Shown here one piece after another: positions 1-64,000 of a stretch of 64,000 nucleotides of DNA. The stretch spans positions 1 to 64,000 of the forward strand of contig DATJAL010000016.1 in NCBI GenBank assembly GCA_035516255.1, in the 5' to 3' direction. How positions within the stretch are numbered: position 1 is the first letter of the stretch; every line of letters starts with the position of its first letter. The DNA is from Chitinivibrionales bacterium. GTDB taxonomy: Bacteria; Fibrobacterota; Chitinivibrionia; Chitinivibrionales; FEN-1185. Position numbers and translations under genes: made by a program. The notes beneath the pieces were generated by a model that did not search any database, was not told the origin of the DNA, and saw only the letters and a program-made list of their open reading frames with translations.

Positions 1-103
1 TGGTTTTCAGTGGTCGTAAAAGAAAATGTCCCGTGGTTATTTAAAAGGATCTACAAAACAGAACGGCTATTATTGAGAAATCATCGGGGTAGGGCGTTCT
101 TCC

Positions 104-229
104 CTATTCGAGTACCATGGATGCAATTTTTCCATAGCACGCGGTGTAGGATTGTCCGATGTCCCATGGTGCTTTGCGTTCGTATTGGTTTTCAAAATTT
201 CCCAAACACATTCCGGATTGCGGGTTCAT
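104..229 (-). pseudogene. N-terminal stump of a SAM-dependent methyltransferase
   Basis: A 41-codon frame starts 38 nt after the stop of the PEP-synthase-like gene, behind a strong AAGGAGG Shine-Dalgarno. Its middle reads FENQY....APWDIGQ, which resembles the N-terminus of small class I SAM methyltransferases (WDxxYxxxxxPWDIGxPQ). Homology then stops and the frame ends at TAG. The break coincides with a 24-nt sequence (119-142) that recurs beside the IS66 remnant at 11.5 kb. I infer the last gene of the lipid-type operon, truncated by a mobile element. The family call rests on one short motif. Confidence 0.5.
119..142. repeat. 24-nt repeat, possible IS terminus (left copy)
   Basis: This stretch reads GGATG, then AATTTTTCC and ATAGCACGC, and matches 11517-11540 at 23 of 24 positions. 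It sits where the methyltransferase stump loses homology, which suggests a mobile-element end or insertion scar. The element body would extend leftwards out of the window. The usual IS66 tip (GTAAGC) is not seen, so the IS family is not established. Confidence 0.4.
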
Positions 230-267
230 GCGCGCCTCCTTGCTGCCGCCAAAGCGGCATGCATCGT

Positions 268-2994
268 TTATACCGATTTTCCATTTTCGTCAAGCACTTC
301 CACAACCCCTGTCTGCCCGTCGAACCGCACGCGCATGCCGGTCTTGATGCGCCGGGTGAGGCCCGGTATGCCCACCACTGTGGGCAGGCCCATTTCACGC
401 GCCACTATTGCGGAATGAGAAAGCAGGCCGCCGCGTTCCACCAGCAGGCCGGAAATGGACGGGTACAGCGGGATCCAGCCCGGATCGGTGCGCATGGTCA
501 CCAGTATTTCGCCGTTGAGCTCCATGTCGTCGGACGGGTCGACTATCACCTTGGCCGTGCCCGCCACGCGGCCTGGGCACGCGCCCGTGCCCTTGAGGCT
601 GTTGGCGGCCGGCGGCGCTTCGGCCGGTGTGGCAACGGACCCGGTGCCCAGGTCGTTCTGCCAGTACACGGGCCCGCGCGTGACAAGGCGCGACGGCGGA
701 TTCGCGAGCGCGTACTGCACGTATTGTTCCTTGCGCGCTTGTATGAGCGGCCGGAGGTTCTGGCAGGTGAGGATGCCGTCAAGCGAGCCGGTGAGCTCGT
801 GGAGCTCGAGATAGAAAACGTCTTCCGGCCTGTCAATGATGCCGCGGAGCGTATAATCGTTGCCCACCCCGTAGAACATGGCGCGCGCCACACCGTAGAT
901 GCGGGTGCGGCAGAACCGCGTGTTTTCACGGTTGCGCACGGCCCGGCGCGTGTGGAACAGGGACCATTGGTATACGAGGCGCCGCGGCCCGCGAAGGTGT
1001 TTCCGCACGAGCGCCTCGGCCCGGCCGCGCACCTCTTCCTCACGTTTGACAAATGCGTCGAGGTCGGTGCGGCCCGCGCGCAGGTAGTTCTTGAGGCACA
1101 CGAACAGGAACGAGGGGTCCATGAAAAGGTCCTTCTGATCGAGCTTCATCTCGCTCATGCACCGGTGGCCGTATTTGGCGATGTACTCGTCCACCCGTTC
1201 CCCAAAGCCGGTGTGCGGCGATTGCCGCAGCGCCTCGAGGCAATCTTCGGCGGGCGTGGATTCGATGAGGCTGCAAAGGCTGTTCTCCGCGGCGGCCGCT
1301 CCCGCCATGCGGATGAGCTCCCGGGTGGGTTCGGCGGATTCGAGGCTGCCCGTGCCGCACAAAAGGTCGTTCGAGAGCGACGGCCCGAGCGCCGAAAGCC
1401 ATTTCTCCGTGAGCCTCTTGAACAGGCCAAAATGCACCATGGTGAGAAAATCGTTGACAATCGGCGCTTTCCACTCAAGCAAAAGCCGTTCTTCCAGCTC
1501 CTGGTACAGGCCGTAGATTTCGTCGGCCGGCATGCGGCCGTAGTCTATTCCGCGGTATTCGGCATACACCCGGTTGAAATAGGCGAGGAACCGGTTTATC
1601 ATGCGCTGCGCCGTGACATGGAACCAGAGGAACTTGAGGCCCGAGAAAAGCCGTTGGATTTTGGAGAATGGCGATTCCTGGAAACCGGGCGGCTTGATGC
1701 GGTTTGCGATTTCGTCTGCGAGCTTGTGCGAAGTGCCCATCATGATCTCCATAAAACCCCGGTTGTGCCTGAACCCGGGGAGTATGGCACCGGTGAGCCG
1801 GTACCAGTTCAGGATGTTGTAATACACGCGGCCGTAAATGAGCCCGATCATGTGCTCCAGGAACGGCTGCATGGCGCGTATCTTCTTTGCCGGCACCATC
1901 ATGATGTCGCACAGTTGTACATACACCTGATGGTACACGTGGTGCGCGAACCCGAACGTGAGCGGCAGGGTGAGCCCGCCGTAGCTCTCCACAATGTTGG
2001 AATTGTCCCATATGTGAAGCTTGCCTTGGGCCGCGAAAACCAGGGTGGTGACGGGCCGCGCCTGCAGAATGCGGAAACCGCCCTGCTTGGTCCATGCCCA
2101 TTCAACATCCTGCGGGAAGCGGAAATAGGATTCGATGCGCTTGCCAAGACGGCACAGTTCCGAAAGATCCTTTTCGTCAAGACAGGGCGCGGATTGCAGG
2201 TGCGGCTCCACCGCAGCCTCGATGACCCCGCCGCCGGCCTTCCGGCGCAGGCATTTTCTCTTGTCATTTATGGTGGCGGAAACGGCCCTGTCGGAGTCCT
2301 TTGAAAGCACAAAGGTGTCGGCGTCGAGAAGACCGGACACCAGGCCTTCGCCCACGCCGTACACGGCGTTCACGGTGATTTTTGAACCGTCGGCGGCAAT
2401 GGGATCGCAGGTGAACAGCACCCCGCTTTTCTCGCTGTCAACCATTTCCTGGAACACCACCGCGATGTCGAGCCCGCCGGATACGGGGATGCGGTTCCGC
2501 ATCCGGTACGCCAGCCCCCGGGCCGAAAATCCCGATGCCCAGCACTCCTTGAGAAAGCGGAGCGCGTCGTTCTCGCTTGTCACATATAAAAAACTCGACA
2601 GCTGGCCCGCAAAGGAATGCTGCGCCGAATCCTCGTCGCCCGCGGACGACCGCACCGCGATGAGCGGCGCCCCCAGCGTGCGGTACGCCTGCCGCGCCTC
2701 CTGTTCCACTTCCGGAGGAAAGGGAGTGTTCACGATGATCTCGCGGACCCCGGCCGACACGGAATCGCACAAGGGCGCCGCAGGCGTTTCTTTACATGCA
2801 AGAAGAGGCGCCAGCGCTTCCTGCAGGGACGGCTCGAGCCCGGCCAGCTTTTTGAAACGCCGGAACACGTCCGTGCCGAGCACTACCCACGGCGGCACCG
2901 GGATTCCCTCGCGGGACATGAGATAGAGGTTGTATCCCTTGCCTCCGGCTTCGCGCCGCGCGAACGAGGGGGTGCTTTGCGGGGTGACCAGCAT
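268..2994 (-). CDS. PEP-synthase/rifampin-phosphotransferase-like ATP-dependent phosphotransferase
   Basis: This is a 908-aa member of the PEP-utilising enzyme family. The N-terminal ATP-grasp (PPDK_N) region spans about residues 8-320, with AVRSSAGDEDS near 115 and SGVLFTCDP near 200, ending in QARPVTT. The swivelling phosphohistidine domain is at the very C-terminus, GGLLSHSAIVARE, with the catalytic His at about 860. True PEP synthase places that His domain before a large PEP-binding barrel. Here the order is ATP-grasp, a large middle domain (starting near NIVESYGG), then His, as in rifampin phosphotransferase. The family moves the ATP beta-phosphate through the His to a small molecule; the acceptor here is unknown. 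It starts 45 nt after the UbiA stop behind AGGAGA, as a late gene of the operon. Confidence 0.85.
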   Translation of the reverse strand: MLVTPQSTPSFARREAGGKGYNLYLMSREGIPVPPWVVLGTDVFRRFKKLAGLEPSLQEALAPLLACKETPAAPLCDSVSAGVREIIVNTPFPPEVEQEARQAYRTLGAPLIAVRSSAGDEDSAQHSFAGQLSSFLYVTSENDALRFLKECWASGFSARGLAYRMRNRIPVSGGLDIAVVFQEMVDSEKSGVLFTCDPIAADGSKITVNAVYGVGEGLVSGLLDADTFVLSKDSDRAVSATINDKRKCLRRKAGGGVIEAAVEPHLQSAPCLDEKDLSELCRLGKRIESYFRFPQDVEWAWTKQGGFRILQARPVTTLVFAAQGKLHIWDNSNIVESYGGLTLPLTFGFAHHVYHQVYVQLCDIMMVPAKKIRAMQPFLEHMIGLIYGRVYYNILNWYRLTGAILPGFRHNRGFMEIMMGTSHKLADEIANRIKPPGFQESPFSKIQRLFSGLKFLWFHVTAQRMINRFLAYFNRVYAEYRGIDYGRMPADEIYGLYQELEERLLLEWKAPIVNDFLTMVHFGLFKRLTEKWLSALGPSLSNDLLCGTGSLESAEPTRELIRMAGAAAAENSLCSLIESTPAEDCLEALRQSPHTGFGERVDEYIAKYGHRCMSEMKLDQKDLFMDPSFLFVCLKNYLRAGRTDLDAFVKREEEVRGRAEALVRKHLRGPRRLVYQWSLFHTRRAVRNRENTRFCRTRIYGVARAMFYGVGNDYTLRGIIDRPEDVFYLELHELTGSLDGILTCQNLRPLIQARKEQYVQYALANPPSRLVTRGPVYWQNDLGTGSVATPAEAPPAANSLKGTGACPGRVAGTAKVIVDPSDDMELNGEILVTMRTDPGWIPLYPSISGLLVERGGLLSHSAIVAREMGLPTVVGIPGLTRRIKTGMRVRFDGQTGVVEVLDENGKSV

Positions 2995-3039
2995 TGGGTT
3001 TCTCCTGTTCGGAATTGCTATTTTATTCTACCAATAAAA

Positions 3040-3972
3040 TCACCGCAAGGGCGCAAAGGCAGCAAACAGAACCGCCAACCCGGCGAACACCACGATAATG
3101 AACACCGACGATGCCACCCGAAAGATATGCGCAACTGTTCCGCGGTTGGACGCCGCGTACACGATGCCGGCTCCTGCAAGCAAGGCGCTGCAGAACCACA
3201 AAAAAACGGGGGTAGCGGGACGGGGTGTCCCGCTCATACACGGGACCACCGCTGCCGTGATTGCAGCCATTGCAACCGAAAGCGCCGCGGCCCCATAGCG
3301 GCCGAAAATGCTCGAATACGAATCGATTCCAGGCCGTTCTTCGAAGGTTGCGTAGGTCTTTCGGCCGAATTCAAAAATATTGAACATACACCAGTTTGCA
3401 AATGCGAAAAGGAATGCACTGCGGGTTTCCTGCCAGAAAAACCGCCCGTGCAGCGTTGAAAAAAGTGCAAGGGAGAGGATCGCGCTCACCAAGGTGTGTG
3501 ACACCGCATACGTGGTGAGATGCGGACGGAGGATTGGGCCGATGAAGAATTCCTTGTACATGAGCAACGAATAGACGATCGCCACGGCAATCGCGCATGC
3601 TGCCTGCTGCGATACCAGGCCGAAGGCCGCCAGTTCCACAACGATGCACGCAACAATGACGCACTTGAGTTCTGCAATGGTAACAAGGCCGCGCGCAAGC
3701 GGCCTTGTGGGTTTGAATTTCCTGTCAACCTCGTAATCTTTTATTTCGTCATACACACGAAGTTTGAAAAAAAACGCGGCCGTGCCGATAGACAGGGCAA
3801 CGATGGCGCCTATGGAGTGAACAACAGCGCGTCCGCCCAAGCGCGCGGCAAAGAAATGGCACGCCACAAAGAGCGTTATCATGACAAAATGGGAAAGCGG
3901 GTTGAAGCGCTCCAGGGCGAACCTGGGAAGGCGCTGGAAGAAAGGGTGCGATTGTTCGTCGCTATTGTTCAT
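3040..3972 (-). CDS. UbiA-family prenyltransferase
   Basis: This is a 310-aa polytopic membrane protein. UbiA enzymes transfer a prenyl group from a prenyl diphosphate to an aromatic ring or an alcohol. The first Asp-rich motif is clear (YDEIKDYEVDRKFKPTRP, a D-x3-D-x3-D pattern). A weaker second motif is near PGIDSYSSIFGR. About eight hydrophobic helices follow. I chose ATG 3972 because AGGAG lies just upstream; this start overlaps the end of the acyl-ligase gene by 11 nt, which suggests coupled translation. The N-terminus (FNPLSHFVMITLF) is not that of UbiA or MenA proper, so the acceptor cannot be assigned. Confidence 0.85.
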   Translation of the reverse strand: MNNSDEQSHPFFQRLPRFALERFNPLSHFVMITLFVACHFFAARLGGRAVVHSIGAIVALSIGTAAFFFKLRVYDEIKDYEVDRKFKPTRPLARGLVTIAELKCVIVACIVVELAAFGLVSQQAACAIAVAIVYSLLMYKEFFIGPILRPHLTTYAVSHTLVSAILSLALFSTLHGRFFWQETRSAFLFAFANWCMFNIFEFGRKTYATFEERPGIDSYSSIFGRYGAAALSVAMAAITAAVVPCMSGTPRPATPVFLWFCSALLAGAGIVYAASNRGTVAHIFRVASSVFIIVVFAGLAVLFAAFAPLR

Positions 3973-5683
3973 GCAGGATCTCCTGTTTAAGCACCTCATA
4001 TTCCACCTTGCTGTGGTGTCGCGGGTCCATGGGTATGGCTTTGCGGAACATCACCGCATCAACCGGCATGCTGTTTTTTCTCATGACGCGTTCGACCTCG
4101 GCTGCCATGCGGGCTTCCTTGGCCGCGTCACCCACGGCGCTTGCATCCGTGGGCACGATCACGCATATGCAGCGCTCGCCGAGTACGGGATCGGGCAGGC
4201 CGAGAAAGGCGCATTTGACAACAAAGGGAAGTTTCTTGAGCGCAATCTCGGCGCGCACCGGGAACACAAACGTCGCGCCCCGTTGTATCACGTTGTGTAC
4301 CCGGCCCACCAGCCACAGGTACCCTTTGGCGTCGATGCGTGCAAGGTCGCCGGTGCGGTGCCAGATTGTCCCGCGCTCGTCGCGGATCTTGGAACGTGTG
4401 AAGGCCTCTTCGTCGTTCACATAGTCGCGACACACATGTTCGCCGCTCACTGCAAGTTCCCCCACAGTGCCGGCCGGAACCTCAAGCAGTTTCCAGTCTT
4501 CTTGTGTTGAGATCGTGATTGGGCCTTTGGTTATGGTGAGGAATTTTGCGGAAAGACCGGAAACCAGATGGCCCACGTTGACGCCGTCGTCAACCAGTTC
4601 CGGATCGGCCGCGGCGCCGCCTTCAAAAGAAAGCATGTCTTTCGCCTCGATATGCGCAATGGGCTCTACTTCGGTGGAACCGTACAGCACCCACATTTCC
4701 GCGCTGGGCGCAACCGCTACCAGGCGTTTTACCTGGTCGCGGCTGACGGCAGCGCCGCCTGCAACCACGCGACGGATTGACTGAAGCGAAATGCCGCGGC
4801 CCTGGCAGAACGATGAAATCTCGGACAGCAGCCAGGGGTTGAGCGTCATGCAAGTAACGCCGCATGCCTGTATCTGCGCCAGAAGCACGGCCGCGTCGTT
4901 TTCGCCCGGCGTTCCCGCGTCGATGGCGGGCAGCACCGTGCTCACGCCCGCGGCGATGTTGTTGAGGGAAAAGATGGGGAACAGGGGAAGGTCAACGTCG
5001 GACGCGGCATAGGGCATGCCCGCGTCGATGGCATAGTGCTGCGCCGCCAGAAACCGGTGCGTGCGGTTGGCGCCCTTGGGTTTTCCCGAGCTGCCGGTTG
5101 TGAAGGTGATGAGCGCGGTGTGCTCTTGCTCAACCGGCACCGGCGCAGCCCGCCGCGGCGCGGCAAAAAGCTGTTCCAGCCCCGCCGCGTACTGTTTTTT
5201 TGCCGGCCCGAACACGATGCGCAGCGGAAGGGCGGCCAGTACCGGATCGCCTTCGCAAAAGTCAAATGCCTGCTCGAAGCTGATCATGCCCCGTGCCTGC
5301 GCGATCTGCACGGCAACGCCGAGCTGGCCGCGCCGCGCCCACGAGTCGAGGAACACAGGCACGGCGCCGATCATTTGCAAGGCGGACATGGCCGTATACA
5401 TCGGGACCGACATGGGTAGAAACAGGATGACGCGGTCGCCCGCATGCAAGCCGAGCTCGAGAAACCCGGCGGCCACGCGGCGGATGCCGTCCACAAATGG
5501 TTCGAGGGTTATGGCGTCGTGCACGAGCGGACATTCCGGTAACGCCGCCCATTTTTCCAGGGTAGGCCGCGCAACCCAGCGCAGCACGGTGAAGCCGGGC
5601 CGTTCCGTCAGGTGCTTTTCGAGAAAGGAGAATACATTGTTCTTGACATGCGCGCCCGTGTAGTAGCCGATTTTTTCCGCCAT
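3962..5683 (-). CDS. AMP-forming acyl-CoA ligase / ANL-superfamily enzyme
   Basis: This 573-aa adenylate-forming enzyme carries the phosphate-binding motif LITFTTGSSGKPKG (about 191-204). It also has the A5-like GSTEVEPIAHIE, WHRTGDLARIDAKGYLWLVGR around the hinge, and a C-terminal HHSKVEY segment holding the likely catalytic Lys. The family activates a carboxylate as acyl-AMP, usually for CoA transfer; OleC-type ligases instead close beta-lactones. Substrate is not predictable. ATG 5683 has GAGGAGG five bases upstream and is preferred to the TTG one codon earlier. Nothing resembling acyl-carrier or thiolase genes lies nearby; the neighbours are prenyl- and head-group-type enzymes. Confidence 0.85.
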   Translation of the reverse strand: MAEKIGYYTGAHVKNNVFSFLEKHLTERPGFTVLRWVARPTLEKWAALPECPLVHDAITLEPFVDGIRRVAAGFLELGLHAGDRVILFLPMSVPMYTAMSALQMIGAVPVFLDSWARRGQLGVAVQIAQARGMISFEQAFDFCEGDPVLAALPLRIVFGPAKKQYAAGLEQLFAAPRRAAPVPVEQEHTALITFTTGSSGKPKGANRTHRFLAAQHYAIDAGMPYAASDVDLPLFPIFSLNNIAAGVSTVLPAIDAGTPGENDAAVLLAQIQACGVTCMTLNPWLLSEISSFCQGRGISLQSIRRVVAGGAAVSRDQVKRLVAVAPSAEMWVLYGSTEVEPIAHIEAKDMLSFEGGAAADPELVDDGVNVGHLVSGLSAKFLTITKGPITISTQEDWKLLEVPAGTVGELAVSGEHVCRDYVNDEEAFTRSKIRDERGTIWHRTGDLARIDAKGYLWLVGRVHNVIQRGATFVFPVRAEIALKKLPFVVKCAFLGLPDPVLGERCICVIVPTDASAVGDAAKEARMAAEVERVMRKNSMPVDAVMFRKAIPMDPRHHSKVEYEVLKQEILHEQ

Positions 5684-5705
5684 CAAAGCCTCCTCGTTGC
5701 CTGGA

Positions 5706-6455
5706 TCAGAGTATCATACCTTTCTTTTTCAGCGCCGCCACCTCGCTTCGGGATTTCGGGGTCCGCGCGTATGTCGCGCGGTCGTCCCTGTTCGGTATTC
5801 CTTCGGGAAGAGAATCCTGCTCCGCGATTTGGCCCAAAAGCGCCGCAAGCGCCTCGCCTTCCTGCCTGCCGGTCTTCGACAGGTAGGCCACATAGTCTTT
5901 TTCGCCTAGCGCGGACACTTCTTTACGGCAAAGAATCCTGCCGTCGTCCAGTTTTTCCGACATCACATGGATGCTGAAGCCGGCCGGCCTGTTGTCGGCA
6001 AGCGCGTACAGGTCGCACATGGTGCCGCGAAACCGGGGCAGAAGGCCGTGGTGGATGTTGATGCAGCCCAGGCGCGGCGCCGTCAGCAGCGGCTGTTTGA
6101 ACAGGCAGCGGGTGCGCATGTTCACCACGAGGTCGATGCGCTCGCGCCGGACAAGGTCGATAACCTGCGTTTCATTGGCATCACGGGCGATAATCACCGG
6201 TTTTTGCAGAGAGCGGAAGACCGCAGTGCGGCGGTCGAACATGGCGCAAAACAGGTTGGCCGCAAACACCCGGCCAAGCCGGGGTGCGCCCAGCAGGAAC
6301 AGACCGGCCGCCTTTTTAACAAGGGAGAAATCGAGGTTGTTGAGCATGAGGAGACCGTGCACGTGATCGGCTGCGCCGGCGAGAACGGCCTCAAGCGCGT
6401 CGCAGTAGTTGTGCGGTACATAGGTGACCCGGCTTGTTGCCAGCAGCGTTTTCAT
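5706..6455 (-). CDS. Formyltransferase of the Fmt/PurN-like fold
   Basis: This is a 249-aa protein, shorter than methionyl-tRNA formyltransferase (about 310 aa) and lacking its C-terminal OB domain. The catalytic triad of the fold is visible: Asn133 and His135 in CINIHHGLLPRFRG, and Asp170/171 in EKLDDGRIL. The family moves a formyl group from 10-formyl-tetrahydrofolate to an amine, such as an amino sugar, Met-tRNA or glycinamide ribotide. ATG 6455 overlaps the upstream stop as ATGA; a longer in-frame extension exists but is antisense-like junk over the upstream gene. In this operon an amino-lipid or amino-headgroup substrate is plausible, by inference. Confidence 0.8.
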   Translation of the reverse strand: MKTLLATSRVTYVPHNYCDALEAVLAGAADHVHGLLMLNNLDFSLVKKAAGLFLLGAPRLGRVFAANLFCAMFDRRTAVFRSLQKPVIIARDANETQVIDLVRRERIDLVVNMRTRCLFKQPLLTAPRLGCINIHHGLLPRFRGTMCDLYALADNRPAGFSIHVMSEKLDDGRILCRKEVSALGEKDYVAYLSKTGRQEGEALAALLGQIAEQDSLPEGIPNRDDRATYARTPKSRSEVAALKKKGMIL

Positions 6456-7840
6456 TTGAGCGCGGCCCCTGTGTCGATATTGTAGAACCACACCGAAGCC
6501 GCAAAAAGCAAAACCGTCACCAGCGCGGAGACGAGGGCGGTGAACCGGAGAAAGGTCATGTCGCTCCACGTGCCGCGCTTCCTGCGCTCCACAAACCAGT
6601 ACACCAGTTCGATGGCGATGGTGCCTGCGGCCGTTGCGCCGATGGTAAAAGGCGCGGACAAACGCGGGTCGAGGAGGACCGTCGGTACGGCGAACACCAG
6701 CGTGAGTGCTAGGGCGCGCACGCAGCAATGCGCGTTCCGCAGCCATAGCGGCAGGGGGAGCCGGTAGGGATGGCCGGTCATCCGCGCCCGCCGCTGCCAA
6801 AGAATGCCGAAATTGGCGGTGATGTTCGTGACAAAGGAGACAAACGCGGCATTGCGGAACGGCGCGTTTATTCCCGCCACAACGGTCCATGCAAAGGACA
6901 CAAAGAGAAGATAGAACACCGGCCTGATGCGGTACACGGTGTCAACGGTCGGACCTTCCTCTATAAAGATATCGAGCGTGGTGAAGAGCGCGATGCCCAC
7001 TACCACCGGCACAAGCCATGCCGGACCGCCGTACATGAGCGCCGCGTAACCGGTGAGTGCCAAGCCGATAATCGCCGTGATGCCGAACCGTTTGAACCGC
7101 CGCGACAGAAGATAGACAAGCGCGAAAAGCGACGCCACGGCCGTGATCCGGGCCGCAAGGGGAAAAATGCCCTTGTCCGCCACCCGTTGCAGCAGCACGA
7201 TGGTGCCCAGCGGGATAAACAGGTTGTCCGCGCCGCCCAGGGAAATCGACTCGAATGCGGTGACGAGCAGGCTGCAGTACACCGCCATGAGCACCGACAC
7301 GGCGCGATCCACGGGAGAAAGCAGTAGGAGGCAGAGATGAATGATGATAAACGTGGCGAGGAAAAAGAACACGGAGCCTTCAAGGCTTTTGTGATGTTCC
7401 TCCACGATATACACCTTGAACCCGTACCGCCCGCCCACGAGCGCGGCGAGCGAGTCGGAGACCGCAAGCACCAGAATGCCGATGAGGTAGAGGTCGGGCC
7501 GGTGAAAGGCCGAGGAGAGCACAAACGACACGTACACGGCTACCGGATAATACAGGCTGCCCTGCGATTTCCGCTCCACGCCGTGGATGGAGGGGAGCAG
7601 GCCAAACCGTTTTGTAAAGACCATGATTGCGACAAACAGGAAACAGAGCGTAAGCACGGTCCAGTGCGACCGTAACAGATAGGAGAAGCCGAGGCATATC
7701 GTGCCGCACGAAAAATGGACCAGTTTCCTGGTCGCCTCCTTTGAAGGCCTGCCCAGAATGCGCCAGAGTTCCGCTGCCGCAAACACCAGCAGGAACGCGC
7801 CGCTCACGATGCACGCAGGGATTAGGTCGTGGTGAATCAT
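6452..7840 (-). CDS. Dolichol/phytol-kinase-like CTP-dependent membrane kinase, extended
   Basis: This 462-aa polytopic membrane protein has an N-terminal half carrying hallmarks of the dolichol kinase/phytol kinase/CTP-diacylglycerol kinase family: KLVHFSCG near 40, GVERKSQGSLYYPVAV, AVSDSLAALVGGRYG, HHKSLEGS and ADNLFIPL. Members phosphorylate isoprenoid alcohols or diacylglycerol using CTP. The C-terminal half (about 215-462) adds several membrane helices and may resemble the DUF92/VTE6 prenyl-phosphate kinase family, but that is only a weak impression. Its start and stop both overlap neighbours as ATGA. Beside UbiA, a kinase feeding a prenyl (di)phosphate to the prenyltransferase is reasonable but unproven. 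Confidence 0.75.
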   Translation of the reverse strand: MIHHDLIPACIVSGAFLLVFAAAELWRILGRPSKEATRKLVHFSCGTICLGFSYLLRSHWTVLTLCFLFVAIMVFTKRFGLLPSIHGVERKSQGSLYYPVAVYVSFVLSSAFHRPDLYLIGILVLAVSDSLAALVGGRYGFKVYIVEEHHKSLEGSVFFFLATFIIIHLCLLLLSPVDRAVSVLMAVYCSLLVTAFESISLGGADNLFIPLGTIVLLQRVADKGIFPLAARITAVASLFALVYLLSRRFKRFGITAIIGLALTGYAALMYGGPAWLVPVVVGIALFTTLDIFIEEGPTVDTVYRIRPVFYLLFVSFAWTVVAGINAPFRNAAFVSFVTNITANFGILWQRRARMTGHPYRLPLPLWLRNAHCCVRALALTLVFAVPTVLLDPRLSAPFTIGATAAGTIAIELVYWFVERRKRGTWSDMTFLRFTALVSALVTVLLFAASVWFYNIDTGAALK

Positions 7841-8955
7841 CGGTTGACCGTCCGGTCAAGATGAAAGCGCTGGTAGAAAAACGCCCGGTCGCGCATGAGG
7901 AGCTCCTGCGCGCGTGCCCCATCGGCGCAAACGCGGCCGGGGAAACGTTCGGCAAGGCTGCGCGACACCAGCATGTTCCAGTATGCAAGGCGTGCGCCCG
8001 GGCGCGCACGGGAAAGCAGGTCTGCGGCCGTGCTTTCGAACAGCGACGAGTCCATGTATTCAAAAATGTCGGAGAGGTTGAATGCGTCGAACCCGTCGCT
8101 GTATGCCGCGCAGGCTTCCTGCGCGGTGCCGCGGAGAATCTTGAGATGGTCAATGTTGCGCCGGATCGCCTCGAAGTTTTCCGCCCGGGCATAATGCGGC
8201 AGCGCGTTGCCAAAATTGCCCAAGGCGATATAACGGAGATACGGGTTGTCGTGGGTGGACAGCTCGGTTACCGCATGGCGCGTGCGGTTCATTACCAGGC
8301 CGGCAATGGAGCCTTTCACATACCGGAAAAACTCGGGGTCGCGGCCCAGCCTGCCCATCACGAATTTGGAGAAAAAAACGTTGAACAGCAGGTTCCAGCG
8401 CCGGTTGTTCCAATGGCGTTCGTAGAATGCGACGCGCTCCTCCCTTGTCTTGGGTCGCAAGAGGTCGTTGAGGGTCTTTTGCGAGTGGACAAGCGGCAAT
8501 ATCACGGTCCTAAACAGCCGGAAATATCGTTCGAACTTGCCGCAATGGATGAGACCGGACCGTAGTGACGCCAAGTTCTTTTCCCAGAACGCCCTGCTTT
8601 CTCCGGACAATAGCGGCGCAAGCAGTTCGAACCGGTCCAGACGCATTCCCGGCGAAGAAGACGTACCAGTAAAACCGAGGAATTCAAGCATCACGGGGTG
8701 CGAAAAATGAACAAAGCACCATTTTTTGATTTCGACGCACGCGACTTGCGCCTTGCTTATGTCAACCGCCACCACGAGGCGCGGCCCCCGGGAGAGGAGC
8801 GAAAAAGAATTGTCGCCCGCCGAGGCGATGGAGAGACAGGCGTCGGCCGGCCCAGGGGCAAGCGCATCGAGTAAAACGTCCGCGTCTTCCCAGCAGTTGG
8901 CATACCGCACGAGATCGAACGACGCGCGCGTTTGGATGGCGCTGCTCCCGGTCAT
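7837..8955 (-). CDS. DUF3419 family protein (BtaA-like 3-amino-3-carboxypropyl transferase)
   Basis: This 372-aa protein shows the DUF3419 pattern: VRYANCWEDADVLLDAL near the start, a SAM-binding segment SIASAGDNSFSLL and VVAVDISKAQ, and FNLSDIFEYM towards the C-terminus. The characterised member BtaA transfers the 3-amino-3-carboxypropyl group of SAM to diacylglycerol, the first step of betaine lipids. No BtaB-type methyltransferase domain is fused here, but a methyltransferase stump lies at the distal end of the operon. ATGA overlaps at both ends place it firmly inside the operon. Its acceptor could be diacylglycerol or a prenyl lipid. Confidence 0.85.
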   Translation of the reverse strand: MTGSSAIQTRASFDLVRYANCWEDADVLLDALAPGPADACLSIASAGDNSFSLLSRGPRLVVAVDISKAQVACVEIKKWCFVHFSHPVMLEFLGFTGTSSSPGMRLDRFELLAPLLSGESRAFWEKNLASLRSGLIHCGKFERYFRLFRTVILPLVHSQKTLNDLLRPKTREERVAFYERHWNNRRWNLLFNVFFSKFVMGRLGRDPEFFRYVKGSIAGLVMNRTRHAVTELSTHDNPYLRYIALGNFGNALPHYARAENFEAIRRNIDHLKILRGTAQEACAAYSDGFDAFNLSDIFEYMDSSLFESTAADLLSRARPGARLAYWNMLVSRSLAERFPGRVCADGARAQELLMRDRAFFYQRFHLDRTVNR

Positions 8956-10229
8956 GCGGACCCTTTCTGCCGGCCGCGTCTGCGGGCAAGGAGCTGGTGC
9001 GCCCGTGTGAATTCCCCTGTTGTCAACGCGGCCGTTATTGAAAGCTCGCCCGCGAGGCAGACGGCGGCCGCCACCTCGGCAAACGCCCTGGCGCCGTTGT
9101 CACCCGGACAATTTAAAATCGACAGGCAGGCCTGCTGCGTGGGAAGGCCGGTGCCGCCTCCCACGGTTCCCACCATGAGGTTGGGAAGGCTCACCGAAGC
9201 GTACAATCCGCCATCAACCGTCTCCATGCGGGTGAGTCCCACTGCGGATTCGGCTACGCATGCCGCATCCTGGCCACAGGCCAAGTACAGCGCCGCAATG
9301 CTGTTTGCATAATGCCCCTGGAGCCCGATGGTCCCGCTCAGGGACCCGCCAGCGGCAGAGATCCGGCCGTAGGCCGCCATGTCCGCAGCCGTGGTCCTGA
9401 AGAATTCCTTTATCACCCTGTCGGGCAGGCTGACCTCAACCGTAACTTTTTTGCCGCGCACCGAATGAAAGGATTGGAACGATGCCTTCTTGTCACCGGA
9501 CAAGTTCGCTTCAACATAGGAGCGTAATGGTTTGACCGGGCATTCCCTGAGGATGAATGCCCACACCGCTTCGGTGGCTATGGTCACCATGTTCTGGCCC
9601 GATGCGTTCCCGGTGAGATATTCAAAGGAAAGAAAGACCTGGTTCCCATCGATCGTGGTCTTCATGTCGGCCAGAACGCCGTAACGGGTGGTGGCGGCGG
9701 CCTGGACGCGGAAGTCGTCGAAGTGTTCATTTACCCATGCGACAAAGGTGCCGGCTTCAATCATGGAGCCGAACACGAACCCCGGCGACCTGCTCACGCC
9801 CTCGCCGACCACCATGGCCGTGCACCCGCCCGCTGCGGTGATGGCGCGCGAGCCCCGGTGGTACGACGCCACGAGCGCCGCCTCGGTGGTGGCGAGCGGC
9901 ACCAGATAGTCTCCCTGCGCAAACAGCCCGTTCACGCGCAGCGGCCCGGCAAGCCCCACCGGCACCCGCACGGTGCCGACGTAGTTCTCGATATTCTTGA
10001 CGTATGCGTCGTGAAGATCGGTACTGTGGCCGTCGGCGAGCATACCGGCCTGCTCCTCGGACAGGCCGGTCATGGCAAGGCGCTGTTTCATGAGCGCCAG
10101 CGAAGAACCCTTGGGCAGCACCGCCGCCGGCCCGTGCTTGGGGGACAGTTGCACCATGAGCTCCGCAATGGAGCGGCTGGAAAAAAGCTGGGACAGGTAT
10201 TTCTTCACGAACTGCATCGGTTCGGACAT
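8952..10229 (-). CDS. hmgA: Class I-type HMG-CoA reductase
   Basis: This 425-aa enzyme reduces HMG-CoA to mevalonate with two NAD(P)H. Diagnostic segments are ENYVGTVRVPVGLAGPL, PLATTEAALVAS (catalytic Glu116), LSGDKKAS (Lys247/248), ALYLACGQDAACVAES (Asp321), VGTVGGGTGLPTQ, and a C-terminal His411. Together these match the class I (eukaryote/archaea-like) form rather than class II. It is the first gene of the operon; GGAGA lies upstream of ATG 10229. No other mevalonate-pathway gene is in the window, and an MEP-pathway gene (ispD) is present at 42.2 kb. The reading is confident; the physiological role is not. Confidence 0.93.
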   Translation of the reverse strand: MSEPMQFVKKYLSQLFSSRSIAELMVQLSPKHGPAAVLPKGSSLALMKQRLAMTGLSEEQAGMLADGHSTDLHDAYVKNIENYVGTVRVPVGLAGPLRVNGLFAQGDYLVPLATTEAALVASYHRGSRAITAAGGCTAMVVGEGVSRSPGFVFGSMIEAGTFVAWVNEHFDDFRVQAAATTRYGVLADMKTTIDGNQVFLSFEYLTGNASGQNMVTIATEAVWAFILRECPVKPLRSYVEANLSGDKKASFQSFHSVRGKKVTVEVSLPDRVIKEFFRTTAADMAAYGRISAAGGSLSGTIGLQGHYANSIAALYLACGQDAACVAESAVGLTRMETVDGGLYASVSLPNLMVGTVGGGTGLPTQQACLSILNCPGDNGARAFAEVAAAVCLAGELSITAALTTGEFTRAHQLLARRRGRQKGSA

Positions 10230-10244
10230 GGGATCGTTCTCCGG

Positions 10245-10508
10245 TCAGAAGAGGTGAAAAGGCGGTATTGTAAGGTTCGAATTCTGTATTGCCCATGTCT
10301 GGCCATCAGGAAAGGTTATAATTGTACCGGAACTTACTGCTACGAACAGACCATTTCCATGCGTTATAGAATAAAGAGTACCACTTTGAGGATAGGGGTT
10401 TATCAATTTCCATGTTGATTGACAAAAAGAATAGGATGCGAAAGAAAGGAACAATAATATCGATATTTTACATTTGAAGTACAAGCCCTGTTTGTCAATT
10501 ATTGACAT
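10245..10508 (-). pseudogene. N-terminal stump of an exported beta-propeller (BNR-like) protein
   Basis: An 87-codon frame starts at ATG 10508 behind AGGAG and begins with a signal peptide (hydrophobic ISILLFLSFASYSFC). One recognisable repeat of the WxxxxxPxPQSGTLYSITHGNGLFVAVSS...DGQTWAIQNS kind follows, and then it stops. Such repeats normally recur many times, so this is a truncated gene. The DNA is clearly more AT-rich than the operon beside it. Its stop lies only 15 nt from the HMG-CoA reductase start, so the stump's promoter and leader may now drive the operon. Confidence 0.55.
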
Positions 10509-11078
10509 GGTAATGCTCCTTTTCATGGGGTATGAAGTCATTCTCGATTTCCTTATTGCCTCACAGGATGTGAGGCAATTCTCATTCTCGCCACTCTTGA
10601 TATCGTCTTGCTGCATTCAGCCCAACCGGATGTTGCGCCCAACTCTGTGCTTTGCGCACCATGTTCACATATTTAATAGCAGGTCTGGCACCTTGGCACC
10701 AAGTTCTCATGCACCCCTCATTCCGGTATTGTCGGAACCTTGTTCGTATTTTGTCTGCAATTGGGCGAATTTAATATCCTTTGTTGGACCTCAAGGAGTG
10801 TGATGAACTTTCCACCAACGAGAGAATACGCCAGATTCCCTGCCATTGGGCGGTTGTTGTCCGTACGAAAAAATTCATGGACGTCAACTCATGCAGGTGA
10901 TGTACATTGTCCTTACCAGATAACACAGGCTCTCACATAAAATCAGTTCATGCACTTTGTCATAGCAAGGGTATTGCATCAGCATCGCAGGAAGCGGCTT
11001 TACGCTGACAATCCCACGCGGGTTCAATGCCCAAGAAGTAAAAGCTCTTTTATCCATTATGTCGGCAAGGGAAGCTTG
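10509..11078. other. AT-rich decayed intergenic DNA
   Basis: No convincing gene is visible. The short open frames here have no Shine-Dalgarno, no family signature and poor composition. The stretch lies between the truncated propeller gene and the IS66 remnant and probably holds degraded transposon DNA. Confidence 0.5.
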
Positions 11079-11357
11079 ATGCTGACCTTTTCACCGGCAG
11101 TGCGGATATTTGTCTGCTGTGAACCTGTGGATTTACGCCGCACGTATGATGGGCTTTCTGGTCGCGTCGAGTCACTGCTGCACAACGATCCGCTAAGCGG
11201 CCACCTGTTTGTGTTTTTCAATAAGCGCCGCAACCAGGTGAGGATTCTCATGTGGGATAGAACCGGATACTGCTTATTTGGTAAGAGGCTTGAGCGGGGG
11301 CGTTTTGTAATCGGCGAATGTACGTCTTCAAAAGGTTGTGGACAGAAGATTGTCTAA
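11079..11357 (+). pseudogene. IS66-family TnpB (Orf2) remnant
   Basis: A 92-codon frame from ATG 11079 has the typical IS66 Orf2 sequence: a start near MLTFSPAVRIFVC, then EPVDLRRTYDGLSG, DPLSGHLFVFFNKRR and ILMWDRTGYCLFGKRLERGRF. Intact TnpB is about 115 aa; here homology ends after ERGRF and the tail is unrelated. No intact TnpA or TnpC (the DDE transposase) is visible on either side, so the element cannot transpose by itself. It marks this AT-rich island as an insertion site. Confidence 0.8.
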
Positions 11358-11696
11358 ATCAAGAGATGCCCTTATGCGCTATCAAAGGCTCTGTAATCAA
11401 ATGTTTCGTGGTAACTATTCCCATCGCGTTTATTGCGAATATGGCGCTTCCACCTGCCAACCACATGCCTGTCCTTTCCGGTTTACATCATCATTATTTC
11501 AGGATGGCAGCATAGCGGATGGAATTTTTCCATAGCACGCCCTTCTGAGAAGAGGCTTTTTTTAATTTGCTTGGATGAGAACTTGGAAACTACTATGATG
11601 TCGTGGTTCGATTGCGCTACGACCGTATTTACGCCTCCAAAACAAGGGCGAGTATGACCGCATTTGCCGCCCCACGAGCCAATCCGGGATGATGTT
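11358..11696. other. Degraded IS DNA, no gene
   Basis: There is no supported gene. It contains the second copy of the 24-nt repeat (11517-11540), probably marking the edge of the IS66-derived DNA, and short unrelated open frames. Confidence 0.45.
11517..11540. repeat. 24-nt repeat, possible IS terminus (right copy)
   Basis: It matches 119-142 in the same orientation with a single C/G difference. It lies 160 nt downstream of the IS66 tnpB remnant, consistent with the outer end of that element. Confidence 0.4.
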
Positions 11697-11733
11697 AAAA
11701 AAACCCCTTCCCTTTTGGGAAGCGGCTTTTTTA
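11697..11733. terminator. Hairpin terminator downstream of the chitinase operon
   Basis: The stem CTTCCC/GGGAAG (11707-11712 with 11717-11722) has a TTTT loop and is flanked by an A7 tract on one side and T6 on the other. It can therefore act in both directions. It lies about 50 nt past the stop of the minus-strand chitinase. Confidence 0.7.
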
Positions 11734-11781
11734 TTCGAAAGAACGAGAAAAATCCGTGACCGACTAATCAATCGTAACGGT

Positions 11782-12876
11782 TTATTTGATTTTTAGGATA
11801 TAATTATTCCCATTGACATTAATAGATTTTTGCAGCATTAACGCACCGCGCGATTGCGTTATGAGCCGGCCTAGTATGTCATAGGTTCCCGTCTTCTTCT
11901 GAGGTTCCGCAGAAACCACCCTGGCAATCACAGGTGCTGCCTCAACCGGCGCATTAAAAGCCTTGAAGATGGTCAGATATGACTTATTTGCATCGGCATC
12001 CATGGCCCAGAACGCCAGAAGGCCGATATAGCTGTTCTCATTGGCATAATTCAGAACTGCCTGCGCATTCGCCGTTGTGAAGTTTTCGCATGACACGTCG
12101 TTGACGCCGATCATGGGCGTGATGCCGATTCTGGATGAAATGCCCAAGTTGTTCAACTGGTCGTGCGTGTTGGTCGCCGCGTTGATCGCGGCCTGGCCCA
12201 TGTCGATGTTGCACGCGCCGTAGTCCATTGCCATGACATTGACAATATCCACCTGCACGCCGTTCGTCTTGGCGTTCGAGAGCAGGTTCAGGCCGTCCTG
12301 GGTGAGTCCTTCGGGCATGACCGGCAGCGTGTAGGAGACCTTCAGGCCCGGGTTTGCCGCCTGCAGGTTCTTGAGCGCCTGGTTGCGGCGGTCGATGGCC
12401 GTCGCATCCGCGATGAACGCTCCCTCAATGTCAAGATCCATCCATTTCAAGCCGTATTTCGTGATCACCTGCTGGTACGCGGCCTGCAGCGCGGTTGCAC
12501 TGGTGTATACCTGGGCAAGCTCACTGCCCGACGCGCCGCCAAAGGAGATGATCACGTCCCCGCCCTGCGCCCGCAGCGCCGCGATGTCGCTCACGTATTT
12601 GTCGTCGCTCATGGGCATGGTGCCGTCCCAGTACGGCGCGCTGTTCGCCGTACCGTTGGAAATAATAAAGGCGAGCGTGTAGAATTTATTGCCCGTGCTG
12701 GTCGCCAGGCTGGACACGGACAAGCTTCCCCAACATTCCACGTACGGGGCGCACACCTTGCTGGGAAAATCGTTGGTGCTTTTTAAGGCAAAAGGATCCG
12801 CGCAAGGTCCTGTCCGTAAAAGTGCCGCAAAGCATAAAATCATAATCGACATACCAAGGATTTCCTCCCTTTTCAT
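11782..12876 (-). CDS. Secreted GH18 chitinase-like protein with C-terminal sorting-like domain
   Basis: This 364-aa protein starts at ATG 12876, with AAGGAGG six bases upstream; the 13-codon upstream extension lacks a ribosome site. A signal peptide covers about residues 1-24. The GH18 active-site pattern D-x-D-x-E is present in KWMDLDIEG, preceded by VIISFGGASGSE. GH18 enzymes hydrolyse beta-1,4-GlcNAc links using substrate-assisted catalysis. The last 40 residues (GTYDILGRLITQ...NGNNYILKIK) resemble the C-terminal signals of type IX-secreted FCB proteins. It is the second gene of a two-chitinase operon, 45 nt after the first. Confidence 0.85.
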   Translation of the reverse strand: MKREEILGMSIMILCFAALLRTGPCADPFALKSTNDFPSKVCAPYVECWGSLSVSSLATSTGNKFYTLAFIISNGTANSAPYWDGTMPMSDDKYVSDIAALRAQGGDVIISFGGASGSELAQVYTSATALQAAYQQVITKYGLKWMDLDIEGAFIADATAIDRRNQALKNLQAANPGLKVSYTLPVMPEGLTQDGLNLLSNAKTNGVQVDIVNVMAMDYGACNIDMGQAAINAATNTHDQLNNLGISSRIGITPMIGVNDVSCENFTTANAQAVLNYANENSYIGLLAFWAMDADANKSYLTIFKAFNAPVEAAPVIARVVSAEPQKKTGTYDILGRLITQSRGALMLQKSINVNGNNYILKIK

Positions 12877-12921
12877 GATTTTCCTCCTTGTTTTAAAACT
12901 AGAAAAACCGGGCATTGACAG

Positions 12922-14082
12922 TTATTTGACCGTTATCATGCCGGCCTCGGTGCTCACCTGCGTGGACATCCTTACAACATAGGATCCCGGGCTGATTGAT
13001 ATGCCCGAGCAGTGGCTGCCCAATACAATAGTATATACCGGTCCCGCGTCGCGCATACCAAGGGCCAGATTTCTCACCAGGACGCCGTTTGCGCTGAAAA
13101 GGCTCAGGTCCACGGCCTGGGCCGACGGCACCGAATAACGAATTTCGCTCTGCCGCACCCCGTTGTTTACAATAGCGAACATTGCCTTCTGCCCGCGGTG
13201 CGCGGCGGCAAGCGGCAGGGGCGCTATCCCCGTGGTCATCTTGTTCACATAGTATGCGGTGACGCTGTCGCACGGCTCCGGCGCGCGATCGATCTCCCAC
13301 ACCATGATGCCGCCGCACCCGTTGTTGATCGAATACAGGCATTTGGCGTTGATGTCCGCGGGGTTCCCGTTGGGGCCGTTGCCGCACTCGTTGGGGCCAT
13401 CCACCTCGTTGTCGGTGTCGTATCCGTAGCCGATGCCGAGTTTACTCTTCGGAACGCCCTTGCCCGTGAACGCCGCGACCTCCTGCGGACTCGCGCTTGC
13501 CAGGTCATAATATGACATGATGTTCATCTGGTCCACGTACTGATATACCGGCGCGCTCACCGTGGAGTAGTAATCGGCCACCGCAGCGGTGAGCAGCGGT
13601 TTGGGCGTTATTTTCACCAGGGCGGTGTTCAGGCCCTGGAACAGGGCGAGATACCGGGAGGCCGTGATGCCGTTGCCGTCGTCTTCCCAGTCTATGTCGA
13701 TGCCGTCGAACCCGTTCGCCTGCATGAAGCTCACCATGCTGTTCACAAAGGTGTTCAGGATGGTCGCGTTTGCCGTTGCGGTTTCGAAGTTTGCGGCCGC
13801 TCCGGCGCCGCCCACGCAAATGACCGCCTTGGTATTATTCTGATGGCACGCGGTGGTAAAGTTTTTTGCGGTGGCCGCGTCCAGGCCGGTCACTGCACCC
13901 GAACTGTTTGCATTGATGGAAAACCAGAACACATGGGTGTAGCATTTCCAGTTTATCTTGGAAATGGGAAAATTGGCGTAGTTCGGTAGATATCCCGCGG
14001 ACCATCCGACGTATTTGCGCTGGCAGAACGCAAATGACCAAAGCAGAACAATCGTTAAGAAAAGAATTTGAAACTTTTTCAT
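12922..14082 (-). CDS. Secreted GH18 chitinase with C-terminal sorting-like domain
   Basis: This 386-aa protein has a signal peptide (MKKFQILFLTIVLLWSFAFC), the GH18 beta-1 strand YVGWSAGYLPNY, the SxGG-like ICVGGAG, and a canonical catalytic FDGIDIDWEDDG with the acid Glu. It should degrade chitin or chito-oligosaccharides outside the cell. The final ~90 residues form a beta-rich domain ending GSYVVRMSTQ...AGMITVK, like type IX sorting domains. GGGAGG precedes ATG 14082. It is first in the operon with the second GH18; the two are clearly diverged, so they probably differ in product or mode. Confidence 0.92.
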   Translation of the reverse strand: MKKFQILFLTIVLLWSFAFCQRKYVGWSAGYLPNYANFPISKINWKCYTHVFWFSINANSSGAVTGLDAATAKNFTTACHQNNTKAVICVGGAGAAANFETATANATILNTFVNSMVSFMQANGFDGIDIDWEDDGNGITASRYLALFQGLNTALVKITPKPLLTAAVADYYSTVSAPVYQYVDQMNIMSYYDLASASPQEVAAFTGKGVPKSKLGIGYGYDTDNEVDGPNECGNGPNGNPADINAKCLYSINNGCGGIMVWEIDRAPEPCDSVTAYYVNKMTTGIAPLPLAAAHRGQKAMFAIVNNGVRQSEIRYSVPSAQAVDLSLFSANGVLVRNLALGMRDAGPVYTIVLGSHCSGISISPGSYVVRMSTQVSTEAGMITVK

Positions 14083-14412
14083 GGTCCCTCCCGAAAAAAA
14101 TGTTTAATTGATGATGAAAGTATCGCCCATATTGCGCCAAGGGCTAACGGTAATATAATAAGAATAATTTGATATTGCAAAATAAATAGTAAATATCATA
14201 TTTAACACATTGAATTATAATGCTAATTAATATTTTAATATATTATTATGGGTATATTTTTGGACATGAAAAAAATTATTTGACAGCTTTTTTTCAAATC
14301 GCCCGGCATTTCCGTAGTTCCCATGTTGTGAATCATTCTCCGCGGGATTTTCGCCCATGGCAAATCGTATTTTTCATATTCATTATATTACCGTCTGCCG
14401 CAAAGGTGCGTC
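14083..14412. promoter_or_regulatory. AT-rich divergent promoter region (chitinase operon / DAHP synthase)
   Basis: This 330-bp spacer between two divergent genes is far more AT-rich than its surroundings. It has several TATAAT-like and TTGACA-like hexamers but no pair with convincing 16-18 nt spacing. It must hold both promoters. I see no gene and no clear operator. Confidence 0.5.
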
Positions 14413-15441
14413 ATGAGCTTCAAAAAATTGAAAAAGGTCCCCACTGTCAAGGAAATCATTTCCCTGATGCCGCTGCCCAAAGGTGGCGCTGCGGTCAAAA
14501 AGCAGCGCGACGAGGAGATCATCGCGGCGCTCACCGGAGCATCAGACCGGTTCGTGCTCATCATCGGCCCGTGTTCGGCGCACGACGAGGACGCGGTGTG
14601 CGACTATATAACGAGGCTGGCGAAAATCGGCGAGCAGGTAAAAGACAGGCTCGTGCTGGTCCCGCGCATCTACACCAACAAGCCGCGCACGACCGGCGTA
14701 GGATACAAGGGCATGGCGCACCAGCCAGACCCGCAAAAGGAACCCAACATCGTTGAGGGGCTGCGCGCCATCCGCAGGATGCACATCCGCGCGCTCACGG
14801 AAACGGGCCTTTCAGCCGCCGACGAGATGCTGTACCCGGAAAACTATCCCTATCTCGAAGACCTGCTGTCGTACGTGACCATCGGCGCGCGTTCGGTGGA
14901 GAACCAGGCCCACCGGCTCACGGTAAGCGGGCTCGACGTGCCCATCGGCGCGAAAAACCCGACCAGCGGCGACCTCGAGGTGATGTTCAATGCGATCGGC
15001 GCCGCGCAGGTGGGCCACGTGTTTTTGTACAACGGCTGGGAGGTGAGCACCAGCGGCAATCCCTATGCGCACGCGGTGCTGCGCGGCGCGGTCAACCACT
15101 ACGGCCAGAACATCCCCAACTATCACTTCGAGGACCTCATGCTGTGCGCCGAGAAATACCACAAGCGCGGACTTGTCAATCCGGCAATCATCGTCGACAC
15201 CAACCATTCGAACTCCAACAAACGGTTCAAGGAGCAGCCGCGCATCGCGCTCGAGGTGATGGAAAGCCGCAGGCACTCGCCGCTGCTCGCAAAAATGGTG
15301 CGCGGGCTCATGGTCGAGAGCTTCATCGAGGAAGGCACGCAGAAAGCCGATGGGAATGTTTACGGAAAGTCAATCACGGACCCGTGCCTGGGGTGGGACG
15401 ATACGGAGCGGCTGATTTTGGAGTTGGCCGACAAGGCATAA
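14413..15441 (+). CDS. aroG: 3-deoxy-7-phosphoheptulonate (DAHP) synthase, class I
   Basis: This 342-aa enzyme condenses PEP and erythrose 4-phosphate to DAHP, the first step of the shikimate pathway. It shows the AroF/G/H class pattern: FVLIIGPCSAHDEDAVCDYITRL, VPRIYTNKPRTTGVGYKG, GARSVENQAHR, GAKNPTSGDLEVMFNAI, VDTNHSNSNK and a C-terminal GKSITDPCLGWDDTERLI. Length matches the roughly 350-aa class. AAAGGTG lies just before ATG 14413. It stands alone here, with no aro or trp neighbour, and is followed by a structured repeat rather than an ordinary terminator. Which aromatic amino acid inhibits it cannot be told. Confidence 0.93.
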   Translation: MSFKKLKKVPTVKEIISLMPLPKGGAAVKKQRDEEIIAALTGASDRFVLIIGPCSAHDEDAVCDYITRLAKIGEQVKDRLVLVPRIYTNKPRTTGVGYKGMAHQPDPQKEPNIVEGLRAIRRMHIRALTETGLSAADEMLYPENYPYLEDLLSYVTIGARSVENQAHRLTVSGLDVPIGAKNPTSGDLEVMFNAIGAAQVGHVFLYNGWEVSTSGNPYAHAVLRGAVNHYGQNIPNYHFEDLMLCAEKYHKRGLVNPAIIVDTNHSNSNKRFKEQPRIALEVMESRRHSPLLAKMVRGLMVESFIEEGTQKADGNVYGKSITDPCLGWDDTERLILELADKA

Positions 15442-15446
15442 AGATG

Positions 15447-15592
15447 ATTCTGGCGGGGGAAGTCTCCCCCTGGGGTGCAGCTTCCGCCGCCTCCTTGACA
15501 AAATACGAATCTGGGAAGGCGGCGGCGATCTGCACCCACACCCCCTCTTTGGCACCGGGACTCTCGTTGCCGGCTGGCATTCGGGTGGCTGT
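15447..15592 (+). repeat. Structured dispersed repeat, family A, copy 1
   Basis: It is closely similar to 33135-33278. It begins with a small hairpin (GGGGGA/TCTCCCCC). A longer stem follows, pairing GGGTGCAG..CCGCCGCC (15472-15491) with GGCGGCGG..CTGCACCC (15518-15537). Copy 2 has CGG/CCG where this copy has CAG/CTG, a compensatory change. It lies directly downstream of the DAHP synthase stop. Confidence 0.7.
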
Positions 15593-15895
15593 CGAGACAC
15601 CGTGGTAATAGAGAGTTTTCGTCCGTGGAAGAAAAGAGATATTATATGGGCATCAAGTAAAAATGCCCCATGTCAATAAACGCTATCAGCAATAATTAAT
15701 TAGACAATAGTATTTTTTTGACCGGTGACCGCTGAATGTTGGCCTTTGGACGCACCTGCGAACGGCGGTTGAAAAGCAGATAAAATATTTTTGGAAACCA
15801 CTCCGAGGAATTCGACTAACCTAGTGCGGGACCTGCGGAAGGGACATTGCGTTTTCCGATTGGCGCCACTGGATGTTATTGACTAATCAGAACTT

Positions 15896-16055
15896 CGCCG
15901 CCGCGTTAGGGGCGACTGGAGGCCGCTGTGGAGAGCGGTGCTGACCGGACGCCGCCGTGAAGCGGCATAGCGCCGTGGCAGCCGGAGCCGAAGGCGAAAC
16001 CGGAAGGAGAACCGACCCGACCCTGAGCCTTGGCGAAGGGGAGGGGAACGCTCCT
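15896..16055 (+). repeat. Structured dispersed repeat, family B, copy 1
   Basis: It runs from GCCGCCGCGTTAGG to GGGGAACGC with three or four internal hairpins. It matches 29359-29508 (reverse orientation) very closely and 30502-30670 and 23243-23394 more loosely. The preceding ~70 nt also match the family C leader seen at the last two sites. It ends 2 nt from the stop of the converging protease gene. The stretch 15593-15895 between the two repeats holds no gene. Confidence 0.7.
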
Positions 16056-16056
16056 A

Positions 16057-17073
16057 TCAATTTGATTTTCTAAAAACCGACGCCGACACACGCATCAACC
16101 TCTTTTTCTCCCATGCGGCCTCTTTTGTAAACCCAAGATCCTCATACACCTCCCCCAGCCGTTTGTAATATTTCATCACGTCAAAGCCGACGCTGCGCTG
16201 CAGCTTGCGCAGGTCGACCGGGCACAGCTGCAAGGGCGTGGTGTCGAACTCGCCGATATGGTTGCAGCCGTTTTCCACGCAATGAAAGAAGATGCAATGC
16301 GCGAGGCCGAAAATGTGCAGGCCCTCGTGCGCGAGTATCTTGCAGCTCCGCTTGAGCATTATCTTGTCCCTCGCCTTCCCCGGCTCCTCGCCGTAAAATG
16401 CCGGGTCGTAGCGCGCGAAGCTGTAGGTGCCCACGCGATCGTTGAATGACGCGAGCCCGAACACGAAGTTCCAGCCCGGCCCCGGATACATGTCCTCCAT
16501 GGTGATGCCGAGCATGGCGAACGCGTCGGCCGGGAGTTTTTTCTTCATGAGGGCGAGCACGTCGGTCGCGAGCAGTTGGCCGCTTTTATTGTGTGCGTCC
16601 CTTCTCCTGAAAACGTCCTTGTCGGATAAGACGAGGACCGGAAGGATCTTCACCTTCATCGCGAAAAACGCCCCCGCGAACTCTCCTAATTTGTCAAGCG
16701 GCGGGCCGTTGGCATTTGCCATGTCGCACAGCGGCAGGAGGTAGATCACGTTCCGAATGGAATCGGGCATGTTCGGCTTTGCATCGAGCCACTGCTGATA
16801 GGTCTGGCCGTCCTCCTGGTAATCCGCAAGCCAGTCCATGCACGTCGGCGCCGGGATGGGCGGGAAGTCTTCGCAGGTGTCAAGCGCAGCGCGCAGGGCC
16901 GCGGGCAGCCCGGCGGTGGGGCCGATGGCGGCGAAACGCTGTTTGGGGCCGGGCGGCGTGAAGTCGATGGCTGAGGACGAAATGAAAAGAAAAAGCAGGA
17001 GCCAGGATGGATTTCTGAAATAACGACAGGATCTGGACAAAAAGCCGCAATGCATTGAATTACTATTGTTCAT
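16057..17073 (-). CDS. Exported archaemetzincin-like zinc metalloprotease (M54)
   Basis: This 338-aa protein has a hydrophobic signal/anchor segment (about 23-36) and a C-terminal peptidase region. The zinc motif HEGLHIFGLAHC (249-260) fits the M54 pattern HExxHxxGxxHC, and Cys265 follows with the expected spacing. FVFGLASFNDRVGTYSFARYDP matches the family beta-strand region. The usual CxM and closing CxxC are altered: C-V-E-N at 265, and CPVD at 284 instead of CxxC. The structural zinc site may therefore be rebuilt using Cys270. Most archaemetzincins are cytosolic, so an export signal is unusual. No Shine-Dalgarno is seen; a second Met at codon 7 is possible. Confidence 0.75.
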   Translation of the reverse strand: MNNSNSMHCGFLSRSCRYFRNPSWLLLFLFISSSAIDFTPPGPKQRFAAIGPTAGLPAALRAALDTCEDFPPIPAPTCMDWLADYQEDGQTYQQWLDAKPNMPDSIRNVIYLLPLCDMANANGPPLDKLGEFAGAFFAMKVKILPVLVLSDKDVFRRRDAHNKSGQLLATDVLALMKKKLPADAFAMLGITMEDMYPGPGWNFVFGLASFNDRVGTYSFARYDPAFYGEEPGKARDKIMLKRSCKILAHEGLHIFGLAHCIFFHCVENGCNHIGEFDTTPLQLCPVDLRKLQRSVGFDVMKYYKRLGEVYEDLGFTKEAAWEKKRLMRVSASVFRKSN

Positions 17074-17356
17074 TTAAAAAGTACGGTAAGAAATGGAAAT
17101 GCCTTCAATGCGACAATAAGGACAATTTCATTTTTAGGGCGCATTTTTCACATCATCGCAATGGAACATCGTTTTACTTCCATCCTGGGTCAAAGCCCCG
17201 GGCCGCTCGGGTGATTAATTATTTGTTATGACTGGGATAAAATTCCTTGACAGCCGTTCGCCCTGAGATTGTCGAAGGGCAGCCGGCCATGCTCCCCTTT
17301 TGTCAAGTTCCAGCAAATTCTGCTCAGCGCAACCGGTCATGTGCCGGCTTTGGCTA

Positions 17357-17713
17357 CTATCTGAAAATCACCAGCCCGATCACAATCGACGCCGCATTGG
17401 CAACCAATGACAAAATCCCCGCTTTCTTCGCGGAAACATTCAGCGTAAAATAATAAAACGCCGCCTCCACCATTACCACGCCTATCTCCCCGGTCACCAC
17501 CTGAACGATATACGGCTTGACAAGTGCGGGAAGAATGAACCATAGGTACGGCAGCGTGGCGGATGAGGCGAAAATGCCCGCAAAAAGTATGCGCGCGTTC
17601 GACAGGGATGAAGCGCCCGATTTCCATAGGGCGCGGATCAAAATAAAAATCACCGCTGTCTCGGTGACAACGGTGACGGCAAGGGCAAGAAGGAACCGTA
17701 GTTCGTAGGACAT
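17357..17713 (-). CDS. Small polytopic membrane protein
   Basis: This 118-aa protein is made of about four hydrophobic helices (RFLLALAVTVVTETAVIFIL, then three more) and ends in IVIGLVIFR. I chose ATG 17713, five bases after the stop of the exported-protein gene, as the second gene of a short operon; a longer frame reaches back into that gene but is not needed. I do not recognise the family. FCB genomes often have small membrane proteins of this shape. It could help insertion or handling of its partner, but nothing in the sequence shows that. Confidence 0.6.
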   Translation of the reverse strand: MSYELRFLLALAVTVVTETAVIFILIRALWKSGASSLSNARILFAGIFASSATLPYLWFILPALVKPYIVQVVTGEIGVVMVEAAFYYFTLNVSAKKAGILSLVANAASIVIGLVIFR

Positions 17714-17718
17714 GCAGC

Positions 17719-18525
17719 TTACCGGAACAGCGGCAGCTGCCTGTTCACGGTACCGCCGGACGTGGAAAGCCTGACCCAGTATACGCCGGAGGCCAGTCCG
17801 GCGATGGAATGGAAATAGGTGCATCCCGTGCAGCAGTTCTTGCTGAACGACAGTGCGGGCCTTCCGGCCACATCGAAGAACGTCACCGTTGCGGGACCGT
17901 CTGTAGCACCTGTCAATACGGCATAGCCGCGGTTGACGGCAAGCGACGCATTGTTCGCGCCCGCAAGGACCTTCGGCACCGGACGGATGACGCCCGAGGC
18001 CGGCGGGTCAAAGGTCTGCACCGATCGTGTGCTGTCGCTGTTGACGGATACTATCTTCGCAAGATAGACGTTGAGAGCGCCGTTCTGATAGAACAGGAGG
18101 TAATGATATCCCTCCCATACCAGCGGGTCGGTATTCGGCACGGTGCCGCCGTAGGGTACAACCGTATCGGAGAGCGCCACTGCGGGCGCGGCGCCGGCGG
18201 CTTTTTTTGCAAGCGACTGCGGGATTCCCACGCCCGTGATGCCGACCTGGTTGAAATAGTCAAGCGTGGTCCAGTAAAGTTTAAGGAAGTTGAATTTATA
18301 TCCGAAGGTCAGGCAGGAATCCTTTTTTACCACATACTGGTCCACAATAGAGTTGCCCGGAGCGTACACCGCGGCGATGATCACGATGTCGGGAAAGGAA
18401 TCGAGGTTGTCGATGGTGGCGCACCTGCCCACCGGGTGAAAATTCGGGTTGACGACGTCGGCGAAAAGCGGGATGTTGAAAGCAATGGTTGCAAGAATGG
18501 CGAAGAAAAGGTGATTTTTACGCAT
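17719..18525 (-). CDS. Exported protein of unknown function with C-terminal sorting-like domain
   Basis: This 268-aa protein starts at ATG 18525 behind AAAGGA. The signal peptide is NHLFFAILATIAFNIPLFA. A ~170-residue extracellular region follows (GRCATIDNLDSFPDIVIIAAVY, then a Cys-poor beta-rich part). The C-terminal ~75 residues look like a type IX sorting domain (VTFFDVAGRPALSFSKN, GLASGVYWVRLSTSGG, NRQLPLFR). The N-terminal region resembles nothing I can name. It forms a pair with the small membrane protein downstream. Confidence 0.65.
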   Translation of the reverse strand: MRKNHLFFAILATIAFNIPLFADVVNPNFHPVGRCATIDNLDSFPDIVIIAAVYAPGNSIVDQYVVKKDSCLTFGYKFNFLKLYWTTLDYFNQVGITGVGIPQSLAKKAAGAAPAVALSDTVVPYGGTVPNTDPLVWEGYHYLLFYQNGALNVYLAKIVSVNSDSTRSVQTFDPPASGVIRPVPKVLAGANNASLAVNRGYAVLTGATDGPATVTFFDVAGRPALSFSKNCCTGCTYFHSIAGLASGVYWVRLSTSGGTVNRQLPLFR

Positions 18526-18817
18526 ATCATATTCCTTTCCGTTAACCTGATGAAACGCTCTTGATTTATAATATACCATTATAATTGACAATTTTCATGT
18601 AAATAGTCGCTCAGATTTCTGTTGGAGTTCATTAATTAATTCATTTTTTTAGGATTTTAATGGTGGTGGGAAGTTTCCTACTCGCTTCAGCCTGCGGTGT
18701 CTTCCGCTACCCTCTCGTGGGTGCCGCAGGGTTTCGGCAGTTGCAAGCTCCAAACATCCGTTGGACGCACCCTTGTAGCGATAGACCCCGCGAAGCGGCG
18801 AAACGCCCAGATTTTCT
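18526..18817. other. Intergenic stretch, possible degenerate repeat
   Basis: No gene is visible. The AT-rich part next to 18525 should hold the promoter of the exported protein. The GC-rich part (about 18661-18800) can form hairpins such as CTGCGG with CCGCAG and looks like another dispersed repeat, but no second copy was seen in the window. Confidence 0.35.
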
Positions 18818-19870
18818 TTATTTCCCCTGAGCTTTTTGCGGCAGAAGTTTCAACGCAGCATACAATGCAATCGCTGATAGACAAACAAGAACCATCAGAA
18901 GCAGCCAGGAACGGTAGAGCGGTCTGTAATGAGTAAACAGCGGCGCTGCGCCGATGATGAGCGCCTCGGCCGCGAGGCCGAACGAAAACGCAGGGTGGCG
19001 GGGGAACAATTCCCACAACGCGGTCAGGGTGACCGGCATGGTCAGCTGAAGCAGCACCATGCCGCCCACGGCAAGCACGGGATTCACCCAGCCAAACCCC
19101 AGCATCGGAATCGCCAGCGCCAGCGCCGACACGCTGATTGCCAGCCATCCGAACCTGTCGGAAACTATTCCTCCGAGGGCCTTTCCTGCCACGGCGGCAA
19201 GCACCAGCAGGAGGATCACGGTGTGGTGCGCCTGATAGGGTGCGCCGGCTGCAAATCCGGCAAATGACCGCACCGCGATCGAAAACAGCAACAGGATCCC
19301 GAACATTACCGGCAGGCGGACAGCCGGACGATTTGCCGTTTCGTCAATGACAATGCCGGGGTGCCCGGTGAAAATCGTCGCAAGAAATAGAATTCCGAGA
19401 ATGACAAGAAACGGCCAAGCGGCAACGGGGCCGGACCTGCCCACCATGGCGCCGATAAATATGCCTATTGCACCCGGCGCGACGAAAATCCCCGGCGCGG
19501 TTGCCCGGTGCGGCGAAATCGCGAGCGAAACCGCGCCGCCGCCCACATGGAACATGGCATTGCCGGTCCCGGCCATTACAATAGCGAGCGCGGGATGGAT
19601 TCTCATTGCGATAAGCGACAGGGCCGTGAGGCCCATTCCCGCGAGTGCGGTGAGCCGGTAGTCGCGAATCAGGTCGGCAAGCCAGCCGAACAGCGGTTGC
19701 GTGCCGAATGCAAGGAGATTATAAATGATGATGAAGGTGATGAATTGACTTGAGGTGAGCGGATACACCTGCACCATGCCGAAGGCGAGCGCGGCGCAAG
19801 TGGCGTCAACCGCGCCATGGGAGCATGAATAAATGCCGAGGGTCACGGAATTCTGGAGACGGGAGTTCAT
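18818..19870 (-). CDS. Major facilitator superfamily transporter
   Basis: This 350-aa protein is nearly all membrane helices, about ten to twelve. MFS features include an N-terminal YNLLAFGTQPLFGWLADLIRD, which corresponds to the loop 2-3 motif, and a second-half KALGGIVSDRFGW, its repeat. It is shorter than usual (about 400 aa), so one or two helices may be lost or it is a compact type. The substrate is unknown. No Shine-Dalgarno precedes ATG 19870, so the start is uncertain. A 9-bp inverted repeat about 40 bp upstream may be an operator. Confidence 0.75.
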   Translation of the reverse strand: MNSRLQNSVTLGIYSCSHGAVDATCAALAFGMVQVYPLTSSQFITFIIIYNLLAFGTQPLFGWLADLIRDYRLTALAGMGLTALSLIAMRIHPALAIVMAGTGNAMFHVGGGAVSLAISPHRATAPGIFVAPGAIGIFIGAMVGRSGPVAAWPFLVILGILFLATIFTGHPGIVIDETANRPAVRLPVMFGILLLFSIAVRSFAGFAAGAPYQAHHTVILLLVLAAVAGKALGGIVSDRFGWLAISVSALALAIPMLGFGWVNPVLAVGGMVLLQLTMPVTLTALWELFPRHPAFSFGLAAEALIIGAAPLFTHYRPLYRSWLLLMVLVCLSAIALYAALKLLPQKAQGK

Positions 19871-19908
19871 GAGGAAAAAATATACTGCGAAAGGGGAATT
19901 CTATTAAA

Positions 19909-19933
19909 AAATATATGGTTTTTGCATATATTT
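19909..19933. promoter_or_regulatory. Inverted repeat upstream of the MFS gene
   Basis: AAATATATG (19909-19917) and CATATATTT (19925-19933) form a perfect 9-bp inverted repeat with a 7-nt spacer, 39 bp before the transporter start. It is a plausible operator, but AT-rich palindromes can arise by chance. Confidence 0.35.
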
Positions 19934-20058
19934 ACAGATAGGGAGAATAACAAAATGCCTTTTATGGCCCGCCCTCCAAACCTCCCCCGCCGGGAAGACT
20001 TTCAATGGTGGCACCGGCAATCATAATAATAAAACTCCCCAAAACCGGTCGAGGCTAA

Positions 20059-20232
20059 ATGAGAAAAAAACTTTTCATCACTCTCGCCTTGGTTTGTATC
20101 GTCCTCTGTCCTTTCTCATCACATTCCCAGGACATCGACCTCAGCGGTGTGGTGGTTGACATGCACAATACGCCTGTCCAGGGTGTTGCCGTTTTTCAAT
20201 TCTCCGAAGGTTTATTGATTTTTCCCCGATGA
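20059..20232 (+). pseudogene. N-terminal stump of an exported CarboxypepD_reg-like protein
   Basis: A 57-codon frame: signal peptide MRKKLFITLALVCIVLCPFS with SHSQ cleavage region, then DIDLSGVVVDMHNTPVQGVAVF, the start of a carboxypeptidase-regulatory-like beta-sandwich (pattern GxVxDxxGxPVxGxxV). It ends after 57 residues at TGA, where a real domain needs about 80 more. It lies head-to-head with the MFS gene. I take it as the remains of a surface protein; a functional mini-protein is less likely. Confidence 0.5.
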
Positions 20233-20297
20233 CTTATAAACCTGTAAGTGCCCGGGCCACACCGACAAGATTTGAAATCTCTCTCATTCTCCGCCCC

Positions 20298-22019
20298 TTA
20301 CATCGCCATTCCCCATGCGCGCGCGAGGTGGAATATTCCGCTCAGCAGCGCGCACACGGCAAGCGCCGAGGCGAACACCGTCCCCATCACCATGAGCGAG
20401 GCGCGTGCGCCGAGTTCCTTGACAAGCGTGAAGAACGATGCCACGCACGGCGTGTACAGCACCATGAACAGGCAGGCGACCACGAACTGCGCGGCTGTAA
20501 GCCCGAACGGCGCGAGCAGCGCGATGGAAACGTCCTTGCGCAAGAATCCCAGGATGAGCACCGGTGCGATGCCGGCCGGAAGGCCGAGTAAAAACGACAC
20601 CGGTCTTCCGGTGGCTTCCGAAACGATCCTGATAACCGACAGGGCATCGAGGACATTGATGACGAGCACGCCGGCGGCGATCATGGGAAGCACCTCGCCG
20701 AAATACTCCCGAATCCTGATCCACAGTTTTTGCGCCATGAGCCCCGCCGACGGCGGCCGGTACTCCGGAATCTCGAGGAAAAGCTCCGGCGCTCCGCCTT
20801 TTGTCAATTTGTTGAGCGCCGCGTTGACGCCGATCGCCAGCGCGAGCAGGATGCCGAAGACCGCGGCAACGACGGCCGTGCCGTACCGCATGCCGAGCGA
20901 GACGATCATGGCGCTCTGCGGCAGGCAGGGCGCGCTCATGAGCACGAGCGACACCGTGAGGATTTTTTCGCGCCTCGTGGTGAGCGTCCGGGCGGCGAGC
21001 AGCGCCGGGACCTTGCACCCGAGGCCGAGCATCACCGGTATCGACGAATAGCCGTGGAGGCCCAACCGGTGGAAAAACGTGTCAAGCACCACGGCGAGCC
21101 GCGGAAGGTAGCCGATGTCCTCGAGCAGGCCGAACAAGAGGTAGAACGAAACGAAATAGGGGAACACGAGCACCACCGCGATGTAAACGCCGGTGGTGAG
21201 CATGCCGAACGAGGCAAGCGGGTCTGCGCCGCGGCCAATCAGCAACTCGCGAACCAGCGTCCAGGGGATGTGGCCGCACAACCCCAGGATAAAGGGATGG
21301 TAGAAGCGCCCGAACAGCGGCCCGCACACGCCATTGACAAGCGCTTCTCCCGCCATGCGGACGATGATGAACGTCGCGGCAAGAACGGCGCAGGCGAAAA
21401 CAAGGCCGCCCACGGGATGGAGCGTGAAGTCTCCCAGCATTTCAAGCGGCGTGTGGTGGCGGTGCGACAGCCGCTGGACCCTGTTCACGATTCCGCCGAT
21501 GGTCGCCCATGCATCGGCCGGATTTCCCAGCGGGCGGCCCGCGGCCGCGCGCGGGAGCGCGTCGACAAGCGCGTGCATGCCCTGGCCGCGCAGGGCGCTT
21601 GCCGTGACCACCGGAACGCCGAGGATTTCTTCAAGCAGGGACGCATGGATGAAAATCCCCTTGTGCGCCGTGTCGTCCCAGAAATTGAGGCACACCACCA
21701 TGGGCTTTTCCCTTGCGAGAAGGCCCAGGGTAAGGTTCAGGTTGCGTTCCAGGTTGGTCGCGTCGAGAACGTTGATGATGATGTCGCTGTTGTCAATGAT
21801 CGCGAGCGCGGTTTCGTCGGCATGGGACAGCGCCTCGAGCGAGTACACGCCCGGCCCGTCGATGAGCTCGTACGCCGCACCTTCATGGTCGAACCGGGCC
21901 GTCCTGACGTCCACGGTTGTGCCGGGGTAGTTGGCAGAGATCACGCCCACGCCGGTGATGCGCGAGAAAACAAGGCTCTTGCCCACGTTGGGATTTCCGA
22001 CGATCGCCACTTTCTTCAC
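20298..22019 (-). CDS. feoB: Ferrous iron transporter FeoB
   Basis: This 573-aa GTP-gated Fe2+ permease has an N-terminal G domain with GNPNVGKS (G1, 8-15), ANYPGTTVD (G2), DGPG (G3) and NFWD in the G4 (NxxD) position. The membrane part contains the Gate signature (GYLPRLAVVLD, SIPVMLGLGCKVPALLAARTL, REKILT). It is shorter than E. coli FeoB (773 aa), as in compact FeoB types. The start is GTG 22019, overlapping the feoA stop as GTGA. It is the third gene of fur-feoA-feoB and should be repressed with them by Fur. Confidence 0.95.
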   Translation of the reverse strand: MKKVAIVGNPNVGKSLVFSRITGVGVISANYPGTTVDVRTARFDHEGAAYELIDGPGVYSLEALSHADETALAIIDNSDIIINVLDATNLERNLNLTLGLLAREKPMVVCLNFWDDTAHKGIFIHASLLEEILGVPVVTASALRGQGMHALVDALPRAAAGRPLGNPADAWATIGGIVNRVQRLSHRHHTPLEMLGDFTLHPVGGLVFACAVLAATFIIVRMAGEALVNGVCGPLFGRFYHPFILGLCGHIPWTLVRELLIGRGADPLASFGMLTTGVYIAVVLVFPYFVSFYLLFGLLEDIGYLPRLAVVLDTFFHRLGLHGYSSIPVMLGLGCKVPALLAARTLTTRREKILTVSLVLMSAPCLPQSAMIVSLGMRYGTAVVAAVFGILLALAIGVNAALNKLTKGGAPELFLEIPEYRPPSAGLMAQKLWIRIREYFGEVLPMIAAGVLVINVLDALSVIRIVSEATGRPVSFLLGLPAGIAPVLILGFLRKDVSIALLAPFGLTAAQFVVACLFMVLYTPCVASFFTLVKELGARASLMVMGTVFASALAVCALLSGIFHLARAWGMAM

Positions 22020-22366
22020 GGCAGGAGGCCCTTTTCTTTAATGTCAAGAGGCTGGACGATCACCTTGAGCGCCATTCCGTAGCCGATGGCGAACCGCGTG
22101 GCGCCTTTTTCCAGGATCACGGGCCCCCGCATCGGCTCAGACCGTTTCTTCACGATAACGGCACCCGGCGCGACCCCCATGGCGGCAAGCCTGCGGGCAG
22201 CCTTTCCATCTCCCTGCACGGCAACGACACGGGCCGACGTTCCGTCGCAGAGCCTCGCCACGTTGGGAAACGCCGCGTTCCTTGCCGCACTCGCCGAGCC
22301 GCCGCGTCCTTTCCGCATGCGAATGGCGGCATCCACGCAGGCCCTGATCACCCTCGGCACTTTCAT
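22016..22366 (-). CDS. feoA: Ferrous iron transport protein FeoA
   Basis: This 116-aa protein has an FeoA SH3-like domain in its C-terminal 75 residues (RLAAMGVAPGAVI, SEPMRGPVILEKGATRFAIGYGMA, ending KVIVQPL). FeoA is a cytosolic partner needed for FeoB transport. The N-terminal 40 residues are basic and Ala-rich and longer than in typical FeoA (about 75-85 aa). ATG 22366 overlaps the fur stop as ATGA; the longer frame would run through fur and is rejected. Confidence 0.9.
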   Translation of the reverse strand: MKVPRVIRACVDAAIRMRKGRGGSASAARNAAFPNVARLCDGTSARVVAVQGDGKAARRLAAMGVAPGAVIVKKRSEPMRGPVILEKGATRFAIGYGMALKVIVQPLDIKEKGLLP

Positions 22367-22851
22367 CTGCGCCCCCCTGCTCCTCGCGAACCCGGCGCAT
22401 AGGGCCGCCGCGCGCCGCGCCTGAGGTCCTTCCTGCATCTGCCGCAGGTGCCGTACAGGTTCATCCGGTGGGAAACGGGCAGGAAACCGTACCGCTTGAC
22501 AAGCCGCTCCTGCAGCAGTTCGATGTCCGGGTCCACCACCTCCACGAACCTGCCGCAGGTCGTGCAGATGAGGTGGTCGTGATGGTCATGGCCGTACAGG
22601 TGTTCGTACCGCGTGGTGCCGTCCTCGAAGTTTATCTCCCTGCACAGCCCGGCCTCGGCCAGGAGCTTGAGGGTGCGGTACACGGTGGCATACCCGATGC
22701 CCGGATGCTTTGCCTTCACCGCGTCCCAGAGCTCTTCGATGGTGAGGTGCCTCTCGATGCCGAGAAAAACTTCCAGGATCTGTTCCCGCGGCTTGCTGTG
22801 CCGCAGGCCCTTGCCCGCCATGAATTGTTCCAACACCGCATTTTCTTTCAC
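22363..22851 (-). CDS. fur: Ferric uptake regulator Fur
   Basis: This 162-aa metalloregulator has an N-terminal winged helix (LRHSKPREQILEVFL, IGYATVYRTLKLL), the regulatory metal cluster GHDHHDHLICTTCGRF, and a second CGRC for structural zinc. GTG 22851 is preferred: AAGGA lies six bases upstream and the Fur box lies just behind it. The open frame continues to ATG 22917 but would place the operator inside the coding region. It is the first gene of fur-feoA-feoB, which suggests autoregulation and iron-responsive control of the uptake pair. Confidence 0.93.
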   Translation of the reverse strand: MKENAVLEQFMAGKGLRHSKPREQILEVFLGIERHLTIEELWDAVKAKHPGIGYATVYRTLKLLAEAGLCREINFEDGTTRYEHLYGHDHHDHLICTTCGRFVEVVDPDIELLQERLVKRYGFLPVSHRMNLYGTCGRCRKDLRRGARRPYAPGSRGAGGRR

Positions 22852-22865
22852 GATCCGTCCTTGGT

Positions 22866-22890
22866 ATTGAAAATGATTTTCATTATCAAT
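22866..22890. promoter_or_regulatory. Fur box
   Basis: The core 22869-22887 (GAAAATGATTTTCATTATC) matches the 19-bp Fur consensus at 16 of 19 positions and extends as a near-perfect palindrome to 25 bp. It lies immediately upstream of the fur ribosome-binding site. Confidence 0.88.
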
Positions 22891-23042
22891 TATATATGAT
22901 GTTGGAGGAAATGTCAATTATAATGATGATTGATTGTGCGAATTATTCCCTGACATGAAGACGGATAAAAGCCTGCAGGGATCGGAAAGAAGATTCGGCG
23001 GTTACCTATTGTCAGTTAACGTTGAATCAATTGTAAGACTAT

Positions 23043-23146
23043 GAACCCGGGCCAGCGCCCCAGGCCATACGGCTGACCTTTACTTTTTTCTCGATCCAAA
23101 AGTCCGGTCGGCGCCGCTGCGGTTACTCCGGACTCCGCCGCCGCGC
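23043..23146 (+). repeat. Dispersed repeat, family C leader, copy 1
   Basis: It matches 30405-30512: both begin with GAACC.GGGCCAG.GCCCC and AGGCCA, pass through TCGGCGC, and end in CCGCCGCCGCG. GGGCC.. pairs with ..GGCC as an initial hairpin. In both places it is followed by family B sequence. Confidence 0.6.
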
Positions 23147-23242
23147 AGGCAGGACTGAAGGGGAAACTAAAGCGAATTGTCATTTCATTCCCTGAGGTAA
23201 GGTAATTGCGCTTCGTGCTTTTTATTATGCCGTTTGCCTCAT

Positions 23243-23394
23243 GCCGCCCCCAAATCGCCCGGTCGTCGGGTAGCCGCTTTTAAGCGGCGTATCGAGACGC
23301 AAGGCATCGGGCGGTCCGGCAACGAGGCCGAGGGCCGAGCCCAGAAGGAGGGCCGACCCTCGCAGGCGCGTTACGCCAGTGAGGGGAACGCTCT
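23243..23394 (+). repeat. Structured dispersed repeat, family B, copy 2
   Basis: Shares with copies 1 and 4 a GCCGC..GCGGC hairpin, a GAGGCCGA.GGCCGAGCCC segment, AAGGAG, CCGACCC and the closing AGGGGAACGC. It ends 28 nt from the 3' end of the converging PorV-like gene. Confidence 0.6.
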
Positions 23395-23422
23395 CAATAT
23401 TCTTATTTATCAATAATAGTCG

Positions 23423-25279
23423 TCACGGCTTGAACACGATGGCACTGTTGCCGTCGGTCCGTATAAGAACGAACCCGCTGTCGCTTTTCACCGCGTAGTA
23501 TTCACCGTCAAAATTCTCGATGCCGGTTTCTTTCAGCACCAGCGTCGGTTCGCTCCGGTCAAAATTCTGAATGAATTTTTCTTTAAGCTTGGCCGGACGC
23601 GCCTTTTTTCCCTTGCCTTCCATGGTCCTGAGGTTGAAATCGAAGGCATCCAATTTCCGAACGTCAAGCTTCCATTTCATTTTAAGACTTGCCACTTTGG
23701 AGAGATCGGGCCCCAGGCCCGCCACGGTTATCCTGGCAAAGGTCGTATCGACGGTGGCAAGTGGCTGCTGAGACGGAACATTGAAGTGTTTGAACAGCCA
23801 CGGGATCACCCGGACCGTTCTGACCTTTGTGGCGACGTTACCGGCCTTGTCCGCCGCGGAATAGGCAATGGTGTAGGTGCCCACCGTTTTCGCGTCAACC
23901 GCCCCGCTCGTTGTTATGTTTGTCAACTTTCCGTCTCTATTGTCAATGGCCGTTGCGCCCATCTCAACATATTGCTCGCCTCGTGCCACCGTGACCGCGC
24001 TGTCGCCGCGGAGCGTTATGACCGGCGCGACCGTATCGGCCGCTTCGACGTTCACCCGCCGGACCACCGACGCGCTGTTGCCGGCCGCATCGGTCGCGGC
24101 ATAGGTGACGTAATACGTTCCGGGAACGGTCGTATTCACCTGGCCGCTCACGATGATGGACTTGGTGAGGTTGCCTCCGACGTCGTCGTGCGCGATTGCG
24201 CCAGGGTCGGTGAAAGAGCCGGCACGGGTGCTTATGGTCACCACGCTGTCGCCGTTCAGCGTGACGACCGGAGGAACTTTGTCGGAAGCGGCCCTCGCCT
24301 TTGAAAAAAAGTCGCTCAGATTTATCACCAGCGACAGGCGGTGCTCGCTGCCAGTTGATAAATCGGAATTTGAGGCCCCCTTATAGGCGTATTGGAACGA
24401 ATAACCGTTGAACGTGACCCCGGCGCCAAAGGCAAGTCCATACGCGTTCAGCGAATTGTAGAGCATGCCGTTGCCGCCGCAGCGCACCGCGAATTCGAAT
24501 TGCTTGTACAGCAGCGTATATTCGAGGCCGCAAAACATTTTAAGGTTGCTGGTCACGCCCAATGACTGGTCGTAGTCGCGGTTCAATTTGTACTCTCCGT
24601 CGACATCGACGATTATCCGGTGCATGCCGTTGATGATTCCGGTATATCCGGCGCCCAGGCGGAATTCGGGATCGACGTTTTCTTCTTTTACGTCGGCAGC
24701 GATATTGCGGGCCATGAGGCCGAGGCTGAAGCCAAAGGGAAGGCGGGTAAGCAGGCCGACGTCGAGGCCCAGGCCGCTGCCGCCGTAGTCGGAGGCGCTG
24801 TAGTAGAACCGGTTGACGGTGAGGCCGATGCTCGGCTGTTCGAAGATCAAAAAATGCCCGCATATCTGACGGCCGTAGCTTAAAGAGATGGTCCCCTCGC
24901 TTGCGTGGGTCGTGCTGGCCGGCGCATTGGCGACACTGTCCCAGCCCTGCTCCAGTTTCATGCTTGTCAACAGCCAGCCCGCGCTTAATACCCCCACATT
25001 CCGCAGCGGCACGACCGCCGAAAGATAGTTTGTGTTCAGATTAGTGACGTCCTGGAAGATCCAGTTCGATTCCATGAGCGAAACGTTCGCCTGGTACGAC
25101 AGCCCTGCGGGGTTCCAATACCCGGCGCTGGGATCGTCGGCGATCGCCACGTACGCGCCGCCCAGGCCGTAGCCGCGGGAACCGATCATGAGATCGACCT
25201 GGGAAGCATGGACAAGGGCTGCGCAGGCCGCGGCGAGCGAAAGTCCGGCTTTCATCATGAATGATTTTCCAAGTCTCAT
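23423..25279 (-). CDS. PorV/PorQ-like outer-membrane protein with two DUF5011 Ig-like domains
   Basis: This 618-aa exported protein has residues ~26-330 forming a beta-barrel with the PorV/PorQ/UPF0164 entry motif GSRGYGLGGAYVAIADDPSAGYWNPAGLS. Two DUF5011-type Ig-like domains follow (PPVVTLNGDSVVTI...TYAATDAAGN and APVITLRGDSAVTV...YSAADKAGN). A C-terminal ~120-residue region comes last, ending GNSAIVFKP. PorV shuttles type IX cargo, but the added Ig domains are atypical, so a relative rather than PorV itself is likely. GAGGAGG precedes ATG 25279. The gene lies 15 nt after the giant Ig-repeat gene, so the two are probably co-transcribed. Confidence 0.8.
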   Translation of the reverse strand: MRLGKSFMMKAGLSLAAACAALVHASQVDLMIGSRGYGLGGAYVAIADDPSAGYWNPAGLSYQANVSLMESNWIFQDVTNLNTNYLSAVVPLRNVGVLSAGWLLTSMKLEQGWDSVANAPASTTHASEGTISLSYGRQICGHFLIFEQPSIGLTVNRFYYSASDYGGSGLGLDVGLLTRLPFGFSLGLMARNIAADVKEENVDPEFRLGAGYTGIINGMHRIIVDVDGEYKLNRDYDQSLGVTSNLKMFCGLEYTLLYKQFEFAVRCGGNGMLYNSLNAYGLAFGAGVTFNGYSFQYAYKGASNSDLSTGSEHRLSLVINLSDFFSKARAASDKVPPVVTLNGDSVVTISTRAGSFTDPGAIAHDDVGGNLTKSIIVSGQVNTTVPGTYYVTYAATDAAGNSASVVRRVNVEAADTVAPVITLRGDSAVTVARGEQYVEMGATAIDNRDGKLTNITTSGAVDAKTVGTYTIAYSAADKAGNVATKVRTVRVIPWLFKHFNVPSQQPLATVDTTFARITVAGLGPDLSKVASLKMKWKLDVRKLDAFDFNLRTMEGKGKKARPAKLKEKFIQNFDRSEPTLVLKETGIENFDGEYYAVKSDSGFVLIRTDGNSAIVFKP

Positions 25280-25294
25280 ATTTTTCGCCTCCTC

Positions 25295-28200
25295 TTATTT
25301 CACCAGGAAGACGGGTTTGCGGATGACGGTCACCTTGCCGGTTGCGCCGTTCTTAAAATAGAAAACATAAACGTACGCTCCCGCGCCTGCGAACCTGTTT
25401 GCGGAATTCACGCCTCTCCAAACCACGGAAAACGAGCCGGGAACCACTCTGGTGTTTTTCGGAACAAGTTGGACCACGAGGTCGCCGATAAGATCAAGAA
25501 TATGCAGCGACACTTCTCCTGAATCAGGCACCTGATAGGTGAGCGTCGCGCCCCTGCTGGATGAGACTGGATTCTCAGACCAGTAGGCATTGATCCCGGC
25601 CTGCCGTCCGAGGGAGGGCGCGCTCGCGAGGGCGCATCGTGCAGCCGCCGAAGTGTCGCTGCCCGCCGAATTCGTGACGATGACCCGGTAGCTTCCCGTG
25701 TCGCCGTACGCGACACCCTTGATCGTATAGACGGAATCCGCCGCGCCTGAAAGGGTCGCGCCGTTTTTGATCCACCGATACGCAAGCGGCCGTGTGCCGG
25801 TCGCCGACACTTTGAAGACAACGGTGTCGCCGAGCCTGGCGGCCGTGTTCGATACCGGCTGGAGGACGATCTTGGGCTTGACAATGGTCACTGTGCCATT
25901 CTCAACAGTCAACGTGGCCGCCTCGGAGGTGTCTGCGCCGTATCGGTTGGACGCGATCACGCGGTAAAGGCCCGAATCGGCGCCGGTTGCCGTTGGAATG
26001 ACGAGATTTCGCAGGGAATCGCCGACAAGGGCAAGCCCGTTTTTCTGCCATTGATACGTTACCGGGTCGGCGCTGAGAACGCTTACCGAGAAGGAAGCCG
26101 TGTCCCCGGCCTGAACGGTTATTGAAGCGGGATTCACCGTGATGATGGGCAGGTTGCCTACCGAGGATTTCGGCAGGACCGACAGTCTTGCCGCACTGGA
26201 ACTGTCGCTGCCCCAATTATTCGAAACAGCGGCCCGAAAGACGCCCGAATCCGAGAGCGCCGCGGCGGGAATCCTGTACATCGCGTTCGTCGCGCCGGGA
26301 ATAGGTAATCCGTTCTTCTGCCACTGATACGAAAGCGGGGTGGTGCCTTTTGCGGCAACCGTAAAAATCACCGAGTCGCCGACGATCGCCGTGACGGAAG
26401 ACGGCTGCCTGGTGATGACCGGTTTGTCAACGATGACCAGGGGCGCGCCGCGGGAGGTGTCGGCACCGTAGCCATTCGAAACAATGGCCCGGTACACGCC
26501 GGAATCGGCCGCGGACACCGCGGCAAGGGAAAAAAATGCGCTGGTTGCGTTAACAAGAGAGACTCCGTTCTTCTGCCATTGGTATGACAGCGGTGCCGCA
26601 CCCGATGCAATTACCGAGAAGGATGCCGCTATTCCCGTTACGGCGGTATCGGGCGACGGCTGCGCGGTGATGACGGGTGGTGTGCCTGAACCGGATGACG
26701 GCACCACGGTCAGCTTCGCCGCAACCGACGTATCGCTTCCCCACTGGTTCGACACGATGGCGCGGTAGAACCCGGAATCGTACATCGCCACCGGGGCGAT
26801 GAGATAATGTGCGGCAGTGGCGCCGCCGAGCGTCAATCCGAATTTCTGCCATGCATAGGACAGAGGTCCCGTTCCGATGGCCACGACGGTGAATGAAACA
26901 GAATCGCCCACCTGCACCGTTCTGGACGCCGGGTCAATAGTGATCTGCGGCCGTATGAATACCGTCAGTGATGCCTGAAGGGAGGTATCCGCACCGTACC
27001 TGTTTGACACGATCACGCGATACCGGCCGGAATCGGTCGGCGATGCGGACCCAATGGCATAGCTCGAGGCGTTCGCCCCGGCTATGGGTGCGCCGTTTTT
27101 CTGCCATTGATATATGAGAGTGTCGCTACTGGTTGCCGTCACCGAAAACGCCGCCCTTGCCCCCACCACCACCGCCTGCGAGGCAGGCTGCGTCGTTATG
27201 ACAGGTTTACTTCCCGAAACGGGCTTCGGCTTTACCGTCAGGAACGCGGCCTGCGATGTGTCGCTGCCCCAGTTGTTCGAGACAATGACGCGGTAGTTCC
27301 CCGAGTCACCCAAGGCGACGCCGGCCTTCAGATAGGTAGGACTTGTTGCGCCTGCAATGACGGCCCCGTTTTTCTGCCATTGATAAGTAAGAAGCCCTGT
27401 GCCGCCGGCGGTCACGGAAAATAACACGGTATCGCCGACCATCGCGGTCCGCGAGGACGGCTGGCTGGTGATGAGTGGCCGCTGTACCACGGTTAAATGA
27501 GCGGGGTTCGAGGCAACCGAGCCCGCGCTGTTCGAAACCACGACCGTGTAATTTCCGGAATCGCTCAGCGCCGCCGCGGGGATCGTGTAGCCCGTCGTGT
27601 CCGCGCCTGCAATGTTCACCCCGTTTTTTTGCCATTGAAAAGAAATCATGCCCCCGCCGGTGCTCGCCGTAACGATGAATGTCGCGGTCTGACCAACCAA
27701 AACGGTCAAAGGAGATGGCTGCTGGACAATCACTGGCTTCTGCTGTGCGGGATTGCCTGTTACATACAAAACGGCCTCCGCCGAGGTGTCTTTACCAAAG
27801 GGATTGGTGGCGATCAGCCTGAAAGCCGCGCCTGAATCGCTTGTCTGCGCCGACGTAATGATATAATAGAGGTTTGTGGCGCCGGCGATGTCCGCTCTGT
27901 TGCGCTGCCATTGGAAGGTGATCGGGGCGCTGCCGCTTACCGTGGCGGTAAACATCGCCGGGTTGCCCTGCACGACCGCAACCGACAGCGGATCGGTCGT
28001 GATGTTCGGCTTTTGTCCCACCCTCAGGACGGCGGCTGCTGACGAATCCCTGCCGAAACCGTTGGTGACTGTCACGCTATAATACCCTGAATCTGCAAGC
28101 TGCACTGAAGCTATGGTATACAAAGGGGAAACTGCCCCGCGTATCCTTGCGCCGTTTTTATACCATTGATACGCCAGCGGCGCCGTGCCGCTGGCCGCCA

Positions 28201-29152
28201 CGGAAAACTGGGCCATCGTGCCTACCGCGGCCGATATTGAAACGGGCTGCTGAGTTATCGTCGGTTTTTGTCCGATCACAGTCAGGCGGCCGGTGCTTGA
28301 TGTATCCCTGGCATAAGCGTTTGCGGCAATCACTCGGTACATTCCCGTATCGGCGAGAGCGGCAGCCGTCACCGTGTAGCTTGACAAGGTCGCTCCGGCA
28401 ATGTTTCTCCATGCGGCGGGACCGCCTGGAAAACCAGCGATGAAGCGCTGCCATTGATAGGTCATCGGCGCCGCGCCCCAGGCGGTGACCGAAAGTGTGA
28501 TGGAACTGCCCGCATTGACAGATGTGTCCCTGAGATCGTTCTGGAAAACGATTCCCACAACGGTGAGGGTCGCCTTGTTGGAAGTGACACTGCCCGCGGC
28601 GTTGCTGACAATGACCGTGTAACTTCCTGGGCTGCCGTATCCAATGTTATCGATTGCCAAAGCGGAACTCGTGGCTCCTGGAATATCGGTCCCGTCTTTC
28701 TGCCACTGGTACGAGAGCGGCGAGCCGGTGGCCGATACCGTGAACACCACCGACCCTCCGAGATACATGGTCTGGGAGACGGGCTGGACCGTGATCGAAG
28801 GACTTTGCACCACCACCAGATTGGCAATAGCCGACGTGTCCCGCTGAATCCTGAATCCGCCCGGGCCACCGGTAAACTTTGAAACGATCACGAAATAGGC
28901 GGCGGCATCGGTCAGGGCCGCGGCCCTGATGGTGTAGGTGGCGGCTCCGGTTCCCGGCCCAGTGATGAGCGCGCCGTTCTTGTACCATTGATACAGGTAG
29001 GGCCCGCCCGCCGCCACGCCGACGGTGAATGACGCCGGTTGACCCACTTGAACGGTGTCGGACTGCGGCTGCTGCGTTATGATGGCCTGGGCGCGGGCCT
29101 GGAGAACGACCGCGAAAATCAGAAACAGGGACGATAAAACCTTTTTTTCCAT
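25295..29152 (-). CDS. Giant secreted protein with 13 Ig-like domains and a C-terminal FlgD-like domain
   Basis: This 1285-aa protein starts at ATG 29152 with AAGGGG upstream; the 25-codon extension before it is unneeded. After the signal peptide (LSSLFLIFAVVLQARA) come 13 tandem Ig-like domains of about 85-90 residues. The consensus is ITxQPxSxTVxVG, YQWQKNGxxIxGAT, DSGxYRVIVSN, DTSxxAxLTV. Domains 7-12 repeat as pairs: WGSDTS-type alternates with YGADTS-type, and the linkers alternate short and Pro/Ser/Gly-rich. The last ~110 residues form a FlgD-like/sorting domain (LHILDLIGDLVVQL, GAYVYVFYFKNGA). It probably acts as a surface adhesin or extended stalk. It is co-directional with the PorV-like gene. 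Confidence 0.85.
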   Translation of the reverse strand: MEKKVLSSLFLIFAVVLQARAQAIITQQPQSDTVQVGQPASFTVGVAAGGPYLYQWYKNGALITGPGTGAATYTIRAAALTDAAAYFVIVSKFTGGPGGFRIQRDTSAIANLVVVQSPSITVQPVSQTMYLGGSVVFTVSATGSPLSYQWQKDGTDIPGATSSALAIDNIGYGSPGSYTVIVSNAAGSVTSNKATLTVVGIVFQNDLRDTSVNAGSSITLSVTAWGAAPMTYQWQRFIAGFPGGPAAWRNIAGATLSSYTVTAAALADTGMYRVIAANAYARDTSSTGRLTVIGQKPTITQQPVSISAAVGTMAQFSVAASGTAPLAYQWYKNGARIRGAVSPLYTIASVQLADSGYYSVTVTNGFGRDSSAAAVLRVGQKPNITTDPLSVAVVQGNPAMFTATVSGSAPITFQWQRNRADIAGATNLYYIITSAQTSDSGAAFRLIATNPFGKDTSAEAVLYVTGNPAQQKPVIVQQPSPLTVLVGQTATFIVTASTGGGMISFQWQKNGVNIAGADTTGYTIPAAALSDSGNYTVVVSNSAGSVASNPAHLTVVQRPLITSQPSSRTAMVGDTVLFSVTAGGTGLLTYQWQKNGAVIAGATSPTYLKAGVALGDSGNYRVIVSNNWGSDTSQAAFLTVKPKPVSGSKPVITTQPASQAVVVGARAAFSVTATSSDTLIYQWQKNGAPIAGANASSYAIGSASPTDSGRYRVIVSNRYGADTSLQASLTVFIRPQITIDPASRTVQVGDSVSFTVVAIGTGPLSYAWQKFGLTLGGATAAHYLIAPVAMYDSGFYRAIVSNQWGSDTSVAAKLTVVPSSGSGTPPVITAQPSPDTAVTGIAASFSVIASGAAPLSYQWQKNGVSLVNATSAFFSLAAVSAADSGVYRAIVSNGYGADTSRGAPLVIVDKPVITRQPSSVTAIVGDSVIFTVAAKGTTPLSYQWQKNGLPIPGATNAMYRIPAAALSDSGVFRAAVSNNWGSDSSSAARLSVLPKSSVGNLPIITVNPASITVQAGDTASFSVSVLSADPVTYQWQKNGLALVGDSLRNLVIPTATGADSGLYRVIASNRYGADTSEAATLTVENGTVTIVKPKIVLQPVSNTAARLGDTVVFKVSATGTRPLAYRWIKNGATLSGAADSVYTIKGVAYGDTGSYRVIVTNSAGSDTSAAARCALASAPSLGRQAGINAYWSENPVSSSRGATLTYQVPDSGEVSLHILDLIGDLVVQLVPKNTRVVPGSFSVVWRGVNSANRFAGAGAYVYVFYFKNGATGKVTVIRKPVFLVK

Positions 29153-29641
29153 AATTTCCCCTTTAAGCGTATCTGCGTCCTGAAAATTCGAAGATGGAGA
29201 GCGCTGACAAGCGAGACTTCTTGACACCGGGAGATTTTTCCCTGCCGCGGCGCCACCCGCCCCATTCCGCGGCCGTTGACATAATTATAATTTGATGATT
29301 TCGTTTTGTCCAGTAATTAATATTGTCAAATCATACTTAACAAAACATAGTAGAAATGGGCATTCCCCCGCCTCGCACCTTCGGGCGAGGCGGGGTCGGT
29401 TCTCCTTCCGGTCTCGCCTTCGGCTCGGGCTGCCACGGCGCGAGGCCGCTCCGCGGGGCGCCGGGCAGCACCGCGCTCCAGCGCGGCCTCCAGTCGCCCC
29501 TAACGCGCAGCATCAAGTCAAATCCGGCATTTTTCTTTCCCCCTTATCAAGGGGGAAACCGCCGGAGGCGGAGGGGGATGTACCGCAATGGTTGCGTTGC
29601 ACACGGGATTTCGCGGAATACTTACAGAATGACTGCGAAGG
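29153..29641. other. Gene-free spacer carrying repeat B and a C5/G5 hairpin
   Basis: It should hold the promoter of the Ig-repeat gene (29153-29340, AT-rich part). It also holds family B copy 3 and a perfect 10-bp hairpin at 29536-29558 (TTTCCCCCTT/AAGGGGGAAA). The hairpin has no U-tract on the minus strand and so is not a classical terminator for the gene ending at 29642. No gene is visible. Confidence 0.5.
29359..29508 (-). repeat. Structured dispersed repeat, family B, copy 3 (inverted)
   Basis: Read on the minus strand it follows copy 1 closely, from GCGTTAGGGGCGACTGGAGG through CCGTGGCAGCC and GGAAGGAGAACCGACCC. Loop and stem bases differ in paired fashion: CCGCT/AGCGG in copy 1 versus CCGCGC/GCGCGG here. 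The terminal hairpin is CCCCGCCTCGC with GCGAGGCGGGG. Confidence 0.7.
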
Positions 29642-30352
29642 TCAACTACCCATTTTTGGATTAATCCTTGCGTGTTTCAATCCATCAATTATCGTTTTTA
29701 CCAGCACAAGAACAATCGCCAGAGCGGCGGGTGAATAAGATGCCATCGAGCTTAAAGTAAAAAGGAAAAAGCCGAACAAAACGACCATCTGCATCATAAG
29801 CACCATGGAATATGGCCTGAACATCAAGTTTACGGAAGTCGCCTTTTTGTATTCCCTGCCAACAAGGTAATGCTGGATAAACGATACTCCGTGGCTGACA
29901 AGAAGAGCAAGCACTGTTAGCTTAATTTGAAACGGCAGTATCTTCCACATGTACAGGTCAACATTGTAAATCGACTGTATGGGCGCCAGAAATGCCGGCC
30001 ATGCGGTCCCCATGAGAGACGCAGCTTCTATTCCATTGAGGCCCTTTACTACAAATAATATAAAAAAACCTTGAGCCCCAGTATATGCCCCGTAATGGAT
30101 TATAAAAATTAGCAAATCGAAAATCTTCACAGGTTTATTTTTGGTTTTAAGTGGGGCGGCAAGGATGATCATCAAAATGTTATAAAAACCGATTACCAGA
30201 TTTTCTATCCAATACAGGGCGACAATTGAAAAGACATCCCATTTCAGAAACAGCACGCCAAAGACAGGGAGTAGGTTTGCCACGATCAGAATGGCTATGC
30301 TCAAATCAAACCGATATCGTTCTGCAAAATTTTCAGACAGGGATTTTTTCAT
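29642..30352 (-). CDS. Polytopic membrane protein, DUF6498-like
   Basis: This 236-aa protein has five or six membrane helices, with YWIENLVIGFYNILMI in helix two, IIHYGAYTGAQGFFILFV and SHGVSFIQHYLVGREYK. These fit the DUF6498 pattern of YW.EN..-G..N and HYG/HG motifs, whose function is unknown. I chose ATG 30352; the open frame extends much further upstream only because it runs through the GC-rich repeat at 30405-30670. Composition is lower in GC than the neighbours. No functional context: the genes on both sides are unrelated. Confidence 0.6.
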   Translation of the reverse strand: MKKSLSENFAERYRFDLSIAILIVANLLPVFGVLFLKWDVFSIVALYWIENLVIGFYNILMIILAAPLKTKNKPVKIFDLLIFIIHYGAYTGAQGFFILFVVKGLNGIEAASLMGTAWPAFLAPIQSIYNVDLYMWKILPFQIKLTVLALLVSHGVSFIQHYLVGREYKKATSVNLMFRPYSMVLMMQMVVLFGFFLFTLSSMASYSPAALAIVLVLVKTIIDGLKHARINPKMGS

Positions 30353-30404
30353 TTTAGGTTCTCGGCTTATCCACAAATCTGCAAGTAAAATTCCCCAATT
30401 ATTG

Positions 30405-30512
30405 CGAACCTGGGCCAGAGCCCCAGGCCACACAGTTAACATAACTTTTTCTGCGCTAAAAGCCCGATCGGCGCAACCACAGTATATTGATACACCGGGA
30501 TCCGCCGCCGCG
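30405..30512 (+). repeat. Dispersed repeat, family C leader, copy 2
   Basis: It begins GAACCTGGGCCAGAGCCCC and ends CCGCCGCCGCG, matching 23043-23146, and runs straight into the family B unit that follows. Confidence 0.6.
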
Positions 30513-30670
30513 TTAGGTGGACCGCAGGGTGCGCCGGAGCGCATTGCCGCCTGACCACGGCCCGAAGGGCCATCGTGGCAGTGCGGCAACGAGGCCGAAT
30601 GGCCGAGCCCGTAGGGAGACCGACCCCTTGTAGAGTCGCACGGCTGTGCGCCTCTACAAGGGGGAACGCC
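30502..30670 (+). repeat. Structured dispersed repeat, family B, copy 4
   Basis: Runs from GCCGCCGCGTTAGG through GGCAACGAGGCCGAATGG and GACCGACCCC to GGGGGAACGCC. Its terminal hairpin is long (CCCCTTGTAGAG with CTCTACAAGGGG, enclosing GCAC..GTGC). It ends 37 nt from the stop of the acetate kinase fusion gene. Nothing else is visible in the spacer 30353-30707. Confidence 0.7.
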
Positions 30671-30707
30671 CAACTCTTTTTTATTATCTTCTCTTACATC
30701 AAAATTA

Positions 30708-33029
30708 TTAATCTCTTGTTTGTACCGCCTCAATATGCCCGATTGCTCCGGTCGCAATATTTGCCGCGTTCGCCTCATCGGTGTCAATGTGCATTGCCAA
30801 TCTAAACTGTGGATTAACTCTTATGAGCACGTCGCCGAAAATGAGCTCGCGGTCGCCCTCGACGCGCACGCGCACCTTGAACTTGTCGCGCAGCCCGAAC
30901 TTGAGCGCGTCCTCGGTTGACATGTGGATATGGCGCAGCGCGCAGATCACGCCTCTCGGGATGGTGATCGGGCCGGCCGGCCCCTCGATGGTGATGCCGG
31001 GCGTGTTCTCCAGGTCGCCCGACTCGCGGATGGGCGGGTGGATGCCGAGCTTGAACTGCTCGGTCATGGCGATCTCCACCTGGGTCTCCTTGCGCTCGGG
31101 CCCGAGCACGCGCACGCGCTCAACGCGGCCCTTGGGCCCCACGAGGTTCACGCTCTCCCTGCACGCGAACTGGCCGGGTTGCGACAGTTCGTGCTCGGGC
31201 GTGAGGCTGTGGCCGGCGCCGAACAGCGCCGCGACGTGCTCGACTGACAAATGCACGTGATGCGCCGACACCTCGATGGGCACCGGCGTGTTTTTCTGCG
31301 TCTGGATGATGTCGCCGATGTAGCCCGACGACACGGCGCGGACGGTCTCGCGCGCGATCATGCGCTCCTCGTCGGTCGGCACCACCAGGATGCGCACGGC
31401 CGAGCCGTCGGTTGATATGTCGGAAATCTCCTTGAACCCGTCGGCGCTCCTGTTTTTCTTTTCGTCAAGGTCTATGCCCATGTGCGCCAGGCCCTGGCAC
31501 GCGAGGCTGCGCACGCCCGCGCTCCCCTGCCCGATGCCGCCGGTGAAGATGAGCGCGTCGAGCCCCTGCATGGCCGCCACGTACGCGCCGATGTACTTGC
31601 GGATCTGGTAGCAGAACGTCTTGTAGGCAAGCAGCGCGCGGTGATGTCCCTGCTGCGCGGCCTTCTCGATTTCCCGCATGTCATTGGTGATGCCCGACAT
31701 TCCCAAGAAGCCGCTCTTGTTGTTGATGAGCTTTTCCAGTTCGTCGGCCTCCATGTGCTCGGTGCGCATCAGGTGGATGAGGATGCCCGGGTCAAGGTCG
31801 CCGCTGCGCGTTCCCATGATGAGCCCCTGCGTGGGGGTGAACCCCATGGTGGTGTCCACGGACCGGCCGTGGTCCACCGCGGCCAGCGACGCGCCGTTGC
31901 CGAGATGGCATGAGATGATTTCGAGCCCGTTGAACGACCGCTTGAGGAACTCCGCTGCCTTGAGCGACACGTACAAATGCGACGTGCCGTGGAACCCGTA
32001 CCGCCGGATTTTTTTCTCTTTGTAAAGTTCGTAGGGCAGGCCGTACATGTAGGCGTACGGCGGCAGCGTGTGGTGGAACCCGGTGTCGAACACGGCCACG
32101 TGCGGCACGTGCGGAAACAGGTTCATGGCCTCGCGTATGCCCACGAGGTTCACCGGGTTGTGTAGAGGCGCGAGCGTCGCGGCCTCCTCGATGGCGGCAA
32201 TTACTTCCTTCGTAATGACAACCGGTGTGGTGAGTTTGTCGCCGCCGTGCACCACGCGGTGGCCGACTGCCGTGATGTCGGCGGCGCTTTCCATGGCGCC
32301 GACCGCCTTTGATGAAAGCGCGTCCATCATGGCGAGAAACGCCTCCTTATGGCCGCCCGGTTTCGGTGCGGCCACCGACACTTCCTTGTCCGCCACGCGG
32401 CAGGTGTGTTTCGCCCCCTCGTCGCCGATCCGCTCGATTGCCCCGCGCACCACTCGCGCCTCGTTCGCCGTGTCGAACAGCGAGTACTTGAGCGACGACG
32501 AGCCGCAATTGACAACCAGTAATTTTGACGGCGTGTCGGTCGAAAGCTTGAGGCCGTACGGGTCGTCGCTTTTCTGCAGCGCCTCGGCCGCCAGGTTGTG
32601 CACCGTGGCCCACTGTGCCATGCGCTCGCTCAGCTCCCGCGAAAGGTAGCGTATGGCGGGCGGATAGGTGATGAGCGCCGTGGAAAAAAGCTGTTGCGGA
32701 ATGAGAAGCGCCTCGCAGCGCGTGATGCCGATGACGTTGGCAAGCGTCTGGTTGCCGGTCATCAGGGAGATCTCGCCGAAAATGTCGCCCGCCTCCATCT
32801 TCGAGAGCTGCACCTTGCGGCCGGTGTTGTCGGTGACCGCGGCCTCGGCCGTGCCCGAAAGGAGCACGCCGAGAAACCTTCCCTCCTCACCGAACTCGAT
32901 GACCGCCTCGTTTCCCTCGAACGTGCTGAGCCGCGAGCCGTCGATCAGCTCCCTGAGCCGCTCTTCGGGAAAGCCCTTGAACAATTCGACTTTTTCCTGG
33001 AGGAATTTCAGCAGTTCCTGCGTTTCCAT
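30708..33029 (-). CDS. Three-domain fusion: cNMP-binding domain - acetate kinase - PduL phosphotransacylase
   Basis: This 773-aa protein has three parts. Residues ~10-130 are a cyclic-nucleotide-binding (CAP_ED) domain (GDIFGEISLMTGNQTLANVIG). Residues ~167-560 are a complete acetate kinase: VNCGSSSLKYS, HRVVHGGD, VFDTGFHHTLP, YGFHGTSH, CHLGNGAS, GTRSGDLDPG and FTGGIG. Residues ~581-773 are a PduL-type phosphate acyltransferase (SAHHVHLS, ALRHIHMS, ending with the FGDVLIRV and MHIDTDEANAAN segments). The acetate kinase and PduL parts can together turn acetyl-CoA plus Pi plus ADP into acetate, CoA and ATP. The N-terminal domain suggests allosteric control by cAMP/cGMP or another ligand. ATG 33029 has AAGGA upstream. 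The reading is confident; the regulation is inference. Confidence 0.95.
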   Translation of the reverse strand: METQELLKFLQEKVELFKGFPEERLRELIDGSRLSTFEGNEAVIEFGEEGRFLGVLLSGTAEAAVTDNTGRKVQLSKMEAGDIFGEISLMTGNQTLANVIGITRCEALLIPQQLFSTALITYPPAIRYLSRELSERMAQWATVHNLAAEALQKSDDPYGLKLSTDTPSKLLVVNCGSSSLKYSLFDTANEARVVRGAIERIGDEGAKHTCRVADKEVSVAAPKPGGHKEAFLAMMDALSSKAVGAMESAADITAVGHRVVHGGDKLTTPVVITKEVIAAIEEAATLAPLHNPVNLVGIREAMNLFPHVPHVAVFDTGFHHTLPPYAYMYGLPYELYKEKKIRRYGFHGTSHLYVSLKAAEFLKRSFNGLEIISCHLGNGASLAAVDHGRSVDTTMGFTPTQGLIMGTRSGDLDPGILIHLMRTEHMEADELEKLINNKSGFLGMSGITNDMREIEKAAQQGHHRALLAYKTFCYQIRKYIGAYVAAMQGLDALIFTGGIGQGSAGVRSLACQGLAHMGIDLDEKKNRSADGFKEISDISTDGSAVRILVVPTDEERMIARETVRAVSSGYIGDIIQTQKNTPVPIEVSAHHVHLSVEHVAALFGAGHSLTPEHELSQPGQFACRESVNLVGPKGRVERVRVLGPERKETQVEIAMTEQFKLGIHPPIRESGDLENTPGITIEGPAGPITIPRGVICALRHIHMSTEDALKFGLRDKFKVRVRVEGDRELIFGDVLIRVNPQFRLAMHIDTDEANAANIATGAIGHIEAVQTRD

Positions 33030-33393
33030 AGTATAATCCTTGTGAGATTGTTGCCGTTTCTGGCTGGAAAAACTATAAGTGTAATTATTATACGATGGGC
33101 AAGGCTGGGAAACAAGATAATGTAATGTAAAATAATTCTGGTGGGGGACGTCTCCCCCTGGGGTGCGGCTTCCGCCGCCTTCTTGTCAAAAAAGAAACCA
33201 AGATGGCGGTGGCGATCCGCACCCACACCCCCTCTTTGGCGCCGGAGTCTTGTGGTGTGCGGAGACCCGGGTGGCTAGCGTTCCTTATGTGATAAGCCCA
33301 GCTTACCCGGCGGAAGAAGAACATACTATATCGGCAGAAGGCATTCTGCTGGTTCTGATTTATCAATCCGCAATCCACAATCCACAATTCTTC
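33030..33393. other. Gene-free spacer carrying repeat A
   Basis: This is the upstream region of the acetate kinase fusion and downstream region of the ExbD-like gene. Apart from the family A repeat (33135-33278) there is only AT-rich sequence next to 33030, likely the promoter of the fusion gene. No gene is seen. Confidence 0.5.
33135..33278 (+). repeat. Structured dispersed repeat, family A, copy 2
   Basis: It matches 15447-15592 over its whole length. The main stem is GGGTGCGG..CCGCCGCC with GGCGGTGG..CCGCACCC; the CGG/CCG pair replaces CAG/CTG of copy 1. The central loop (TTCTTGTCAAA..) differs most. Confidence 0.7.
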
Positions 33394-34185
33394 TCACCCT
33401 CTCACCTTCGCAATACTCACATTCACAAACCCCGTCTCCCGTGCCACGTCCATGATCTGGATGATCTTGTCGTACACCACCCTGTTGGTCGCGGCGATGA
33501 TGATGTCCTCGCACCCGGGCTTGTCTTTATACGCATTCCTGATTTTCATCAGCCCGCATTTGAGCTCGTCGTATGCGGAAAGCGGCCGCATCTCATAGAG
33601 CCCCGCGATATCGGCCGGCGCCCTTCTCAGTGAATTCTCCAGAAGATAAACGGCGTCATTCAAACTGGCTGAAGAGACGGGTTTGATCTCATTATTGACA
33701 AGCAAGATATTCCCGTTTTTCAAGTACAGTGATTTGACGACCTCGTTTGTGCTGTGATTTTTTGCATACAGCAGTATCTCCTGTTTCTGGTATTGCTTTG
33801 CATCCTTGTCATGCGGTGTCCTAAAATCGGCGGGACTGACCTCCTCCATCGTTACCTTGCTTCTGTCGCCCTTTGCGGCAAAGGAATGGAATTCCTTGTA
33901 GTAAAGGCTCGGCAGAAACCCGTTGTTCGAGCCGATGGTCAGGGTGGACTCTGAAATAAAAACGGTGAGCCCGATATCGTTTTTTTCCGGTTGCGGCCTT
34001 TTTGATATCGAATCGGTGTTTGCACCGCCATGGCTGTTGGTGAACGTCACCACCGCGATTTTTGAGAACTCCGCCGAAAGCATAAGCACTGGAATAAGCA
34101 CCACGAGAAAATTGATAAAGGGTTTGAGGTCAACCTGCATTTCGTGGCTTTCCTGCAGGTCGGTCTGGCCGTGGCTTGCAAACAT
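33394..34185 (-). CDS. ExbD/TolR-family protein
   Basis: This 263-aa protein starts at ATG 34185, with AAGGAGG five bases upstream. A short cytoplasmic N-terminus precedes a single membrane helix (FINFLVVLIPVLMLSAEF) with the family's conserved acidic residue just before it (VDLKPFINFL). A periplasmic part follows, ending in the ExbD/TolR C-terminal fold (PGCEDIIIAATNRVVYDKIIQIMDVARETGF). Such proteins join a MotA/ExbB/TolQ partner to use the proton gradient for outer-membrane work. No ExbB partner is adjacent, and the periplasmic insert (about 75-190) is longer than in ExbD (about 140 aa in total). It stands alone in this window. Confidence 0.8.
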   Translation of the reverse strand: MFASHGQTDLQESHEMQVDLKPFINFLVVLIPVLMLSAEFSKIAVVTFTNSHGGANTDSISKRPQPEKNDIGLTVFISESTLTIGSNNGFLPSLYYKEFHSFAAKGDRSKVTMEEVSPADFRTPHDKDAKQYQKQEILLYAKNHSTNEVVKSLYLKNGNILLVNNEIKPVSSASLNDAVYLLENSLRRAPADIAGLYEMRPLSAYDELKCGLMKIRNAYKDKPGCEDIIIAATNRVVYDKIIQIMDVARETGFVNVSIAKVRG

Positions 34186-34284
34186 AGGTACCTCCTTGAA
34201 AATGTCGGCATTCTTCCTTAATTTTGTTTTCAATTAAACAACGTTTAGTTGAACCGCAATGTTACAGTGATTGCTTCTAGGGAC

Positions 34285-34314
34285 ATGTCACTCCCGCGAA
34301 AGCGGGAATGACAT
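34285..34314. repeat. Palindromic repeat, family D, copy 1
   Basis: ATGTCACTCCCGC/GCGGGAATGACAT is a near-perfect palindrome with a GAAA loop. Similar palindromes occur at 46499-46525 and 46591-46620. It sits in the spacer between two divergent genes. Confidence 0.6.
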
Positions 34315-34443
34315 CGGCGTCATTTCATGCTTTTTTGTCATCACGAGGTCATAACATAACTCCGCATTGCGTCAATCGGGCGTTTCAACCTATATTTTCA
34401 AAGCCGCCCGGTATCTCGCGGCATCCCGATTGAAAGGGCACCT

Positions 34444-35010
34444 ATGAAATCCATCATGACCTTCACCCTATTTTGTCTCGTTTGCATTTTCCTTCCCTGC
34501 CGCGCCGGCGAAGACGAATCCGTGACCCTTTCCGACGGCCGCACGCTTATCCTCCACGACAACTACACGTGGGACATCAAGGGCGGCGGAACGGGGCTTG
34601 CCGGCGACATCACCGTGAACGTGTACGGCGACAAGAACATCGTGCTCCACGAAAACAGGACATGGGACTTTGCGGACAGCGCTGGAAACCCGGCGCCGCG
34701 AAAAATTTCGCACCTCACTACGGTTTCGGCAACGGCCACGGCCGGCCGCCCGTCGCTGCTCGATGCGCGCGACGCGGCCAGGCAGGCGGCGATAAAAAAA
34801 GTCGCGGACCAGCTCATGCCTCGGGTCGACGACGGCTCCCTGTCGGAGGACACCCTGCTCGTCTGCGTGGGCCGGGTGGCCAACCCGGTCACGGTGAAAC
34901 AGACGAACGCAAAGAAGAAAGGGTATACCGTCACCCTCAAGATCTCGCTTACAAAAGGGGAAATAGATGGCATCATGGACTGCGCCCGGCCGCAGCAAGG
35001 GACTAAATAG
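34444..35010 (+). CDS. Exported protein of unknown function
   Basis: This 188-aa protein has a signal peptide (IMTFTLFCLVCIFLPCRA). It then has two copies of a short beta-hairpin motif: VTLSDGRTLILHDNYTWDI and VNVYGDKNIVLHENRTWDF. These resemble the DUF3157-type DGxxVxLxxDxTW element. A second region (about 90-188, DARDAARQAAIKKVADQL... and VTLKISLTKGEIDGIM) recalls LPP20/FlgT-N-like alpha-beta domains, weakly. Periplasmic location is likely. No functional link to its neighbours is visible. Confidence 0.6.
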   Translation: MKSIMTFTLFCLVCIFLPCRAGEDESVTLSDGRTLILHDNYTWDIKGGGTGLAGDITVNVYGDKNIVLHENRTWDFADSAGNPAPRKISHLTTVSATATAGRPSLLDARDAARQAAIKKVADQLMPRVDDGSLSEDTLLVCVGRVANPVTVKQTNAKKKGYTVTLKISLTKGEIDGIMDCARPQQGTK

Positions 35011-35137
35011 ACCGTCGAGCTTTTGACAAAGGGAACGTTCAAAAATTTCTTGCAGGCGGATTTCCACATATCTATATTCTTATTAATCAAATCGCCCATT
35101 CCGTTGTGACATAATCGTGTTTCTAAGGGGAGTTCTT

Positions 35138-35431
35138 ATGGCAAGGATAAGCAAGCAGCAATTGATCAAACTGCAGGCCAAATACAAGACCGACGATGCG
35201 ATCGGCAACCTATTCGGCATCACGCGCCAGGCCGTGCACCAGCTGCGGAACAAATACGACATCTGCCCTTTGGAAGACAAGCACTGCGAGCGCAACCAGG
35301 ACATCTCAAAGGCCTACAAGTCGGGCATCGCCGGCACCAGGCTGGCCAAGAAATTCAGGATGTCGGTTTCACAGGTGTACCGCATCATCCGCGGCGAAAC
35401 GCCGAGCAGGAACGGGAGACGGAAAAAATAG
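35138..35431 (+). CDS. Small basic protein with two helix-turn-helix motifs
   Basis: This 97-aa protein starts at ATG 35138 behind AAGGGG. Two HTH segments are visible: DDAIGNLFGITRQAVHQLRNKY (about 17-38) and GTRLAKKFRMSVSQVYRIIRGE (about 66-87). They are joined by a linker with two Cys, and a very basic tail follows. The second resembles the HTH of resolvases and Trp/IS-type repressors. It is probably a DNA-binding regulator. It has its own strong terminator directly downstream. The family is not recognised. Confidence 0.65.
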   Translation: MARISKQQLIKLQAKYKTDDAIGNLFGITRQAVHQLRNKYDICPLEDKHCERNQDISKAYKSGIAGTRLAKKFRMSVSQVYRIIRGETPSRNGRRKK

Positions 35432-35454
35432 CCAAAGCAGCGCACATCGTTGTG

Positions 35455-35493
35455 AAAGCCCTTTTGGCCGCTCCCCAAAAGGGCTTTTGTTTT
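35455..35493 (+). terminator. Rho-independent terminator after the twin-HTH gene
   Basis: A 13-bp stem AAAGCCCTTTTGG with CCCAAAAGGGCTTT (one G:C/CC slip near the loop) is followed by TTGTTTT. It lies 24 nt past the stop. Confidence 0.85.
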
Positions 35494-35537
35494 CTGTTAT
35501 TCCCTTGTATATTGGTTTTCATTGAAAGGAGGCATTC

Positions 35538-36077
35538 ATGAAAATGCATCATTCGGTAGCGGGTCTTTTACTTTTTTGCATCGCCGCATTCTGCGGCCCA
35601 AAGGGAGGTACCATGTCCATCACGGTGACGAGCACGGCGTTCGGTTCAATGCAGCCCATCCCCCGGAAATACACCTGCGACGGCGAGGACGTTTCGCCGC
35701 CGCTTTCATGGAGCAATGTCCCGAAAAACGTGAAGAGTATTGCGCTCATCTGCGACGATCCGGACGCGCCCGCCGGCGACTGGGTGCACTGGGTGTGCTA
35801 CGACATCCCTCCCACGGTTGATTCCCTTCCCGAAGCCGTACCGCACGGCGACATCCTTGCCTGCGGCGGCAAACAGGGCACCACCGATTTCCGCAAGATC
35901 GGGTACGGCGGGCCCTGCCCTCCAGGCGGCACGCACCGTTATTTCTTCAAGATGTATGCCCTTGACATCATGCTCAACCTTCCTGCGGAAAAGACCAAGA
36001 AGGATATCCTCAAGGCCATCAAGGGGCATGTTCTCGCGCAGGGAGAGCTGGTGGGCACCTATACCAGAAATCGATGA
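35538..36077 (+). CDS. YbhB/YbcL-type PEBP protein with two possible starts
   Basis: A 179-aa reading from ATG 35538, or 154 aa from ATG 35613. The PEBP signature is complete: IPRKYTCDGEDVSPPLSW, DDPDAPAGDWVHWVCYDIP, GGPCPPGGTHRYFFKMYALD. Bacterial homologues are small soluble proteins of unclear ligand. The longer form has AAAGGAGG five bases upstream and adds a hydrophobic 20-residue N-terminus (VAGLLLFCIAAFC), likely an export signal. The shorter form also has its own AAGGGAGG and matches the usual cytosolic start. Both may be used. Confidence 0.85.
   Translation: MKMHHSVAGLLLFCIAAFCGPKGGTMSITVTSTAFGSMQPIPRKYTCDGEDVSPPLSWSNVPKNVKSIALICDDPDAPAGDWVHWVCYDIPPTVDSLPEAVPHGDILACGGKQGTTDFRKIGYGGPCPPGGTHRYFFKMYALDIMLNLPAEKTKKDILKAIKGHVLAQGELVGTYTRNR
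35603..35615 (+). promoter_or_regulatory. Internal ribosome-binding site and second start of the PEBP gene
   Basis: AAGGGAGG followed by TACC and ATG lies inside the reading frame, where it encodes Lys-Gly-Gly. It would start a signal-less protein at 35613. Confidence 0.5.
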
Positions 36078-36171
36078 CGGAAAGGGCGGCTGTTACTTTG
36101 GCGCAAAGGGTAAATTATTTTATAGCGGCATTTAAACCTGTTGGAAGAAAAAAACATCAGGACTTTACATT

Positions 36172-37197
36172 ATGTCAAAAAAAATAAATGTAGGAATTCT
36201 CGGCGCGACCGGCTACACCGGCATCGAGCTGGTCAAACTGTTTGCGTCGCACCCATTCGTACACATCGCCTTTGTGTCGTCGCAGTCGTACGCGGGCCAG
36301 AAACTGAGCGCTGTGTTTCCGCAGACAAAAGGCGTCTGCGACGACGTGCTGATGGCGCCCGACAAGACGTTCGACACCGGCGTTGACTGCGTTTTCTCCT
36401 GCCTGCCGCACGCGACCTCGGCCGGCATGCTCATGCCGTTCATCACCAGGAACGTTCGGGTCGTCGATCTGAGCGCGGACTTCCGGATCAAGGACCCGAA
36501 GGCGTACGAGCAATGGTACAAGACCGAGCACCCCTGCCCGGAGCTCCTTGAGGACGCGGTGTTCGGGCTGTGCGAGCATTACCGGGACCGGATCGCGAAG
36601 GCGAAGATCGTGGCCAACCCCGGTTGCTATTCGTCAAGCATCATGCTGCCGCTGCTGCCCCTGTTCAAGCACAAGGCCGTGCAGCTGTCGCTCGTGATCG
36701 CCGATTCGAAGTCGGGCGTGAGCGGCGCGGGCCGGTCGCTCAAGCTCACGAGCCATTTTGCGGAGGTGCACGAAAATTTTTCGGCCTACGCGATCGGCCA
36801 CGCGCACCGGCACATCGCGGAAATCGAGCAGGAGTTTTCGATTGCGGCAAAAAAACCCGTGACCATCACCTTTTCGCCGCATCTGCTGCCGACCAACCGG
36901 GGCATTCTTTCCACCATTTACCTTTGCGTGAACAAGACCGCGGCCGAATGCCTTGACATTGTGAAAAACGCCTATGAGAACGAGCCGTTCATCCGGATGC
37001 GCGAGCCGCAGGACCTGCCGTGCATCGCCGGCGTGGCGCACACCAACTTCTGCGACATCACCTTTACGGACGGGGAAAACGGCCGGCCCGTGATCGCGGT
37101 GTCGGCGCTTGACAACCTGGTGAAGGGCGCCAGCGGCCAGGCCGTGCAGAACATGAACATCATGTTCGGGTTCCCGGAGACCACAGGATTGCTTTAA
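36172..37197 (+). CDS. argC: N-acetyl-gamma-glutamyl-phosphate reductase
   Basis: This 341-aa NADP-dependent enzyme performs the third step of arginine synthesis, reducing N-acetylglutamyl phosphate to the semialdehyde. It has an N-terminal dinucleotide fold (VGILGATGYTGIELVKL), the catalytic Cys in NPGCYSSS (about residue 150), SGVSGAGRSL and the conserved HRHIAEIEQE. Length is typical of the 340-aa class. AGGA lies upstream of ATG 36172. It is the first gene of argC-argB-argD-(esterase)-argG on the plus strand. Confidence 0.95.
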   Translation: MSKKINVGILGATGYTGIELVKLFASHPFVHIAFVSSQSYAGQKLSAVFPQTKGVCDDVLMAPDKTFDTGVDCVFSCLPHATSAGMLMPFITRNVRVVDLSADFRIKDPKAYEQWYKTEHPCPELLEDAVFGLCEHYRDRIAKAKIVANPGCYSSSIMLPLLPLFKHKAVQLSLVIADSKSGVSGAGRSLKLTSHFAEVHENFSAYAIGHAHRHIAEIEQEFSIAAKKPVTITFSPHLLPTNRGILSTIYLCVNKTAAECLDIVKNAYENEPFIRMREPQDLPCIAGVAHTNFCDITFTDGENGRPVIAVSALDNLVKGASGQAVQNMNIMFGFPETTGLL

Positions 37198-37199
37198 AA

Positions 37200-37330
37200 A
37201 ACATCACCACGGAGACGCGGAGAGCACGGAGAAAGACAAAATAGAGTTGGAAGTTGGAGGTGGAGAGTTGAAAGTTAAAAACAAACCATGGTCTTTGCTT
37301 TCAACTTCCACCTTTCGACTTAAAACCATC
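37200..37330. repeat. Spacer repeat in the arg operon
   Basis: It begins with an ACCACGGAGACGCGGAGAG-type short tandem motif, akin to the one at 41861-41890. It then has an imperfect inverted repeat (GAGTTGAAAG with CTTTCAACTTCC, TTGGAGGTGGA with CCACC). It is non-coding and separates argC from argB. Confidence 0.4.
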
Positions 37331-37354
37331 TATTAAGAAAAAAAGGGAAGTTAA

Positions 37355-38134
37355 GTGGAAACCGTTTGTATCAAAATTGGCGGCTCGACGCTCGACGCAA
37401 CGGGCTTTTGCGCGGACTTCGCGAAAAGCATCGCGGCGATTTTGCGGGACTTTTTTCCGGTGATCGTACACGGCGGCGGCAAGGACATCGGCAGGCAGCT
37501 CGACCTTCTCAAAAAGGAATACAAATTCGTTGAGGGCATGCGGGTCACCGACGCCGAGACCGTGGGCACGGTGCAGATGGTGCTGTCGGGCGACGTGAAC
37601 AAACGGTTGGTGAATAGCCTTGAGACCGCGGGCGTGCACGCACTGGGCATAAGCGGCGTAGACTGCAACCTTCTCACCGCGTCGCGCATGACCATCAAGG
37701 GACAGGACATCGGCTTTGTGGGAAACATCGATCACGTTGACACGCGCATCATCGACTTGTGCGCCAAAAACGGCATTGTGCCTGTCGTGTCGCCGATTTC
37801 AAGGGACAACAGCGGGAATATCTACAATGTAAACGCGGACGTCGCGGCGAGCGAAATCGCAAAGGCGCTGCACGCGGCTCACCTGGTTTTTGTTTCCGAC
37901 GTGGCAGGGGTGTTGGTTGAAGGAAAGGTTCGGCATACTATAAAAACGTCAGAAGTTGAAGACCTCATTGCCGCGGGACACATCAAGGGCGGCATGATGC
38001 CGAAGGTAAGAGGGGCAAAGGAATCGGTGGAGAACGGGGTCAGGCAGGTTCATATTTGCGGATGGAATGGAAAAGACACGTTTAAAAAAGAAATGAAGCC
38101 GGACACATCAAGCGGCACCGTCATTATGAAGTGA
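37355..38134 (+). CDS. argB: Acetylglutamate kinase
   Basis: This 259-aa amino-acid kinase phosphorylates N-acetylglutamate. It has the N-terminal IKIGGSTLD, glycine-rich VIVHGGGKDIGRQLD, and YNVNADVAASEIAKAL with FVSDVAGVL near the nucleotide site, then IKGGMMPKV. The start is GTG 37355, with AGGGAAG upstream. The length (259) fits the shorter, E. coli-like, arginine-insensitive group rather than the ~295-aa feedback-inhibited group; that is inferred from length only. Separated from argC by a 157-nt repeat-bearing spacer and followed by argD after 49 nt. Confidence 0.94.
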   Translation: METVCIKIGGSTLDATGFCADFAKSIAAILRDFFPVIVHGGGKDIGRQLDLLKKEYKFVEGMRVTDAETVGTVQMVLSGDVNKRLVNSLETAGVHALGISGVDCNLLTASRMTIKGQDIGFVGNIDHVDTRIIDLCAKNGIVPVVSPISRDNSGNIYNVNADVAASEIAKALHAAHLVFVSDVAGVLVEGKVRHTIKTSEVEDLIAAGHIKGGMMPKVRGAKESVENGVRQVHICGWNGKDTFKKEMKPDTSSGTVIMK

Positions 38135-38183
38135 TTCTGGGGTAATCAGAAAAAATCAACCAATCAAATAAAATAAGGAAATC

Positions 38184-39368
38184 ATGGAACATACCGATTA
38201 TAACGACGTCTTCGTCCCCACCTTCTCCCGGAGCGGCTCGCCGTTTGTCCGGGGCCAGGGCATGTACCTCTACGACGCCGACGGCAGGCAGTATCTCGAC
38301 TTCGGATCAGGCATCGCGGTCAACGCACTCGGCCACTCTCATCCGGCCATTGTCGCCGCGCTCAAGGAGCAGGGCTCGCTGCTCATCCACACGTCGAACC
38401 TGTATTTCACCCAGACGCAGTACGAGCTCGCGAAATTGCTTTCCGCGAAAACCTTCGGCGGCAAGGTGTTTCTCTGCAACAGCGGCACCGAGGCGATCGA
38501 GGCGGCCATCAAGTTCTCGCGGAAATGGGCCAGCGCGATTTCGAAGGACAAGTTCCATATCCTTTCCTTTTACAAGGGTTTTCACGGCAGGACCTACGGC
38601 GCGCTCTCGGCCACGGCGCAGGAACATTTTCACGAGGGGTTCGGCCCACTGCTCGAGGGTTTCCACTATGCCACGCTCAACGACATCCCCGGCACGAAGG
38701 CAGCTCTTGACAAGAACGACTTTGCCGCGATCATCGTGGAGCCGCTGCAGGGCGAGGGCGGGGTCAATCCTGCGGCAAAGGAATTTCTGCAGTTTTTGCG
38801 GGACTATGCGGACCAGAAGAAAATCGCGCTCGTCTTTGACGAGATACAATGCGGCATGGGCCGGACCGGCACGCTGTGGTGCTGCGAGCAATACGGCATT
38901 GTCCCGGACATCCTCGCGGCCGCAAAGCCCCTGGGCGGCGGACTGCCGCTCGGCGCCGCGGTGTGCAGGGAGCACATCGCCGCGGCCATATCCCCGGGAA
39001 ACCACGGCACCACGTTCGGCGGCAACCCGCTGGCGTGCGCGCTCGGCTGTGTGACGCTCAGCATCATCACACAGCCGGTGTTTCTCTCTAATGTCAAGAA
39101 GAACGGCGAGTTGCTGAAAAAGGGCCTTGCTGGCATCGCCGAAAAGCATCCCTCCATAAAGGAAATAAGGGGCATGGGACTTCTCGTGGGCGCCGAAATG
39201 GAGAGCGATCCCAAGGAGCTTGTGCCGCAGTGCAGGGAAAAGGGCCTTCTGGTGATCAAGGCCGAGCACAATACGATGCGGTTCATGCCGCCGCTCATCG
39301 TTGAGGAAAAAGACATTTCAACGGCGCTTTCTATTTTCGAGCGGGTGCTTGTCGAATGCAAGCTATAA
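38184..39368 (+). CDS. argD: Acetylornithine aminotransferase
   Basis: This 394-aa class III PLP aminotransferase has YLDFGSGIAVNALGHSHP, CNSGTEAIEAAIKFSRK, FHGRTYGALSAT, FDEIQCGMGRTG and the PLP-lysine context AAAKPLGGGLP with TTFGGNPLAC. It converts N-acetylglutamate semialdehyde to N-acetylornithine (and may also act in lysine synthesis). AAGGA precedes ATG 38184. The following esterase gene starts inside its last codons. Confidence 0.94.
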   Translation: MEHTDYNDVFVPTFSRSGSPFVRGQGMYLYDADGRQYLDFGSGIAVNALGHSHPAIVAALKEQGSLLIHTSNLYFTQTQYELAKLLSAKTFGGKVFLCNSGTEAIEAAIKFSRKWASAISKDKFHILSFYKGFHGRTYGALSATAQEHFHEGFGPLLEGFHYATLNDIPGTKAALDKNDFAAIIVEPLQGEGGVNPAAKEFLQFLRDYADQKKIALVFDEIQCGMGRTGTLWCCEQYGIVPDILAAAKPLGGGLPLGAAVCREHIAAAISPGNHGTTFGGNPLACALGCVTLSIITQPVFLSNVKKNGELLKKGLAGIAEKHPSIKEIRGMGLLVGAEMESDPKELVPQCREKGLLVIKAEHNTMRFMPPLIVEEKDISTALSIFERVLVECKL

Positions 39369-40594
39369 CCGCACGGATCATTTTCGTGTGCGCATGCGCG
39401 GCGCTGTTTTTTGCCGCGCAGCCCTGCCATGCCGCGTGCTCGGGAAAATACCTGTCGCCGGTGTTTTCTGGTCTTGACACAACGCGAGACCTTGTGTACG
39501 GTAAAAATATCGACCTGACCGGTGCCATGGACACCCTGCGCTGCGACGTGTACCAGCCCCGGGGTGACACCGCGCAGAAGCGGCCGCTCCTCGTGCTGAT
39601 CCACGGCGGCGCGTTCATCACCGGCGACAAGGCCTCCGACGATGTGATACTCAGGCTGTGCGCCGAGTTCGGCCGCCGCGGCTATGTCACATCGTCGATA
39701 AATTACCGGCTCGGCATCGAGTCCATCACGGCGCCCAAGGCCGACTATTTTGAGCGTGCGAATTACCGCGCGGTGCAGGACGCCAAGGCCGCGGTGCGGT
39801 TCTTCAGGGCTCATGCAACCGACTGGCGCATCGACACGTCACTGATCTTTGAAGGCGGCACGTCGGCGGGCGCGTTCACCGCGATCCACCATGCCTATCT
39901 TGACCAAAGCGAAGTTTGGACCGCCATAGACACCTCGGCACTGGGAAACATCGAGGGAAACAGCGGCACTCCCGGCTACTCGTCGCGCATCAGCGCGGTG
40001 ATCAACTGCTGGGGCGCCATCGGCGACACGTTGTGGATGAACCGCGGTGACGCGCCCGTGATTAGCTTCCACGGACTGCAGGACAGCGTTGTGCCGTATG
40101 ATACAGGCAGCATTTTCTGGGGATACGGTCTTAACATCCTCCACGTGTACGGCAGTGCTCCCCTGTACCGCCGCGCGCAGCATGTGGGCATCTACAGCGG
40201 CCTGCGGCTCTTCGACGGCACCGGCCACGGTTTCCCGGCCATCTCGGCCGACATGGACACGACCGTGACCATGATCAGCGACTTTCTCGGGGACATCATC
40301 AATTGCGATTCGGGAATGGCAGGGGTCCGCTTCGCGCCCGTCCAAGCGCCCGACGGACGACCCTTGTGGAGGATCAGGACATCGGAAAACACCTATGCCT
40401 TTATCCGCGGAGAGCCGACCGACCATCTGCAGATGGTGGATTGCGCCGGCAGATCAATTCCCCTGACTTTTATCCGCAACGAACGCGCGCGGATTCTGAT
40501 TCCCGTCGGAACTTTTGCAACGGGAATGTATTTTATAATTGACAAATCAAACAAAGATATTATTTCTGCGCAGGTGTTTCTGCGCGGTAGATAG
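39356..40594 (+). CDS. Secreted alpha/beta-hydrolase (carboxylesterase-like) inside the arg operon
   Basis: This 412-aa protein has a signal peptide (VCACAALFFAAQPCHA). The oxyanion motif HGGAF is at 83-87, the nucleophile elbow GGTSAG has Ser170, an acid candidate is in FHGLQDSVVPYD, and the His is in GTGHGF. This is a complete triad of the carboxylesterase/acetyl-esterase type. About 100 C-terminal residues form a beta-rich domain ending MYFIIDKS..., similar to the sorting domains of other exported proteins here. ATG 39356 overlaps the argD stop by 13 nt, implying coupled translation. A polysaccharide or feruloyl/acetyl esterase role would suit the glycan-degrading neighbours. Its place among arginine genes is odd. 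Confidence 0.85.
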   Translation: MQAITARIIFVCACAALFFAAQPCHAACSGKYLSPVFSGLDTTRDLVYGKNIDLTGAMDTLRCDVYQPRGDTAQKRPLLVLIHGGAFITGDKASDDVILRLCAEFGRRGYVTSSINYRLGIESITAPKADYFERANYRAVQDAKAAVRFFRAHATDWRIDTSLIFEGGTSAGAFTAIHHAYLDQSEVWTAIDTSALGNIEGNSGTPGYSSRISAVINCWGAIGDTLWMNRGDAPVISFHGLQDSVVPYDTGSIFWGYGLNILHVYGSAPLYRRAQHVGIYSGLRLFDGTGHGFPAISADMDTTVTMISDFLGDIINCDSGMAGVRFAPVQAPDGRPLWRIRTSENTYAFIRGEPTDHLQMVDCAGRSIPLTFIRNERARILIPVGTFATGMYFIIDKSNKDIISAQVFLRGR

Positions 40595-40648
40595 GACTGG
40601 CATCCACACGTCGTCAAGCATCATCATTATACTTTGAAAGGCTCTCCC

Positions 40649-41860
40649 ATGAAAAAAGTCGTCCTGCTCTACTCCGGCGGCCTCGACACCTCCATCATGA
40701 TCCCGTGGCTCAGGGAAAACTATGACTGCCAGGTCATCGCCATGTGCGCCGATGTCGGGCAGGCGGAGGAAACAAGCGGCCTGCGGCAAAAGGCGCTCAA
40801 AACCGGCGCATGGAAATACTGCCAGGAAGACCTGCGCGAGGAATTCATCACCGATTACATCTTCCCCACGCTGAGGACCGGCGCGGTGTACGAAGGAAGC
40901 TATCTGCTGGGCACGAGCTTTGCCCGGCCCATCATCGCGAAGCGCGCGGTCGAGATCGCGCACCGGGAAAATGCGCAGGCCGTGGCGCACGGCGCGACGG
41001 GCAAGGGCAACGACCAGGTGCGGTTCGAGCTCACCGTGATGGCGCTCGACCCCACGCTTGAGATCATTTCGCCGTGGAAGGACCCCAAGTGGAAGCTCCG
41101 CTCGCGCGAGGACTGCCTCGCCTACGCCGCAGCGCGGAACATTCCGGTTTCGCAATCGAAAAAACGGATTTACTCCGAAGACCGCAACATCTGGCACATC
41201 AGCCACGAGGGCGGCGTGCTCGAAGACCCGTCGCGGCAGCCGCCCGACAACGTTTTCACTCTGTCAAGCACCATCGAAAGGGCGCCCGGCAGGCCGCAGT
41301 ATGTCACCGTGGGGTTCGAGAAGGGCACGCCGGTCTCGATGAACCAAAAAAAGTTATCCCCTGTAAAGCTCCTCACCGAGCTCAACCGCATCGGAGCCCT
41401 GCACGGCGTGGGCCACGCCGACATGGTGGAAAACAGGCTCGTGGGAATCAAGTCGCGGGGCGTGTACGAAACGCCGGGCGGCTCCATCCTTTATGCCGCG
41501 CACCGCGAGCTCGAGCGGCTCGTGCTCGACCGCGACACCCTGCATTTCAAGGAAGCGGTCGCCCTTAGATACGCCGAGCTCGTGTACTACGGCCAGTGGT
41601 TCTCCAAGCTGCGGGAATCGCTTGACGCGTTTGTCAACAAGACGCAGGAAAACGTTTCCGGCTCGGTGAGACTCAAGCTGTACAAGGGAAACATCTGCCC
41701 GGCGGGCGCGTCTTCGCCGAAATCCTTGTATCTGCACGACCTCGCCTCGTTCACCGACACCGATTTCTACGACCAGAAGGACGCGCGGGGGTTCATCAGG
41801 ATTTTCGGGCTGCCCATGAAGGTGGCGGGGATTGTGGAAAGGGGAAAGAAAAAAAAATAA
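40649..41860 (+). CDS. argG: Argininosuccinate synthase
   Basis: This 403-aa ATP-dependent ligase joins citrulline and aspartate. It has the N-type ATP pyrophosphatase loop [37 protein letters not shown], and the [26 protein letters not shown] region (here [11 protein letters not shown]). ATG 40649 has GAAAGG upstream; five extra codons upstream are not used. It is the last arg gene of the cluster; argF, argH and the acetylation step are not in the window. Confidence 0.95.
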
Positions 41861-42161
41861 CCGCAGAGACACAGAGGCACAGAGAAACGGTGAAGAGTGA
41901 ATAGTGAAGAGTTAAGAGTTATTGATGAGGACGGATTTTTTTGTTTGAATCACACCGCTCGCGGTGAGGCGAGTTTACCCTGAGCTTTAAGGAGGGGAAC
42001 CCTGGGCGTTCATCCTTCGACTGGCTACGGACAAACGATTAGCATCTATCAAATGGCAGAATTAATAAAAGACACATTAATCTAATTTTTACTGACCGGT
42101 GATTGCTGACAGCTGAAATCTAACTGGTGACCGCTGTACTCAGATCGCTGGATTAATAATC
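41861..42161. other. Repeat-derived spacer after argG
   Basis: No gene is visible. It starts with ACCGCAGAGACACAGAGGC-like tandem sequence (as at 37200) and a GTGAAGAGT repeat. Near 41970-42010 there is a CCCTGAGC..AAGGAGGGGAAC stretch resembling the tail of family B. TGACCGGTGATTGCTGAC-type sequence, also seen near 15717, precedes ispD. Confidence 0.45.
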
Positions 42162-42866
42162 ATGAAAAATGACTACATTGACTGCATTATCGTCGCCGCG
42201 GGAAGCGGGAAGCGCCTGGGCGCAAAAACCCCCAAGGCATTTGTAAAGCTTGGCGACAGGCCGCTGTTCGTCCATTCACTCCTGACGTTCTGCCGCCATG
42301 GTTCGATGAACCGGATTATTCTCGTCGTTCCATCAGATATGATCTCGCGGGCCCGTCGCATCATAAAAAAGTGCCCTGTCAAAAAAGAAATCGAAATTAT
42401 ACCCGGCGGCGAACACCGTTGGCAGTCGGTGAAAAACGGCGTGGACGCTTCGCGGGCGGAATGGGTCATGATACACGATTCTGCGCGTCCGTTCGTGTCG
42501 CCGGAAATCATTGACTCGGTGATTGCCGGATCGCAGAAATATGACGCCGTCATCGCCGCGACGCCCGAGGTTGACACGGTCAGAAAATTCACCGCTGACC
42601 GCGCAGGTGACACACTTGACAGAAACGAACTGGCGCGCGTGCAGACGCCCCAATTGTTCAGGCGCGCCAAACTGATCGAGGCGCTCGGCCACGCGGCATT
42701 TTTCCCCCTTCCCCCCACCGACGAGGCAATGCTCATGGAAGCGTCGGGAATACCCGTGGGCATCGCACCGGGCGACCCGCTCAATTTCAAGATCACCGCA
42801 AAACAGGACCTCACGCTCGCGCAGGCGCTGTGGGAAAAGATCAATCGCCTCCGCAGGCGCTCCTGA
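42162..42866 (+). CDS. ispD: 2-C-methyl-D-erythritol 4-phosphate cytidylyltransferase
   Basis: This 234-aa MEP-pathway enzyme makes CDP-ME from MEP and CTP. It has the nucleotide-binding start DCIIVAAGSGKRLGAKTPKAFVKL, IIPGGEHRWQSVKNGVD, VMIHDSARPFV, DTVRKF, VQTPQLFRRAKL, the TDEAMLMEASG box and PLNFKITAKQDL. All conserved parts of IspD are present and the length is normal. IspF is not fused or adjacent. No Shine-Dalgarno is obvious. It shows that the organism makes isoprenoids by the MEP route, which makes the HMG-CoA reductase operon at the left end notable. Confidence 0.94.
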   Translation: MKNDYIDCIIVAAGSGKRLGAKTPKAFVKLGDRPLFVHSLLTFCRHGSMNRIILVVPSDMISRARRIIKKCPVKKEIEIIPGGEHRWQSVKNGVDASRAEWVMIHDSARPFVSPEIIDSVIAGSQKYDAVIAATPEVDTVRKFTADRAGDTLDRNELARVQTPQLFRRAKLIEALGHAAFFPLPPTDEAMLMEASGIPVGIAPGDPLNFKITAKQDLTLAQALWEKINRLRRRS

Positions 42867-42918
42867 GTCCGCGCTGTTTTCCCCCATGTTAAAATCGCAT
42901 TGAAACCGGAGACGCACC

Positions 42919-44430
42919 TTGAAACCAAAAAAATTGCTGCTTGTGCTTCTTGCCTGTTTTGCCGCGGGCCTCGCGTCCTGCGGAGGCCAGGTGCTGAAAA
43001 GAATCCACACGAGCCCCGAAGAGTACCTGCTGAACGACCTGAGGTCCAGGCGTATCCTGATGTTCGGCGATTTCGGGCACGGCCAGCCCCTTCCCTATTA
43101 TTCCCTTGTCCAGCTGCTTAACAAATGGGTTTCATTGGCAGCGAAGGACGCGGATGTCGACCGGAAGATCGTTTTGGTACTTGAAAGGGACAGCGCGCAA
43201 ATTGCGTTGATAAAGGATTTCATCAGGACCAATGATCCGAAGCCGCTCTTTCAATCCACGGTGCTTGCCCCACACGGGACCATGGAAGGCATGGAATTCC
43301 TCTGCGACCTGAGGCGGATCGCCGTCAGGACCGACAGCCTTAACGCGCATGCGCCCCTGCAAAAACAAATCACGCTTGAGCTGTTCGGCCCGGAAACCAC
43401 GCCGGAATACGGCCGCGATCTACCCGACTACAAGCTGACGATCGCCCAATCCGATTTCTTCTTCCATGCGCGCGACAGCCTGCTCGCGCGCGCGATCACC
43501 GGACATCTTGCGAACCGCGCCGACGCCAAGGCGGTCATCTTCTACGGAAACGGCCACCTGATCAAGAACTTTACAGACAAGAACATTTACCATCTGCGGT
43601 ACGCGACGAACACCATGGGATATTTCCTGGCATACTATCTGAAAAAGGCATACGGCGACGCGCAGGTGCTTTCCGTCAACCAGGTTCCGTTTGATCCCCG
43701 CGCCCACCCGCTCAAGCCGCCGGCCGCCAAAAAGGTCGGAACCGGCGATTTCTTCATCGAGGGCGCGCCGCTGCGGGCGATGCGCCTGCCCGCCGACCGG
43801 TACGACGGCAACGTGGCGCGCACCAAGCCCGCCGTTTACGCGCACATCCTGAGCGCGGTCCATTCGAGAATGGTGCTTGACGCATGCATCGCGCGGATGG
43901 ACTCCGCCTGCCGCGACACGACCGGCGCGCTCTGGAAGGAGTACCTGGCCGCCATCAGGAGCCTGCGCTACCTTTGCGGAAAGGACTTCGGCATGCCCGC
44001 GGATCCGGAGCCGTGGTTCAAGAGCAGCCAGCCGGCCCTCGTGCTGCAGCAATGGAAAGAATGGGTCGGCGCCAACGGCGGCACAATCGCCGGCAGGCTT
44101 GACACCAGGGAATTCAGGGAAGAAATGGAGAAAATGTATTTCAACGGTTTTAGCAGCCCCAATGTGAGGGCCGAAATGATTTCCATCGGGTTCGACAGGG
44201 CCATCTGGGATTCGTCGGGATTCTCCGAGACCCGCTGGAACGAAAAGGTCTGGCCCGAGGCCATAGACCGGATCAAAATCATCAATGCAATCGGACAGCT
44301 CTGGTTCGGCGACAGCCTCGAGCAGTCCAATGCGCGCGGGTTTCTCGTCCAAACCACGGGGCAGGATTTTTCCGAACCGGACTTGTATCTCAAATGGTTC
44401 AGAAGCCGCAAGGAAGGTGTCGCCTACTGA
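42919..44430 (+). CDS. Lipoprotein of unknown function (possible ChaN/erythromycin-esterase-like fold)
   Basis: A 503-aa protein from TTG 42919, with GGAGACG upstream. The lipoprotein signal ends LASC, so it is anchored by Cys21. The N-terminal half has ILMFGDFGHGQPLPYYSLVQLL, IVLVLERDSAQIALIKDF, and AVIFYGNGHLIKNF. These are reminiscent of the GExHG, LE and GxxH motifs of the ChaN/EreA-like superfamily. The C-terminal ~200 residues are unrecognised. Assignment beyond lipoprotein is tentative. It follows ispD by 52 nt, perhaps in one transcript. Confidence 0.7.
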   Translation: MKPKKLLLVLLACFAAGLASCGGQVLKRIHTSPEEYLLNDLRSRRILMFGDFGHGQPLPYYSLVQLLNKWVSLAAKDADVDRKIVLVLERDSAQIALIKDFIRTNDPKPLFQSTVLAPHGTMEGMEFLCDLRRIAVRTDSLNAHAPLQKQITLELFGPETTPEYGRDLPDYKLTIAQSDFFFHARDSLLARAITGHLANRADAKAVIFYGNGHLIKNFTDKNIYHLRYATNTMGYFLAYYLKKAYGDAQVLSVNQVPFDPRAHPLKPPAAKKVGTGDFFIEGAPLRAMRLPADRYDGNVARTKPAVYAHILSAVHSRMVLDACIARMDSACRDTTGALWKEYLAAIRSLRYLCGKDFGMPADPEPWFKSSQPALVLQQWKEWVGANGGTIAGRLDTREFREEMEKMYFNGFSSPNVRAEMISIGFDRAIWDSSGFSETRWNEKVWPEAIDRIKIINAIGQLWFGDSLEQSNARGFLVQTTGQDFSEPDLYLKWFRSRKEGVAY

Positions 44431-44492
44431 GAACGGTCCGGCCGGAGCCTTATTGAGTTCGCTCTTTGCAATGAATTTTTGATTACATCAGG

Positions 44493-45149
44493 CTAGGGCG
44501 CCTTGGGAGGCGTATACGGTTCCAAATGCCGCACGGGCCCGGGCGAGCCGATGGGCTGGATCTTCGGCTTGAGCGAATCGGGCAGGCTCTCAAACTGCTT
44601 CATCGCCATCCTGATGAGCGGCCTGTACTCGATGGTCTCCGACAGTCTCTCGCCGTTTTCCCTTGCGTCAAGGTATGCCCGCTGGTCCTGGAGCGTGACG
44701 AGGATGACGGGCGCGTTCCCCTTTTTATAATTCGTTTTTTCCCCTTTGTAAGGTACCACCTCCGCCTCCACGTATCCGGGATCGATGTAGTATATCGTAT
44801 TGAGGAGCTCCTTGCGTATCCTCGAAAGCGCGGAAATCTCCTTCTTGGCGGTGTCGATGTTGTTGTCGATCCTGTTGATGCGCTGGTTCGACCCGCCGTC
44901 CCAGAGCTTGTTTTTCATGTCGGCCACGTCGTTTCTCAACAAGAACAGCTGCTTGCCGATCGGCACGAGCTCGCTGTCGAGCGGCGCGATGATCGTTTCA
45001 TACTCATTCGGGGCGGCAGGGACCGGTTTTTTCATGATGGCGGGGTTTTCGTAGCGGTGGATGCCGCAACCGGGCAGGAAAAAGATGATCAAACTGAGAT
45101 TGACAAGCGGCAAGACAATCCTTTTAGCGGTTAAAAAAGTGTGAGCCAT
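44493..45149 (-). CDS. Lipoprotein of unknown function
   Basis: A 218-aa protein read from ATG 45149 (an in-frame ATG at 45161 is equally possible; neither has a good Shine-Dalgarno). The signal sequence ends LPGC, a good lipobox. The middle contains a coiled-coil-like stretch (IGKQLFLLRNDVADMKNKL, RINRIDNNIDTAKKEISALSRIRKELL). The C-terminus is Pro-rich (PIGSPGPVRHLEPYTPPKAP). It converges on the preceding lipoprotein gene and starts 34 nt downstream of the GT39-like gene, so it is probably co-transcribed with that gene. Confidence 0.65.
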   Translation of the reverse strand: MAHTFLTAKRIVLPLVNLSLIIFFLPGCGIHRYENPAIMKKPVPAAPNEYETIIAPLDSELVPIGKQLFLLRNDVADMKNKLWDGGSNQRINRIDNNIDTAKKEISALSRIRKELLNTIYYIDPGYVEAEVVPYKGEKTNYKKGNAPVILVTLQDQRAYLDARENGERLSETIEYRPLIRMAMKQFESLPDSLKPKIQPIGSPGPVRHLEPYTPPKAP

Positions 45150-45183
45150 TGATTCATCCATGATCATCATTGAGGAAAAAAGA

Positions 45184-46413
45184 TTACGGCACCAGCAGCA
45201 ACAAAACATAAGGAACCAGCGCCTCACCCACCAGCACCGGCATCACCACCCGCCGCCACCTCCGCCCTTCGGAGAAATGATACAATGGAACGCAGAAAAA
45301 AACAAGCAGCGCGGCGAGCGACGGGAACAGAAACCTGCCGTCGGCGTTGTCCCAGTGCAGGTTGTAATTGATGTAGGCCGCGATGTTGAGCAGCAAAAGG
45401 CTGGCCAGGAATATTTCCCATAAAGCAATTTTCTTTTTGGAGACCATGTATGCGGCGAAAAGCGCCGCGTTGGCGAGCACGGCGGCCGCCTCGAACCACA
45501 AGAAAGCACCCACGGCGTGCGACGCGGGCACATGCTGCATGGGGAACCAGAAGCAGTACAGCGCGAGCTTGAGAAAGCGGACAAACTGGCGCGGCGTGAA
45601 AAGAAAGAACTGCGGCGGGCCGTTCCCCACGCCAAAGGCGAACAGCGAGCCGTACACGCCGAGGTTGCGCAGGTACCATGGTCCGGCAAGAACAACGGCG
45701 ATGCCGAGCGCGGCGCAGAGTGAAAAAAGCCATTGAACGTTGCGCGACACTAACAGCCGGTATATAAAAAGCGCGATGATGACAGGAAGAAAAAGGATGA
45801 GCGAGGTCTTCGTGAGCATGCCTATTCCCAGCAGCAGACCCAAATAGACAGCAATCCGCCGCAATTCCGGTGCGGGCATTTCCTTTCCCAATCCGCACAG
45901 GCGGATAATTTCAGGGGCGATCAGCAGTGCAATGAGCCAGCTCATTGCGTCGTTTGACGCGACGGAGCAGAAGTAAGCATGGACCGGGAGGAATGCCGTG
46001 AACAGCACGGCGCCGGTGCCGACGCCGGCGGGAAAAGACAGCGCCGTAAAAATTCTTGCTATGACAAGCAGCGACAGCGCCCCGAAAATAAACGACAGCA
46101 GCCGGCACGCAAGGAGGCTGTGGTTTCTTCCGACCACGAGCTCGAGCGCGGCGCCGAGAAGGTAATACGCGGGCGCCTGATAGTATTCGAACTCGTTTCT
46201 GACAAACGAGTCGGTTTCGCGCGCATGGTGGCGCTGGACCGGAAATTCCCTGTGCTTCGCGAGGTAATGGACGTAATTGAGGTGCGAGGCCTCGTCGTTA
46301 AGACCTTCGAGGCGAAAGGAAACCGTCTGCGTGGGCGGAAGAATAAAAACATAGACAAGCCTGATGGCCAGAGCGGTAAAAACCAATATGCCTGTAATCA
46401 ATTTTGAGCGCAT
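45184..46413 (-). CDS. GT39/DUF2142-like membrane glycosyltransferase
   Basis: This 409-aa protein has about ten helices. The first periplasmic loop has GLNDEASHLNYVHYLAKHREFPV, the acidic motif (DE at the catalytic position) of GT-C enzymes such as PMT/ArnT and DUF2142 proteins. EYYQAPAYYLLGAALE follows. GT-C enzymes transfer sugars from polyprenyl-phosphate donors on the outer face of the inner membrane. Acceptor unknown. It lacks the large C-terminal periplasmic domain of longer members. No Shine-Dalgarno before ATG 46413. Confidence 0.75.
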   Translation of the reverse strand: MRSKLITGILVFTALAIRLVYVFILPPTQTVSFRLEGLNDEASHLNYVHYLAKHREFPVQRHHARETDSFVRNEFEYYQAPAYYLLGAALELVVGRNHSLLACRLLSFIFGALSLLVIARIFTALSFPAGVGTGAVLFTAFLPVHAYFCSVASNDAMSWLIALLIAPEIIRLCGLGKEMPAPELRRIAVYLGLLLGIGMLTKTSLILFLPVIIALFIYRLLVSRNVQWLFSLCAALGIAVVLAGPWYLRNLGVYGSLFAFGVGNGPPQFFLFTPRQFVRFLKLALYCFWFPMQHVPASHAVGAFLWFEAAAVLANAALFAAYMVSKKKIALWEIFLASLLLLNIAAYINYNLHWDNADGRFLFPSLAALLVFFCVPLYHFSEGRRWRRVVMPVLVGEALVPYVLLLLVP

Positions 46414-46498
46414 GCGTTTTTTTATATTTGATGAACTTTATGGCTCCCACCTAAAATATGTTTTTTCCGTGATATTAATCAGCGTAAATGGATAACGA

Positions 46499-46525
46499 AT
46501 GTCACTCCCGCGGACGCGGGAGTCC
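46499..46525. repeat. Palindromic repeat, family D, copy 2
   Basis: GTCACTCCCGCG..CGCGGGAGT resembles 34285-34314. Its partner 92 nt away is in the opposite arrangement. Confidence 0.55.
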
Positions 46526-46590
46526 AGTCAAAAATTCAAGCATGGATTGGTAAGAGAACCCAAACTCCATTAGTCATGCATGCGGTCACA

Positions 46591-46620
46591 GTCGTTTTCC
46601 CGCTTTCGCGGGAATGACAC
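46591..46620. repeat. Palindromic repeat, family D, copy 3
   Basis: TTTTCCCGCTTTCGCGGGAATGACA repeats the 34.3-kb palindrome in reverse orientation. Confidence 0.55.
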
Positions 46621-46745
46621 TTGCACCATATGTCGCTTATTGAACAATGAAATTTTTTTTCTTTGAATCAAGCGGCCATCCATTCATCAATTTCATCAGA
46701 TCAAAATAGTGGAAATGCCTGTCATCCGAAGCGTATCTTAATGAC

Positions 46746-47321
46746 ATGAAAAAAGAACCGATACGGTGCTCGTGGGCCGGCATGGACCCTGTTTACCTTG
46801 ACTACCACGACAACGAATGGGGCATGCCGGTCCACGATGACAAGAAATTGTTCGAAATGCTCATCCTTGAAGGGTTTCAGGCCGGCCTGAGCTGGATCAC
46901 CATACTCAAGCGGCGCGGGAATTTCAGGAAAGCGTTTGACAATTGGGACTGGGTAAAAATTTCAAAATATACCCCAAAAGACATCAAGCGGCTCATGGCG
47001 GACAAGACCATCATCCGCAACAGGCTTAAAATCAAATCAGCGATCAACAACGCGAAACGGTTCATCGAGGTCCTCGGGGAATTCGGCACGTTCTCCGATT
47101 ATATGTGGCGTTTTACAAACGGCAAGACCGTGCTGCCGAAGCGGCCGTACAAAACCTGGAAAGACATACCTGCCCGGACGCCGCTTTCAGACGCCATGAG
47201 CGCCGATCTCAAAAAACGCGGCTTCACCTTCGTGGGCCCGGTCATCTGCTATTCGCACATGCAGGCGGTGGGAATGGTGAACGACCATGTTCAGGGATGC
47301 TTCAGATGCCCGAAAAGATAA
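46746..47321 (+). CDS. tag: DNA-3-methyladenine glycosylase I
   Basis: This 191-aa base-excision enzyme removes 3-methyladenine. It has the N-terminal zinc ligands RCSWAG and DYHDNEWG, QAGLSWITILKRR with the substrate-pocket Glu just before it (ILEGFQAG), and the C-terminal zinc pair in NDHVQGCFRC. Length and motifs match Tag throughout. The next gene begins inside its last 16 bases, in another frame, which suggests coupled translation. Confidence 0.94.
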   Translation: MKKEPIRCSWAGMDPVYLDYHDNEWGMPVHDDKKLFEMLILEGFQAGLSWITILKRRGNFRKAFDNWDWVKISKYTPKDIKRLMADKTIIRNRLKIKSAINNAKRFIEVLGEFGTFSDYMWRFTNGKTVLPKRPYKTWKDIPARTPLSDAMSADLKKRGFTFVGPVICYSHMQAVGMVNDHVQGCFRCPKR

Positions 47322-47653
47322 TCCTCGATTTCGGATCGCTCGAACTGCGCGCAGAGCTTTTTGACCTGCCGGTGTGCGGTGCGCTTGTCAAGATCCTTCC
47401 GGCAACGGTCGAATTGACCGCCTGGGGCGGGTAATTGTATGGAACGATACCCATTTCCCGTGATGAAAAAGGGAAACTCGTGCCGTCGATTCCTCCGGGC
47501 GGAATCGCCTACAGTCATCGAGGATCTTACCTGTGCATTTTTTTCGGCCAGACGCCGGCATGGCCGGTGGAGCATATCGGAAACATTTTAGGAAATGCTT
47601 GGAAGAAGCTTAATGAAGTGGATATTGACAAGGTGATAATCAGAAAAGCATGA
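47306..47653 (+). pseudogene. Cyclophilin-like protein gene interrupted by an in-frame stop
   Basis: One continuous frame encodes 42 residues from ATG 47306, a TAA at 47432-47434, and 72 residues after it. The product resembles the small cyclophilin-like (TM1367/DUF369-type) family: ELRAELFDLPVCGALVKILP, then TAWGG-stop-LYGTIPIS, then GGIAYSHRGSYLCIFFGQTPA. The family has Glu in the WGxExY motif, so TAA probably replaced GAA by one base change. TTG 47435 could restart translation but has no ribosome site. A sequencing error is possible. Confidence 0.65.
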
Positions 47654-47700
47654 GGGATTTGCATTATGCCGGTGGAATATTTGATCCGGCAAGACCATCA

Positions 47701-48363
47701 TCAAACTTTCTTCAAGACAACATTCTTCACCCTTCCACCCTCTACCTCGATCACCGCATAATTCCCGCTTTTAAACGCGCCCGGATTCACGATCGTCGTA
47801 TCACCTATTACATCAACGCCCCGCGACTCGTGAATATGCCCGGTGACGCACAAAAAGGGCTTTTTGACTTCAATGAAATTTCTTATTTCCCTGCTGCCGA
47901 CATGACCGCCGACCCACGCCTTGTCAACGTTGGTGGCATAGGGCGGCTGGTGCGAAAGAAAAATGAATGCGCCCGGTTCACAAGACGCAAACGGTTCCTG
48001 ATCAAGAAAACGTTTAAAATCCGCCTCTGCGAACTCGTTCGGCGTTTTTCCCAGCGGGGACGGCAGCGACCCGCCGATGCCCGCAACGGGTATTCCCTTG
48101 ACGCTTGCGATTTTCCTGTCTATGCCGTAAACGGTTTCAGCGAGCGCGGCGCCCGCTTCGGGTTTATCACAGTTGCCCGCCACGGCGTAGAACGACGGGG
48201 AATATTTTTTTATTTCGTTGATCACGGCAAGCATGGCTTCCCTGCCGCTGAAATGCGTGATGTCGCCCGCTGCCAGAACGGCGTCGGCCGCGGCAAGTTC
48301 TTCCGCAATCGAGGCGAGTGAAGCGGTTTTCGCGTGGATGTCGGCGAGGACGAGCAGTCTCAC
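47701..48363 (-). CDS. Calcineurin-like metallophosphoesterase
   Basis: This 220-aa protein has all five metal-binding blocks: LADIHAK (D-x-H), AAGDITH, AGNCDKPE, a single His in FLSHQPPY, and VTGHIHESRGV. It resembles the YfcE/MJ0936-like or Mre11-like single-domain phosphoesterases. The substrate is unknown. It follows the small membrane protein gene by 3 nt on the minus strand, so the two form an operon. It converges with the broken cyclophilin-like gene. Confidence 0.88.
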   Translation of the reverse strand: MRLLVLADIHAKTASLASIAEELAAADAVLAAGDITHFSGREAMLAVINEIKKYSPSFYAVAGNCDKPEAGAALAETVYGIDRKIASVKGIPVAGIGGSLPSPLGKTPNEFAEADFKRFLDQEPFASCEPGAFIFLSHQPPYATNVDKAWVGGHVGSREIRNFIEVKKPFLCVTGHIHESRGVDVIGDTTIVNPGAFKSGNYAVIEVEGGRVKNVVLKKV

Positions 48364-48366
48364 GGA

Positions 48367-48684
48367 TCAGTCTTTTTTCAGCTTTGCCCAGAGAAAGCTT
48401 ATGATGCCGAGGACAAACAGGCACGCCAGCGCGGCGATGCCGTAGCCCGCTGTTTTGGAGCGGCGTTTTTCCTCAGGAGTGCGGTAGGTGAATTCGGGCT
48501 TTGGAGTTTCTGCTTCTTTCGGCGCGGCGCCGTGTACCTGTTTTCCGGCCTTGCCGCCGCCGGCGCTTTCCTTTGAATGGGCGATTATCTTTTTCGCCAG
48601 CATCTCGTCGGCATTGGCGCCGAACACCTGGCGGCCTTTTTCTTTTTTGGTCGATCCGGATGAAGTTGATTTTCTGCGGTTCAT
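48367..48684 (-). CDS. Small basic single-pass membrane protein
   Basis: This 105-aa protein has a Lys/Ser-rich cytoplasmic N-terminus (KSTSSGSTKKEKGRQVFG), a middle ending FTYRTPEEKRRSK, and one C-terminal helix (YGIAALACLFVLGIISFLW), giving a tail-anchored shape. GGAGG lies upstream of ATG 48684. Family not recognised. Tight spacing to the phosphoesterase suggests the pair work together, possibly by tethering. Confidence 0.6.
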   Translation of the reverse strand: MNRRKSTSSGSTKKEKGRQVFGANADEMLAKKIIAHSKESAGGGKAGKQVHGAAPKEAETPKPEFTYRTPEEKRRSKTAGYGIAALACLFVLGIISFLWAKLKKD

Positions 48685-48869
48685 TGAAGTCGCCTCCAGT
48701 AAGAAAAATAGTATTGATTTGATGGGTTCGAGAGAAATTTCAATGATAAAGTCAATTCTTTGATGATATATTATACAATATAGAAGCAGTTCGTCTCGCC
48801 CGATCGAAAATATTTTACATTACTAACGATGGTTTTCCAATCAGCCATAAAGAAAAATAAGGAGCTGTC

Positions 48870-50756
48870 GTGAAAATCCAAAAATCATTCATCATCGTCG
48901 CCCTGCTTGTCCTGACTTCCCTCGCCGGCCAGCTCGGCATCAACATCAGTCTCCCCGAGCGCGGAGGCACCTTTGTCGATATCGCGAAGGAGAATTACCG
49001 CTGGACCAAGGTCGGCACGGGCGCCGACCTCGCCACGGCCGACGTTGATTCGTCGGGCTGGCCCGCGTGCGACGCCAATTTCGTGCTCGACCTGCGGCCG
49101 GTGGCGGAGTGGGCGGGCACGGTGGACGACCCGGCGTCGTACCATCTCGACCTGCGCGGAACGTACAAATGCGGCCTTACCGGCCGCGCGAGCGTGCGCA
49201 GCACGGGCGAGGGAACGGTGCAGAACCTCGCGTATGACTCCTTGTCAAATGCCACAACCTTTGATTTTGTCATTACCGACGCGCCCGCGCCCGGCGGCGG
49301 GTTCATCTGTCTTGAGTTCACCGGCACGAAGCGCGCCCCGGCGAGCGCGGCCGGCAGCGGGTTCACGCGGTTTGTCATGAGCCATCCGGGATATCCGTTG
49401 GGCACGTCCAAGGTTTTCACCGACAATTTTCTCGCCGCTCTCTCGGGAATAAATTTCGCCGCGATACGGTTCATGCCGTTCACCAACCCCAACGGCATTG
49501 ACCCCGCGTATCCCGGCACCACGCCGTGGAGCAAGCGCAAGCTCGTTTCCGACGCGGGACAGACCGCCATCGCGCCGATCGGAAAGCCCGACGGCGGAGC
49601 GTGGGAATACGTGATCCAGATCGCGAACACCGTGAACAAGGACGCGTGGATCAACGTGCCGATCTCTGCGGACGCGGGCTACGTGCGCCGCCTTGCGCAG
49701 CTGTTCAAGGATTCCCTCAAGTCAAGTCTCAACATTTACGTGGAGAGCAGCAACGAGGTGTGGAACACGGCGCCGGGCTACGAACAGACCGCCTACAACC
49801 AGGCCTGGGCCGCCGCGCTCGGGATCACCGAGCAGCAGAACCACGCGCGCCGCACCGTGTCGCTCGCCATGACCTTCGACAGCGTGTTCGGACCCGGCGC
49901 GCTCAACAACCGGGTGCGCGTGGTGTTGTGCAGCCACAAGCCCATGCTCAAATGGTGGGTGGAGCCCATGTTGCAGTATGTCAACACGGCCTTCGGCCCG
50001 CCGAAAAACTACCTCTACGCGATCGGTTGTCAGACGTATTTCACGGGCGGCGTTGACACGGGAGAAAGCGTTGCCAAAATCCTTTCCGACTGCCACGCCG
50101 ACATCCAGAGCCAGATCGACGAGACCGGCCAGGTCAACGAGGCGGGCCGCATGCAGTGGATCGCCCAGGCAAAAACGTGGAGCCTCGCCGGCGGCTTCGT
50201 CTCCTACGAGGGCGGGCCCGACCACGGCGGCGGCAGCACCACCAACATCGCCAACCGCATCCTTGCCGAGCGCGACGCGGGCATGGGCGAGCTGCTCAAA
50301 TACAATTACGACACGGCGTTCCTCGCCCTGGGCGGGCTGCTCGCCATGCAGTTCACCCTGAGCAGCGGGTACAACCGCTACGGGTGCTGGGGCCTCACCG
50401 ACGACATTGCAAATCCGAACCGCAACTACAAGTACGCGGCGATGAAGTCCATTGTCGGCGGGCCGCAGGCGGTGATCAGCCCGAAGGCGCGGGAAATCGC
50501 GCCCGGTAACTTGACAATATCAAATGCCCGCCGCGGCACGGCCGTTGTCAGGGCCGCAATTAAAAGCGGCCGTGAGGCAACACTTGATCTGTTCACGGCG
50601 TCGGGAAAAATGGTGCAAAAATATTGCCGGACGGCGCAGGGATCAGACGGAAGCGAAATCGTGTGGAACCTCGGCATGCTTTCGCCGGGTTTGTACCTAC
50701 TCCGATTCTCCAGCGGAAGCACCCATTTGGAACGGCATGTTGTTATAATGAAATAA
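48870..50756 (+). CDS. Secreted glycosidase-like protein (clan A-like) with C-terminal sorting domain
   Basis: A 628-aa protein from GTG 48870 (AAGGAG five bases upstream), with signal peptide FIIVALLVLTSLAG. An N-terminal beta-rich region covers about 25-150. A barrel-like domain follows, with INFAAIRFMPF, VESSNEVWN (NE at 295-296, the acid/base position of clan GH-A) and GGFVSYEGGPDH (candidate nucleophile Glu). The C-terminus has ATLDLFTASGKMVQKY and LSPGLYLLRFSSG...ERHVVIMK, a type IX-like sorting domain. The polysaccharide target is unknown; the family is not assigned with certainty. Confidence 0.8.
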   Translation: MKIQKSFIIVALLVLTSLAGQLGINISLPERGGTFVDIAKENYRWTKVGTGADLATADVDSSGWPACDANFVLDLRPVAEWAGTVDDPASYHLDLRGTYKCGLTGRASVRSTGEGTVQNLAYDSLSNATTFDFVITDAPAPGGGFICLEFTGTKRAPASAAGSGFTRFVMSHPGYPLGTSKVFTDNFLAALSGINFAAIRFMPFTNPNGIDPAYPGTTPWSKRKLVSDAGQTAIAPIGKPDGGAWEYVIQIANTVNKDAWINVPISADAGYVRRLAQLFKDSLKSSLNIYVESSNEVWNTAPGYEQTAYNQAWAAALGITEQQNHARRTVSLAMTFDSVFGPGALNNRVRVVLCSHKPMLKWWVEPMLQYVNTAFGPPKNYLYAIGCQTYFTGGVDTGESVAKILSDCHADIQSQIDETGQVNEAGRMQWIAQAKTWSLAGGFVSYEGGPDHGGGSTTNIANRILAERDAGMGELLKYNYDTAFLALGGLLAMQFTLSSGYNRYGCWGLTDDIANPNRNYKYAAMKSIVGGPQAVISPKAREIAPGNLTISNARRGTAVVRAAIKSGREATLDLFTASGKMVQKYCRTAQGSDGSEIVWNLGMLSPGLYLLRFSSGSTHLERHVVIMK

Positions 50757-50867
50757 AGCGTTGGACCCTTTTCTTGGCGAAGCCGGTTTCTGAGGAGGCC
50801 GTGGTGCGAAAGCGGGCATCGATGCGGCGGTGAAACAAAATCAGTAAAACCGCTGTCTAACTTTTGT

Positions 50868-51473
50868 ATGGTAAAAGAAGCACATGCTGCAGGGGTCGGG
50901 GCGCAAGCGCAAAAACCTGACTCATCTCAATCACCCCCGTGCGTATACGTTTGGGAACACACCGGCGCGCATGCGGTGCAAACCACGCTTGAAGTGGTGC
51001 CGGGCCGGCACGTTAATGTCACGGTTTCCATCGACGGGCCAAACGGAATCCGGGCGCTGCTCGTCACGCACCTCGATGCCGGCCATGTTTTTTTTATCGA
51101 CCTGCTGTCGAATGTCAGCGACCGCATCCTCTACTACAGCGGCCTCGCCGCCTACATGGTCAATCTCGCCATCCAGACGATACGGCCGATGTATGCCCGG
51201 CCGCAGGAGGTCCTGCTGTTCGGACGCGTCGCGCATGACGACGGCGCTCTCGAAACCGGCATTGATTTCTGGAAACGTTTTGGCGCCTCGTTCATTGTGT
51301 TCAAAGATGATGCCGTGGCCCAACTTTGCGGTTCGCTTTCCGACCTGCATACCGTTGATGACGGCCTCATGATGGGAGAATTTCCGCAGCTGGTGCCGCT
51401 GGACGCCTTTTCGCGCGCGCAAACCCCGTCGTGCTCCCCGGTGAACGCGGTTGTTTTTGCCGGTAAGAAGTGA
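50868..51473 (+). CDS. Hypothetical protein
   Basis: A 201-codon frame that looks coding in its middle (HVNVTVSIDGPNGIRALLVTH, GIDFWKRFGASFIVFKDDAVAQL) and ends FAGKK. I recognise no family. The start is doubtful: ATG 50868 has no Shine-Dalgarno, and the frame is open back to the preceding stop. The N-terminal ~25 residues are poor in character. A mixed alpha/beta soluble protein is likely. A 180-bp spacer follows with nothing evident. Confidence 0.45.
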   Translation: MVKEAHAAGVGAQAQKPDSSQSPPCVYVWEHTGAHAVQTTLEVVPGRHVNVTVSIDGPNGIRALLVTHLDAGHVFFIDLLSNVSDRILYYSGLAAYMVNLAIQTIRPMYARPQEVLLFGRVAHDDGALETGIDFWKRFGASFIVFKDDAVAQLCGSLSDLHTVDDGLMMGEFPQLVPLDAFSRAQTPSCSPVNAVVFAGKK

Positions 51474-51653
51474 GCGCCGGATCCCATACGTCAATGTGAT
51501 ATTTGCGCGATCACGTGTGTTTTTGGGAATGCCCGACTGAGCGATGCCGCCACGTTAACGTTATGTGCGGCATTTTGCGGCGGCGGTGGCCGGCGGCCGG
51601 AGAGAGACTCCTTCCGCCAAATCAATTTCTCTTATCTTTATTGGAAACGCCCA

Positions 51654-53243
51654 TTAACGTCCCTGTTCGCCCGGAATCCTTCCGCCCTCTTGCTTCGAAG
51701 CTTCACTCGCTTTTTCATTCTTTTCCACGTCCAGAATTGCATTGACCAGATCTTCGGTGGGGTAAGGATGCGGCTCGCTCAGAAACGCTCCGGTGGTGAA
51801 AAGCCTGAGGTCGGTCTCGGCGGCCATGGGGTCCTCCTGCGGCAGTTCCACGGCGCGCCTGCTCTGGCCGTTCGAATCAACATAAGCAAAGTAGAGCCGC
51901 GTAAACATAATGTCCCTGCGTTTTGAGCCGAACATGATCCAGCGGTCGTTGGCCGACCAGCGCACCATCGATTCGGCCTGCGGGCTGTTACAGGCCATTG
52001 CGCTGTAGGCGCGGGTCCTGGTGTCCATGAGATACATGTCGGCCTCGGGACAGTTGATGGGAAACACGCCGTAGTCGGTGAGGAAAAACACCACGAACCG
52101 TCCGTCGTTGGAGGCGCTCGGCTGCAGGCAGCTTTTCCCGGTCTGCCGGGCGGTGAGCAGCGTTTCCGGTTCCCCGAACGTTCTTGTCGCCCCGTCATAC
52201 GAAACCCGCATGAGGTCGTATTTCACGTCTTTGTAATTTTCGGGCAATACCCGTTCTTCCTTCAGCTTCGGCATGGGCCAAATCACGGGGCACCGCGAAA
52301 AATAAAGATATCTGCCGTCGCCCGACCAGTTCGGCCACGTCTCGTTGAAGTCCGGCGTTGACAATTGCGGAATGAACCTGATCTCGCCCGTCGCGATGTC
52401 GTACAGGCCGAGGTCCGCCGAATATTCGAACTGCAGCCGGTCGTCGTTGCTCTTGTTGCCGATGAACGAGAAAAAGCCCATCTTGACAGCCGCGAAAGCC
52501 ATCACCGTGCCGTCGGGATGGATGCTGGTGAGGGAGATGAGGCCGCGCGGCGTCATTGATCGGGTCTCGAACCGCACGGTTCCCTTGTGCATGATGACCA
52601 TGCCGGGCCCACGGTCGTGGGAGCGCCTCACGTGAAACAGCATGGTCTCGGTCCGGTCCGCTCCCGAGGTGTGGCAGTTGATGCAGTAATTCCTGATCTG
52701 CCGCCGGTGAAGCAGGAGCCGTTCGTCGAAATTCTCGATGTTTCGCTGGTATAATCCCATTTCGGGATTCGGGTTGAAGAACAGCGTGGAGAGTTTCCGG
52801 TAGGTGCAGTAAGGGTCTATTTTTTCCTTGGCGATTTCATTGGTAACGGAAACAAACCGCGTCCATTTTTTTTCCTTTTTGACATATATGTCCATCCGAT
52901 ATGATTGGCCTGCGTTGCCGGAGAGCAGCTTTTTCCATTTACCGAAAGGAATTTTGACCGCCGGCGTTTTCGAGGCGACTGCAAAGGGTTCGCCAACCTG
53001 CCCCATGAACTGTACAAAGTATGCGTCCGCCGGCTCCTCAATCAGGAAATTGAGCGGCGCGATGTTGGGAGGGACGGTGACGTTGGTATAATCTGGCTTG
53101 ATCCGCGGCACCGTGTAAACCACCTCGCATGACCGCAGGTCGGGTTTCGGCGGAACAGACAATAAAAAAAACAGGATGCCGCCGGCCGCGGCGCCGATGC
53201 AAAGAAGCAATAAATATGCTGTTTTAATCTTTATTGTTTTCAT
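51654..53243 (-). CDS. Periplasmic TolB-like beta-propeller protein with one c-type haem motif
   Basis: This 529-aa protein starts at ATG 53243; the extension further upstream runs through the neighbouring gene. An N-terminal membrane anchor or signal (AYLLLLCIGAAAGGILFFLL) precedes a beta-rich domain. CINCH at 187-191 is a CxxCH haem-attachment motif. PD40/TolB-type blades follow (IHPDGTVMAFAAVK, WPNWSGDGRYLYFSR, SASNDGRFVVFFLTDYG, VRWSANDRWIMFGSKR). A short C-terminal tail ends the protein. It overlaps the membrane/TPR gene by 20 nt. Similar pairs occur in Bacteroidota, from memory. A surface electron-transfer or redox-sensing role would be inference. Confidence 0.8.
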   Translation of the reverse strand: MKTIKIKTAYLLLLCIGAAAGGILFFLLSVPPKPDLRSCEVVYTVPRIKPDYTNVTVPPNIAPLNFLIEEPADAYFVQFMGQVGEPFAVASKTPAVKIPFGKWKKLLSGNAGQSYRMDIYVKKEKKWTRFVSVTNEIAKEKIDPYCTYRKLSTLFFNPNPEMGLYQRNIENFDERLLLHRRQIRNYCINCHTSGADRTETMLFHVRRSHDRGPGMVIMHKGTVRFETRSMTPRGLISLTSIHPDGTVMAFAAVKMGFFSFIGNKSNDDRLQFEYSADLGLYDIATGEIRFIPQLSTPDFNETWPNWSGDGRYLYFSRCPVIWPMPKLKEERVLPENYKDVKYDLMRVSYDGATRTFGEPETLLTARQTGKSCLQPSASNDGRFVVFFLTDYGVFPINCPEADMYLMDTRTRAYSAMACNSPQAESMVRWSANDRWIMFGSKRRDIMFTRLYFAYVDSNGQSRRAVELPQEDPMAAETDLRLFTTGAFLSEPHPYPTEDLVNAILDVEKNEKASEASKQEGGRIPGEQGR

Positions 53244-55743
53244 TGTTCCGCATCGATTCCAGGTATAGATCCAGGTAAAAATAGGTATTCCGGAAGCCGT
53301 ACACCGCGTCGAGGGGCGGCGCATTGGGATCGCGGTTACGGAAGGCGCCCATGAACCTGTCGTACAAGAGTTTTGTGGCCGGCTCGATGGCAATCGAATC
53401 CACTTTGAACTGCGGCGCACCGCTCATGTTCATCTGCAGATATGCCTGCTGGTAAAGCCGGTGGTAACCGGGCACGTTCAGATCGTTTAGCAGATGTAAA
53501 GAAGAGGCGAGCTTCTTCTCCCTGAGGAACAGCAAATTATAAATCATCCAATATTCGAAGGCCATTCTGTTGCCGGGATTGTCCTTGAGGAGTATTTCGA
53601 GCAGGGCCAGGACATTAGTGTTGTTTCCCATGAGCTGCCTGCCCCTGAAGGCCTGCTCCCGGAGCCGTTTGATTTCCGGCGCGGCCGGCCCGGATGCCGG
53701 ATTGTCAAGATACCGCTCGTACGGTTCCGCCCATGCGGCGCATCCCGGCTGTTGTTCCAAGGCCCTCAGAAACACCCGCGCCGTGTTCGGCTGGTCTTTC
53801 ACGCAATGGATTTTGGCCAGCAGAAGGAGAATGAGGGGATGTTTTGCCTCGGCCAGGATGTTGTACGCCTCCTCCTCCGCCGGCGATATCAGGCCGAGCT
53901 CGAGCCATGTCTCGACATACTGCAGGCGAACATGCGCGTCTTCCAAGCCGGGAAGAACGTAATTCGGATTCTGGGGGATCATGAAAAAATCGTCGCTCAT
54001 CCGTCCGGTTTGAAACAGCGCGCGGTTTATGTCCATTCGGACATTGGCGTTCAGCGATTTTTCGCCCAGATACCGCGCCTCCCAAAGCACCTTGTCCCAT
54101 TGTCCGGTCCTCGCCATGTAATTGAGACGGAACCTGGCATGCCGTTCGAAATCAAAGGTGACACCGGCAGCCACCAACCCTAAGACAAGAAGCATGAGCA
54201 AACTTGTGATGGCGACGCCGGACCGCTTTAAGGGACGATCCAGGAAATCAGACAAAGCGGTTGTAAAACGCAATGGCGGTTTTTGCTCCCTTGCCGGAAT
54301 GACCAGGCCCTTGTCTAAGTGGAATTTTCTCCAGGAAATTCCCCAACCGGCGACAACCATGAGGAGCGGAAAAAACTGCATCATTCTCAGGACACAGGGC
54401 CCCTCATTGGTTTCGGCATGCAATAAAAACGGGTTAAACGGAATCAAGGCCTGCGTCCATGCTTTTTGTGCAATAAGGGTAATAACAAATGACAGCGCGA
54501 GTGCCGTGATACCAAGAATCATGATCCGCACCGGCTTTTTATTCAGGTGCCATTCACCGAGGATGCACGCCGATGCAAAAATGAGAACATAGGCGCCGAG
54601 AAAATAAGTTGTCAAGAGGGAAAGCAGAAAGAATGCCACAAACCTGATCGCAGCGCGCATCCGTGAAAACCGGAAGTAAATCAACAATGAAACGGATAAA
54701 GAGAGGATGATCTCGATAAAAAACAGAACCCCATATCCTACAGGTGCATTGGTCATGGTCGCTTCGTGGATCCAGAGCCGGGGGCCTGTAACGGGTATCA
54801 GCGTCAAGTAGGCGTGAAGAAACCTGTCAAGAAGAAAACCCGCGCCGACAAGGGCGGCGGCCGCACAAAACAGGGTCCCCGAGCGCCACGAAAAAGCGCC
54901 CGCATCCGGGGCGTCTTCCGGCGTTCTCGCAAGTAAACTCACCTGATCCGCCCGTTTTATGATCCACGAAAGCAGCATGGAGAAGGGAACCGAACAAGCG
55001 AAACCGTAGAGGGTGATATAATCTTTTGTGGAGCAGTCATACCATAAATAATTCGAAAGCGAGTTCATTCTCGGAAGCCCGGTGGGCCAGACAACCAGGC
55101 GGGCCACGGCCGGAATGCAAGCGCTCATGACGACAATGAGCGACACTTTCAAAATGGATTTCCCGGCAAAGATTTCATGAAGAAGACAAATGGCGCAATA
55201 GATGAAAAAGACATTTTCTCCGACAAAATAGACCACTGCCGCAAACACAATGAAAACAGGGACTCGTATCATCGACGATTTGGGCAAATTGACATAGAGG
55301 ACACTGAGGGCAAGCGCCAGGAAAAAAGGAAGCAGATTGGCGTAAATGAAATCATGTTCCAGGGGCAATGCAAGGATCATCAAAACCGGGAGATAAGGAA
55401 TTGCCTTTGCTTTCGCGCCGGTCGTCGAGGATGCCAGAAGTGTCGTGATCCAGAAAAGGCAAATGCCGCAGACCGTAAAAAGCGCCGGCCCGGCCCATCC
55501 GAAGACAAGATAGCGCAGGATGAAATCGGCGCAGAGCAGGCTCAGCTGGCACGGCGCTTTCCACAGGTCGATCAGCAGCACCTCTTTCTGGGTAAAAAGA
55601 TGAAGGTCGCCCAACGTCGTGTGGGCAAAAAAGCGAAGCTGCGGATCAACAATGAAATAAAAATAGAGGAAATAAAACGTAAAAAAAACTATGTGCGGGA
55701 TGGCCCGTGAATAAAGAGAATTTTGCGCAGGATTTTTCAACAT
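53224..55743 (-). CDS. Large membrane protein with C-terminal TPR-like region (DUF6057-like)
   Basis: This 839-aa protein has residues ~1-520 holding about twelve hydrophobic helices with long runs of aromatic residues (IPHIVFFTFYFLYFYFIVD). Residues ~530-839 are soluble and helical with TPR-like pairs (AEEEAYNILAEAKHPLILLLLAKIHCV, NTARVFLRALEQQPGCAAW). The layout recalls GT-C-like/DUF6057 membrane proteins of Bacteroidota. No catalytic motif is evident. Weak Shine-Dalgarno before ATG 55743. It is upstream of, and overlapping, the haem/propeller gene, so the two are co-translated. Confidence 0.7.
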   Translation of the reverse strand: MLKNPAQNSLYSRAIPHIVFFTFYFLYFYFIVDPQLRFFAHTTLGDLHLFTQKEVLLIDLWKAPCQLSLLCADFILRYLVFGWAGPALFTVCGICLFWITTLLASSTTGAKAKAIPYLPVLMILALPLEHDFIYANLLPFFLALALSVLYVNLPKSSMIRVPVFIVFAAVVYFVGENVFFIYCAICLLHEIFAGKSILKVSLIVVMSACIPAVARLVVWPTGLPRMNSLSNYLWYDCSTKDYITLYGFACSVPFSMLLSWIIKRADQVSLLARTPEDAPDAGAFSWRSGTLFCAAAALVGAGFLLDRFLHAYLTLIPVTGPRLWIHEATMTNAPVGYGVLFFIEIILSLSVSLLIYFRFSRMRAAIRFVAFFLLSLLTTYFLGAYVLIFASACILGEWHLNKKPVRIMILGITALALSFVITLIAQKAWTQALIPFNPFLLHAETNEGPCVLRMMQFFPLLMVVAGWGISWRKFHLDKGLVIPAREQKPPLRFTTALSDFLDRPLKRSGVAITSLLMLLVLGLVAAGVTFDFERHARFRLNYMARTGQWDKVLWEARYLGEKSLNANVRMDINRALFQTGRMSDDFFMIPQNPNYVLPGLEDAHVRLQYVETWLELGLISPAEEEAYNILAEAKHPLILLLLAKIHCVKDQPNTARVFLRALEQQPGCAAWAEPYERYLDNPASGPAAPEIKRLREQAFRGRQLMGNNTNVLALLEILLKDNPGNRMAFEYWMIYNLLFLREKKLASSLHLLNDLNVPGYHRLYQQAYLQMNMSGAPQFKVDSIAIEPATKLLYDRFMGAFRNRDPNAPPLDAVYGFRNTYFYLDLYLESMRNNENNKD

Positions 55744-55807
55744 GTAATGTACCGTCCGGAATTCCTTGCCTTTAAAAATAGGGCGTGCTCGCGAAAAGGG
55801 GATAAAA

Positions 55808-55838
55808 AAAATAGCCCGGATTTTTTCCGGGCTATTTT
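55808..55838. terminator. Bidirectional hairpin terminator after the GH16 gene
   Basis: AAAATAGCCCGGA (55808-55820) pairs perfectly with TCCGGGCTATTTT (55826-55838) over a five-T loop. The flanking A and T tracts let it work on either strand. It lies about 20 nt past the GH16 stop and upstream of the DUF6057-like gene. Confidence 0.85.
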
Positions 55839-55857
55839 CTTGATAATAAAAGAAATG

Positions 55858-57009
55858 TTATCTTGTTGCCACGTATTTCTGAGACTGCCAATTGCCGTTA
55901 TCAAACAGCCGCACCACATAGGCATTTGCCCCGACGGCAGGCAGCGCCTTCAGCGCATTTTCTCCCTTTTGCATTGCGCGGACCTTACTGGTGTAATCGG
56001 CAACCAGTTTCCCCCTCAGGTCATAAACCTTGAGCTGAGCGGCCGACGGGTCCGCAAGAACGAATGAAGACGGCTTCGGAGCGTGATACCTGAAATCATT
56101 TTTAACACCGATGGTTGGTGCGTTCCTCTGGTACACCCTGACATAATCGACGTCCATGTGCGTCGGGAATATTGAAGCGTCGATGTTCTGTCCCTGGTAC
56201 GCGCCGCCCACCGCGACGTTGATGATCCAGTAGAACGGCGAACGAAACGCCACGGCATTGTCTGGTGTAGTAATGCTGGGGGTGGTGAATTGCGCGGAGG
56301 GGTAATTCGGGCCCCAGAACAACGTGTCATCGAAATAATATTTTACATAGGTTGTGTCCCACAGAACCCCATAGGTGTGGTAGCGGTCGGTGAGGGCCGT
56401 GGGATAATTATGCTGGCAGCTGTGATAGCTCGGTGCGCCATTGATGCCGTAGTGGCAGCATGCGATGAATTCATCGTCGCCCGCAACCGCCGGCACCGGC
56501 TGCGCCGCGTTTGCGGGTACGATGCAGGAACAGGTTCTCTGTTCGTAGAGTTCCATCTCGCCGCAGGTGGGCCACGCAACGCCGTGCTGGATGCTGTTGC
56601 CCAGGAGCCAGCATGCAGACCACAGACCAGGCCCATTCTTTCCATTCATTCCTTGCGGGCATTTAAGGGCCGCTTCAAAATAACCGTAGGTAAATATCTT
56701 CCTGTCATGGGTGTCGATTCGGCCGGAAGGATAAACACCCCCGCGAACGGGAACGGTTATTTTACTTTTGGACCAAATCTTCAAGCTGCCGTTGCTGACT
56801 TCAATGCAACTGTCAACGTATTTCTCCTGTTCTGCGTTGTACACCGGCCCGGTATCGCTGTACCAGGAACTCGTATCCAGCTTGGTGCCGTTGAATTCGT
56901 CGGACCATACAAGTCCCATTTTCAACGTATCGGTAACATTTTTCGGCAAGGCGAAGACGCTCGCCGCACAAACAAAAATCATCAACACAAGTTCACTAAA
57001 TCGTTTCAT
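55858..57009 (-). CDS. Secreted GH16 beta-glucanase-like enzyme with C-terminal sorting domain
   Basis: This 383-aa protein has a signal peptide (LVLMIFVCAASVFA). The GH16 fold is seen in LVWSDEFNGTKLDTSSW, YGYFEAALKCPQG, LWSACWLLG, and YHTYGVLWDTTYVKYYFDD. WIINVAVGGAYQGQ and MDVDYVRVYQ complete it; the last is typical of laminarinase-type members. The catalytic motif reads GEMELYE where ExDxxE is usual: both Glu are kept but the central Asp is Glu. The last ~75 residues (LKVYDLRGKLVADYTSK..., NAYVVRLFDNGNWQSQKYVATR) form a sorting-like domain. Beta-1,3-glucan is the likely substrate. Confidence 0.88.
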   Translation of the reverse strand: MKRFSELVLMIFVCAASVFALPKNVTDTLKMGLVWSDEFNGTKLDTSSWYSDTGPVYNAEQEKYVDSCIEVSNGSLKIWSKSKITVPVRGGVYPSGRIDTHDRKIFTYGYFEAALKCPQGMNGKNGPGLWSACWLLGNSIQHGVAWPTCGEMELYEQRTCSCIVPANAAQPVPAVAGDDEFIACCHYGINGAPSYHSCQHNYPTALTDRYHTYGVLWDTTYVKYYFDDTLFWGPNYPSAQFTTPSITTPDNAVAFRSPFYWIINVAVGGAYQGQNIDASIFPTHMDVDYVRVYQRNAPTIGVKNDFRYHAPKPSSFVLADPSAAQLKVYDLRGKLVADYTSKVRAMQKGENALKALPAVGANAYVVRLFDNGNWQSQKYVATR

Positions 57010-57386
57010 CAGTCCCCCTTTTTAAATTAAATTGGGTTTATCTTTGGTGACGGAAATTCATAGTAAGGCAAAAAGAAACTTAGGTTTTTTAACGCTTGAA
57101 CCGTTTCGCTTAAAAAACGCTTACCTCGTCTATCTAATTGAATTTGCTAATTATCCTGGCCCGTCAATCGCATTTCAAATCGGTTACAAAGCAGTTATAG
57201 GAAAATATAGCACTTTTTGATAAAAATGCAAGAAAAAAATGGTGCATTTGCAAAGCCAAATCTGCCATTAATTAAAGTTCGGATATTGGAAAATGATGGT
57301 TAATGAATTAAAAATAAGATCCTCATTTTAAAATAACCGGAAATTGGCAGCTTACGCTAGCAGCGGATCTATTTGCAGTAGTTTGT
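57010..57386. other. AT-rich promoter spacer upstream of GH16
   Basis: This 377-bp spacer has no gene, between the prs 3' end and the GH16 start. It is clearly AT-rich and should contain the GH16 promoter. No operator or terminator with a convincing U-tract was identified. Confidence 0.45.
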
Positions 57387-58337
57387 CTACATCGTCCCAA
57401 ACAACCCGCTTATCGAGCTGCCCCGGTTGCTGTAGACAATTGCCTTTGCAAAAAGCTCGGAAACCGAAAGCACCACCATTTTAGACATCCGCTTTTCAGG
57501 GGGAATGGTCACGGTGTCGGTGACCACGAGCCGCGAAAGCGGCGATTTGCCGAGCCGCTCCACCGCTTTTCCGGAGAGCACCGCGTGCACGCAGCTCGCC
57601 TCAATCTCCTTGACGCCGAGTGATTCCAGCGCCCGCACCACCTCGAGGATGGAGCCGCCCGTGGCTATTTCGTCGTCGAAGATGAGGGCGCGCTTGCCTT
57701 TGACCTCGCCGATCACGTGGTGGACCTTCGCGCATTCAGAATCGTCGTCTCGGCGCTTGTCGAGGATGGCAAGCGGCAGGCCCAGGTTGATGGCATATAT
57801 GCCGGCGCGCTTCGCGCTCCCGGCATCGGGCGCCACCACCACGCTGTTTTCGATGCCCGCCTTTTCCTTATAATATTTACAAATGAGCTTTCCGGCAAGC
57901 AGGTGGTCCACCGGAATGCGGAAAAAGCCCGCGATCTGCGGCGAGTGCAGATTCATGGTCATGACGCGGTCGGCGCCTGCGGTCTCGAGCAGGTCAGCGA
58001 TCAGCCGCGCCGTGATGGAAATGCGCGGCTCGTCTTTTTTGTCCGAACGCGCATACGGGTAGTACGGCAGCACCGCGGTGATCGAATCCGCCTTTGCATG
58101 CTTGATCGCGTCGATCATGATGAGCATCTCCATGATGTTCTCGTTGACCGGCGGGCACGACGACTGCACCACATACACATCCTTGCCGCGCACGCTTTCG
58201 AGGATCCGCACCTTGATGTTCTCGTTGCTGAACTTGATGATCTCGCACTTTCCCGGCGCGATGCCCGCATGCCTGCAGATTTTTTTGGCAAGTTCGGGGT
58301 TCGAATTGCCGGAAAAGATTTTAAGCGTGTCCTTCAT
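57387..58337 (-). CDS. prs: Ribose-phosphate pyrophosphokinase
   Basis: This 316-aa enzyme makes PRPP from ribose 5-phosphate and ATP for nucleotide, histidine and tryptophan synthesis. It has YVVQSSCPPVNENIMEMLIMIDA, the catalytic YPYARSDKKD, VDHLLAG, VVVAPDAGSAKRA and the PRPP loop ALIFDDEIATGGSI. Two residues often conserved in class I Prs are changed (VVSPDxGG is here VAPDAGS), but the motifs are otherwise full. GAGGCG lies upstream of ATG 58337. The gene follows the DUF4388 gene by 56 nt on the same strand. Confidence 0.94.
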   Translation of the reverse strand: MKDTLKIFSGNSNPELAKKICRHAGIAPGKCEIIKFSNENIKVRILESVRGKDVYVVQSSCPPVNENIMEMLIMIDAIKHAKADSITAVLPYYPYARSDKKDEPRISITARLIADLLETAGADRVMTMNLHSPQIAGFFRIPVDHLLAGKLICKYYKEKAGIENSVVVAPDAGSAKRAGIYAINLGLPLAILDKRRDDDSECAKVHHVIGEVKGKRALIFDDEIATGGSILEVVRALESLGVKEIEASCVHAVLSGKAVERLGKSPLSRLVVTDTVTIPPEKRMSKMVVLSVSELFAKAIVYSNRGSSISGLFGTM

Positions 58338-58393
58338 GGTCTGTCGCCTCTCAGGAATATTTTTTAAAGGAAAGTATAAAATACTATCTCAGA

Positions 58394-58867
58394 TCAGGTT
58401 CGGCCAACACCGTCACCGCCCGCCTTCCTTGTTTTCCGCGCGTCCCACTCAAACGTGATGTCCATGACCGAGTCCGAAATCAGGCGCGGCTGGGAAATGT
58501 GTTTTGGCTCAAAGTAAAAATCGCCGTCTTCAAGGTCGAGCATGGCGAACACCGCCTCGCGCTTGGTGAAATTCCTGTAGAACGCGTCCACCACCTGGCC
58601 CTTGATGAAAATAAGATACCCTTTGCGCCTTCCGCAGTAGATGTGGAGAATGCCCTCGCGCCTGCCGATCTCGAGGAACTGTATCGCGTCAAGCAGATGG
58701 GTCTGCCGAAGGTTTCCCTGGAATGCAAACGTAGTCTTATAATGCTGCTCCTCCTTGACCTCCCTTGGCCGCAGGAAGGAAAAAAGGAAAAGCAGCCCTA
58801 CCCCGCCGCCCACGCCGGTGATGAAGCCGGTGGAGAGAATAACGATGGTAAGGGCGTCCAAAGTCAT
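58394..58867 (-). CDS. Membrane-anchored DUF4388 (PATAN-like) protein
   Basis: This 157-aa protein has one N-terminal membrane helix (IVILSTGFITGVGGGVGLLFLFSFL) and a DUF4388/PATAN domain (about 45-140). The domain reads FAFQGNLRQTHLLDAIQFLEIGRREGILHIYCGRRKGYLIFIKGQVVDAFY in overview, with the characteristic G-x-L...G-x-I-x-D-A pattern. Such domains occur in gliding, two-component and FCB signalling proteins and are thought to mediate protein contacts. No output domain is attached. It lies upstream of prs on the same strand. Confidence 0.8.
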   Translation of the reverse strand: MTLDALTIVILSTGFITGVGGGVGLLFLFSFLRPREVKEEQHYKTTFAFQGNLRQTHLLDAIQFLEIGRREGILHIYCGRRKGYLIFIKGQVVDAFYRNFTKREAVFAMLDLEDGDFYFEPKHISQPRLISDSVMDITFEWDARKTRKAGGDGVGRT

Positions 58868-59156
58868 GATAATAAAATAGTAAATGCGAAAACAAGTTGA
58901 CGGGTTGACGCGTAAACGAGGTGAGGGCGTGGAGGGTTACAAGTTTAGAAGTTGAGTTGTTGGGAAGGTGAGGAGGTAAGAGTTTGAGTGTTAATTTTTA
59001 TCGGAGTGGAGCGGCCTAACAGGTTGTTGAAAAAGCCGTTTTCTCGCCGTCGGTCCAAGGGTGCGCCCAGCGGGAGGTTCGGGCTTGCAGCGGCTGGTGC
59101 CCCGCTACACCCAGGAGAGACCCCGCCCGCCGGAGGCCGAGGTTGGAATATTTTTT
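58868..59156. other. Spacer between relA and the DUF4388 gene
   Basis: No gene is visible. It has a GTTGTTGAAAAAGCCGTTTTC stretch and a GC-rich, hairpin-prone segment (59050-59140) that looks repeat-derived, but no second copy was seen. Confidence 0.4.
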
Positions 59157-61373
59157 TCACACGTCTTCCTTCTCCGACAAATCCTCCCGCTCCTTTGTCC
59201 GCACGATCTTCTCGATCCCCTTAACCTTCTGGATTCTCCTGAAAATCTGCTTGAGCTGGTTCTTGTCGGAAATCTCTATTGTAAATAATGCGTTCGCCTG
59301 CTGGCCCCGCGTGCGGATGCTGCCGTCCGACACGTTGACGCCGAGGTTCGAAAATATCTCCGACACCTCGTGCAGGAGGCCGGGCCGGTCGCCGGCCGTG
59401 ATCTGCAGCGACACCGTGTATTTTTTCGCCTCGCCCTCGTCCCAGCTCACCTGAACCTTGCGTTCCTCGTCGTCGGAAAACAGCGGCACGTTGGGGCAGT
59501 CGGTGCGGTGGATGGCGATGCCGCGTCCCCTCGTGACGAACCCCGTGATGGGATCGCCCGGGATCGGGTTGCAGCATTTCGCGAACCGCACCATGAGGTT
59601 GTCGGAGCCGCCCACGAGGACGCCGCGCACCCGGTTTCCCCTGCGGAAGGTGCGCACGATGCGCGACACCATCGCCGACGGCCCGAACCGCCGCACGTTC
59701 CGGTTCTGGACAAATTCAATGACACGGGCCGCGGGGAGCTCACCGGAGCCGATCATCTCGTAGAGCCGGTCGAGCGTGTTGACGCCGAGCGACGACAGGA
59801 TCGCGGGCGCCTGTTCGATGAACGCGCCGGTGCGGTTGATCTTCTTGAGCTGCGCGCCCACGATCTTCTTGCCGAGCTCGATGCTCTCCTGGCGGCCGGC
59901 GCTCTTGAGCCAGCGCCGGATCCGGGAGCGCGCCTTGGCGGTTTTTACCTCGCGCAGCCAGTCAACCGAAGGTTTCTTGTTGACCGAATGCAGCACCTGC
60001 ACGGTCATGCCGCTCTTGAGCTCCTTGCTGACCGGCTCTATCTTTCCGTCAACCTTTGCGCCCATGCAGTGGATGCCGAGGTCGGTGTGGACCGCGAACG
60101 CGAAATCGAGCACTGTGGCGCCCTTGGGCAGCGAGATGAGGTCGCCCTTGGGCGTGAACACGAAGATCTCGGCGTGGAACAGGTCGATCTTGAAGAACTC
60201 GTAGAACTCGGTCGAGTCGGTGAGGTCCTTCTGCCAGTCGATGATGTTGCGCAGCCACGACAGCGAGCGGTCGTCGCGCGAGACCGCGGTGCCGCCTTCT
60301 TCTTTGTAAACCCAGTGGGCGGCGATGCCCTCCTCTGCCACCTGGTTCATCTCCCACGTGCGGATCTGCACCTCGATGATGTTCCCCTTTTCGCCGAATA
60401 CCGTGGTGTGCAGCGACCGGTAGCCGTTGGGCTTGGGCGAGCTGATGTAGTCCTTGAATCGCTCCTGGATGGGCTTCCACATCGAATGCACCACGCCGAG
60501 CGCAAAGTAGCAGTCGCGCACCGTGTTGGTGATGATGCGGATGGCGAGCAGGTCATATACCTCCTCGAACGGCTTGTTGCGCTGTATCATCTTGCGGTAG
60601 ATGCTGTAGAAATGCTTGGGCCTGCCGATGACCGTTGACTCGATGCCCTCCTCCTTGAGCCGACGGCGCAGCGGCTCGGCAAGAGTCTCGATGAGCACCT
60701 CCCGCTCGCCGCGCGAGGCGACCACCTTTGCCACGATCTCCTTGTGCTCGGCCGGGTAGAGGTATTTGAACGCGAGGTCCTCGAGCTCCCACTTGATTTT
60801 CGCCATGCCCAGCCGGTGCGCGAGCGGTGCGTAGATGTCGAGCGTTTCGGCAGCCACCTGGCGGATCTTCGCGGGCTCGAGGTAACTGAGGGTCCTCAGG
60901 TTGTGCAGGCGGTCGGCGAACTTGATGATGATGACGCGGATGTCCTCGGCCATGGAGAGAAGCATCTTGCGGTAGGTCTCGGCCTGGCGCTCCTCGCGCG
61001 ATCGCAGCTGGAAGCGCTGGATCTTGGTAACGCCCTCGACGAGCAGGAGGATCTCCTCGCCGAACTCGTCGCGGATCTTCTCGCGGGTGATGGAAGTATC
61101 CTCGAGCACGTCGTGAAGCAGGCCGGCCGCGACGGTGACGGAATCGAACTTCTGTTCGGCGAGGATGAGGGCCACGGCCACCGGATGCGCCAGGAACGGG
61201 TCGCCTGACTTCCGCTTCTGGTCGCGGTGCGCGTTCCACGAAAATCGGTACGCTTTGTCAACGAGCGCGGCATCGACCTTGGGGTTGAGCTCCTTCACCT
61301 GGCCGCAGAATCCCGCGGCAGCCTCGTCGACGGCGGATAGTGTCGGGGGGAAGACGTGCGAAGACGGCTCCAT
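59157..61373 (-). CDS. Bifunctional (p)ppGpp synthetase/hydrolase, RelA/SpoT family
   Basis: This 738-aa protein has four parts. The HD hydrolase domain has DPFLAHPVAVALIL, LLHDVLEDTSITREKI and FADRLHNLRTL. The synthetase domain has GRPKHFYSIYRKM, YDLLAIRIITN and GYRSLHTTVFG. A TGS domain (FVFTPKGDLISLPKGATVLDFAFAVHTDLG) follows, then a C-terminal ACT domain (VSLQITAGDRPGLLHEVSEIFSNLGVN). The HD residues are all present, so hydrolysis is likely retained as in SpoT/Rel. AAGGGG precedes ATG 61373. It controls the stringent response; the C-terminal ACT/TGS parts sense ribosome or carrier-protein state. Confidence 0.96.
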   Translation of the reverse strand: MEPSSHVFPPTLSAVDEAAAGFCGQVKELNPKVDAALVDKAYRFSWNAHRDQKRKSGDPFLAHPVAVALILAEQKFDSVTVAAGLLHDVLEDTSITREKIRDEFGEEILLLVEGVTKIQRFQLRSREERQAETYRKMLLSMAEDIRVIIIKFADRLHNLRTLSYLEPAKIRQVAAETLDIYAPLAHRLGMAKIKWELEDLAFKYLYPAEHKEIVAKVVASRGEREVLIETLAEPLRRRLKEEGIESTVIGRPKHFYSIYRKMIQRNKPFEEVYDLLAIRIITNTVRDCYFALGVVHSMWKPIQERFKDYISSPKPNGYRSLHTTVFGEKGNIIEVQIRTWEMNQVAEEGIAAHWVYKEEGGTAVSRDDRSLSWLRNIIDWQKDLTDSTEFYEFFKIDLFHAEIFVFTPKGDLISLPKGATVLDFAFAVHTDLGIHCMGAKVDGKIEPVSKELKSGMTVQVLHSVNKKPSVDWLREVKTAKARSRIRRWLKSAGRQESIELGKKIVGAQLKKINRTGAFIEQAPAILSSLGVNTLDRLYEMIGSGELPAARVIEFVQNRNVRRFGPSAMVSRIVRTFRRGNRVRGVLVGGSDNLMVRFAKCCNPIPGDPITGFVTRGRGIAIHRTDCPNVPLFSDDEERKVQVSWDEGEAKKYTVSLQITAGDRPGLLHEVSEIFSNLGVNVSDGSIRTRGQQANALFTIEISDKNQLKQIFRRIQKVKGIEKIVRTKEREDLSEKEDV

Positions 61374-61564
61374 TGTTTTTGCCCCTTTACAGCCTGCGTC
61401 TCAAGAAATATTCGTCGATCCAGGTGTAAAAATTCTGTTCTTGTAACAGGTATGATTCCAATATAACTCATCTGGGGATAATTTTCTATAATTTATCAAC
61501 AAGGGCAATTTATAGGGCGGGCAGATGGTAGGAAGGGGCAAGAATAATCATCCCCGAAGAAAGA

Positions 61565-61783
61565 TTAAAAAGTAAGCAAAAAAACTGGGCGCGGCGTGCT
61601 CTGGCTGCGGCTTTTAATGAGTCCCTTCTGAATCGGTACCTCCCCGCAGGCCTCCTGCGCCGATTCGCATTTGTCATTAAGCGACTTCCGGCAGGCCGAC
61701 TCGGAATTGTACTACTCTGGGGCGCAGCAGCCGGCATAAAAAAAGTGAAATAAAACCGCAGCAATAAAGAGTAAGTTTTTCAT
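61565..61783 (-). pseudogene. Possible small Cys-rich lipoprotein gene with in-frame TAG
   Basis: ATG 61783 lies 8 nt after the GT9 stop with AAGGACG upstream. It encodes MKNLLFIAAVLFHFFYAGCCAPE, a credible lipoprotein signal (lipobox YAGC), then TAG at 61712-61714. The same frame continues for 48 codons with four more Cys-type positions (SACRKSLNDKCESAQEACG). It may be a 23-residue relic, a gene killed by one mutation, or chance. The other frames here are not convincing. Confidence 0.3.
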
Positions 61784-61790
61784 GCCGTCC

Positions 61791-62888
61791 TTATCGTTTT
61801 ACCGGCATGGCGTCAACGCACCGTTCAATGGCGTCGATGGTCGAACCGTCGGGACGGCTTACATACCCCAGACCCCTGCTCGTCGCGGACTCCCGGCAGT
61901 ATGTGCCAAGTTCCGCTTCCTCGAACACGCCCACCGCGGACGTGCGCAGCAAATCGGCGAGCTCGAACAACACGGTGGGCCCAGCGACCACGAATTCCGA
62001 TTTGGAAATAACGGCGGCGCTGCGGGCCGCCGGCAGGTCCGCGAGCAGCGGCAGGTTCCGCTCGCCGGCCCACGCCGCCGCGTCTCCCCCCGGTTCACCG
62101 TGTGAAAACAGCCAGCACACGAACGGTTTTTTCTGCAGCATGTCAAGGAGTGACTGCGTCCACTGCCTGCCGTGGCGGCGGTAAAAATACGCGCCGTCGA
62201 TGCCGATGAGCCGCGCCGCGAGCGGCACCTTCATCTCGCGCAGCATAAGCCCCGCCTCATCGGCAGCTTCCCGGGTCACGCTCCAGCGCGCCTTGGGCCC
62301 CGAAGGAACCCCGAGCATGGCGGCAAGAAGCATGCTCCGGTCCGTGAGATAGGTGCGGCACGGCGCGGGATTCACATGCAGGTTGAGGAACGGATAGTCT
62401 CCCGCGCCCTTGATGCCGATGCGCACCTGGGCCGCGCTTTTGCCCGCGCAGTAGAGCAGCGAAAGGTCGGGATTCGGCTCGAGCATCAGGCACATGTCGA
62501 AGCGCCCGGCGCTTATTTCTCTTCCGATCCCGTCGAATTCCCTTGAAAAAAGATAACGGTCCGCCGCGTCGTATTCCATGAATTTCGAAACGGTGCCGAG
62601 CGTTTTGAAAAACGGCGCCACCCGTTTTTCGCACAGCGCCACCAAATGCGCGGCCTTGAAATGCGCGGCAACCGAGGTGAGGCACGACACCTGGTGGAGC
62701 GCCGCAAGCGGCTCTTCGGGAAGAATGACGAGGATGCGCGGGAGGGGGCCGCACGCGTAGGGAAATTCAAACCGCGGCGCCTTGTATTTCCGCGCCACGC
62801 TCCATTTGAGCAGCGACACCATCGCGGCGTCGGGCAGGAAACTTGATAAAAAGGATTTGAAACTTCCGAAAAGCTTTGATTTTCTCAT
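61791..62888 (-). CDS. GT9 (heptosyltransferase-like) glycosyltransferase
   Basis: This 365-aa GT-B protein has LPRILVILPEEPLAALHQVSCLTSVAAHF, which matches the GT9 N-terminal pattern. MCLMLEPNPDLSLLYCAGKSAAQVRIGIKG corresponds to the R-x-G-x-x-G region, and VCWLFSHGEPGGD with LPLLADLPAARSAAVISKSEFVVAGPTVLFELADLL to the C-terminal donor site. GT9 enzymes add heptose or similar sugars to lipopolysaccharide cores. The usual GPSGP-type tail motif is altered to AGPTVLFELA. ATG 62888 lacks a good Shine-Dalgarno. Confidence 0.75.
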   Translation of the reverse strand: MRKSKLFGSFKSFLSSFLPDAAMVSLLKWSVARKYKAPRFEFPYACGPLPRILVILPEEPLAALHQVSCLTSVAAHFKAAHLVALCEKRVAPFFKTLGTVSKFMEYDAADRYLFSREFDGIGREISAGRFDMCLMLEPNPDLSLLYCAGKSAAQVRIGIKGAGDYPFLNLHVNPAPCRTYLTDRSMLLAAMLGVPSGPKARWSVTREAADEAGLMLREMKVPLAARLIGIDGAYFYRRHGRQWTQSLLDMLQKKPFVCWLFSHGEPGGDAAAWAGERNLPLLADLPAARSAAVISKSEFVVAGPTVLFELADLLRTSAVGVFEEAELGTYCRESATSRGLGYVSRPDGSTIDAIERCVDAMPVKR

Positions 62889-63020
62889 GCGCGCATATTA
62901 CAATGTCTTAAGGGTCAAACGCCGCCCCGCTTTTTTTGACTCCGGCGCCCGGATAATAATAGATGAGAATGATTCCGGCAACAATGAAAATACATTGTTT
63001 TTCCCGAGGTGCGGGCCTGC

Positions 63021-64000
63021 ATGAATAAAAGACCACCGAGCACGGCCAACGCCGCCCTTACGGTATTGTTCCTCGCCTGCGCCGCATTTTTCGCCTCGGG
63101 AGTGGCCGATCCCGCGCTTGTGAAAGTTCCCTTTCTTTCGTGGGCGCTGGGAATCCTGGCGGCCGCCTGCATGGCGGGCGTCATCGTGGCGGCGCGGGAG
63201 GAACTGATCCTGGTTCTCCGGCTGGGTCCGGCCTGCCTGATTGCGATGCTCGCCATCGCCGCAGTGCATTTGTCAAGCCATGGCGCCCTCTACGGCTATC
63301 CGTCGTCCCCGCTTTTCCTTTTGTACTTCGCCGCGGTCATCCTGTACGGAACGCTGGGCTCGGCATCGCAATGGCTCGTGGTGCTCGGCTCTATCCTTGG
63401 CGCCGAGATTGGTTCCCTGGTTGTCAACGGCTATTTCAACGTGTTCCAGTCTCCCGACTGGCTGCAACTGCTCGCGCACCGGATATCCCCGCTCTGGCAG
63501 CCCCTGGCGGCGCTTGTTATTTCGGGCCTTATTCCTTATTTTATTGTACGCCAGCGGAGGCCCGCAGCCAGCGCCCGGCAGGCTTCCCCGGCACCGGCAA
63601 AAACCGCGGCGCTCGCCATGGGCCCGCCAATGCCCACTCCCGTCGCCTCCCCCGCTCCGGGCAATTCCAAGAACCTTTTAATGGAACCGGACACGGGCAT
63701 CTACAACAAATCGAGCATGGACGATCTTTTGTCAAGCGTTGTCTATTTCATGAGCAGGAATTTTAAGGCCTATTCGGCGCTCGGGTTTGTGTACGATGAG
63801 GTGAACCAGGTGTTCGCGCTCAATTCGTTCCATTCCAAGAGCCATGCCATCAACAACAGCATCGCGATTCCCCTCGGGAAAGGCCTCGTGGGCCGCGTGG
63901 GCGTGGAGAAAAACTCTTTTATGACCGGCGATCTGACCATGTACCCGGCCGAGCTTTTATATTATACCGCGCTCGAGCCCATCAACTCGGTGCTCGCGGT
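63021..64000 (+). CDS. Membrane protein with GAF-like sensor domain (3' end outside window)
   Basis: An open frame of 326 codons from ATG 63021 runs off the window edge. There are five or six N-terminal helices (ALTVLFLACAAFFASG to ALVISGLIPYFIVR, about 10-190). A Pro/Ala-rich linker follows, then LMEPDTGIYNKSSMDDLLSSVVYFMSRNF and a GAF-like segment (SALGFVYDEVNQVF, IAIPLGKGLVGRVG). The DTGIYNK box recalls the start of GGDEF domains but is followed by GAF sequence. A downstream GGDEF or kinase output is likely but not visible. Confidence 0.7.
   Translation, partial: MNKRPPSTANAALTVLFLACAAFFASGVADPALVKVPFLSWALGILAAACMAGVIVAAREELILVLRLGPACLIAMLAIAAVHLSSHGALYGYPSSPLFLLYFAAVILYGTLGSASQWLVVLGSILGAEIGSLVVNGYFNVFQSPDWLQLLAHRISPLWQPLAALVISGLIPYFIVRQRRPAASARQASPAPAKTAALAMGPPMPTPVASPAPGNSKNLLMEPDTGIYNKSSMDDLLSSVVYFMSRNFKAYSALGFVYDEVNQVFALNSFHSKSHAINNSIAIPLGKGLVGRVGVEKNSFMTGDLTMYPAELLYYTALEPINSVLA

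Follow-up and report, generated by a model that had tools for sequence, protein, structure and literature searches.

A widespread seven-gene bacterial cluster with an HMG-CoA-reductase-like enzyme and a possible role in the synthesis of a polar lipid

The operon and its products

The window, a 64,000-nucleotide stretch of contig DATJAL010000016.1 (GCA_035516255.1) from a Chitinivibrionales bacterium, carries seven intact genes on its minus strand between positions 268 and 10229 (Table 1). The layout described in the sequence-only reading, a one-strand operon of seven intact genes joined by three ATGA overlaps, one 11-nt overlap and, with the listed starts, remaining gaps of 22-45 nt, is confirmed in its coordinates by the list of open reading frames. 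Five of its identities (HMG-CoA reductase (HMGR), DUF3419, formyltransferase, AMP ligase and dikinase) are borne out by direct Pfam matches. The window's UbiA-like and dolichol-kinase-like (DK-like) proteins themselves match nothing in Pfam. PF01040 is matched by 33/35 UbiA relatives; the DK-like call is more tentative, with weak matches to CTP_transf_1 (PF01148) in 6/43 DK relatives and support from motifs.

Table 1. Features of the window and of loci compared with it (positions are those of the window unless a locus is named)
Feature	Position	Strand	Evidence or remark
HMG-CoA-reductase-like, class I type with altered HMG pocket; first gene	8952-10229	-	PF00368, 358 bits
DUF3419/BtaA-like, putative SAM 3-amino-3-carboxypropyl transferase	7837-8955	-	PF11899, 223 bits; Rossmann SAM motifs
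Dolichol/phytol-kinase-like (DK-like) integral membrane protein	6452-7840	-	ExxRKxxH motif; some relatives match CTP_transf_1
Formyltransferase domain protein	5706-6455	-	PF00551, 64 bits; N-x-H + Asp triad in alignment
Acyl-AMP ligase, PRK09274/OleC-like	3962-5683 (alternative TTG start 5686)	-	PF00501, 126 bits
UbiA-family transferase	3040-3972 (alternative start 3999)	-	relatives match PF01040
PEP-synthase/rifampin-phosphotransferase-like dikinase with swivelling His domain	268-2994	-	PF01326 + PF00391
Possible SAM methyltransferase start, cut off	104-229	-	41-aa ORF + stop, read directly
ORF resembling IS66 Orf2/TnpB transposase	10950-11357	+	by eye
Adjacent ORF pair resembling secreted GH18-type chitinases	11782-14082	-	by eye
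MFS + PlsC-type acyltransferase + AMP-ligase protein	L047 14644-18114	-	beside operon
Similar MFS-PlsC-ligase protein	L080 451-3870	+	Pfam-confirmed
More distant DUF3419, then GNAT-domain protein	L128 16481-18978	-	related genome; rest of cluster not in stretch

Window positions 1-141 are identical to the end of another contig of the same assembly (C51, reverse strand). Exact overlaps of this length (141 bases) typically arise where k-mer paths branch in an assembler, and this one probably reflects such a branch in the assembly graph. Because the contig edge is ambiguous, neither the methyltransferase stump with its stop codon nor the point at which the operon really ends on its 3' side can be judged. 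The transposase-like ORF immediately upstream of the operon may be a sign of the boundary of transferred DNA; the chitinase-like pair lies beyond it.

Comparison of the DUF3419 and DK-like sequences with the PDB gave no useful match. The AlphaFold model of the DUF3419 protein (pLDDT 94) matches mostly SAM methyltransferase folds, none below E 0.001, and that of the DK-like protein (pLDDT 93) has no significant match among PDB folds, CdsA (4q2e) being weak; the ExxRKxxH motif occurs in 60/61 DK relatives. The ligase scores 335 bits against NF006754, under the cut-off of 478, and a beta-lactone route of the OleC kind was rejected, given a score of 192 bits against an OleC equivalog cut-off of 900. 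Within the UbiA family the Asp-rich motif (D84, D88, D92) is invariant, and the best PDB match of the family profile, over partial coverage, is DGGGP synthase (6m31, E 1.3e-8). The dikinase exceeds the cut-off of NF004881 (1025 bits against 883), and its nearest solved relatives are 5fbs and 5hv1, which carry the label PEP synthase in their deposition and are known as rifampin phosphotransferase. It shares with rifampin phosphotransferase, RedH and PigC the ATP-grasp and swivelling His domains, the lack of a PEP barrel and, for RedH/PigC, end-to-end similarity, but differs from them in a diverged middle acceptor domain and in its partner genes.

Recurrence and variation of the gene set

A species-level genome collection yielded 553 relatives of DUF3419, of which the 80 best were taken with their flanks. 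Since greedy gene calling is unreliable in GC-rich loci, all locus counts rest on family-profile searches over open frames; as the loci were selected by DUF3419, the counts state how often the other families accompany DUF3419 and not the converse. The sequence-only reading had looked to relatives for conserved synteny, and the set recurs far beyond them: at least three further cluster families stand beside DUF3419 in 67/80 loci, DUF3419, UbiA, dikinase and ligase occur together in 53/80 (on a single strand in 45 of these 53), and all seven families, GNAT included, in 25/80. Many of the remaining loci are interrupted by contig ends. The seven-gene set is one conserved unit. Identities between cluster genes correlate with Spearman coefficients of 0.20-0.83, uncorrected for relatedness and lowest for DUF3419, the selection gene.

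More than 20 phyla are named by the record titles of the loci, mostly of metagenome-assembled genomes (MAGs) and including some isolates (Dyadobacter, Rhabdobacter roseus, Botryobacter ruber, Lentisphaerae WC36). A plasmid of the alphaproteobacterium Roseinatronobacter sp. S2 carries UbiA, dikinase, DUF3419, DK, GNAT and ligase genes in overlapping order, with a partial HMGR at the end of the record (tblastn). DUF3419 is absent from the sole other genome of the same genus that was searched. Given the plasmid copy and the genome lacking DUF3419, the cluster is likely mobile.

What lies between the DK-like gene and the ligase varies among loci. In profile searches over all loci scanned, a GNAT family occurs in 65 (58 of the 80) and a formyltransferase in four (the window, L014, L030 and L080), and the two were never found in the same locus. 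Such a GNAT is absent genome-wide from the window's own genome and from those of G065, L080 and L037, and is present elsewhere in the L030 and L081 genomes. Both families as a rule modify amines, and they are therefore best read as alternatives for N-acylation and N-formylation at one position. The earlier proposal of a SAM-derived amino group, formylated in the window variant, fits this gene anatomy, with N-acylation by the GNAT as the probable counterpart in most other loci.

Neighbouring genes of lipid type recur across the loci: CTP_transf_1, CDP-OH_P_transf, DAGK_cat, MMPL, SRPBCC and the MFS-PlsC-AMP ligase. MMPL transporters or SRPBCC proteins are added at several loci, and two Flavobacteriales hold CDP-alcohol transferase and CdsA-like genes within the operon. 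In three related genomes DUF3419 and DK are missing from a set that keeps HMGR, GNAT, ligase, UbiA and dikinase; in one of these genomes the set is preceded by genes of the CDP-alcohol transferase, DAG-kinase and CdsA-like types. The operon neighbours are lipid-handling partners, and the lipid product of the sequence-only reading sits well with them (lipid kinases, CdsA-like proteins with CDP-alcohol transferases, MMPL exporters). A large protein of the MFS-PlsC-AMP-ligase type adjoins the operon in seven loci, one of them confirmed by Pfam; it resembles the fused LplT-Aas of lysophospholipid recycling. The reductase is missing from the rumen and digester loci L043, L057, L067, L086 and L092, an absence checked genome-wide for L057 and L092 only, and most of these loci retain the kinases.

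The HMG-CoA-reductase-like enzyme

An HMGR is found in 18/26 cluster genomes, single copy in all but one, and 8/26 have none. Alignment of 37 cluster reductases indicates that E559, R590, D690, K691, K692, N755, D767 and H866 are retained in all 37, so that the mevalonate-type catalytic Glu559, Lys691, Asp767 and His866 are all present, together with most CoA and NADPH positions. In family, catalytic tetrad and cofactor residues the cluster reductase is thus like the class I HMGR of the mevalonate pathway. It is unlike that enzyme in two positions: Ser684 is replaced by Glu or Asp in 37/37 (Glu in the window protein), and position 735 is never Lys, the window protein included. Ser684 and Lys735 are residues of the HMG pocket (PMC7503714), and human, plant and archaeal HMGRs retain both. 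Glu684 may pair with the retained Lys692, and the substrate may lack the distal carboxylate.

The genomic context differs from that of the mevalonate pathway as well. HMG-CoA synthase was found above the cut-off in 0/26 cluster genomes, with six control genomes positive, and Dxr of the MEP pathway was found in 23/26. Given the lack of a synthase above the cut-off, the presence of the MEP pathway in nearly all of these genomes and the lost pocket residues, the reductase probably lies outside the mevalonate pathway. On these grounds mevalonate supply was rejected, and the sequence-only reading, in which the reductase would provide precursors of isoprenoids, is not supported. The protein probably reduces a different acyl-CoA, with an alcohol as product. 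Among 101 relatives, a close dikinase was found in 6/6 genomes with the altered HMGR versus 2/95 others and, conversely, the altered reductase in 6/8 genomes with a close dikinase versus 0/93 (Fisher p 2e-8, uncorrected for kinship).

A candidate lipid pathway and its alternatives

Taken together, the gene families quite possibly make a polar membrane lipid whose head group derives from SAM and is N-acylated or N-formylated and whose chain is attached by UbiA, with an acyl-CoA reductase of the HMGR type taking part. In the scheme inferred here, in every substrate, in the order of its steps and in its lipid product, the HMGR-like enzyme would reduce a hydrophobic acyl-CoA, rather than HMG-CoA, with NADPH to a primary alcohol, which the dikinase and the DK-like kinase would phosphorylate; a fusion of HMGR to an APH-type kinase in one deltaproteobacterial MAG suggests that the alcohol of the reductase is phosphorylated. 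UbiA would attach the activated alkyl or prenyl group through an ether or similar bond, proposed because its closest solved relatives are O-transferases and DGGGP synthase makes an ether. A homoserine-type head group would arise when DUF3419 moves the 3-amino-3-carboxypropyl group from SAM onto a hydroxyl; the amine of this head group would then be N-acylated by the GNAT in most genomes or N-formylated in the window. In one or other of these branches the AMP ligase would activate an acid. Given that HMGR is absent from 8/26 genomes and that three variants lack DUF3419 and DK, not every step is general; furthermore, the ligase is retained where HMGR is absent and so need not feed the reductase. 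Confidence in the lipid reading is moderate, and in the exact substrates of the proposed pathway low. It is more tentatively suggested that the product is a previously undescribed class of homoserine-head lipid spread over more than 20 phyla, for which the HMGR fold has been re-purposed as a hydrophobic acyl-CoA reductase feeding the UbiA donor.

UbiA enzymes normally require allylic diphosphates, and a saturated fatty alcohol would give none. This raises the possibility that the ligase and the reductase instead salvage a 3-methyl-branched acid (e.g. phytenic acid) as a prenol, that DK and the dikinase convert it to a prenyl diphosphate which UbiA attaches, and that the remaining genes build the head group; plant VTE5/VTE6 are the comparison for the conversion of prenol to prenyl diphosphate. 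Such salvage would supply a chemically competent UbiA donor and is in keeping with the DK family, to which phytol kinases belong, and with the rumen and digester loci that lack the reductase, most of them with kinases; however, gut origin and taxonomy are confounded in this correlation, and for many hosts no source of prenols is evident. This scenario is rather unlikely and, since a non-allylic UbiA donor would be unusual, it stays a serious rival.

Instead of a structural lipid of the membrane, the product could also be a specialised metabolite, namely a natural product containing a prenylated amino acid, given that the OleC-like ligase and the RedH/PigC-like dikinase are of types known from natural-product pathways, that the distribution is patchy and includes a plasmid copy, and that an AurF-like oxygenase adjoins one variant. 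This is unlikely for two reasons: first, the cluster is found very widely and its gene set hardly varies; second, its neighbours belong to lipid metabolism and export. A genuine HMG-CoA reductase, drawing on HMG-CoA released by leucine catabolism and making mevalonate as a building block or for additional isoprenoids, is an improbable reading of the protein. The strong similarity to class I HMGRs and the intact catalytic residues favour it, yet neither the absence of a synthase above the cut-off and the MEP pathway in 23/26 genomes nor the pocket residues lost in all 37 sequences agree with it. Moreover, in a Caldilineaceae genome without Dxr the HMGR that lies near a weak synthase match is another, class II-like one, and the altered type is encoded elsewhere. 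That unrelated genes of several known pathways came together by chance or only loosely, conceivable in that every family also exists alone elsewhere, is refuted by the synteny, that is, by overlapping genes conserved in genomes labelled as more than 20 phyla, and is opposed by the co-occurrence, uncorrected for kinship, of close dikinase and altered reductase (6/8 versus 0/93 relatives).

Three known lipid systems come close to the proposed polar lipid pathway. BtaA/BtaB of DGTS synthesis likewise involve a DUF3419 protein, a putative SAM 3-amino-3-carboxypropyl transferase acting on a lipid hydroxyl; the window protein is just 23-27% identical to DUF3419 proteins on rhizobial plasmids, and the cluster, unlike DGTS synthesis, has machinery for N-acylation or N-formylation, a reductase, UbiA and two kinases. 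As for a cluster-linked counterpart of the N-methyltransferase BtaB, no recurrent methyltransferase was recognised among the cluster neighbours annotated, which are part of all neighbours. The archaeal-type ether-lipid pathway (HMGR, GGGPS, DGGGPS, CarS, CDP-alcohol transferase) resembles the cluster in that DGGGP synthase, matched over partial coverage, is the nearest solved relative of the UbiA profile and some loci carry CdsA-like and CDP-alcohol transferase genes, but the cluster genomes lack the mevalonate entry enzyme above the cut-off. That pathway was rejected, GGGPS/PcrB being above the cut-off in 11/26 cluster genomes and not following the cluster. For the Myxococcus elb/AGPS ether-lipid genes, acid activation and acyl reduction towards an alkyl ether have been proposed (PMC9131029), as is proposed here; ElbD, however, is one multidomain FAR-ACS-ACP-acyltransferase, in contrast to the HMGR-like reductase and UbiA-like transferase suggested for the cluster.

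Each gene belongs to a known family, and the cluster as a whole falls within the definition of no known pathway tested. No description of it was found in the open-licence PMC papers searched (no preprints), and on these two grounds it is called new. A compact set found in many phyla and culturable hosts, with no description found, suggests that some metabolite or lipid common among bacteria has so far been overlooked, and the isolates that carry the set make this directly testable. If the HMGR-like enzyme uses another acyl-CoA, a textbook enzyme would have a second, unrecognised function, and the annotation of a bacterial HMGR would not be evidence for the mevalonate pathway.

Follow-up and report, generated by a model that had tools for sequence, protein, structure and literature searches.

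Acetyl phosphate is a metabolic intermediate and also a donor of phosphoryl and acetyl groups in bacterial signaling. In the window, a 64,000-nucleotide stretch of a Chitinivibrionales genome (G000), one reading frame joins a cyclic nucleotide-binding (CNB) fold to an acetate kinase (AckA) and the phosphotransacylase PduL, which raises the question of what such a protein does for its host and what, if anything, its N-terminal domain answers to. Overall, we consider it very probable that this is a bifunctional acetate-node enzyme that replaces the pta-ackA pair and carries a regulatory or oligomerization CNB domain unlikely to bind cAMP or cGMP. The features on which the analysis turns are as follows.

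30708..33029, minus strand: CNB-AckA-PduL fusion open reading frame, stop codon included, 773 aa
33037..33041, minus strand: AAGGA, a Shine-Dalgarno-like element read from the sequence 5′ of the fusion ATG, at a spacing of 7 bases
32673..32924, minus strand: cNMP_binding (CNB/CAP_ED) domain, residues 36-119 (PF00027, E 1.4e-13; matched by Foldseek to the regulatory domains of PKG and PKA)
32733..32780, minus strand: equivalent of the phosphate-binding cassette, residues 84-99, FGEISLMTGNQTLANV, with Glu86 retained and Thr95 in place of Arg by comparison with PMC10959531
31350..32525, minus strand: acetate kinase domain, residues 169-560 (PF00871, E 1.8e-145), catalytic and ATP-site residues intact
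31281..31349, minus strand: AckA-PduL junction, residues 561-583, short, into which the last AckA helix (554-577) continues in the AlphaFold2 model, with five further residues after it
30756..31280, minus strand: PduL phosphotransacylase domain, residues 584-758 (PF06130 (PTAC), E 2.8e-76), zinc ligands complete

The frame opens with ATG, contains no internal stop codon and scores above the family cut-offs in all three domains, so that the single 773-aa chain described in the first-pass annotation is confirmed to the exact ORF. PF00027 identified the CNB fold with 51.1 bits (cut-off 27.5), PF00871 and TIGR00016 assigned the kinase to the AckA subfamily with 485 (cut-off 22) and 474 (cut-off 293), and PF06130 and NF011652 identified PduL with 255.7 (cut-off 25) and 260.9 (cut-off 209); NCBIfam thus concurs with Pfam on both enzyme domains. 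An AlphaFold2 model (mean pLDDT 78.7, pTM 0.64) is usable for the individual domains, with their relative placement uncertain. Foldseek matched its AckA part to the Methanosarcina thermophila enzyme (TM 0.91, by target), its PduL part to 5CUO (TM 0.76) and its N-terminal part to regulatory domains of PKG and of trypanosome PKA. In the model, the last AckA helix reaches residue 577 and the first PduL strand begins five residues on.

Could separate genes have been joined through an assembly error, as the first-pass annotation allowed? Among the matches listed, the closest full-length homologue is from Fibrobacteres fen_1185 (79% identity), and one from Chitinivibrionales STD1_157 is 77% identical; by the kinship of these nearest matches, G000 is a MAG of the Fibrobacterota. 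Because full-length three-domain relatives exist at these and lower identities, with the same frame open across many independent assemblies that include complete genomes, a false join or frameshift artefact is ruled out; we found no support for it, and its probability is vanishingly small. A search for the CAP_ED, AckA and PduL architecture likewise showed the three-domain form to be widespread in public genomes. Searching the phylum yielded complete copies in 11 genomes from the order of G000. A scan of GTDB species genomes confirmed 166 relatives; the 80 best, which were kept, all match most of the three domains. Our alignment set, with duplicates removed, holds 88 non-identical three-domain proteins. 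Rhodocyclales-type Betaproteobacteria dominate it, and Fibrobacterota, Planctomycetota (including Brocadia), Verrucomicrobiota, Spirochaetota, Myxococcota and Bacteroidota (one MAG) are also represented, although taxon labels of MAGs may be wrong in places.

The surroundings of the gene suggest no operon. Its neighbors encode an Ig-repeat protein, a DUF6498 protein, an ExbD-like protein and then arginine biosynthesis, the last identified by reading the ORFs. Clustering of neighboring genes over the fusion loci returned no conserved operon, the most widely shared partner occurring in at most 14 loci, with a crude gene caller that overlooked the fusion gene itself in ten. The Ig-repeat protein (25295-29227 of the window, minus strand; 1310 aa) has about 12 Ig-like repeats and, as read from its sequence, a sorting-type C-terminal tail.

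Residue mapping substantiated the earlier statement that all AckA catalytic motifs and both PduL zinc motifs are present. All nine AckA residues considered (N7, R91, H123, D148, H180, N211, R241, G331 and E384 in M. thermophila numbering) have their counterparts in the fusion, as N174, R258, H290, D315, H347, N378, R408, G498 and E554. The PduL domain aligns without gaps to Rhodopseudomonas palustris PduL (5CUO); its zinc ligands H48, H50, E109, H157, H159 and H204 correspond to H591, H593, E652, H700, H702 and H747, and the phosphate contact R103 to R646. The only difference among the PduL residues checked is a His at the position of Lys70, a CoA contact in 5CUO, and all the others are invariant in 88 of 88 aligned fusion proteins. 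Such completeness in both sets, judged at the level of sequence, is far beyond chance and supports a bifunctional enzyme with two complete active sites and predicted AckA and PduL activities.

Why the fusion uses PduL becomes clearer at the level of the genome. G000 contains one AckA match and one PduL match, both of which are the fusion ORF, and searches for Pta, the BMC shell protein PF00936 and phosphoketolase returned no match there. A microcompartment origin was accordingly rejected for this genome, as BMC shell genes are absent, as was phosphoketolase as an alternative source of acetyl phosphate. Within the order, Pta accompanies the fusion in 1 of 11 genomes and is found in 8 of 10 that possess AckA but lack PduL (Fisher p = 0.0019, with kinship ignored). 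Since Pta is mostly absent beside the fusion and mostly present beside unfused AckA, the PduL domain most likely stands in for Pta. The one exception, G037, has both the fusion and Pta and counts against this replacement.

At a di-zinc site, the PduL domain would interconvert acetyl-CoA and Pi with acetyl phosphate and CoA; the AckA domain would interconvert acetyl phosphate and ADP with acetate and ATP. A single gene would in this way replace the usual pta-ackA pair, and no other such pair was found in G000. Net flow from acetyl-CoA to acetate and ATP is most likely, in an organism that is presumably fermentative. Holding the two sites at 1:1 and near each other may reduce the time for which acetyl phosphate persists. 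The N-terminal CNB-fold domain would be an added module with a regulatory or oligomerization role, whose ligand, if any, is likelier to be uncharged (a nucleoside, for example) or another metabolite than cAMP or cGMP.

The CNB domain is a separable module, because AckA-PduL proteins without it exist in Polaromonas and Paracoccus and a CNB-AckA protein without PduL exists in G026. The former are plasmid-borne and listed as 'acetate/propionate family kinase'; the latter (L013:1486-3204) has 573 aa, and its genome encodes a separate Pta. On the Polaromonas plasmid pPNAP02, the AckA-PduL gene (L118:5998-7779) is flanked by fabI and a DUF3141 gene, with ppk2 nearby. On a Sinorhizobium meliloti plasmid, the annotation splits the AckA-PduL locus (L119:5998-7795) into a kinase gene and a second gene for a short piece of PduL; a stop or frameshift has probably disrupted this copy. 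Elsewhere, a 701-aa open frame near a fusion gene (L060:7982-10084) matches acetate kinase at 306-694; its roughly 300 N-terminal residues have no Pfam match, and the extension may be non-coding. Besides its copy of the fusion, the related MAG G032 has a separate BMC locus (C187:1432-4911) that includes its own unfused PduL and a kinase resembling AckA; this genome gave five matches to BMC shell proteins.

To what might the CNB domain respond? In the phosphate-binding cassette of PKA, FGELALIYGTPRAATV, Glu200 contacts the ribose of the ligand. Arg209 binds the phosphate of the cyclic nucleotide (PMC10959531). The fusion has Glu86 at the former position and Thr95 at the latter; HMMER alignments against solved CNB domains place Thr95 at the same Arg position, and no Lys or Arg occurs anywhere within residues 84-99. 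The Arg is found in 0 of 88 aligned fusion proteins, with Thr replacing it in 39, mostly alongside a bulky next residue. All 29 members whose ATP site is normal retain the Glu86 equivalent, which in most of the others is replaced, mostly by Val. T91, G92, A97 and an acidic residue or Asn at 98 are strongly conserved across the set. The ligand-binding residues thus persist in part, the ribose-binding Glu being present and the phosphate-binding Arg missing. Since that Arg is lacking in the fusion and in every aligned relative, control by cAMP or cGMP, as the first-pass annotation envisaged it, appears unlikely. Some CNB domains may bind phosphate through other residues, and cAMP may be made in G000, which has three matches to the class III cyclase family.

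These observations bear unequally on the possible roles of the domain. A cyclic-nucleotide-controlled enzyme that hands acetyl phosphate between its sites without release would be in keeping with the CNB family match, the Glu kept here and in every ATP-type member, the cyclase-family matches, the fusion itself with its short AckA-PduL junction, and the channeling suggested for PduL-Ack fusions in the relevant passages of PMC4784909. The exchange of Arg for Thr, the absence of Arg throughout the set, the additional loss of the Glu from most betaproteobacterial members and a domain packing that is poorly defined in the model (pTM 0.64) all speak against it, and we regard it as highly improbable. 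A nucleoside-binding domain would have a precedent in the Trypanosoma brucei PKA, in which the same Arg is Thr or Asn and an extra Glu at the position of Ala202 leads to nucleoside binding (PMC10959531). If the fusion bound an uncharged nucleoside in the manner of trypanosomatid PKA regulatory subunits, acetate metabolism would be tied to purine status. The Arg-to-Thr change with its bulky neighbor favors this, as do the high-ranking Foldseek matches of the CNB domain to PKAR of T. brucei and T. cruzi and the Glu, Thr and Val/Ile pattern resembling T. brucei PKAR in L039, L042 and L012, the only members to have it. However, the fusion has Ser88 instead of the trypanosomatid-type Glu at the site that matters most for binding inosine, other PKA and PKG domains match equally well, and the pattern could reflect convergent loss; we therefore hold this to be unlikely.

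A domain that binds no ligand and serves solely to hold an oligomer together would fit with the lost Arg, with a cassette that is degenerate in the betaproteobacterial clade and with AckA-PduL fusions that do without a CNB domain. Strong conservation of T91, G92, A97 and position 98 speaks against it, and we give this account an appreciable but minority chance. The bifunctional replacement of pta-ackA, with a CNB domain that is regulatory or oligomerizing, remains our preferred reading of the protein.

A different divergence concerns the kinase. The ATP site is altered in 59 of the 88 members and normal in 29. Gly331, reported to be fully conserved throughout the ATP-dependent ACKs (PMC5517563), is Asp in 51 members; Ile or Val replaces Asn211 in 54, and Glu384 to Asp, Ser12 to Gln and Arg285 to His each occur in 56. 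On the acetate side, R91, D148, H180 and R241 do not vary in any of the 88 members, and H123 is present in 87. Of the 59 altered members, 58 (L058 and most of L050-L111) group in a single clade, mainly betaproteobacterial, that sits on a long stem and in which the PduL residues are conserved; the remaining one is L041, from Spirochaetales. Every altered-branch genome checked (11 of 11; ten betaproteobacterial and that of L041) carries at least one further AckA as well as Pta. In contrast, the kinase site is intact and the fusion is the only AckA in Brocadia (G170) and Hydrogenedentes (G177), the latter with one weak Pta-family match. In G179, the kinase site is likewise intact, and the AckA matches are the fusion and a short fragment. 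This pattern suggests that the altered branch was released from housekeeping and that its phosphoryl partner has changed or its kinase activity has been lost.

Pyrophosphate use by this branch is a guess, since the altered-branch sequences do not show the extended PHOSPHATE2 loop that the Entamoeba PPi enzyme has. The compound proposal that the CNB domain senses an uncharged, non-cyclic ligand through a switch like that of trypanosomatid PKA, and that the betaproteobacterial branch has given up ATP for another phosphoryl partner such as pyrophosphate, is in our view distinctly unlikely. If true, it would place a central-metabolic enzyme of bacteria under such a switch, and the altered branch would carry out acetyl-CoA:PPi-linked acetate chemistry. 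This branch, seen in relatives of Dechloromonas, Zoogloea and Azonexus, could contain an acetate kinase that depends on pyrophosphate or has been put to some other use.

More broadly, one chain that makes and consumes acetyl phosphate is a natural system for asking whether bacteria channel this intermediate. The family also presents PduL outside microcompartments, where it is likely the sole phosphotransacylase of an organism, and its N-terminal domain is a test case for which signals CNB domains answer to when the phosphate-binding Arg is missing.

In the openly licensed PMC literature, we found no paper on a protein combining an acetate kinase and a cyclic nucleotide-binding domain, and no description or assay of the CNB-bearing form, in agreement with the earlier statement that no enzyme of this arrangement had been characterized. 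The PduL-Ack fusion itself and the idea of channeling have been known since 2016: in its passages on PF06130 architectures, the study of Erbilgin et al. (PMC4784909) noted two such domains in multidomain proteins mostly annotated as Acks, and proposed that PduL may replace Pta in them and that fusion may aid channeling.

Comparison with known systems places the protein among these. It shares with separate Pta and AckA enzymes the same two reactions and an AckA domain that is a close homologue with an intact site, whereas acyl transfer falls to a di-zinc PduL, unrelated to Pta, on the same chain. Microcompartment-associated PduL (R. palustris, 5CUO) aligns without gaps and has all zinc ligands, but the fusion lacks an encapsulation peptide, is joined to AckA, has His for Lys70 and resides in a genome without BMC shell genes, which sets it apart from encapsulated PduL. 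Trypanosomatid PKA regulatory subunits resemble it in the Arg-to-Thr exchange of the cassette and the retained Glu200 equivalent, and differ in the Glu at Ala202, which the fusion lacks, and in an unrelated effector domain. The Polaromonas and Paracoccus plasmid proteins have the same domain order and complete zinc and nucleotide motifs, without the CNB domain. The PduL-Ack proteins of Erbilgin et al. similarly combine PF06130 with acetate kinase and lack an encapsulation peptide; an N-terminal CNB domain goes unmentioned in those passages, and none of the proteins is characterized there. The three-domain CNB-AckA-PduL protein is a widespread, uncharacterized variant of this theme.
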